Part shown: positions 1 to 25,320 of the stretch, one piece after another
How the letters are laid out: each line of letters starts with the position of its first letter
Position numbering within the stretch: position 1 is the first letter of the stretch
DNA from: a virus
Strand: one strand, 5' to 3'
DNA: 25,320 nt
Virus record (IMG/VR): IMGVR_UViG_3300044675_006292
Coordinates: 1 to 25,320 of that record
Made by a program: the position numbers and the translations under genes
Notes under the pieces: model-generated
Seen by the model: the letters and a program-made list of their open reading frames with translations, nothing else
The model's database searches: none
What the model was told of the DNA's origin: nothing

Positions 1-848
1 TCGGAATAGAAGGCATCGCCGTTGCCGTCGGTGCTACACTCCGACTCATGATACCACTCACCGTCGATGCAGCGTGCGTGGTCCTCGAAGGTGTAGTTGC
101 CATCTTCCAACGAGACCACCCTGTGGGGGTTCCTTTCGGTGTCGACGTAGCAGTTCTCGTGCTCCAGCCACACAACACCCTCGTCATCGGGCAGCGCCGT
201 GTCGGTAACTACGCCGCTGCCCCAGAAGCGGCCGCCGTAGCCGGTGCCGGTGCAGACGCCGTCGATCACAGCCAGCACGGTGTCGGCCTCCAGCACGCGC
301 CTACCATCGTGTAGCGTGACATAACCATCTTCGTCTTCCACTTCGTTCTCTTCGTCTTCAATCATAATAACAGAGGGTGGTTCAGGTAGGGCGGCGGGTG
401 CCGGTGCAGGGGGAAACAGCAGGTCGTGCGTTGCACTACCAAGGAGCACGGCGTAGTGCGTTCCGGCAGACTGGCCGTTGTAGTAGGTGCAGAAGTGCCA
501 CTCGTCATCGAACCACAAGGCTAGGTCGTTTGGGGCCAGCGGGGCTTGGGCAGCCAGCGCAAGCAGGGGACCCACACCGGCGTAGCGGTAGCCCGCGGGT
601 GCGGCAGGTGTGGGGAGCAGCAAGTCGTGCGTGCGGCTGCCAACGCGCACGCAGTAGTGCGCGCCTGCGTCAGCGCCGTTGAGTGTGAACAGCTGGCCGG
701 TCCACTGGCCATCGGTGTGGCGGCCGCAGCACAGCAGTTCTCCTGCGATGGTGTCCCGCAGGGGTGCGCCTTGTAGTGGGCCCGCACCGGCGTAAACGTA
801 GCCGGTGGGCAGGGTACGGCAAGGGGTGACTTCAATGGTGTTGCTCAT
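1..848 (-). CDS. Unknown phage protein with duplicated 70-residue module (3' end outside window)
   Basis: This reading frame starts at ATG 848-846 and stays open to the left edge, so at least 282 codons are present and the C-terminus is missing. The N-terminal half holds two diverged copies of one module, about residues 16-85 and 86-153. Both begin GYxYAGxGPL and end with an AGxHYxVxxGSxTHDLLxP pattern, and both finish in an Ala/Pro-rich linker. An acidic stretch (about 163-174) follows. The visible C-terminal part is rich in Cys, His, Asp and Glu (around residues 230-275), which could bind metal, but no known domain is recognised. There is no Shine-Dalgarno sequence; the leader is ACAA-rich. 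It is the most downstream gene visible in the leftward cluster. That it is a gene is fairly sure; its function is unknown. Confidence 0.75.
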   Translation of the reverse strand, partial: MSNTIEVTPCRTLPTGYVYAGAGPLQGAPLRDTIAGELLCCGRHTDGQWTGQLFTLNGADAGAHYCVRVGSRTHDLLLPTPAAPAGYRYAGVGPLLALAAQAPLAPNDLALWFDDEWHFCTYYNGQSAGTHYAVLLGSATHDLLFPPAPAPAALPEPPSVIMIEDEENEVEDEDGYVTLHDGRRVLEADTVLAVIDGVCTGTGYGGRFWGSGVVTDTALPDDEGVVWLEHENCYVDTERNPHRVVSLEDGNYTFEDHARCIDGEWYHESECSTDGNGDAFYS

Positions 849-882
849 CTTGTTGTATTTTGTTTGTTGTGCTGTGTCATTA

Positions 883-957
883 CAGCATACAGGGCACGCT
901 TGCGGGATGCAGGCGTGCCCTGTATGCTGCACCCGTTACCCTGCGAAGGGTAACGGG
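883..957. other. Two perfect adjacent hairpins between leftward genes
   Basis: A perfect 17-bp inverted repeat (883-899 with 913-929, 13-base loop) is followed two bases later by a perfect 11-bp one (932-942 with 947-957, 4-base loop GCGA). They fill most of the 122-base gap between the leftward genes at 971-1156 and 1-848. No U-tract follows on the minus strand, so simple intrinsic termination is not obvious; RNA processing, attenuation or transcript protection are alternatives. The 17-bp arms contain the CCCTGTAT core that recurs in other gaps. Confidence 0.75.
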
Positions 958-970
958 CACAGGGTTCGGT

Positions 971-1156
971 TCAGATACGCGCGCCCTTCTCAAGAGGGGG
1001 CAGCGTGTTTGGGCAAGGCGGCGGGGTCTGCCACGCGGTGACGCAGAACACCACGCTACGGCCGATGACGGGCACAGGGGTGGCGAGCTTGTGCAACGCG
1101 CCTTTGCTGGCGAGGTATTGGAGGGCCGCGTTCACGGCTGTTTGGTTCGGTGTCAT
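971..1156 (-). CDS. Small unknown phage protein, 61 aa
   Basis: This 61-residue frame runs leftward from ATG 1156-1154 to a TGA at 973-971. It begins MTPNQTAVNAALQYLASKGA, which reads like a short amphipathic helix, and ends in a Pro-rich tail. I do not recognise the family. It lies between the similarly oriented gene at 1169-1438 and the truncated gene at 1-848. Its ATG lies directly next to a tandem copy of a 13-base repeat, the other copy of which covers the stop codon of the upstream gene. There is no Shine-Dalgarno sequence. The codon usage and N-terminal helix make it plausible, but its small size leaves room for doubt. Confidence 0.55.
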   Translation of the reverse strand: MTPNQTAVNAALQYLASKGALHKLATPVPVIGRSVVFCVTAWQTPPPCPNTLPPLEKGARI

Positions 1157-1183
1157 AGGATACAGGGTTTAGGATACAGGGTT
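1157..1183. repeat. Tandem 13-mer repeat (AGGATACAGGGTT) at a gene junction
   Basis: AGGATACAGGGTT occurs at 1157-1169 and again at 1171-1183, a 14-base period. One copy abuts the start codon of the leftward gene 971-1156; the other contains the stop codon and last codons of the gene 1169-1438. On the minus strand the unit reads AACCCTGTATCCT, the same core found in hairpin arms at 883-929 and 1803-1862. Confidence 0.8.
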
Positions 1184-1438
1184 CATGTGCCGGTGCACGG
1201 CGCGCTCGAAGGCGTTCCATGCCTCCTGTGCTTGCTGCTTGCGCTGTGGTGGCAGGGCAACGACGTAACGTGTCACTTCGACACGCAGGGCGGCGAAGGC
1301 AGCGACGGGTGGTTGCCCTGTGGTGCCCACGATTTCCTGCAAGCGCACGACCCAAAGGGCGTGCGTCGTGTTGAGGTCTTGCTGTGCCTTCTCTTTTCGT
1401 CTGGCTCTGGGGGAGCCGAATGAGGATTCAATGCTCAT
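1169..1438 (-). CDS. Small unknown phage protein, 89 aa, charged and helical
   Basis: The frame extends further upstream, but the start is placed at ATG 1438-1436, because the extra N-terminal residues cross a hairpin-rich non-coding stretch and because an AC-rich leader precedes this ATG as it does the other leftward genes. The product begins MSIESSFGSPRARRKEKAQQ and has a basic N-terminus followed by predicted helical segments ending in ERAVHRHMNPVS. No conserved domain is recognised. A candidate promoter (1450-1478) lies just upstream. It is probably co-transcribed with the two genes to its left, from which it is separated by the tandem 13-mer repeat. Function is unknown. Confidence 0.6.
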   Translation of the reverse strand: MSIESSFGSPRARRKEKAQQDLNTTHALWVVRLQEIVGTTGQPPVAAFAALRVEVTRYVVALPPQRKQQAQEAWNAFERAVHRHMNPVS

Positions 1439-1449
1439 GTCTTGTTTGT

Positions 1450-1478
1450 GTTGTAACGCTGCTTCATGCAGCCGACAA
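1450..1478 (-). promoter_or_regulatory. Candidate sigma70-like promoter for the leftward small genes
   Basis: On the minus strand TTGTCG (1478-1473) and TACAAC (1455-1450) are separated by exactly 17 bases, 11 bases before the ATG of the gene at 1438. The spacer contains a small inverted repeat (GCTGC/GCAGC). The -35 match is weak (three of six), the -10 better (four of six). Confidence 0.35.
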
Positions 1479-1518
1479 AACACGCGCACCGTTTTGTGGT
1501 GAGCGTGCCCTGTAGGCT

Positions 1519-1862
1519 GCACCCCGCATCTTGTGTGGGGTGCCGGTGTGGGTCATTGGCGCATTGGGTGCCCGCTGAGTTTGCAGCGGGCATACATCGC
1601 ACTCCTTGCGGGGTGCAGGGGTTCGTGTGCCTTGCCTGCATTGCTGGCAAGGGTGCAGGCAAGCGCGTGCCCATTGCGGGCGAGCCAGCGCCGTTGGGCG
1701 CGCCGTTGGTCTGATGGCTTTGTGTTCATATGATATACCCTGCGTCATTGCAGGCTACAAGATACCCCGTGCGCGGTGTGTGCACGGGGTATCCTGTTAC
1801 CTGCACCCTGTATCCTTTGCAGGACACGGGGTGCGGGGTTAGGGTTACGGGATACAGGGTGC
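1519..1862. repeat. Cluster of hairpins carrying CCCTGTATCC-type cores
   Basis: Clear inverted repeats are: 1519-1543 (10 bp with one wobble), 1569-1592 region (TGCCCGCTG/CAGCGGGCA, 9 bp), a TTGCCTGCA/TGCAGGCAA pair around 1631-1661 (9 bp), 1761-1772 with 1782-1793 (perfect 12 bp, 9-base loop), and 1803-1815 with 1850-1862 (perfect 13 bp). The last pair can compete with a local 13-bp imperfect hairpin formed by 1805-1834, so two alternative folds are possible. Several arms contain CCCTGTATCC or its complement. Confidence 0.7.
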
Positions 1863-2126
1863 GGGAATAGATCGGCCGCGTGCCCTGTATCGGGTGGAAT
1901 TTACTTTGTGGCCCTTGTGTGTAGTTCTTGGAGTCGTGGCGGATTGGTGCGAGCGTGCCTTGTGTGCACGGTCGCGCGGACGCTATCCAAGTCTCGCGCG
2001 TGCTTTTGGAGAGACTACCTTGCACCTCTGGCTTGCTATCGCCGATGCTCTACGCGCTCACGGGGCGGTACTGCCGCTTCCCGTGTCCGGTTAGCCTACC
2101 CTTTCGGGCGGGCGCGCCTCCGGCCT

Positions 2127-2219
2127 GACAGTCTCATGACTGGTCAAGCGGGAAGCGCTTCCCAAGGCGAGCGTCCTAAGCTTAGGAGTGGCCGCGGTGC
2201 CTATTTCCGCGGGACTGTC
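2127..2219. repeat. Nested palindromes enclosed by a 7-bp inverted repeat
   Basis: GACAGTC at 2127-2133 pairs with GACTGTC at 2213-2219. Inside lie three separate palindromic elements: GGGAAGCGCTTCCC (2150-2163), CCTAAGCTTAGG (2175-2186) and CCGCGG (2192-2197) repeated at 2207-2212. The arrangement could form a cloverleaf-like structure in single-stranded DNA or RNA, or serve as protein-binding sites. No family of structured RNA is recognised. Confidence 0.55.
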
Positions 2220-2244
2220 TTAGAACGGGAATGGCTTGTGGCCT

Positions 2245-2426
2245 GCGCAATCCCCTTGCGCACCGTATGGCGGTGAATCCGTTGCGCCCCGCGTGACGGG
2301 GAGCCTTGCCCCGCCCCTTGCGTAACAAGGGGCGGAAATTTGAAGCTTTTGGCTTCCCTCCCACCTCCCCGCCATGACAGCGCGAAGGTGGGAGGGAAGC
2401 CACTAGTGTTCAAGTGAACACTAGTG
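2245..2426. repeat. Run of perfect hairpins downstream of the leftward gene
   Basis: In order: GCGCAA/TTGCGC (2245-2261, 6 bp), CCCCG/CGGGG near 2288-2302 (5 bp), CCGCCCCTTG/CAAGGGGCGG (2311-2335, perfect 10 bp), GGCTTCCCTCCCACCT and its complement (2351-2366 with 2386-2401, perfect 16 bp), then CACTAGTGTTCA/TGAACACTAGTG (2401-2426, perfect 12 bp, 2-base loop). The last two lie 11 bases beyond the stop of the leftward gene 2438-2935 and probably shape the 3' end of its transcript, although no U-run follows. Confidence 0.75.
2408..2420. promoter_or_regulatory. Palindromic 13-mer, possible operator copy 1
   Basis: GTTCAAGTGAACA is the core of the 2401-2426 palindrome and is repeated exactly at 3213-3225. 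Its dyad (GTTCA/TGAAC) is typical in form of a dimeric repressor site. The two copies bracket the leftward gene 2438-2935. No regulator gene is identified. Confidence 0.4.
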
Positions 2427-2437
2427 GCGGGGGCGGG

Positions 2438-2935
2438 TTAGCGACCCAAAACCGTGATCCAAGCAGCATATCCAACCCCTCTCTTGCCAGTGAACCGGAT
2501 CACGCGGGCGGGGAAGCCATGGAAGCCTTGCAAGGCGCGGTTGATACCAGCGGCGCGCGCCTTGTCCACTTGCGTGGAATCGGGAGGTAGGACGATAGGG
2601 GAAAGGATGCCAGCGAACTGGCGTGCGGTTGCGCCGCCCTTCAACTCCCAACCTGATTCTTTCACGTTGGTAAGGGCGGCAATCAAATATGCCCCTTGCG
2701 CTTGATTCAAGACACGCCCGCCCTTCTTGCGTGACCCGTAGACATCAGGCTCGTGATCTTCCCCGCCGTGAACGGCGGAGTCGATGATTGCTTGGGCGGC
2801 GCTAGCTTCCACTTGGAAAGCTTCCCGCCGTGACAAGCGGGATGGCGCGGCGGCGGCGGTGGCTTCAACGGCGGTGGCTTCCACAAGGGAGGGGGCGGCG
2901 GCTTTCTTGGCGGTGTTCTTGGCAATGGTGCTCAT
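2438..2935 (-). CDS. Unknown phage protein with Ala-rich N-terminal tail, 165 aa
   Basis: The start is set at ATG 2935-2933 (MSTIAKNTAKKAAAP...). The frame is open a further 26 codons upstream, but that part lies in a region with palindromes and has atypical composition. Residues 1-32 are Ala/Glu/Thr-rich low complexity with a VEATAVEATAAAA repeat; the rest (about 34-165) looks folded, with GGRVLNQAQGAYLIAAL, a likely helical ARAAGINRALQGFHG stretch and a basic C-terminal strand pair ending AAWITVLGR. I do not recognise the family. It is the first gene of the leftward side, next to the divergent control region, and is bracketed by two identical palindromic 13-mers, so early expression or autoregulation is possible but only inferred. 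There is no Shine-Dalgarno sequence. Confidence 0.75.
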   Translation of the reverse strand: MSTIAKNTAKKAAAPSLVEATAVEATAAAAPSRLSRREAFQVEASAAQAIIDSAVHGGEDHEPDVYGSRKKGGRVLNQAQGAYLIAALTNVKESGWELKGGATARQFAGILSPIVLPPDSTQVDKARAAGINRALQGFHGFPARVIRFTGKRGVGYAAWITVLGR

Positions 2936-3212
2936 ATGCTTGTATTCTGTATGGTGTAGGTTGTCTGAAATGCCACCGGAATCCCCGGCGGGGCGGCATT
3001 CATGACAGAACAAGCACCGCTTGAAAGCTTATTCGATAGCGGGGAGAACGATTGTTTATAAGTCATTCGTTATCAAGGGTTCCGGATACCGGGAAGGGGA
3101 GCGATTCGAGGGGATTATGGCAAGGCCGACCCGCTCTCATTAATGCAACTAAGTTACAATAGCAAGTTTGACGCCTTAAGAGGAAATCCCTGAATCCGGC
3201 ATCCCGAATCAG

Positions 3213-3225
3213 GTTCAAGTGAACA
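3213..3225. promoter_or_regulatory. Palindromic 13-mer, possible operator copy 2
   Basis: Exact second copy of GTTCAAGTGAACA, otherwise found at 2408-2420. It lies within the divergent control region between the two transcription blocks, a usual place for an operator. The pairing with copy 1 on the other side of the leftward gene would allow repression by looping, but this is inference. Confidence 0.4.
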
Positions 3226-3359
3226 GCTTTCGTCATAAGTCATTGCTAGTCAATGACGATGAACTCCGCATTACGGAGGTTGTAACAAGTTATGACCGAT
3301 ACATGACACTGATTTCATGAATTCTGGAGCAGGCTACGGGTGGGGGTCGCCTTTTTCCC

Positions 3360-3381
3360 CGCGCGGGCGCGAGTATATATA
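3360..3381 (+). promoter_or_regulatory. CGCGCGGGCGCG box followed by TATATATA
   Basis: CGCGCGGGCGCG (3360-3371) is followed after two bases by TATATATA (3374-3381), 60 bases before the start at 3441. The identical 12-mer, again followed by TATATA, lies at 4274-4296 upstream of the gene at 4370. A shared promoter or protein-binding element is plausible. Confidence 0.4.
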
Positions 3382-3405
3382 CCCCTGTGAGAAAAAATTA
3401 TTGGG

Positions 3406-3434
3406 TTGTGGGCTTTGGCCAAAACGGGTAGGGT
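3406..3434 (+). promoter_or_regulatory. Candidate leaderless promoter for the gene at 3441
   Basis: TTGTGG (3406-3411), a 17-base spacer and TAGGGT (3429-3434) end six bases before the GTG at 3441. This would place the transcription start at or next to the start codon. The matches to consensus are weak, but the geometry repeats at several other genes here. Confidence 0.35.
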
Positions 3435-3440
3435 TTCGGG

Positions 3441-3743
3441 GTGCAAGACGACGAAAACAACAGAGCCAGCAGCTACTACGCGCTCAACAAGGAGGCCCGC
3501 AAGGAGTATCAGAGACGCTACTACGCCGAAAACAGGCACAAGATGCGTCGCCAACGTGAGCTGCGAGAGGTGTTGGAGCCCGACAAGGCTGAAGCATACC
3601 GAGACTACCAGCGGGCCTACTACTTGGAGCACCGAACCGAGCTCACGGCGAAGCGCAGGGAGCGAGATCGACGCAAAAAAGGCTTGCTTTTTCCGTCACG
3701 AGGAATCCTGAACCCGGAATCAGGTAGCGGGCACCCCGTTTAG
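3441..3743 (+). CDS. Basic helical-repeat protein, possible DNA-binding relic of a homing endonuclease
   Basis: This 100-residue frame starts with GTG at 3441; no ATG is available nearby and a candidate promoter ends six bases upstream. The product is very rich in Arg, Lys, Tyr and Glu. It contains two related helical segments, EYQRRYYAENRHKMRRQ (about 22-38) and YRDYQRAYYLEHRTEL (about 53-68), of a type often seen in phage proteins near HNH or GIY-YIG endonucleases. No catalytic motif is present. The last residues run into CCTGAACCCGGAATCAGG and a small hairpin, so the true C-terminus may differ from the original. It is the first gene of the rightward block. DNA binding is inferred from composition. 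Confidence 0.6.
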   Translation: MQDDENNRASSYYALNKEARKEYQRRYYAENRHKMRRQRELREVLEPDKAEAYRDYQRAYYLEHRTELTAKRRERDRRKKGLLFPSRGILNPESGSGHPV

Positions 3744-3748
3744 GGTGC
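3731..3748 (+). terminator. Small hairpin over the stop codon
   Basis: GCACCC (3731-3736) pairs with GGGTGC (3743-3748) around a CGTTTA loop, and the TAG stop of the gene 3441-3743 lies inside it. No U-tract follows, so it is at most a weak terminator or a processing site. Confidence 0.3.
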
Positions 3749-3963
3749 GCTTGCCGGAAACGGTATACAAGGCGCAGCGCGCAGCGTGCGCATTAAGACA
3801 AAATACAAGCTTGACAACCCTTAGAGGGCGTGCATCAGGCAAAAAAGCTCCGTTCAGCGAACCGCGCGCAGGTCAAGCAGAATGTCTGAGCACGCGCGTT
3901 TTCCGTGCGGGGCGCAGTGTCACCGCGCGCGTGCCGGACCCCGGAAACAGGGTTCAGGAAAGG

Positions 3964-4190
3964 ATTGAACGAGGGTTCTTTTGGCCTTCGGATGACGAAA
4001 TGCGCCTGCCGAGGAAATGTGAAAAGTTTCTGGAAAGTATGTAAGTGCATTCTTTTTTGTAAGTGTCTTTCTTGAACAAAGAATTGAACGAGGGGTCTTG
4101 GGAGACTCGGATGACGAAATGCGCCTGCCGAGAAAATGTGAAAAGTTTCTGGAAAGTATGTAAGTGCATTCTTTTTTGTAAGTGTCTTTC
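3964..4190. repeat. Direct duplication of 108 bp with a 119-bp period
   Basis: Copy A (3964-4071) and copy B (4083-4190) are nearly identical over 108 bases and are separated by 11 unrelated bases. The differences cluster at the start of the unit (around 3976-3990 versus 4095-4109), where A has TTCTTTTGGCCTTCGG and B has GTCTTGGGAGACTCGG. The last 60 or so bases, including TTTCTGGAAAGTATGTAAG and a TTTTTT run, are the same apart from one base near the middle. This is a recent duplication of a non-coding unit of unknown role; origin iterons, promoter repeats or a duplicated small RNA are possible. Confidence 0.85.
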
Positions 4191-4273
4191 GAAAATAAGA
4201 GAATATGCGGAACTCAATTACTGAGTGTAACTGGATACAGTGTTTTAGAAGAAGATTAAAAGAAGAGCGCGGA

Positions 4274-4296
4274 CGCGCGGGCGCGCGCGCTATATA
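4274..4296 (+). promoter_or_regulatory. Second CGCGCGGGCGCG box with TATATA
   Basis: CGCGCGGGCGCG (4274-4285) is followed by CGCGC and TATATA (4291-4296), 73 bases before the start at 4370. It matches the element at 3360-3381 exactly over 12 bases. The flanking GC alternation could also extrude as Z-DNA or a hairpin with GTGCGCGCG (4300-4308). Confidence 0.4.
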
Positions 4297-4333
4297 CACG
4301 TGCGCGCGACCCTCGGATTAAATCAGTTTCGGC

Positions 4334-4361
4334 TTGACCGGCACCGGTGGGTCGCTAGGGT
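4334..4361 (+). promoter_or_regulatory. Candidate promoter directly upstream of 4370
   Basis: TTGACC (4334-4339), a 16-base spacer and TAGGGT (4356-4361) end eight bases before ATG 4370. The -35 matches in five of six positions and the -10 in three. A transcript from here would be leaderless or nearly so. Confidence 0.4.
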
Positions 4362-4369
4362 CCTGCCCG

Positions 4370-4654
4370 ATGAACGACATTTGCTCCGAGAAGAACCTGT
4401 TGCCCATTCCGGGATTCCCTGCCTACGCCAGCTCGCCCGACGGACTCGACGTGTGGCGCATCGTGCCAGCCCTGCGCGGACCCACCGCGGGTGTGCAGCA
4501 CCGCATGCGCCCGACGATGCACCCGCGCGGACTCGAATGGGCCTACCAGCTCAGCTCCGAGGACGGCAAGCGTTGCCGCATGCCCCTGAGCCGCTTGGCC
4601 AAACTGATGCTTGACAGCAGTCGTGGGAATTGCGATGCTACCGCTACCGAATGA
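4370..4654 (+). CDS. NUMOD4-like small protein without nuclease domain, 94 aa
   Basis: The start is ATG 4370 (MNDICSEKNLLPIPGF); it is preferred because a promoter-like pair ends eight bases before it. The segment LLPIPGFPAYASSPDGLDVWRI (written here as motif IPGFPAYASSPDG, residues about 13-25) resembles the NUMOD4 motif, a small DNA-binding module usually fused to HNH homing endonucleases. A later part, WAYQLSSEDGKRCRMPLSRL, resembles the accompanying SSDGK/R strand. No HNH catalytic residues follow, so this would be an orphan module or a domesticated DNA-binding protein. Its stop overlaps the portal start as ATGA (4651-4654), which suggests translational coupling. Family placement is tentative. 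Confidence 0.6.
   Translation: MNDICSEKNLLPIPGFPAYASSPDGLDVWRIVPALRGPTAGVQHRMRPTMHPRGLEWAYQLSSEDGKRCRMPLSRLAKLMLDSSRGNCDATATE
4611..4639 (+). promoter_or_regulatory. Candidate promoter upstream of the portal gene
   Basis: A perfect TTGACA (4611-4616) and GATGCT (4634-4639, three of six) are 17 bases apart and end 11 bases before ATG 4651. It lies within the end of the preceding gene, so it would add an internal start for the head genes. Confidence 0.35.
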
Positions 4655-6876
4655 CCGACACCACCGCCAGCGGGCTCAACGAACTTGAGCTGCTCAACCT
4701 CGACGCCGACACGGGTGCCCCACCGGAGTCCCGTTTGCGTGATGTGAAATCGGCGGTCTCGATCTACTCGACCCTCCGGCGCGCCGACGAGCGCAGCAGC
4801 GCGAACAGGGCTCGCATCGACGGGATGTTCGACGGTGTTGCTCCCTACGACCAGCGCGTGCTGCAGTCGACTGGGCAGGGATCTCGCACCAACCTGAACC
4901 TCGGCGAGGGGCAGCGTTTCTTGGACATTGCGATGTCCGCCTACGTCGACCTCTACAGCTCGCTGGAGCGTTTGGTTTCGGTCAAGGTGCGCCGCGGCGA
5001 GCCCGCCGAACGGCAGGACGCGCAGGACATCATCGGCGAGGAGATCACCCACGCCTTGCGCGAATGGCCTGAGTTCCACTCGAACTTCCTTCGCCTTTGC
5101 GGGGAGTTCACGAAGCACGGCGTTTCGGTCTCCTACTTCGATTCCCCAAGCGGTTGGAAGTTCCGTGTTTGCGGCTTCGGGGACTTCCTGATCCCACGAC
5201 AAACCGTTGCCTCCGAGGAGGGGATCGAGGTTGCCTGCGCGCGTCGTCAGTATCTGCTGCACGAACTCTACGGCTTCATTCGCGACGAGGAAGTCGCCGC
5301 CAAAGTCGGCTGGGATATCGAGGAAGTGAAGCGCGTGATCACCAAGAACGCCCGCACCACGGGGCGCTCCGGCACCACCACTTTCTCCGATTGGGAATCG
5401 ACCCAGCGGGAACTGAAAAACAACGACCTCTACACCGGAATCGAGAACACGACGGTCGAGGTATTGCACTTCTGGGTCCGTGAATTCGACGGCACGGTGT
5501 CACACTTCATCTGCGCCGAAGAGGGCGCGAAGAGCTTCATGTTCAGCAAGACGGGCATGTTCGACGCGCCTGAACAAGCATACGTTTTGTTCACTTTCGG
5601 CGTAGGCACGAACGGAACCTACCACTCGATCCGCGGGCTCGGGCATCGCATTTTCAACCACGTCCAGACCAGCAACCGCCTGCGTTGCCAGATGATCGAC
5701 GGGGCAATGCTTGCCAGCGCCGTGATGATCCAACCGGAATCCCAGCGCGCCCTTGAGGACTTGTCCTTCACGTTCTACGGCCCGTATTCGGTGCTGTCGC
5801 CGAACGTCAAGATCGTCGAGAAGGCCATCCCGAACCTCAGCAATTCGGTGCAGCCAGCCCTTGCGGATCTCCAAAACCAGCTCGCGCAGAACGTCGATTT
5901 GCTTTCCACCTACGGCCCCGCGCAGTCCTCGCCCTACCGCAACAACCTGCAGGTGGAGCACGACCTCGCCGTTGCCTCCCGCTTGAGCGGTTCGACGCTG
6001 AACCTGTTCTACGCCGCTTGGAGCCGCTTGCTTCGTGAGGTTGTTCGACGCTTTGTCACGGGCGACCGCAAGGACCGCGCGATCAAGAAATTCTTCGACC
6101 GCTGCGCCGAACGAGGCGTCAGTGCCGACACCATCAAGAGCTTGGACCCTGCGCTCACGACCGCCGTGAAAGCGATCGGTGCGGGTTCGCAAGCCAACCG
6201 TTTGCTCGCGCTGCGGGAACTCAACAACATCTCCGGCTCCTTTGACGACGTCGGTCGCCGGAACCTGATCCGCGACATCACGGCTACGCGGGTTGGCCAT
6301 GATCTCGTTGACCGCTACGCTCCGGCTGCGCCAGAACCCCGTTTGACCGTCGATGCGAAGATCGCGATGATGGAGAACCAAGCGATGTCCTCGGGCACGC
6401 CCATTCCCGTGCTCGACAACGAGCTTCACGGCATGCACCTGCGCGTGCACGCCCCAGAACTGCAGCAGCTCCTTGCCGCCGTGCAGACCGGCGCAGCGGA
6501 CCCCGTGCAGGTCCTGCCAATCGTGCAGTTGCACTACGAGCACGTCATGCAACACTTGCAGTTCCTGTCGAGCGACCCCGCGGCACGGGGCCAAGTTTCC
6601 GAGCTCAAGCAGCTCACGCAGATCGCCGAAGAGGTCATCACCAACACGGGTCGCAAAATACAAGCCATGCAGCGCAAGCAGCAGGAAGGCGCTGCTGCCC
6701 CTGAAGGACAGCCGCAGGGGCCGACACCCGCCGAGCTGAAGTTCCAAGAGCACGAACTCAAGATGTCGATTGCCCGCCAGAAGGCTGAACTCGACATGCA
6801 GATCCGCGAAGCCAAGTTCCAGCAGGAGCAAGCGATCAACGACGCCAAGGGTGCCGTTTCTCTTGCGCGCGTTTAA
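4651..6876 (+). CDS. Portal (head-to-tail connector) protein
   Basis: This 741-residue protein is placed as the portal by its size, by its position ahead of scaffold and capsid genes, and by its sequence character: an N-terminal SIYSTLRRADERSS helix, EGQRFLDIAMSAYVDLY (about residues 84-100), a long central domain, and a charged C-terminal coiled coil (about 690-735, ELKMSIARQKAELDMQIREA). Portals form the dodecameric ring at one capsid vertex through which DNA is packaged and ejected. A TTG seven codons upstream is possible, but ATG 4651 gives the ATGA overlap with the preceding gene and avoids an unlikely extra stretch. No terminase gene is next to it, so packaging genes must lie elsewhere. 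The call rests on architecture and recognised style rather than a motif search. Confidence 0.8.
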   Translation: MTDTTASGLNELELLNLDADTGAPPESRLRDVKSAVSIYSTLRRADERSSANRARIDGMFDGVAPYDQRVLQSTGQGSRTNLNLGEGQRFLDIAMSAYVDLYSSLERLVSVKVRRGEPAERQDAQDIIGEEITHALREWPEFHSNFLRLCGEFTKHGVSVSYFDSPSGWKFRVCGFGDFLIPRQTVASEEGIEVACARRQYLLHELYGFIRDEEVAAKVGWDIEEVKRVITKNARTTGRSGTTTFSDWESTQRELKNNDLYTGIENTTVEVLHFWVREFDGTVSHFICAEEGAKSFMFSKTGMFDAPEQAYVLFTFGVGTNGTYHSIRGLGHRIFNHVQTSNRLRCQMIDGAMLASAVMIQPESQRALEDLSFTFYGPYSVLSPNVKIVEKAIPNLSNSVQPALADLQNQLAQNVDLLSTYGPAQSSPYRNNLQVEHDLAVASRLSGSTLNLFYAAWSRLLREVVRRFVTGDRKDRAIKKFFDRCAERGVSADTIKSLDPALTTAVKAIGAGSQANRLLALRELNNISGSFDDVGRRNLIRDITATRVGHDLVDRYAPAAPEPRLTVDAKIAMMENQAMSSGTPIPVLDNELHGMHLRVHAPELQQLLAAVQTGAADPVQVLPIVQLHYEHVMQHLQFLSSDPAARGQVSELKQLTQIAEEVITNTGRKIQAMQRKQQEGAAAPEGQPQGPTPAELKFQEHELKMSIARQKAELDMQIREAKFQQEQAINDAKGAVSLARV

Positions 6877-6880
6877 CACT

Positions 6881-7414
6881 ATGCCAGCCCCAACTAACAA
6901 AGACATCGATGGTACGCTGAGCGCGTTGTCGTGGGCTCCCGAACTCATAATCGCACGGGAACGACTACAAGCGAGGGGCCTCGGGGCCAAGGCAAACTTG
7001 GCTAAATCTCTGCTGAAAAAGCTCCCCCGGGGAGCCGCCGCCCTAGAACTCGGGCTTCACGCGATTGAGGCTGCGCGCATAGCCAACAGTCCTGAAGTTC
7101 GCGAATCCAGAGTCGCGGAAGCTGAGGACCTCTCGAAGAAGGGCGTCGCGCAAAGACTCTTTGCAGCCTACGATAATCCAGTCGGGCTAGTCTACGGGAC
7201 TGGGGCTTTAGTGAAGGAAGCCGAAGACACGAGGAGCGACCCCCGCCTCCGAGAGCAGGACCTTGCTTACTTGAAATGGCGGGCCGAGCGGGACTTCGCA
7301 GCCTCGCGGAAAGCCCAAAAAGCTGGTGCCCAGCAGAAGAGCCGCTCTGCGATGATTCGCGACATGGCTGGAGCAAACCGCATGCGCCCAAATCTTTTGA
7401 CAACAAAAGATTGA
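6881..7414 (+). CDS. Unknown protein in the head module, 177 aa
   Basis: ATG 6881 lies four bases after the portal stop, so the two are probably translated together. The product (MPAPTNKDIDGTLSAL...) is helical and basic: a hydrophobic helix pair around residues 40-70 (GAKANLAKSLLKKLPRGAAA) is followed by charged helices and a Lys/Arg/Gln-rich C-terminus (about 135-160). Codon use is less GC-rich at third positions than in the portal. I do not recognise a family. The position suggests a head-associated or internal virion protein, but a later insertion between portal and scaffold genes would also fit. The TGA stop overlaps the -35 box of the next candidate promoter. Confidence 0.7.
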   Translation: MPAPTNKDIDGTLSALSWAPELIIARERLQARGLGAKANLAKSLLKKLPRGAAALELGLHAIEAARIANSPEVRESRVAEAEDLSKKGVAQRLFAAYDNPVGLVYGTGALVKEAEDTRSDPRLREQDLAYLKWRAERDFAASRKAQKAGAQQKSRSAMIRDMAGANRMRPNLLTTKD

Positions 7415-7439
7415 CCCGAACCCGGTATCCGGCTACAGA
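7411..7439 (+). promoter_or_regulatory. Candidate leaderless promoter for the gene at 7447
   Basis: TTGACC (7411-7416; five of six) overlaps the stop TGA of the preceding gene. After 17 bases comes TACAGA (7434-7439; three of six), which ends seven bases before ATG 7447. The spacer contains GAACCCGGTATCCGGC, a member of the intergenic repeat family. Confidence 0.45.
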
Positions 7440-7446
7440 TTCCCGC

Positions 7447-7779
7447 ATGCCAGCCCGCCGAACCCGTAGCCCCCGCGCCGCTGCACCACCCACAGTGCCG
7501 GTGCCCCGAAAGCTGGAACGCTGGTTCCAAGACCCGATCATGGTCTCCCGCCTTCGAGAGCTGTTGAGCGAGGAAGCTTTCCAAGTAGCACAGGCCACCT
7601 TGCTTGACGCCGCGCTACCCACCTACGCGCACCTGAACCGGCCCAACGAGGAGAACGTGTTGCGACACGCTTGGCTCGCCGGTTACCGCGATGCCCTACG
7701 CGACCTTCTCGCCCTTACCGTGGCTCCTGCCGCGCGCAACCGAGACCTGCCCGAAGAATGGGCACACATCGAAGACTAA
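7447..7779 (+). CDS. Unknown head-module protein, 110 aa
   Basis: The start is ATG 7447, preferred over longer in-frame options that overlap the previous gene because a -10-like box ends seven bases before it. The first 20 residues are Arg/Pro/Ala-rich and probably disordered; then come helices (WFQDPIMVSRLRELLSEEAF, residues about 28-47; ENVLRHAWLAGYRDALRDLL, about 74-93). The pattern H-WLAGYRDAL is typical of small helical phage proteins encoded between portal and scaffold, but I cannot name it. It ends five bases before the scaffold ATG, so coupling is likely. Confidence 0.75.
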   Translation: MPARRTRSPRAAAPPTVPVPRKLERWFQDPIMVSRLRELLSEEAFQVAQATLLDAALPTYAHLNRPNEENVLRHAWLAGYRDALRDLLALTVAPAARNRDLPEEWAHIED

Positions 7780-7784
7780 ACATC

Positions 7785-8894
7785 ATGGAAGCCACAGCCA
7801 CCCCAGAAGCCCCAGCCAACGACGGGTTCATCAACAGCATCGAGGACGCCTTCAGCGGCTTTGATTCGATCGCCGACGCACCGGAACCCGCCGCCCTCGC
7901 GGACATCCCCGCGGCGGAAGACGCCGAAGAGAACGAAGAACCGGCTGCCGCAGCGGACAACCCGCTTGACGAGTTGGATTCCGTCGAGCCGGAGAAGGAT
8001 TGGACCCCCCAAGCCGCCAAGCGTTTCAAGCAGCTCAAGACGGAACTCAAGAGCAGCAAGTCCCGCCTGCAGGAACTCGAAGGCTCGCTCGCTGAACGCG
8101 AAGCACGCTTGGAGGAACTCAAAGCCATTGCCGACAACCCCGAATACGAGCAGCTCCGCACGAAGGTGGACGGCTACGAGCGCGAGCTGCTGGTCACCAA
8201 GCTTGAATCCAGCTCGGTCTACAAGGAACTTGTTGCCGAACCCCTCGCACAGCTCGTCTCTGAGGCCGATGCACTCGCCGAGAAATACTCGGTGGACGCC
8301 AACGAACTGCTCGATGCCATCGCGCTCGACGACGAAGCGGCACAGGACGAAGCCCTTTCGGACCTGCTCGCTACCGCGAATGATCGCGACCGTTTCCGCA
8401 TCTACAAGATCGTCGAGCAGATCAAGCCGATCCTGCATCAGCGCGCCGTGCTTCAGGAGAACGCTCAGGAGGCCCTACAAGAGGCCGAGGCACTGCAGCA
8501 GGTCCAGACCCAGCAGCAGCTCGTTGAACGCGCTGCAGAGCGCAAGCAGGCCGCTACGGCGGTGGCAGAGCAGCTCAGCAAGAAGCTGACCTTCCTCGAC
8601 GGCATTGACGGGGTTGATCTCAAAACCATCAGCCAGCGTGTTGCCGAACAGGATACCAGCAAGTTGTCCCCCGTGGACAGCGCGTTCCAATCGTTCTCGG
8701 CCCAGTTGCTACCGAAGGTCGCCCGCGAATACCTAGCCCTGCGCAAGGAACTGGATTCCCTCACCGACAAGCTTGCCAAGTTCGACCGCGCGACCCCCCG
8801 CGCCGGTGGCGGCGGCACCAGCCCTGCTGGCCCAACGGGCGGCAACGACGGCAAATCCTTCATGGATGCGGTCACCGCGGCCTTCGGTGGGTGA
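7785..8894 (+). CDS. Capsid scaffolding protein
   Basis: The 369-residue product starting MEATATPEAPANDG has the expected profile of a phage scaffold: an acidic, Ala/Glu/Pro-rich N-terminus (about 1-75), a long coiled-coil core (about 85-270, with Leu/Glu/Lys heptads such as LKTELKSSKSRLQELEGSL), and a Gly-rich linker (RAGGGGTSPAGPTGG, about 340-356) leading to a short C-terminal helix that usually contacts the coat protein. Scaffolds template procapsid assembly and leave before DNA packaging. It lies between the portal and major capsid genes, as in T7- and P22-like phages. The frame is open upstream, but that stretch overlaps the preceding gene and lacks the acidic character. Confidence 0.82.
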   Translation: MEATATPEAPANDGFINSIEDAFSGFDSIADAPEPAALADIPAAEDAEENEEPAAAADNPLDELDSVEPEKDWTPQAAKRFKQLKTELKSSKSRLQELEGSLAEREARLEELKAIADNPEYEQLRTKVDGYERELLVTKLESSSVYKELVAEPLAQLVSEADALAEKYSVDANELLDAIALDDEAAQDEALSDLLATANDRDRFRIYKIVEQIKPILHQRAVLQENAQEALQEAEALQQVQTQQQLVERAAERKQAATAVAEQLSKKLTFLDGIDGVDLKTISQRVAEQDTSKLSPVDSAFQSFSAQLLPKVAREYLALRKELDSLTDKLAKFDRATPRAGGGGTSPAGPTGGNDGKSFMDAVTAAFGG

Positions 8895-9003
8895 AACACA
8901 ACTTCCACCGGACGCCTCTCGTTACGAAGCGCACTACCCAGCACGAACAGACGTGTGACCCCACAGGACGCTGCGGGGAAGGTGGTTCTCCCTTACCTAA
9001 AGC

Positions 9004-9189
9004 ATGAAACCCAAGAGCCGAGTCAACGAAGCGGGCAACTACACCAAGCCCACCATGCGCAAACGCTTGTTTGAATCCATCAAAGCGGGCACCCGTGGCG
9101 GCGACCCGAATGAGTGGTCGGCTCGTAAAGCATTGCTGCTGGCTCGGGAATATAAAAGCAAGGGCGGCGCGTATACCACCAGCAAGTAG
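9004..9189 (+). CDS. Small conserved basic phage protein, 61 aa (KSRVNEAGNYTKP type)
   Basis: The product reads MKPKSRVNEAGNYTKPTMRK and ends with WSARKALLLAREYKSKGGAY-type sequence. This KSRVNxAGNYTKPxxRKxLFxxIKAG...WSARKAxxLAxxYKxxGG pattern is one I recall from phage, bacterial and giant-virus proteins of unknown function (a DUF6321-like domain, from memory and not checked). It is compact, basic and Gly-rich, with no catalytic motif. A 109-base gap precedes it, and the next gene starts three bases after its stop. Its recurrent pairing with the following gene type suggests a joint role in virion assembly or DNA handling, which is inference. Confidence 0.75.
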   Translation: MKPKSRVNEAGNYTKPTMRKRLFESIKAGTRGGDPNEWSARKALLLAREYKSKGGAYTTSK

Positions 9190-9191
9190 CC

Positions 9192-9428
9192 ATGATGAAG
9201 AAACCCCAGCAATCGTTGCGGCAGTGGGTGTCCGCGAAATGGCGCACCTCCGACGGCACCCCTTCAGAGGGCAAGAAGCGCTACCTGCCCGACAAGGCGT
9301 GGTCTGCTTTGACGCCCGCTGAACGGGCTGCCACCAACCGCGCGAAAGCAGAGGGCAACCGTGCTGGCAAGCAGTTCGTGCCCCAGCCGAAAGCGATTGC
9401 CGAGAAGGCTGCGCGCTACCGCCGCTGA
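9192..9428 (+). CDS. Small conserved basic protein, 78 aa (DUF5872-like)
   Basis: ATG 9192 follows the previous stop (9187-9189) by two bases, and a second ATG follows immediately (MMKKPQQ). The sequence follows a known pattern: WVSAKWRTSDGTPSEGKKRYLP (motif WxxxKWRTxxGxPSxGxxRYLP), AWSALTPAERAATNRAKAEG and GKQFVPQPKAIAEKAARYR. I recall this combination from DUF5872-type proteins of phages and large DNA viruses; function is not established. It is strongly basic and could bind nucleic acid. It is followed by a perfect 15-bp hairpin and the promoter-like sequence ahead of the capsid gene. Confidence 0.75.
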   Translation: MMKKPQQSLRQWVSAKWRTSDGTPSEGKKRYLPDKAWSALTPAERAATNRAKAEGNRAGKQFVPQPKAIAEKAARYRR

Positions 9429-9456
9429 GCCTAAACGAAAAAATCTACAAAATCCC

Positions 9457-9491
9457 CAACAAACCCGATTGACAACCAATCGGGTTTGTTG
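9457..9491. terminator. Perfect 15-bp hairpin between scaffold block and capsid gene
   Basis: CAACAAACCCGATTG (9457-9471) pairs perfectly with 9477-9491 around a 5-base loop. The sequence before it is A-rich (9437-9453), which would give a U-tract on the minus strand, but there is no T-run on the plus side. It may act as a terminator, weakly or for antisense transcription, or as the 5' structure of the capsid mRNA. The -35 hexamer TTGACA of the next promoter spans the loop. Confidence 0.5.
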
Positions 9492-9497
9492 CATTCT
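9469..9497 (+). promoter_or_regulatory. Candidate promoter for the major capsid gene
   Basis: A perfect TTGACA (9469-9474), a 17-base spacer and CATTCT (9492-9497; three of six) precede the capsid gene by about 210 bases. The overlap with a 15-bp hairpin means that cruciform formation or protein binding could affect use. It would produce the only long leader in the rightward block. Confidence 0.45.
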
Positions 9498-9710
9498 ACC
9501 TGCGTGTTCTCGCGAACACACCGCAGATAGCCCGCCTTGGCCCGCTCTGAGCCTACCCCGAAAGTGGTGAATCCAGTTCTATTGGCGGGTTGGACACGGA
9601 ACCAAATTGAAGCTTTGGCCCGCTACGGGCCGATCGCCCGCTTCAGCGATACCCCCGCCTCGCATTCGTTCCCAAACCAACCTTTCCCCTAGAACCAACC
9701 CCACTTTTTT
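9498..9710 (+). other. Long 5' leader of the capsid gene with a possible 42-codon frame
   Basis: Beyond the candidate promoter, 213 bases have no established gene. They contain a GTGTTC/GAACAC hairpin (about 9504-9519). A frame from GTG 9564 (or 9567) to TAG 9690-9692 encodes about 42 residues with VLLAGWTRNQIEALARYGPI, which resembles a helix-turn-helix fragment; the same frame can be read from TTG 9537. This may be a real small regulatory gene, a relic or chance. A T-run sits just before ATG 9711. Confidence 0.3.
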
Positions 9711-11021
9711 ATGGCCACCAACGGCACCCAACTTTTTGTTCAGACCGACGGCACCACCGCCATCGACACCATCCTCACGCAAGAGGCCAACCGCATCGGA
9801 CAGGACATCCACCGGCGCACGGTGCACACCAGCCCGTGGATGGATCTCATCAAGCAGACCGCGTTTCCTGCTGGCATGGGCTACACGCTCGGCACGCTGA
9901 TCTACGACCGTTCACTCCCGACCACCACGGCCAACGGCTCTACGCTCGGTCTTAGCTGGACCAACATCGGCCCTGATGCTGGTGCCCAAGACGCCCTCCA
10001 GACGGGAAACACTCTGGACCAGATCCTCGTCGGAGCCCGCGACACCAACATTGGTGCCCAGAGTGGCAAGTCGTTCATCCAGTTCGCCCGCCAGCTCAAG
10101 CAATACGCCCTGAAGCGGGCCGTTGTCGAGTCCCCGCGCATCAACGTGGAAGACCTCCGCTTCGCCGCCTACCGTCAGGAGCAGCTGCGGGCCGTCATGG
10201 ATGCGTTGACCGACTCCACCCGCTACTCGTGGGAAGAGCGCTACCGCGACGAGTATGACCGCCTGTGTGCCAACATCTTCGTCTGTAAGTTGGGCTCGAC
10301 GCTGATCTCCAGCGGCAAGGAAGGTAACGCAACGGTTGACGTCAACCTTAGCGGGGACCCAGCCGCAAACATCTCGAACAAGATCCTTGATTCGATCTAC
10401 TTCCGCCTCGTGCGTGGTGGCGCTGGAGCCAATGCCTACGGCCGTGAGAACGCCCGTCCGGTGTTCGGTCTGGTTTGCTCCTCGGAAGCATCCTACGCGC
10501 TGGTCACCGAAGCCGGTTTCCGCGACGACTACCGCTACAACAACGCCAAGGTCGGCGAACTCATTGCCCCTCTCGGCATCGAGCGCAGCCACCGCGGGTT
10601 CTACCACCTGATCGACGACCTCGCCCCGCGGTTCACTGCGGACACCGACACTGACGGCGGCGGCACCGCGGACACTGCGGACGGCACCCTAAACCGTGTG
10701 TTCCCCTACACGGCCACCAACGGGGTCATCACGGAGAACGCATCCTACAACACGGCCCCGTTCGAAGCCGCCTACGTGCTGCACCAAGACGTGATGGAGT
10801 CCCAGATCCCTGAGCCGATCACCGGCGCAAGTGGTCTGACCTTCGATCCGCTCAACTACCGCGGCAAGTTCGACTGGAAGAACATCCCATCCGTCGATCT
10901 CAACCCCGACGGCACCATCGGCTTCTTCCGCGGCGTTCTCGCGAGCGCATCGAAGCCGATCAAGACGGAGTTCGGCTACGTGGTGATCTTCAAGCGCGAC
11001 TCCACCTCCCCCGCCACCTAA
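9711..11021 (+). CDS. Major capsid protein
   Basis: The 436-residue product (MATNGTQLFVQTDGTTAIDT) follows the scaffold and precedes a strong terminator, the standard place for the major coat gene. Visible features suit an HK97-fold coat: an N-terminal helical arm (TILTQEANRIGQDIHRRT), a long loop with AGMGYTLGTLIYDRSLP, a spine-helix-like region (DLRFAAYRQEQLRAVMDALT, about residues 148-167) and a C-terminal part with Gly/Asp-rich loops and FKRDSTSPAT at the end. Size fits coat proteins of podovirus-like phages. No Shine-Dalgarno sequence is present; TTTTTT lies just before ATG. It probably is the most highly expressed gene of the window. The family within the HK97 fold is not resolved. Confidence 0.85.
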   Translation: MATNGTQLFVQTDGTTAIDTILTQEANRIGQDIHRRTVHTSPWMDLIKQTAFPAGMGYTLGTLIYDRSLPTTTANGSTLGLSWTNIGPDAGAQDALQTGNTLDQILVGARDTNIGAQSGKSFIQFARQLKQYALKRAVVESPRINVEDLRFAAYRQEQLRAVMDALTDSTRYSWEERYRDEYDRLCANIFVCKLGSTLISSGKEGNATVDVNLSGDPAANISNKILDSIYFRLVRGGAGANAYGRENARPVFGLVCSSEASYALVTEAGFRDDYRYNNAKVGELIAPLGIERSHRGFYHLIDDLAPRFTADTDTDGGGTADTADGTLNRVFPYTATNGVITENASYNTAPFEAAYVLHQDVMESQIPEPITGASGLTFDPLNYRGKFDWKNIPSVDLNPDGTIGFFRGVLASASKPIKTEFGYVVIFKRDSTSPAT

Positions 11022-11028
11022 CCCCCCA

Positions 11029-11060
11029 AGCAAGGCCCCGCCTAAAAACGGGGCCTTGCT
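11029..11060 (+). terminator. Terminator after the major capsid gene
   Basis: AGCAAGGCCCCG (11029-11040) pairs perfectly over 12 bp with 11049-11060 around a CCTAAAAA loop, eight bases after the capsid stop. The following CCCTTTCC is only weakly U-rich, so partial termination is likely, comparable in position to the terminator after the capsid gene in T7-like phages. Confidence 0.75.
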
Positions 11061-11087
11061 CCCTTTCCAACCAACCCTGTCTGTCCT

Positions 11088-11504
11088 ATGCCTACCCTTG
11101 ACGACATCCCGATTCTCCAACGTGTCACCCCTTCCGGGGATGACCTGATTCCGATCAGTGACCCTAGTGGCACCGGTGGCTCGCAGGTTCGCGCCATTGC
11201 GCTGAACCAGATCAGCGGCCTATCTGCGGCGGACGTCACGACCACTGCGACAAGCCCCGTCACGGCAAACCGGTTCACGTTCATCACTGGTGGCACCACT
11301 ACTACGGTCAACATCCCAGCCCCGTCCGGTGTGCTCCGTGAGATTTTCGTGTCCAACGGTGGTTCTGGAAGCGCCACAATCACTGCAGCTACTGCTACTA
11401 TCCGCACAGCCGCAGCCCCCACAGCCGCTACCACAGTCACTCTCGCCACCCTTGGATACCAGCACTACATGAGTGATGGCACCAACTGGTTCCGAGTTCA
11501 CTGA
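11088..11504 (+). CDS. Small virion appendage protein with shared docking N-terminus, 138 aa
   Basis: The N-terminus MPTLDDIPILQRVTPSGDDL is closely related to that of the SGNH protein encoded at 11625 (MPSLDDIPTLPPCTPTGDDL), also at the nucleotide level. Both probably use this segment to attach to the same virion site. The rest is Thr/Ser/Ala/Gly-rich beta-type sequence (about 45-138) ending GYQHYMSDGTNWFRVH, an ending common in phage fibre or decoration proteins that form trimers. No enzyme motif is seen. It lies between two terminators (11029-11060 and 11544-11588), so it may be transcribed separately. A capsid decoration protein is the other option. Confidence 0.75.
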   Translation: MPTLDDIPILQRVTPSGDDLIPISDPSGTGGSQVRAIALNQISGLSAADVTTTATSPVTANRFTFITGGTTTTVNIPAPSGVLREIFVSNGGSGSATITAATATIRTAAAPTAATTVTLATLGYQHYMSDGTNWFRVH

Positions 11505-11543
11505 TCCCTCCCCACCTCGGCCCACGTCTTCGGACAAAGCCCG

Positions 11544-11588
11544 AACCCTGAATCCGGCATCTCCCACCGGATTCGGGGTTCTTTTTTT
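11544..11588 (+). terminator. Rho-independent terminator
   Basis: AACCCTGAATCCGG (11544-11557) pairs with CCGGATTCGGGGTT (11567-11580) over 14 bp with one G-U wobble and a 9-base loop. CTTTTTTT follows (11581-11588). This is the clearest intrinsic terminator in the window. Its left arm shares CCCTGAATCCGGCATC with position 3188-3203 in the control region. Confidence 0.9.
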
Positions 11589-11589
11589 G

Positions 11590-11618
11590 TTGCACACAAG
11601 CCTATTTGCAGGCACCAT
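11590..11618 (+). promoter_or_regulatory. Candidate leaderless promoter for the SGNH protein
   Basis: TTGCAC (11590-11595), a 17-base spacer and CACCAT (11613-11618) end six bases before ATG 11625, directly after the terminator. The hexamers match poorly (four and three of six), but the geometry matches the other examples. Confidence 0.35.
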
Positions 11619-11624
11619 ACACCC

Positions 11625-13355
11625 ATGCCCTCTCTCGACGACATCCCGACTCTCCCCCCATGCACCCCCACTGGGGATGATCTGATCGCCGTGATCGACG
11701 GTTCCGACAGGCGGTCCCCCAAGCGGTGTTCTCTGAGTCAACTAGCCACAGCGGGGCTCGCCGTCTCCGGCGACGGCACGGGCATCACGGACGCGGGGGC
11801 GTTCCGTGAAGGTCTTGATGTCGGCGATTCTTTCGCCGGACTCAGCCGCCTTCCTCTCGCCGTTTCTCGCGTATGGAAAGAAGGTCGAGTCGCCGACAGT
11901 CGCCCGCCTCTGACTGTCCTCCGCTGGGGTGACTCGCTGACGGAAAGCCTCGATCACCTCGCCATGTTTCCCAACATGCGCTTCAACGGCTACAAGCTCA
12001 TGCGAGCAGACCGCGCCACCGTCGTTGCGGGCACCGCTCCTACCGCCACGGATAAAAATTGGCTGCTGAACTATTACCGCGACATCGCGGCCTCTTCGAC
12101 TGTTGAGTGGGTTCCGCCCGGAGCAGGGATCGGAATCAAAGCGAACCGTGTCGGCGTGCTATATTTCAAGGGAGCCAGCTCGGCCAACACCTTCCAACCC
12201 CAGTATTCTCAAAACAACGGCAGTTCGTGGACCAATGCCGGTAGCGCCATCGACACTTCACTGGCCGCTACAGAAGTCGCATGGTTCGAGTTCAACCTCA
12301 GCAACACCCCAACCAACACCCGCGTTCGCGTAGTCACTGGCGTAGGGCAGACCGCCAAGGTGATCGGCTGCGGTGTCTGGTTTGGCGACACCGAAAACTT
12401 CTCCGGCCTCGGCGGCTACGTCATCGCCGAGGCGTGGTTGAGTGGGCTCGGCTCAGGCGGTCTTGGTGCCGCCGCTGTTGCCAACTCGACCCCCACCGCC
12501 CTCAGTGCCCCGTTGGCTGCGATGCAGGTCAACATGATCATCGGCTCATGGGCGGACCCCGTATCGTTCTGGGCCGAAGGAGGGGAGTTCGATGATGTTA
12601 AAACAGCCATCGACGCCGGAATTACCGCCGATTGGGTCTTCATCACTCCCGGCCCGATGGGTCCGGCCACTTCCCCGATTGATTCCGGCTACACTAACGG
12701 CGCATTGGCGATTCTGATCCGCGACGCCATGATCGCATGGGCTGAGCGTCAGAATCAAAACGTGCTCGATCTCTACCCCCGCTGGCGGGATTGGGAAACC
12801 GCACAAGCCTTGGGATTCATGACATCCGCCGACGAGGTTCATCCGACCGACATGGGGGACCGCTACAAGTCGTGGTTTATCGGAGAGATGTTGAGCCGCG
12901 AACTCTACAAGCAGCAGGACGCGCTGATGATCCGCAATGGACCCGGTGCGTCTACCTTTTTCATCACGGCCGGTCAATACGCTATCCAGAGCGAGATGGA
13001 CCCCTCCAATCCGGCCGACGTTCTCTGGTCTCACACCGGCAGCTTCGCCGCGAGCGGGGCGATCATCAGCACTCCGAACGCAATGTCGGGAGCAGGTGCC
13101 GTGTCAATCACTACTACGACCACCAAGGTTACTACCAACGTAGGCGCAAATGCGCTAACCCTTGCAAACGGCGCTGACGGTCAGATCAAGACCATCATCC
13201 ACGACGTGGCTGGCGGCACCTTGACGCTGACTCCAGCCACCAAGACCGGCTACACGACCATCACATCGACGGTTGCTGGGGACTCAATCACCCTTCAATA
13301 CGTGACGACTCGCGGGTGGATCATCCTCTCCCTGCGCGGAGCCGTCGCTATCTAA
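11625..13355 (+). CDS. Tail spike/fibre protein with SGNH (GDSL-type) esterase domain
   Basis: This 576-residue protein has an N-terminal docking segment (1-25) shared with the protein at 11088, a linker to about residue 90, then an SGNH-hydrolase-like region. WGDSLTE at about 101-107 fits block I with nucleophile Ser104, and DEVHPTDMGD (about 403-412) fits block V with Asp403 and His406. An inserted beta-rich part (about 130-250) separates them and may bind carbohydrate. The C-terminal 120 residues are Thr/Gly/Ala-rich, as in trimerisation tips. Members of this fold deacetylate polysaccharides, so a role in stripping acetyl groups from capsule or O-antigen at the host surface is likely. Blocks II and III are not clear by eye. 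A terminator precedes it, so it is its own unit. Confidence 0.8.
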   Translation: MPSLDDIPTLPPCTPTGDDLIAVIDGSDRRSPKRCSLSQLATAGLAVSGDGTGITDAGAFREGLDVGDSFAGLSRLPLAVSRVWKEGRVADSRPPLTVLRWGDSLTESLDHLAMFPNMRFNGYKLMRADRATVVAGTAPTATDKNWLLNYYRDIAASSTVEWVPPGAGIGIKANRVGVLYFKGASSANTFQPQYSQNNGSSWTNAGSAIDTSLAATEVAWFEFNLSNTPTNTRVRVVTGVGQTAKVIGCGVWFGDTENFSGLGGYVIAEAWLSGLGSGGLGAAAVANSTPTALSAPLAAMQVNMIIGSWADPVSFWAEGGEFDDVKTAIDAGITADWVFITPGPMGPATSPIDSGYTNGALAILIRDAMIAWAERQNQNVLDLYPRWRDWETAQALGFMTSADEVHPTDMGDRYKSWFIGEMLSRELYKQQDALMIRNGPGASTFFITAGQYAIQSEMDPSNPADVLWSHTGSFAASGAIISTPNAMSGAGAVSITTTTTKVTTNVGANALTLANGADGQIKTIIHDVAGGTLTLTPATKTGYTTITSTVAGDSITLQYVTTRGWIILSLRGAVAI

Positions 13356-13358
13356 ACC

Positions 13359-13439
13359 ATGAAAACCACCCTCATCCTCGCCCACCTAGCCCTCACCGGT
13401 TGCACCACCCCCAGTAGAACCCAGCACCGGAATCTTTGA
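13359..13439 (+). CDS. Mini-lipoprotein, 26 aa
   Basis: A 27-codon frame from ATG 13359 to TGA 13437-13439 encodes MKTTLILAHLALTGCTTPSR followed by TQHRNL. It has a positively charged start, a short hydrophobic core and a lipobox LTGC with Cys at position 15, so signal peptidase II processing would leave a 12-residue lipopeptide. The ATG lies three bases after the previous stop and the TGA overlaps a TTGACC box. Such tiny lipoproteins act in release (colicin lysis proteins) or as outer-membrane partners in spanins, and this gene lies at the edge of the lysis region. Because it is very short, chance occurrence cannot be excluded. Confidence 0.5.
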   Translation: MKTTLILAHLALTGCTTPSRTQHRNL

Positions 13440-13441
13440 CC

Positions 13442-13470
13442 TTGCATCCTGAATCCTGAATCCTCATACT
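13442..13470 (+). promoter_or_regulatory. Candidate promoter with repeat-containing spacer
   Basis: TTGCAT (13442-13447), a 17-base spacer and CATACT (13465-13470; four of six) end ten bases before ATG 13481. The spacer is made of the direct repeat CCTGAATCCTGAATCCT. TTGACC six bases upstream overlaps the stop of the mini-lipoprotein but has no -10 at a suitable distance. Confidence 0.35.
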
Positions 13471-13480
13471 CCCCCTAGCC

Positions 13481-13699
13481 ATGCCCGCCTACCTGCCGAT
13501 CCCCGAAGGCTTCCAGCCGCCGAACGAAGACACCTTCGAACTTCCCGTCATGTTTGAAATGCGTGACGGCCAGCTCTATGCCCTTGCCGTTGATGGCATG
13601 CCTTTGCCCGAAGGCGAAATGGAAGATGAAGAAATGGAGATGGAAGAAGAACCCGCCAACTTCATGGCTGCCGTCGAACGTGGCATGACGAAGCGATGA
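13481..13699 (+). CDS. Small acidic protein, 72 aa
   Basis: The product starts MPAYLPIPEGFQPPNEDTFE and carries an extreme Glu/Asp/Met tract in its second half (EGEMEDEEMEMEEE, about residues 45-58) before a short basic helix ending ERGMTKR. No family is recognised. Its end overlaps the next start as ATGA (13696-13699), so the two are likely to be translated together. Acidic low-complexity proteins of this size occur as virion accessory or inhibitor proteins in phages; nothing more can be said. Confidence 0.7.
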   Translation: MPAYLPIPEGFQPPNEDTFELPVMFEMRDGQLYALAVDGMPLPEGEMEDEEMEMEEEPANFMAAVERGMTKR

Positions 13700-14001
13700 A
13701 ACCCAACAAAGAACGAACCGGTCTTGAGCAGAAGATGCTCGCGGATTCCGTCATTGTCATGGAGGGTTTTGGAGAAACGAACCCCAAACCAGAAGCTCCT
13801 CCGAAAGCAAAAGCCAAGCTCGTCGCCGAAGACGAAACGGTGCAGTCCTTCTTTGCCAAGGCACACGGCGGGAGCTTCGACCCAAACTCCCGTGTTGACA
13901 AAATGAAGATGCAGAAGATCCTTGATATGGTCAACAGCGACCCCAAGCTGCTCTCGCTGACCCCCGGAAAGTTTGCCGTCAAACTCTATACCACCAAGTA
14001 A
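13696..14001 (+). CDS. Unknown protein, 101 aa, Lys-rich with folded C-terminal half
   Basis: ATG 13696 overlaps the previous stop. Residues 1-25 form a Met/Lys-rich helix, 30-45 a Pro/Lys/Ala linker (NPKPEAPPKAKAK), and 50-101 a globular part with FFAKAHGGSFDPNSRVDKMK and ILDMVNSDPKLLSLTPGKFA. The pattern GGxFDPxSxxDxxKM suggests a small fold with a loop that might bind a partner, but I do not recognise the family. It is followed two bases later by the small membrane protein of the lysis region. A virion or lysis accessory role is possible. Confidence 0.7.
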   Translation: MKPNKERTGLEQKMLADSVIVMEGFGETNPKPEAPPKAKAKLVAEDETVQSFFAKAHGGSFDPNSRVDKMKMQKILDMVNSDPKLLSLTPGKFAVKLYTTK

Positions 14002-14003
14002 TC

Positions 14004-14156
14004 ATGAAGACCACAGCCCTCGGAATTGCCACCATCCTCGCCGCCATTGCAAACGCCACCATCGAGTTCCTGAACACAGGTGCCGCCAACTGGGCGGCCC
14101 TTGTTACCGGCGTCACCGCCGGATTCGGTTTGATCAAGGCCGCTGACAGCAAGTGA
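14004..14156 (+). CDS. Small membrane protein, holin-like, 50 aa
   Basis: This 51-codon frame begins MKTTALGIATILAAIANATI and ends in GLIKAADSK. It has a hydrophobic first helix (about 5-19), a short polar loop with Asn/Thr/Gly, and a second hydrophobic stretch (about 29-45, WAALVTGVTAGFGLI), giving a likely two-helix hairpin. Small MKTT...GLIKAADxK proteins are common near lysis genes of phages from various environmental bacteria. It could be a holin or antiholin; the other candidate is at 14471. Its stop overlaps the next start as GTGA. Confidence 0.7.
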   Translation: MKTTALGIATILAAIANATIEFLNTGAANWAALVTGVTAGFGLIKAADSK

Positions 14157-14347
14157 ACGCCCTGTTGCTTGCCATCACCGCGGCGCTCAACGCCTACGTG
14201 GCATGGTGCAACCTGCAACGGGAAACCTACACCGATCGCCTTGAAGATGAAATTGATCGCCTCGCTGATGACGGCTCTCCTGCTGCAAAGCTGCGCTTGC
14301 TTCGATTGGGCCAAAGACTCGCACGCGAACGACAGCGCGCTGTATGA
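14153..14347 (+). CDS. Inner-membrane spanin-like protein (Rz type)
   Basis: The 64-residue product starts at GTG 14153, overlapping the previous TGA. It has one N-terminal membrane helix (MNALLLAITAALNAYVAWC, about 2-18) followed by a charged, likely periplasmic helix with heptad character (DRLEDEIDRLADD and AKLRLLRLGQRLARERQRAV). This is the expected plan of an i-spanin, which spans inner membrane and periplasm and fuses the membranes together with an outer-membrane lipoprotein. A lipoprotein gene (14247-14474) starts inside it in another frame, which is the classic Rz/Rz1 arrangement. It is shorter than lambda Rz, so assignment is by architecture only. Confidence 0.65.
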   Translation: MNALLLAITAALNAYVAWCNLQRETYTDRLEDEIDRLADDGSPAAKLRLLRLGQRLARERQRAV

Positions 14348-14474
14348 TCCGCCGACAGTGCATCTGATTGAGGGCGAGTGGTATTTCTTCGAAGAGGGTG
14401 TTGTTGTGGGGCGTGGGCAGAAAATGCACAGCCACTACAGCTACAGACAAGCAGCGATCATCGGCTCGAAATGA
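14247..14474 (+). CDS. Lipoprotein, outer-membrane spanin-like (Rz1 type), 75 aa
   Basis: ATG 14247 lies inside the preceding gene in the +1 frame, with 101 bases of dual coding. The product starts MKLIASLMTALLLQSCAC; LLQSC forms a lipobox with Cys16. The mature part has a conserved-looking segment DPPTVHLIEGEWYFFEEG followed by GRGQKMHSHYSY. I recall similar small lipoproteins in phage lysis regions. It lacks the high Pro content of lambda Rz1, and the mature chain (60 residues) is longer than lambda Rz1's. Its stop overlaps the next start as ATGA (14471-14474). An o-spanin is the best reading of the embedded position plus lipobox. Confidence 0.7.
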   Translation: MKLIASLMTALLLQSCACFDWAKDSHANDSALYDPPTVHLIEGEWYFFEEGVVVGRGQKMHSHYSYRQAAIIGSK

Positions 14475-14656
14475 ACCCCCACGCGCACAGCCCTCTCGAA
14501 CGTGCCCTTGATGCAATCATCGGCGTTGCCGCGCCAGCACTAGGCGTCATTACCTCATTACAGGAGCAAGTGGAATACACCCTGCGTATCTGCTCGCTGC
14601 TGCTCGGTATTTCAGTTGGTGCTGTTGCCCTTTACCGTTCCCTGAAAAAGCCATGA
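14471..14656 (+). CDS. Holin candidate, 61 aa
   Basis: The product starts MNPHAHSPLERALDAIIGVA and ends LLLGISVGAVALYRSLKKP. It has a moderately hydrophobic first segment (about 13-30), a charged turn (LQEQVEYTLR) and a clear membrane helix (about 41-56) with a basic tail, as in small phage holins that form pores and release the endolysin. The ATGA overlaps on both sides (14471-14474 and 14653-14656) tie it to the spanin-like gene before and the amidase after, which strongly supports the lysis role. Confidence 0.7.
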   Translation: MNPHAHSPLERALDAIIGVAAPALGVITSLQEQVEYTLRICSLLLGISVGAVALYRSLKKP

Positions 14657-15216
14657 GCCGCTTCGCACTCTGCATCGGGCATTCCAGACGCGGCGACCGC
14701 GGGGCCATCAACACCAAGGGCATCAGCGAGCATGCTTTCAATCTGCCGCTGGCCGAACGGGTTTGCGAATTGCTTGAAGAACGCAAGCACGAGTGCAAGA
14801 TCTTCAGCAGCTACGACGCGGACGACTACGTCAGCGCGATGGCTTGGGTCGCCAAAGCCGTTGGTGCTTGGCGCGCTGATGCGGCCCTTGAGTTTCATTT
14901 CAACAGTGCCAGCCCGAGCGCCGAGGGCTACGAATACCTCTTCTGGGGTAGTAGCCAGCGTTCGGAGAAGCTCGCGCAGTGCTTTGCGCTCACGCACAAG
15001 AAGGCGTTCCCCCAGAGCAAGTTCCGTGGTATCAAGCCCTGCGATTCGCTCTCGCGAGGGGCTGGTTTCCTACGGAAAACCCCTTGCCCTGCCGTGATTC
15101 TAGAACCCTTCTTCGGCTCCAATGCCGTGGAAACCGATACCTACAGCGTTTCCCTTGAGACCCTTGCCCGCGTCTACGCCGACGCATTGTGCCTCTGGGC
15201 CAGCAACAAGTCTTGA
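14653..15216 (+). CDS. Endolysin: N-acetylmuramoyl-L-alanine amidase (Amidase_3)
   Basis: This 187-residue protein contains the zinc-binding and catalytic positions of the Amidase_3 family: CIGHSRRG with His10, SEHAFN with Glu26, EFHFNS with His82 and VILEPFF with Glu151. The enzyme cuts the bond between N-acetylmuramic acid and L-alanine in peptidoglycan. The product is a single catalytic domain without a cell-wall-binding domain or signal peptide, as usual for phages of Gram-negative hosts, so it depends on a holin for release. ATG 14653 overlaps the holin-candidate stop. Its own stop overlaps the TTGACG box of the following promoter candidate. Confidence 0.9.
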   Translation: MSRFALCIGHSRRGDRGAINTKGISEHAFNLPLAERVCELLEERKHECKIFSSYDADDYVSAMAWVAKAVGAWRADAALEFHFNSASPSAEGYEYLFWGSSQRSEKLAQCFALTHKKAFPQSKFRGIKPCDSLSRGAGFLRKTPCPAVILEPFFGSNAVETDTYSVSLETLARVYADALCLWASNKS

Positions 15217-15241
15217 CGGGAACGCCCGCAGCGGGTAGTCT
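15213..15241 (+). promoter_or_regulatory. Candidate leaderless promoter for the fibre block
   Basis: TTGACG (15213-15218; five of six) contains the amidase stop TGA. After 17 bases comes TAGTCT (15236-15241; three of six), which ends six bases before ATG 15248. The spacer has a CCCGC/GCGGG mini-hairpin. Confidence 0.45.
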
Positions 15242-15247
15242 CCCACA

Positions 15248-15589
15248 ATGTTCGCCGCTACCTACAACCTGACCGTTGACCGCGCAAGCACGTGGTCGAT
15301 GGTGCTCACGTTGAAAGACCCCTCGGGCGCGGCGATCAACTACACCAGCGCGACCAATTTCACTGGTCAGGTGCGCACGAGCTACACGGATGCTGTGACG
15401 GCTACCTTCTCTTTTGCCGCCATTGGGGCCACCAGCGCCGGACAAGCCTCGATGACCCTACCGGCATCCGAAACCCTGAAGCTCAAACCCGGCGACAGCT
15501 ACGAATACGACGTGTTCCTTGCACTCGGGGGTCTCACAACCAAACTCTTGCAAGGCACCCTTGAGTGCCGCCCGAACATCACTCGCTGA
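15248..15589 (+). CDS. Fibre adaptor protein, BppU N-terminal-like, copy 1
   Basis: The 113-residue product begins MFAATYNLTVDRASTWSMVL and ends GTLECRPNITR. The pattern xYxLxVxRxxTWxxxLxxxDxxGxxxN, then Ala/Gly-rich strands, LKPGDSYEYDVFL and a closing LLxGxxxxxPNITR matches a widespread beta-sandwich of phages that links fibres to the baseplate or tail (BppU N-terminal-like). A second, diverged copy lies at 16949-17296; each is followed directly by a fibre gene (gap of three to five bases), so each adaptor-fibre pair probably works as a unit. Exact family naming is from memory. Confidence 0.75.
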   Translation: MFAATYNLTVDRASTWSMVLTLKDPSGAAINYTSATNFTGQVRTSYTDAVTATFSFAAIGATSAGQASMTLPASETLKLKPGDSYEYDVFLALGGLTTKLLQGTLECRPNITR

Positions 15590-15592
15590 ACC

Positions 15593-16945
15593 ATGCCCAA
15601 CGACCCATACCAGATTGGCGATACAGATTCGGGGATCACGCTTGTGCTCTCCGACCGTGGTGTCAGCACACCAAGCACCCATGCTTCGAGCCATCTCACG
15701 GACGGCAGCGATGCCATCCAGCTTGCTACGGCCAGCCAAGTAGGCCTGATGTCTGCGGCGTTTGCTACCAAACTGGATGGCATCGAAGCACTGGCGAACG
15801 TCACCGACGCAGATAACATCGCTTCCTCAATCGGAGCAACCACCGCTACGGCAGCTGCCGACGGAGATTTGCTCCCTTTCTTGGATGTCTCGACAAGCAG
15901 CGCGCTCAAAAAGACGACGTTGGCGAATCTCCGCAGTGATTACCTGAACACCTACTATGTCACCCCAACGGGGACGCAGACGCTCTCAGGCAAGACTCTC
16001 ACGGCCCCCGTCATCAACGGTGGTTCCCTCTCGGGGACGGCCATCTCAATGGCTGACGCTGCGCTCACTGGGATTCTCCCTGTCGCCAAGGGCGGCACGG
16101 GGGTCACCGCCAAGACTGGAATTGGGAACGTCGTGCTTTCAGATAGCCCAGCGCTCGTAACACCGGCGCTCGGCACGCCAACACAAGGCAGCCTCATCAG
16201 TTGCTTGGATCTACCCATTGTTGGGGGAACCACTGGCACACTCTCTGTCGCCCGTGGCGGCACGGGGGCTACCACGCTGACTGGAGTCCTCAAGGGAAAT
16301 GGGATCTCGGCGTTCACTGCTGGAACGGTTTCACTCACTACTGAGGTCGTGGGCACCTTGCCTGTCACCAATGGCGGCACTGGTGTGGCCACACTAGCCA
16401 CCGGAATCGTCAGAGCCAACGGCACTTCAGCATTCACGACGAGCGCCATCGCACTGGCGACCGCAGATGTCACTGGCGTTCTCCCCATCGCCAACGGGGG
16501 CACCGGCTTCAGCACGAACCCCTACGGGCAGTTGAGCAGCCAAGACGCGTCTAGTGCGGTTGACTTTGATGCAGGCTACGTCAAGCTCGGCTTGGATACG
16601 ACTTTTGATTCGGCCAACTCGGTGGGTTTTGATGACGGAGGTGGTGAGAACAAGCTCCGCTACACCGGATCCGTAACTCGCCGGTTCTTGGTCTTCGCTA
16701 GTGTTGATATTCAGAGTGCTACCGCGGGGGCCATCTTCGCGATCAAGCTCTATCGCAACGGGGTGCAGCTGGACCCGACGCAGTGCCAAGCGAGTGCCGC
16801 AGGAAAAAACCCGTATATGGCAAAACTGGTCACCAACTGGATTGTAGAGCTCAGCACGAACCAGTATTTGGAGCTATGGGCGGACTCCCCAGATGATGAT
16901 ACCGGAACCCCCCAACGCATGCGTTTGGTCGCAACCCCCATCTGA
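15593..16945 (+). CDS. Tail fibre with GGTG repeats, module 1
   Basis: This 450-residue protein has an N-terminal part ending LATASQVGLMSAAFATKLDG and IEALANVTDADN (about 44-75), which is typical of fibre proteins, followed by a shaft (about 150-310) with four repeats centred on GGTG: VAKGGTG, VARGGTG, VTNGGTG and IANGGTG. The C-terminal domain (about 315-450) has FVLR-like beta strands (RRFLVFASVDIQSATAGAIF, KLYRNGVQLD) and ends MRLVATPI, compatible with a trimeric jelly-roll receptor-binding tip. It follows adaptor copy 1 by three bases. Host receptor recognition is inferred. Confidence 0.8.
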   Translation: MPNDPYQIGDTDSGITLVLSDRGVSTPSTHASSHLTDGSDAIQLATASQVGLMSAAFATKLDGIEALANVTDADNIASSIGATTATAAADGDLLPFLDVSTSSALKKTTLANLRSDYLNTYYVTPTGTQTLSGKTLTAPVINGGSLSGTAISMADAALTGILPVAKGGTGVTAKTGIGNVVLSDSPALVTPALGTPTQGSLISCLDLPIVGGTTGTLSVARGGTGATTLTGVLKGNGISAFTAGTVSLTTEVVGTLPVTNGGTGVATLATGIVRANGTSAFTTSAIALATADVTGVLPIANGGTGFSTNPYGQLSSQDASSAVDFDAGYVKLGLDTTFDSANSVGFDDGGGENKLRYTGSVTRRFLVFASVDIQSATAGAIFAIKLYRNGVQLDPTQCQASAAGKNPYMAKLVTNWIVELSTNQYLELWADSPDDDTGTPQRMRLVATPI

Positions 16946-16948
16946 ACC

Positions 16949-17296
16949 ATGAGCGCCGCAAAACGAGACCTGAACATTGAACGTGGCAGCAGCAAGTCGT
17001 TCACCCTGCGCATCGTTGACGTCTTCGGGGACACCGTCACTGTCAGCGGGGGATCAACGGCGCACAAAGCCGAAATCCGCGAAGCACACCGCAAGCCGCT
17101 CGTTGCGGCCTTCACCGTTGAGCCCGTAGATGGCAGCGCGGGCACCGTGCGCTTCACCCTGAGCAGCGCAGACTCGCTGACCCTCGACGTCGCCCGCAAA
17201 TACCAGTGGGACTACTTCTTCACCGACACCTTGGGCGCGCGCAAGCGTTTGCTCTACGGGGACGTCAAGGTGGAACCCAACATCTCACACATCTGA
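16949..17296 (+). CDS. Fibre adaptor protein, BppU N-terminal-like, copy 2
   Basis: The 115-residue product starts MSAAKRDLNIERGSSKSFTL and ends VKVEPNISHI. It has the same layout as the protein at 15248: a DLxIxRGSSxxFxL first strand, a central Thr/Val/Gly region, LTLDVARKYQWDYFF and the closing LLYGDVKVEPNIS. It lies three bases after the first fibre gene and five before the second, so the adaptor-fibre unit is repeated. Divergence between the copies is high, suggesting an old duplication or separate acquisition. Confidence 0.72.
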   Translation: MSAAKRDLNIERGSSKSFTLRIVDVFGDTVTVSGGSTAHKAEIREAHRKPLVAAFTVEPVDGSAGTVRFTLSSADSLTLDVARKYQWDYFFTDTLGARKRLLYGDVKVEPNISHI

Positions 17297-17301
17297 TTTG
17301 A

Positions 17302-18762
17302 GTGTCTGAACAGCTTACATTGACCGAGGAAACCTACTCGCTAACTGTCGTCGAGGACAACGACCTGCAGCTCACGCTGTCGGGCGAACGCGGTCCTGCG
17401 GGCGCAGCCGGTGCTGCCGGTGCTGCCGGACCCAACACGATCACCACTTCGACGACAGCCCCGTCCCTCACGGGCTACATCTTCGGTAACGGCACCACCA
17501 TCGCCGGTGCCACCGCCGCAGCCAGCGCCGCGACGGCCGACACGCTGGTTCTGCGCACGGGCACAGGGGCTGCATCTTTTGTCGGCATCACCAACACCGG
17601 CGCACTGAACCTTGCGACCGGCACCACGTTCACCTACGGCACGGGCATCGCAGCATCACACCGCACGGCGTTGGGTCTCGGCTCGCTTGCAACCCAGAGC
17701 GGAACAATCGCAGACTACCTCACCATCGCCAGCGCGTCGGCGACATACCTGCCGCTCTACAGCACGATCATAGTCTCGGCAGATGAGACATTAACGCTGC
17801 TGGAGTCGGGAATGGTGAACGGGAAAAGGAGTTGGTCAGACGGGACTACGACGCTGTCTTACAACGACGCTGAAGGACGATGGGAATTAGCCACTTTTGG
17901 GGGCGCTTACTACGCCGAGATCGTGAGTTCGAGCCAGCAGCCGTGGCTTCTAAGTGGATGGACAGTCCTCTCCGGCACCCTTGAGCCAACATTCACAACA
18001 ATCACTCCGTCCGCGTTGATGCCCGTCGATGTAGGGGCTAACACCATCGCCCTAGCTGCCGATCAACAAGGCCGCGTGTCACCGCCCGACATGACCGGTC
18101 TTGGAAGCGGTGTTGCCGGTGCGCTGAGTTTCGCCGTCAACGCCAACGGCGGCTTCCTGACCGCAGGAACCGGCGGCACCCTTCCGCTCGCTCGCGGCGG
18201 CACGGGCGCAGCCACCGCACCGGACGCCCGCATCGCCCTCGGCGCAGGCACAACCGGCGCGGCGCTGTTTGGGGCGGCGACGGTTGCAGCGGCGCGGACT
18301 ACGCTGGGATTCGACGCGGCAGTTCCGAAGATCCCGATTGTATTCTCAAACAGTTCAGATTTCCCCACGGCGTCTACGAGCTTTGTAAACGTTACCGGCT
18401 TATCATTCCCGGTTGCGGCAAACAAAAATTATCAAGTCGCATTCCATTTAAACACTAACAAAAACGACGCTAATGGGATACAGTATCGGATCACTGGTCC
18501 GGCATCACCAACAAGGGTTTTTGGCCGAGCGATTCTTTTCACCTCAAGCACGTCCACATCTACCACTGACATTTTAACAGCGTTCAGCTCGGCATCTACA
18601 ACATTTAACACGTTTAGCGGAGACTCTTTGGCGTTTTCCTCTCCTTCAATCATTGTATCCAACGGTTCAAATGCTGGAACTATTCAAATCCAAATTAGAG
18701 CAGTAACTAGCGGGACCGCAAAAATATACGCCGGTTCTTGGCTGCAAATCACCGAACTCTAA
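17302..18762 (+). CDS. Tail fibre with collagen-like stretch, module 2
   Basis: The start is GTG 17302; there is no suitable ATG. The 486-residue product begins MSEQLTLTEETYSLTVVEDN, then has a short collagen-like GPAGAAGAAGAAGPN (about 31-45), a long Ala/Thr/Gly shaft, a Trp-rich module around residues 172-235 (GMVNGKRSWSDG, ending PWLLSGWTVLSG), one GGTG repeat (LARGGTG, about 297-303) and a Ser/Thr-rich beta C-terminal domain (about 345-486). The last domain is clearly more AT-rich than the rest, as if exchanged. It is probably a receptor-binding fibre used as an alternative or partner to the one at 15593. Confidence 0.8.
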   Translation: MSEQLTLTEETYSLTVVEDNDLQLTLSGERGPAGAAGAAGAAGPNTITTSTTAPSLTGYIFGNGTTIAGATAAASAATADTLVLRTGTGAASFVGITNTGALNLATGTTFTYGTGIAASHRTALGLGSLATQSGTIADYLTIASASATYLPLYSTIIVSADETLTLLESGMVNGKRSWSDGTTTLSYNDAEGRWELATFGGAYYAEIVSSSQQPWLLSGWTVLSGTLEPTFTTITPSALMPVDVGANTIALAADQQGRVSPPDMTGLGSGVAGALSFAVNANGGFLTAGTGGTLPLARGGTGAATAPDARIALGAGTTGAALFGAATVAAARTTLGFDAAVPKIPIVFSNSSDFPTASTSFVNVTGLSFPVAANKNYQVAFHLNTNKNDANGIQYRITGPASPTRVFGRAILFTSSTSTSTTDILTAFSSASTTFNTFSGDSLAFSSPSIIVSNGSNAGTIQIQIRAVTSGTAKIYAGSWLQITEL

Positions 18763-18766
18763 TCCC

Positions 18767-19246
18767 ATGAGCCTCCTCACCCCTACCGAATCCGTCACCG
18801 CCCGCATCGCCGCCGATGCTGGCGCTCTCGCCGCACATCTCCGCAACGCCATTGTGCTGGCCAACCGGATCACCGGGCACGCGCTCGACCTGCCGACGCC
18901 GGAACTCAACGAGTGGCTCAACGCCCGCCCGCTTGACCAGCGGTTTGCCGAGTTTTCAAGCCACGGAGAAACCGGCGACGCGCTCAACGAAGCAGCCGCC
19001 AGCAGCGAGATCGCAACCGGCGTGCCTGATGGAAGCCTTGGACGCGTCGATACCCGGAGCGTCCTCGACAAGCTCCTTGATCAAGGCCGCACCTTGGAAG
19101 TCATCGACGGCGCTTTCGTCGTGACCGACATCCCGCAGCCAGAGCCTGAGCCTGAGCCTGAGCCCGAGCCTGAGCCGGAAGGCACAATCGGGTTGACCGA
19201 GCCCGCAGCTCCTGATACGGTCCCTGCAGATGGAAATACCCCTTGA
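18767..19246 (+). CDS. Unknown protein with Pro-Glu repeat, 159 aa
   Basis: ATG 18767 follows the fibre stop by four bases. The N-terminal two thirds are helical and acidic (MSLLTPTESVTARIAADAGA, then HLRNAIVLANRITGHALDLP and LNEWLNARPLDQRFAEF). It ends with a PEPEPEPE-type repeat encoded by six hexamers (19142-19177) and a disordered tail. I do not recognise a family; phage proteins of this type often follow fibre genes and may be fibre chaperones or virion accessories. The end overlaps the next gene by 17 bases. Confidence 0.7.
   Translation: MSLLTPTESVTARIAADAGALAAHLRNAIVLANRITGHALDLPTPELNEWLNARPLDQRFAEFSSHGETGDALNEAAASSEIATGVPDGSLGRVDTRSVLDKLLDQGRTLEVIDGAFVVTDIPQPEPEPEPEPEPEPEGTIGLTEPAAPDTVPADGNTP
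19142..19177. repeat. Hexanucleotide GAGCCT microsatellite (six units)
   Basis: Six consecutive six-base units (GAGCCT, with a final-base change in units four and six) encode the Glu-Pro repeat of the protein 18767-19246. Such tracts can change length by slippage without shifting the frame. Confidence 0.85.
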
Positions 19247-19472
19247 GATTGACCTAGCGATGGCCCGAGCCGAGGACGCCCTGAACGAAGCGGGCGTCCC
19301 GTTCTTGCTTTTTGTGGGCCACGGGAACTACACGGTCTCGTCCTCAGACGAGATGCTCCCTGAAAATCGAGCCATGCTTCGCCGCTGGATCGAAGACGGA
19401 CACTGGAACCAGTTGCTGCGGGACCTCCTTGACCAACATTCCGAAGACCCCAAGCCTGAAGCATGTCCCTGA
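19230..19472 (+). CDS. Unknown small protein, 80 aa
   Basis: ATG 19230 lies in the end of the previous gene (17-base overlap) and the stop (19470-19472) overlaps the next start by 10 bases. The product starts MEIPLEIDLAMARAEDALNE and contains GVPFLLFVGHGNYTVSSSDE, then helices with RRWIEDGHWNQLLRDLL. The order helix-strand-helix suggests a small alpha/beta fold. I do not recognise it. Tight overlaps on both sides support it being a true gene of the operon. Confidence 0.68.
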   Translation: MEIPLEIDLAMARAEDALNEAGVPFLLFVGHGNYTVSSSDEMLPENRAMLRRWIEDGHWNQLLRDLLDQHSEDPKPEACP

Positions 19473-20791
19473 GAGCATCCAACCTAGCCCCGCAGAGGCA
19501 GCGTGTCCTGACGTTCGTTTCACCGAGCGTTGCAGACATCATCTTCATGGAGTCGGTGGACGCCCAGCGCGTTGGGTCTGCACCGCCTGCCTACGGCACC
19601 CCACACCCTGACGCGAAGCGCTGGCCGGATCACGTGCTGGTCTTTGTCAAGACCGCCGACGAACAGGGCCTACACTACCAGTATTTCTACGCGGCCAAAC
19701 GCGAAGAGCAGGACAAATACAATTACGAGATCGGCTCCGACGACAGGCTCGTGCGCACCTACGTGCTGAAGCGTTCTGAATACCCCGACCCCACTTCACT
19801 ACCCACGCCGGTTGTGGGTTCTGCCGACGCGCTGTTCGGCAAATACGTGTTCGCCTTCGAGTTCTTGGACCGCTCCGAGCAGGAACTCGATTCCATTTTC
19901 GTGGTGCTCAAGCGCGTCTACTCGATGCCCGAGACCATCACCTACGAGTTCGACCGTAGCGTGGATCGCATGGTCAAGATCACCCGCACGATCATCCCTG
20001 CGGGCAGCGAAACAGGTTCTGCCACCGCAGGGCGCACGGTTGAGATTGCCCCACAGAATACCTTCTTCGATTTGCGTGTCACCAGCGAGGTGGTTTTTGA
20101 GCCAACGGACCTTGATGCCAACGGGGAACCAAACTACCCACTGTCGCTGCCTACCGTTGCTTCCTTCGTCAACTACGACTTTCCGCCGAGACTCAACTAC
20201 GTTGAGATCCACGGGGCATGGGCCTTTGCGGATTCAAGCACCCATCAGGCTTCGTATTCCGAAGACTTCTTCTTCGAGTTGGATTTCACGGAGCCGTCCC
20301 CCGGACCCTACGCAGCTAGGGTGCTCCGCTTTATCACGGATGCCCCAGAGGAGATGCTTGCGTTGGCGCAATACAAACTGGACAAGGTGATCGCAGAGCG
20401 GGAAACCTTCGGCATGTTGCGGAACTGGTGGCGGGCAAGCACCAAAGGCAACAGCACCTTCGCCCTCGCAAGGCAGCAGGATGTCGGGCGCGCTTGCATC
20501 CACGCGCAGATCGAACTCCCGAAGCAGATCAACTATGTCGCGGGCTCGGGTGCCGGTGGGGAAGCCACTGACGCCAGCGGTGGCCCCGGAAGGTCCTACC
20601 TACCAGAGACCCCGCAGTATCAGGCCTTCATCAACAAGAGCACGCTCAATGTGGCCATCGACGTGAAGCAGACGGCACACAACCTCTTCGAGGTGCAGGT
20701 GGTTCAAGTCTACCTGAACGGCACCGTGCAGCAGGACATCTACGGCGGGCCACCACCCAACAAGGAGTCCTCGACTCCCCTTCTTCTCTAA
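19463..20791 (+). CDS. Virion structural protein, 442 aa
   Basis: The product starts MSLRASNLAPQRQRVLTFVS. It is a beta-rich, acidic protein with regular aromatic residues (HVLVFVKTADEQGLHYQYFY, FDLRVTSEVVFEPTDLD) and no catalytic motif or membrane segment. The C-terminal part includes a Gly-rich linker (AGSGAGGEATDASGGPG, about 356-372) followed by VAIDVKQTAHNLFEVQVVQV and a Pro-rich end. Length and position between fibre and adaptor genes suggest a tail or baseplate-like structural component. I cannot assign a family. Gene certainty is high; function is inferred from context. Confidence 0.75.
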   Translation: MSLRASNLAPQRQRVLTFVSPSVADIIFMESVDAQRVGSAPPAYGTPHPDAKRWPDHVLVFVKTADEQGLHYQYFYAAKREEQDKYNYEIGSDDRLVRTYVLKRSEYPDPTSLPTPVVGSADALFGKYVFAFEFLDRSEQELDSIFVVLKRVYSMPETITYEFDRSVDRMVKITRTIIPAGSETGSATAGRTVEIAPQNTFFDLRVTSEVVFEPTDLDANGEPNYPLSLPTVASFVNYDFPPRLNYVEIHGAWAFADSSTHQASYSEDFFFELDFTEPSPGPYAARVLRFITDAPEEMLALAQYKLDKVIAERETFGMLRNWWRASTKGNSTFALARQQDVGRACIHAQIELPKQINYVAGSGAGGEATDASGGPGRSYLPETPQYQAFINKSTLNVAIDVKQTAHNLFEVQVVQVYLNGTVQQDIYGGPPPNKESSTPLLL

Positions 20792-20803
20792 TCCCGCCAC
20801 CCT

Positions 20804-22108
20804 ATGGCTGAAGACACAAATTCTGGAGTAGGCCCCACGCAGGACGGCTTCGCTTCCCTCGACCTGCTGCGCGTTTTGCGCACACCATCAATGGCGTCCA
20901 TCGGGCAGCCCTCGGAATCCGTGGTGTTTGAATCGTTCAAGCAGCCGGACTTCTTCGACCGCTCCCAATACGCGCCCCAACTCGGGTCGAGCTACACGCA
21001 GGCACACGACGACCCGCAGGAGATGCAGTCCGAAGATGACTTCTACGTGCAGTTCGACGTGGTGTTCACTGGTGACAAGAAGGTCTCCGTGACCGCTGGT
21101 TACGTTCGCGGCATCAACCCAGACGCGGCAGCAGATTCCCCGATCATCGACTGGATGCCCACGCTGAACGGGGTGCCACTCTCGAATGATCCCGCGCCGG
21201 AGATCACGGTCGCGGCGGGCCAAGTGCTATATTGCGAGGTGCAAACAGACCCGAAAGGGCTCATCATCGCCACCCCGACAATCATCCTTGGTGACCCGCA
21301 GGATACGGGAACGCACTACCAGCCGCCCCAGAAGACGCCGATCAACGGCTCTCTTCGTTACCCCATCGCCGAATTCGAACAAAGCGGAGATGAGCTTGTT
21401 GCCGTGCAAAAGCAACAGGGCGGTCCCATTGTCGTGCAGCCTAACCTCTGGGAAGGCCGCAACATCGGCGGTAAGCGCGAGTGGTATAAGGAGCGCCAGA
21501 ACGCGGGCGACTACTACGAATGGCGGACGGCAGAGCAGATCGACGGCGATGGAGTCGCGATCATTGAACCGCTGAAAGAGGGATCTCCCGAGGTTCCTCC
21601 CGTTCTTAATGATGAGGGTGTAGTCGTCAAGGAGGGCACGCCTGCTGTGCCACCTGAGAAAGAGGGGAGCACTATCAAATGGAGGACTATTGACGGACGA
21701 GCCCCCTACAGCGACCCGGATAGCAAGGCGACTAAGCAGATCAACGTGCGCGAGCGGTTGTCCGACAAACCCGACGATGATGGGATCAAACGGAGTAGCG
21801 TGGAGGTTGTCGGGAACAATTACGTTACATCAGAAACATCGGTTACGAAGTTCGCGATTTCTATTGATGACGGACTGGTGACAAGCTTCACGAAGGAAGA
21901 TGTTGACACAGGCAAAAACCTCAATCTTTCAATTTATTACCTCGACGTTTCAAGTTTGATTTCTGGAGGGACTTGGACATGGGCACCATCCCTAAAGCAA
22001 AAACTTTACTGGAGGAATGGGCTTTATGTCGGCAATGCTAATCCAGACGTTGGCGGAATTCCCCCAGCTGGACTCGTCGAGCAAGATCTTTTCGAGCTTA
22101 CACCATAA
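20804..22108 (+). CDS. Virion structural protein, 434 aa
   Basis: The product (MAEDTNSGVGPTQDGFASLD) lies 12 bases after the preceding gene. It has an N-terminal helical start, a central beta-rich part with FYVQFDVVFTGDKKVSVTAG and ITVAAGQVLYCEVQTDPKGL, a Trp/Tyr stretch (NLWEGRNIGGKREWYKER) and a C-terminal domain (about 330-434) with SLISGGTWTWAPSLKQKLYW. The C-terminal third is more AT-rich than the start, which hints at domain exchange. No enzyme motif is seen. It is probably a tail or neck component that pairs with the preceding protein; the family is not recognised. Confidence 0.75.
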   Translation: MAEDTNSGVGPTQDGFASLDLLRVLRTPSMASIGQPSESVVFESFKQPDFFDRSQYAPQLGSSYTQAHDDPQEMQSEDDFYVQFDVVFTGDKKVSVTAGYVRGINPDAAADSPIIDWMPTLNGVPLSNDPAPEITVAAGQVLYCEVQTDPKGLIIATPTIILGDPQDTGTHYQPPQKTPINGSLRYPIAEFEQSGDELVAVQKQQGGPIVVQPNLWEGRNIGGKREWYKERQNAGDYYEWRTAEQIDGDGVAIIEPLKEGSPEVPPVLNDEGVVVKEGTPAVPPEKEGSTIKWRTIDGRAPYSDPDSKATKQINVRERLSDKPDDDGIKRSSVEVVGNNYVTSETSVTKFAISIDDGLVTSFTKEDVDTGKNLNLSIYYLDVSSLISGGTWTWAPSLKQKLYWRNGLYVGNANPDVGGIPPAGLVEQDLFELTP

Positions 22109-22120
22109 TCATTTACAATC

Positions 22121-22216
22121 ATGGCCTCACGAAACCACGCATCAATCTACGGCCTTGTGGCCACCGGATTTACCTGCACGGTCGCCTGTCTGATGGGGGC
22201 CCCTACCTGCCTTTGA
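22121..22216 (+). CDS. Possible very small membrane peptide, 31 aa
   Basis: The frame ATG 22121 to TGA 22214-22216 encodes MASRNHASIYGLVATGFTCT then VACLMGAPTCL. It has a basic, polar N-terminus and one hydrophobic stretch with three Cys. Position 13 bases after a structural gene and the AT-rich CATAATCATTTACAAT just before it suggest real expression. Too short to be sure; it could also be a non-coding spacer. Confidence 0.35.
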   Translation: MASRNHASIYGLVATGFTCTVACLMGAPTCL

Positions 22217-22223
22217 AAACACC

Positions 22224-22253
22224 TTGCCCATGTGGTTGCGTGGATGCTAAGAT
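22224..22253 (+). promoter_or_regulatory. Candidate leaderless promoter for the gene at 22261
   Basis: TTGCCC (22224-22229), an 18-base spacer and TAAGAT (22248-22253; four of six) end seven bases before ATG 22261. The geometry matches other candidates here. Confidence 0.4.
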
Positions 22254-22260
22254 GCCACCC

Positions 22261-22383
22261 ATGAAGACCAAGACCAAACGGCAGGTGGCCTACCTGCTTT
22301 CGAAGGTGTCTCCCATCTCCGAGCCGCAGAAGAAAAAGATGCTCAAGGAGCTACACAGCGGTGCGGTGAAAGTCAAAAAGTGA
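22261..22383 (+). CDS. Small conserved basic protein, 40 aa
   Basis: The product MKTKTKRQVAYLLSKVSPIS followed by EPQKKKMLKELHSGAVKVKK is strongly basic. The pattern KxKxQVxYLLSKxSPLxxxQKxKLxxELHSGxVKVK is one I recall from many short phage proteins next to structural genes; function is unknown. A single helix-turn-helix-like pair is likely. The stop overlaps the next ATG as TGATG-type (22381-22385), so translation is probably coupled. A promoter-like pair ends seven bases before the ATG. Confidence 0.7.
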   Translation: MKTKTKRQVAYLLSKVSPISEPQKKKMLKELHSGAVKVKK

Positions 22384-22706
22384 TGCCCTCGAAAAAGGAC
22401 AGCGGCGCGCGTTGGCCCAAGACGATCGACGTTGCCGGTAGGCGCGTGCGCTTGCTCTTTGCTGATCTCGGCGACACCTACGGCCAATACACGCACGACA
22501 GCAAGACGATTGAAGTGCACACCGGAATCACCGACGGCGAGAAGCTGCTGACCATCCGCCATGAGCTGATGGAATCCGCCCTGCTGCTTTCCGGTGTCGG
22601 ATTCAGCGAGGCTTACGAGCAGGAACCCATCGTGCGCTGCATGGAGGAGATCTTCTTTCCTGCTTGGGACCTGTTCCAAAAACGGCTTGCTCGTCTGAAC
22701 AGTTGA
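22383..22706 (+). CDS. Zincin-like protein with altered HExxH motif, 107 aa
   Basis: ATG 22383 shares its A with the preceding stop; a GTG one codon earlier is also possible. The sequence contains HDSKTIEVHTG (about 38-48), then LLTIRHELMESALLLSGVG (about 55-73) and EPIVRCMEEIFFPAW (about 81-95). This is the layout of small ImmA/IrrE- or SprT-like metallopeptidase domains found in phages (strand, HExxH helix, downstream Glu helix), but the second His is Glu64 here (HELME). It may bind metal in another way or be inactive. The stop overlaps the -35 box of the next candidate promoter. Cleavage of a target is not implied. Confidence 0.65.
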   Translation: MPSKKDSGARWPKTIDVAGRRVRLLFADLGDTYGQYTHDSKTIEVHTGITDGEKLLTIRHELMESALLLSGVGFSEAYEQEPIVRCMEEIFFPAWDLFQKRLARLNS

Positions 22707-22731
22707 TTTCCTGAAGCAAAACAAGTAACAT
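22703..22731 (+). promoter_or_regulatory. Candidate leaderless promoter for the adaptor gene
   Basis: TTGATT (22703-22708; four of six) includes the previous TGA stop. After 17 bases comes TAACAT (22726-22731; four of six), ending six bases before ATG 22738. Confidence 0.45.
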
Positions 22732-22737
22732 ACGCCC

Positions 22738-23697
22738 ATGCCAGCTCTCACGACCAACCAGCTCCGCAACACCCTCGGCTCCTACGTGGAAGCGGGCGGC
22801 GATTTCCTCGCCAGCTTGAACCAAGTTCTGGCCCGCATCTACAGCACGGGCACCTATCGGGATCTCACCGTGCAGTATTCGCTGCCGGTCGTGGATTCCC
22901 ACGTTACGCTGCCCGACGACGCGGATTCCATTCTGCACACGATGGTTGACGGCTCGCCCGTTCCAGTGCGGGCTCTCTGGCACGACTTCCGGTCGGTGGG
23001 CCAGAACTACGACACCGGCGACCTCTCATGGGGTCTGATCGACGCGGGCTACTGGCCCACGCTGAAACTGCTTCCTACCGAGGGAGTCAATAAGCTGTGG
23101 GTCTTCCCAGCGGCCTCAAGCCCAAACATCCTCGACTGGGTGCCCCTCGACGACGGGAGCAGCATCACAGTTATCGCCTCGGACGGGTCAAAGCTGTATC
23201 AGTCAGTCACGGACCCGAATCCGGGGGCGGAACCCGCTCTTGAGTTCCCCGTAGGGGTGAGTGTCACCAGCATCGTCTCAATCTCCTTTGACGGCCTGAC
23301 CGCATCTTTCGATATTCGCGTGGATGGTGGCGGCGACCCCGAAACAACCATCGCGACGGTCGGCCCGAACAACGGGGCCACGCGCTACCGGCGCTTCCGC
23401 TTGAATCGCGCGACCGACGGTGAGACCGTTGTGCACGTTCTCTGCAAGCGGGCCTTCAAGTTGCTGGAGGACGACGACGACATTTGCTACGTGGCGAACA
23501 TCGGCGCGTTGAAGCACGGTTTGCTCGGGCGGATCGCGGAGGACAATGCGGACCTCGAACGGGCCAACTACCACTGGCAGCTCTGCACCAAACTGCTGGA
23601 TGAAGAAGCGGCCTCTGCGACCGGCGCGGCACAGCCAAGGCTGAACATCGACCCCTTCGGCACCGGCGGGCGCAGCATCATGCCGAACATGTTCTGA
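22738..23697 (+). CDS. Head-tail adaptor / tail tubular A-like protein
   Basis: The 319-residue product begins MPALTTNQLRNTLGSYVEAG. Its plan suits the adaptor family that joins portal and tail in podovirus-like phages: an N-terminal helical part (about 5-35), a beta-rich inserted region (about 120-230) and a C-terminal helical region with FKLLEDDDDICYVANIGALK and LERANYHWQLCTKLLDEEAA, followed by a flexible tail. Regular features such as the ALKHGLLGRIAEDNADLERA helix are typical of adaptors that bundle around the portal. It is placed near the end of the structural block, separate from the portal. Assignment is by architecture only. Confidence 0.6.
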   Translation: MPALTTNQLRNTLGSYVEAGGDFLASLNQVLARIYSTGTYRDLTVQYSLPVVDSHVTLPDDADSILHTMVDGSPVPVRALWHDFRSVGQNYDTGDLSWGLIDAGYWPTLKLLPTEGVNKLWVFPAASSPNILDWVPLDDGSSITVIASDGSKLYQSVTDPNPGAEPALEFPVGVSVTSIVSISFDGLTASFDIRVDGGGDPETTIATVGPNNGATRYRRFRLNRATDGETVVHVLCKRAFKLLEDDDDICYVANIGALKHGLLGRIAEDNADLERANYHWQLCTKLLDEEAASATGAAQPRLNIDPFGTGGRSIMPNMF

Positions 23698-23701
23698 TGC
23701 A

Positions 23702-24214
23702 GTGGTTGAGGTCAAAATAGATAGAGATACACGCCTGCGCGCTGCCGAGGATGCGCGCAAAATGGGGGTCCTAAACGGCTCTTTGAGGGGTGGGCGCGGG
23801 AACATCTACGGGATGCTGGGTGAGGTCCTCGCCCACGCCTACCTCGGCGGTGAACGCGTCGGCGCGCAGAGGTTCAGCTGCGACATCGTGCTGCCGGACG
23901 GTAGGACGATTGATGTCAAAACCGGTTCCGGCAAAAACAAGCCGCTACCCCACTACGCGGCACGGGTCTACGGATCTGAAGCCCAGCGCGAGGGCATCGG
24001 TAGCAAGTGCGATGGATATTTTTTCGTCCGGTGCCACGAGAACAAGCACTTGCTCTGGTTGCTCGGCTGGCTGCCCGCTGATGAGTTTGTGCAAAAAGCA
24101 ACCTTCCACCCACAAGGTTCCGTGAACCCCGTAGATGGAAGGTTGTGTCGTTCCGACGAATACGTGGTTCCGGTTTCGGAACTCAGGCACCCGCGGTCTC
24201 TGCTGAGCCGGTGA
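23702..24214 (+). CDS. PD-(D/E)XK nuclease-like protein, 170 aa
   Basis: The start is GTG 23702; the nearest ATG (23697) is in another frame and stops at once. The product shows the nuclease core: YGMLGEVLAHAYLG with Glu41, FSCDIVLPDG with Asp61, and IDVKTGSGK with Asp71-Val-Lys73, followed by a strand and helix (GYFFVRCHENKHLLWLLGWL). This is typical of phage PD-(D/E)XK endonucleases related to resolvases or DNA-processing nucleases, which cut DNA with Mg. It is the last gene of the rightward block and its final 32 bases overlap the 3' end of the leftward helicase gene. Substrate is unknown. Confidence 0.75.
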   Translation: MVEVKIDRDTRLRAAEDARKMGVLNGSLRGGRGNIYGMLGEVLAHAYLGGERVGAQRFSCDIVLPDGRTIDVKTGSGKNKPLPHYAARVYGSEAQREGIGSKCDGYFFVRCHENKHLLWLLGWLPADEFVQKATFHPQGSVNPVDGRLCRSDEYVVPVSELRHPRSLLSR

Positions 24215-25320
24215 ACTCTTGGTCGATGTCGTAGTCAGGGGAAAGATCAATCTCCCAGATCTTGCCACCACCACGACCGAAGCTCCGAACCGGACGGATG
24301 TGCTTGTTGTGCATGCAGACTTCTTCGATTACGGTCATGCCCCGTCGAATGAATTCGAGGTTCACGCTGTTCCCGACCGACCGACCCGCGTTGCAGTCAT
24401 GCAGCGTGACCTGAAACTCGGTGAGCGTCCCGCGCCACGTTGCCCGCTCGGTGTGCTCGCGGACCCGCTTGCTGAAGAACTCGATCATCTCGGCAATCGC
24501 GCTACGGCTGGAGTTGTCGTAGGCGGCGGCTTCCACGAAGGAGTCCACGTAGGTTGCGACCCCGAAACGGCTTGAATCCAACACGTAGTCGGGAGCTTGC
24601 CAGTCGCTGAGCCACTTCAGGAAGAAGGGCAGCTCCCTGCGGATCGTTGCTTCGTTCTGATCATTGGTGCCGAACTTCATTTTGAACGCGCTGTTGACCC
24701 GAAGCGCGATCACCTTGTCGCGATTGCTGCTATCGAGTGTAGGCAGCGCGGCGAGCGAATTGGCGTCGATGTTCAGGGACATCATGACCCGACCCGCCCA
24801 CGGTAGCGGAATGGTATCGGCATACTTGGCTTGATACTCAAGACGCGGATTGGCCACGCACCGTTTGGTGAGCTCGACGAACTTGCGCTGGTCGGCATAG
24901 GTGGCGGCGGCGGTGGAGTCGTCAATCACCCACGCTGCTGCTCCGCAGAGGTCACGATTAAAACTGGTCTTGCCGGACAAGTATTCACTTGCATCAGCGA
25001 AACCACCCACCGCGCCTGCGACAAGCTGGTTCGTGAGCAATGACTTCCCATATCCGGTCGGGCCCAACAAGATCAGCAGTTGCCCTTGATCCAGACGGTT
25101 TTCGAGAGCCGCCAGATAAAGGCGGCGGAACCATGCGAGGAAGTAGGGTAGTGTCTCTCGATCATCGTCATCCTTCGCGAAGAAGTTTGACAGGAACATG
25201 TCGAGCCACGGCCAGTTCGCCGGATCACCATTCGCGGCGGGCTTCACCGGAATGGCCTTGCAGTTGTTCAGGATCTTCCTGCCGTTGAAGTCAACAACAC
25301 GTTTGCTGCTGAACACGACT
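24183..25320 (-). CDS. SF3-type helicase / primase-helicase (DUF5906-like), 5' part outside window
   Basis: The frame is open to the right edge (a GTG lies at 25316 but the codon before it is in frame), so the N-terminus is missing. The visible 378 codons hold a P-loop ATPase core: GPTGYGKS Walker A (about residues 85-92 counted from that GTG), AAWVIDDS Walker B-like (about 127-134), VMMSLN motif C-like (about 177-182) and SSNRDKVIALRV (about 197-208) with an Arg in the usual finger position. This order matches superfamily 3 helicases and D5/DUF5906 phage primase-helicases that unwind DNA at replication forks. The C-terminal third (about 250-377) includes winged-helix-like sequence. It indicates that replication genes are transcribed leftward. 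Confidence 0.85.
   Translation of the reverse strand, partial: VVFSSKRVVDFNGRKILNNCKAIPVKPAANGDPANWPWLDMFLSNFFAKDDDDRETLPYFLAWFRRLYLAALENRLDQGQLLILLGPTGYGKSLLTNQLVAGAVGGFADASEYLSGKTSFNRDLCGAAAWVIDDSTAAATYADQRKFVELTKRCVANPRLEYQAKYADTIPLPWAGRVMMSLNIDANSLAALPTLDSSNRDKVIALRVNSAFKMKFGTNDQNEATIRRELPFFLKWLSDWQAPDYVLDSSRFGVATYVDSFVEAAAYDNSSRSAIAEMIEFFSKRVREHTERATWRGTLTEFQVTLHDCNAGRSVGNSVNLEFIRRGMTVIEEVCMHNKHIRPVRSFGRGGGKIWEIDLSPDYDIDQEFTGSAETAGA

Follow-up and report, generated by a model that had tools for sequence, protein, structure and literature searches.

The window analyzed here is the whole 25,320-nucleotide stretch of a virus contig with a record length of 25 kb. Its open reading frames (ORFs) and their homology indicated that the genes run leftward to the left of 3 kb and rightward to the right of 4.6 kb. 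The window DNA showed no similarity to cultured-phage records or plasmids, the portal-like protein (window 4630–6876, named from its position and size only) found no match among phage records by tblastn, and most window proteins were without a match in a PHROG search. These DNA, tblastn, and PHROG searches suggest a phage group without cultured relatives. In IMG/VR, 42 loci are related to the portal-like protein: L013, on a contig of 63,246 bp, shares 99% identity and is the single close relative, L006–L012 share approximately 70%, and the remaining loci approximately 60%. Scans with a left-arm protein, the element DNA pattern, and the 58-aa protein described below matched only the contig of L013, while the first leftward protein gave zero matches as a scan query. 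Relatives of the portal-like protein are also carried by two MAG contigs, from Opitutae and Acidimicrobiaceae; these may be binned phage contigs, and for this reason no host is named here.

The gap at 1439–2437 contains, along the leftward transcript, E5, E4, an unstructured stretch, E3, a 58-aa gene, and E2, followed by an 89-aa gene. The features of the gap and its surroundings are as follows:

2438–2935, minus strand: first leftward gene (165 aa), an ORF that the leftward transcript reaches before the gap
2311–2432, minus strand: E5, three stable hairpins (z = −9.6), without a U-tract
2060–2170, minus strand: E4, structured block (z = −4.0 for the element, −5.7 for a 120-nt window)
1863–2040, minus strand: unstructured stretch with weak likeness to L013, e.g., GAATAGATCGG and CGCTATCCAA
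1749–1862, minus strand: E3, two-hairpin leader of the 58-aa gene (z = −8.0), covarying with the E1, E2, and L013 copies
1553–1729, minus strand: conserved 58-aa gene, from codon comparison with L013
1467–1543, minus strand: E2, two-hairpin leader of the 89-aa gene, from fold and covariation
1439–1466, minus strand: A-rich leader without a Shine-Dalgarno sequence before the ATG at 1438, from the sequence
1169–1438, minus strand: 89-aa gene downstream of E2, conserved in L013
971–1156, minus strand: 61-aa gene, conserved among the 70% relatives
883–957, minus strand: E1, two-hairpin leader element outside 1439–2437 (z = −9.4; covariation)
849–882, minus strand: A-rich leader of E1, from the sequence
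3–848, minus strand: leftward gene led by E1, running off the window, no family found

The original prediction had described the gap as free of credible genes. Comparison with L013 revealed a conserved ORF of 58 aa inside it (1553–1729, minus strand), whose last 26 residues are identical in L013, with 10 nucleotide differences that are all synonymous (p ~2e-7); alternative frames lose identity. The protein belongs to no Pfam family, and its sole relative was found in the contig of L013. This gene corrects an annotation gap and splits the "non-coding" kilobase. A conserved coding frame across the region, named beforehand as evidence against a structural role, is present across part of the region only. 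The 89-aa gene differs from its L013 counterpart by 22 synonymous and 10 non-synonymous codon changes. The 165-aa first leftward protein has no Pfam or PHROG match, and L013 carries an ORF of similar length at its place, a putative counterpart by position. In L013, the first leftward gene is flanked by a 22-bp perfect inverted repeat (6963–6984 and 7591–7612); no such flanking repeat was found in the window.

Perfect stems were counted in 1439–2437 with loops of up to 60 nt and compared with 200 dinucleotide shuffles. The region contains 15, 10, 8, 6, and 4 perfect stems of at least 7, 8, 9, 10, and 12 bp, respectively, where the shuffles gave 3.5, 1.0, 0.24, 0.05, and 0. The 8 stems at the 9-bp threshold, where the shuffles gave 0.24, bear out the excess that had been predicted, and the predicted stem lengths of 6–16 bp were about right, the longest perfect stem being 17 bp (2350–2366 paired with 2386–2402). 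Two counted stems, 1569–1592 and 1631–1663, fall within the ORF of the 58-aa gene. The folding z-score of the whole region is −14.4 on the minus strand and −11.3 on the plus strand (20 shuffles). Analysis in 120-nt windows located structured blocks at approximately 1441–1560 (minus-strand z = −4.6), 1681–1920 (down to −7.8), 2041–2160 (minus-strand z = −5.7), and 2281–2460 (down to −9.4), and a similar block outside the region at 841–960 (minus-strand z = −10.5). Overlapping windows at approximately 1561–1680, within the 58-aa ORF, are structured too, while 1861–2040 and 2161–2280 fold at the background level. The region thus consists of separate blocks and not of one continuous structured locus, as had been supposed.

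A search of the window with the Rfam 15 covariance models found no family at the gathering score, in agreement with the earlier failure to recognize an RNA family, and a large known non-coding RNA or riboswitch family was rejected as a candidate. No tRNA or tmRNA is present in the window. Among the relatives, L013, L009, and L018 gave no match at threshold and L012 gave one tRNA; the sub-threshold matches are weak and chiefly to microRNA hairpin models. A single large functional non-coding RNA spanning the gap would account for the very low folding energy computed over the entire region, yet we consider it highly improbable: a conserved gene lies inside, the structure is split into separate blocks, the L013 gap is very different in length and interior, and no Rfam model matched at threshold.

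E1–E3 share a layout in which hairpin b and hairpin a are followed by a start codon. A basal stem closes the pair in most predictions; it is not predicted for E2 of the window. The leaders of E1 and E2 are A-rich; E3 is without a long A-rich leader. No Shine-Dalgarno sequence was found at the start codons of E1, E2, or E3, nor at the window gene starts examined on both strands. When hairpin a of E1–E3 was aligned with the L013 copies (six sequences, with one close relative), 96.9% of the cells were paired and 5 pairs were doubly changed, a covariation score reached by 0 of 500 shuffles. Sliding the partners by 1–3 columns lowered the pairing to 27–46%, and the wobble cells are all G-U in the mRNA sense. 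The covariance comparison of homologues proposed in the original prediction thus yielded compensatory changes. Together with the G-U pairs, which lie on the mRNA (minus) strand, and the placement of the elements ahead of start codons, these changes support both strong selection for structure and the assignment of the structure to the RNA of the leftward transcript. E5 begins about a dozen nucleotides past the stop codon of the first leftward gene, and in L013 its place is taken by a hairpin that is perfectly palindromic and unrelated in sequence.

The same plan recurs with other sequences in the relatives, where lineage words were counted if they lay within 90 nt of a leftward ATG. In L006 and L008–L012, the spaces between leftward genes repeatedly carry a hairpin built around CTTATTC...GAATAAG. 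Across 21 leader copies of the L006–L012 element, all 238 of 238 pair cells are formed and 11 cells are doubly changed, with 0 of 500 shuffles reaching the score; 19 copies immediately precede a leftward ATG, from which a short A-rich leader separates them, and the other 2 are at record ends. The L018 word, GTTTGGAT...ATCCAAAC plus GCTACC...GGTAGC, lies within 20–38 nt of an ATG in 8 of 8 copies, and an AAAGGA-type Shine-Dalgarno sequence comes after it. Since L018 has a Shine-Dalgarno sequence, its host and that of the window probably differ. The word TTAACAACTCAGTTGTTAA or close variants precedes an ATG in 10 of 12, 13 of 14, and 11 of 14 copies in L015, L045, and L046, respectively; in these left arms the palindromic word around it occurs 12–14 times per record, with some tandem pairs. 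The L041 word, GCTTAATGCGGACGCACTAAGC, precedes a leftward ATG in 4 of 5 copies, and the loose pattern of L042 in 2 of 8. Related lineages thus iterate their own unrelated hairpin words approximately 20–50 nt upstream of leftward ATGs. Over 33 loci (L018 excluded), the left 6 kb contain 438 perfect hairpins against 117 expected, and the right 6 kb 188 against 110. By mechanical gene calls, 41% of the leftward genes have a hairpin at −110 to −1, as do 15% of the rightward genes; the leftward hairpins peak at approximately −80 to −20, and 59% of the leftward genes are without such a hairpin. The layout is common to these lineages and its sequence differs between them, a pattern suggestive of selection on the shape of the RNA in the leftward operon.

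An RNA hairpin tolerates a G-U mismatch but not an A-C mismatch. Near-perfect hairpins with at least 10 Watson-Crick pairs and one mismatch were therefore compared between the two arms. Left-arm mismatches comprise 61 that are G-U on the leftward mRNA and 20 of the opposite kind; as these counts include iterated copies and related genomes, the tally by loci, 20 against 2, is the better figure. Right-arm mismatches show the reverse, 2 against 13. This bias, reversing with the direction of transcription, indicates that the structures act in the sense mRNA and not as a replication or packaging site, which had been among the original proposals. Both marks of functional RNA structure, compensatory changes and sense-strand G-U pairs, are present. 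The contigs that bear short end repeats (33 bp in G001, 77 bp in G009 and in G010) fit closed maps that place the locus in the interior, a position that argues weakly against a replication or packaging locus. A DNA-level locus, such as a replication origin or packaging site, would fit the perfect palindromes and the nearby divergent gene junction (approximately 3–4.6 kb) with its tandem repeat; we nevertheless give it very little credence, because both arms have their wobble-type mismatches on the sense strand, the hairpin copies track start codons, and the end-repeat contigs are consistent with an internal position. The tandem repeat comprises two copies of a 119-bp unit (window 3959–4190) between the divergent gene sets, and is also found in L013. 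Intrinsic terminators of the leftward transcript were rejected, as no minus-strand terminator was found and the hairpins are not followed by a U-tract. No sigma-70-type promoter was found on the minus strand.

Analysis of G009, the whole contig of L018, revealed an extreme case. In its leftward operon, perfect hairpins of at least 6 bp number 183 across approximately 11.7 kb, genes included (approximately 39.0–50.8 kb in the orientation used; L018 1–9000), with a median spacing of 44 nt against an expectation of about one per kb. Within coding sequence, there are 124 hairpins against 16.0 (sd 3.7) after codon-preserving shuffling. This carpet is confined to the leftward operon, and a scan for a second carpeted genome matched only G009/L018 itself. 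The stems are almost all perfectly Watson-Crick, with few wobble pairs; the strand bias within G009 (22:8) is modestly decided, and the group-wide test described above was used instead. G009 raises the question of why a DNA phage folds one operon over its full length.

One possible answer is that the operon RNA is folded as a whole against an RNA-level threat from the host, with the one or two leader hairpins that precede genes in many members as the mild form and the nearly continuous carpet of G009, which extends through coding sequence, as the extreme form. Evolving local hairpins would then fold the leftward mRNA, pairing being selected and sequence left free; the threat might be a ribonuclease, a defence system that targets RNA, or the loading of Rho onto C-rich RNA that is not translated. 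The number of G009 hairpins, their coding excess, and their restriction to the leftward operon speak for this explanation, which we hold only tentatively and judge rather unlikely, as the carpet occurs in one genome only, the window's leftward genes show no hairpin excess in coding sequence, and the hairpins of most members concentrate at −80 to −20 of starts. Alternatively, template-switching mutation could create perfect palindromes in the leftward arm without selection, which would suit the nearly exclusive Watson-Crick pairing in G009. It would not explain wobble-type mismatches that are strand-biased with transcription, stems that covary between old copies, copies that track start codons, or coding hairpins that are compatible with conserved proteins, and we regard it as a poor candidate.

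Comparison of the window and L013 revealed that the two are alike through E2 to the ATG, where homology stops. In L013, this ATG opens another, extra gene (180 aa, 5105–5647), and the 89-aa gene comes next; the gap interior beyond 1670 is largely replaced. The PeSL of T4-type phages is described, in the passages of PMC4503421 that cite Arbiol et al. 2010 and Comeau et al. 2014, as an early promoter plus a terminator-like stem-loop. To the extent of that account, in both systems a variable early region has stem-loops between its small genes, and modules may be exchanged. They differ in that the minus strand here yielded neither a sigma-70-type promoter nor a terminator, the minus-strand hairpins being without a following U-tract, and in that the hairpins lead the downstream gene. 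For shuffling itself, the E2/ATG junction in L013 is the one clear case; it favors a shuffling role without establishing one. The hairpins could be PeSL-like shuffling cassettes whose repeated words provide recombination homology, with gene exchange mattering more than mRNA control and the benefit arising in a fast-evolving arm. The different gene behind E2 in L013, the end of homology at the ATG, the replaced gap interior, and the near-identical words iterated within each lineage would all follow. Recombination, however, needs sequence identity rather than pairing, the compensatory changes and sense-strand wobble bias require RNA structure, no promoter was found, and one junction was examined; we consider cassettes of this kind doubtful.

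From the observed position, fold, covariation, and strand of the leader hairpins, we lean toward reading the hairpins as modular 5′-leader or intergenic RNA elements of a polycistronic leftward mRNA, which separate, protect, and present its cistrons. We infer the operon, its promoter, and its timing from gene order. A typical module would run hairpin, hairpin, short leader, ATG, and small ORF. The hairpins would mark processing or decay boundaries between cistrons (RNase III- or RNase E-type) and would leave the leader accessible, so that ribosomes can load in the absence of a Shine-Dalgarno sequence, while the boundary between element and start codon would act as a swap point for gene modules. 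Because L018 combines a Shine-Dalgarno sequence with the same layout, a role in its absence cannot be the whole reason for the hairpins. E4, E5, and 1863–2040 fall outside this leader-layout explanation.

Known systems resemble these modular leaders in part. RNase III processing hairpins lie between the early genes of the polycistronic transcript of phage T7; here too, hairpins lie between cistrons of a polycistronic phage transcript, but two hairpins stand close to the next start codon, the sequence is lineage-specific, and cleavage is only a candidate function. RNA viruses have genome-scale ordered RNA structure, which the hairpin-carpeted coding RNA of G009 recalls; G009, however, is a dsDNA phage with short, perfect, local hairpins in one operon, and these were not observed in the window's genes. 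In cluster K mycobacteriophages, SAS/ESAS are inverted repeats iterated immediately upstream of the start codons of many small genes, according to the passages of PMC12699233 that cite Pope et al. 2011. Inverted-repeat pairs lie close upstream of start codons here as well. Their length and sequence are not those of ESAS, one or two compact covarying hairpins are present with a word that varies by lineage, and most elements of the phage group are without the Shine-Dalgarno-like SAS; the SAS motif GGGATAGGAGCCC, allowing up to 2 mismatches, has 0 matches in the window. As the SAS motif is absent and neither the promoter nor the terminator part of a PeSL was found, no membership is claimed. Cluster K ESAS and T4-type PeSLs are nearest in layout and T7 RNase III sites nearest in possible mechanism. 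Searches of the open-licence literature found a direct precedent neither for hairpin leaders specific to a lineage nor for a hairpin-carpeted phage operon. The same RNA layout, repeated before many genes of uncultured dsDNA phages with its sequence replaced by lineage, provides a natural system for studying the role of leader hairpins in polycistronic mRNA, with or without Shine-Dalgarno sequences.

Other features were observed elsewhere in the window and its relatives. A primase-like protein is encoded at window 24183–25319 (minus strand), matching Pfam DUF5906 above the cut-off and, weakly, a PHROG DNA primase. A leftward protein of L013 (1690–2685, minus strand) combines a glutamine amidotransferase-like part (below the cut-off) with a gamma-glutamyl cyclotransferase domain. 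The tRNA match of L012 (8044–8134, plus strand) lies between the divergent gene sets of that relative.
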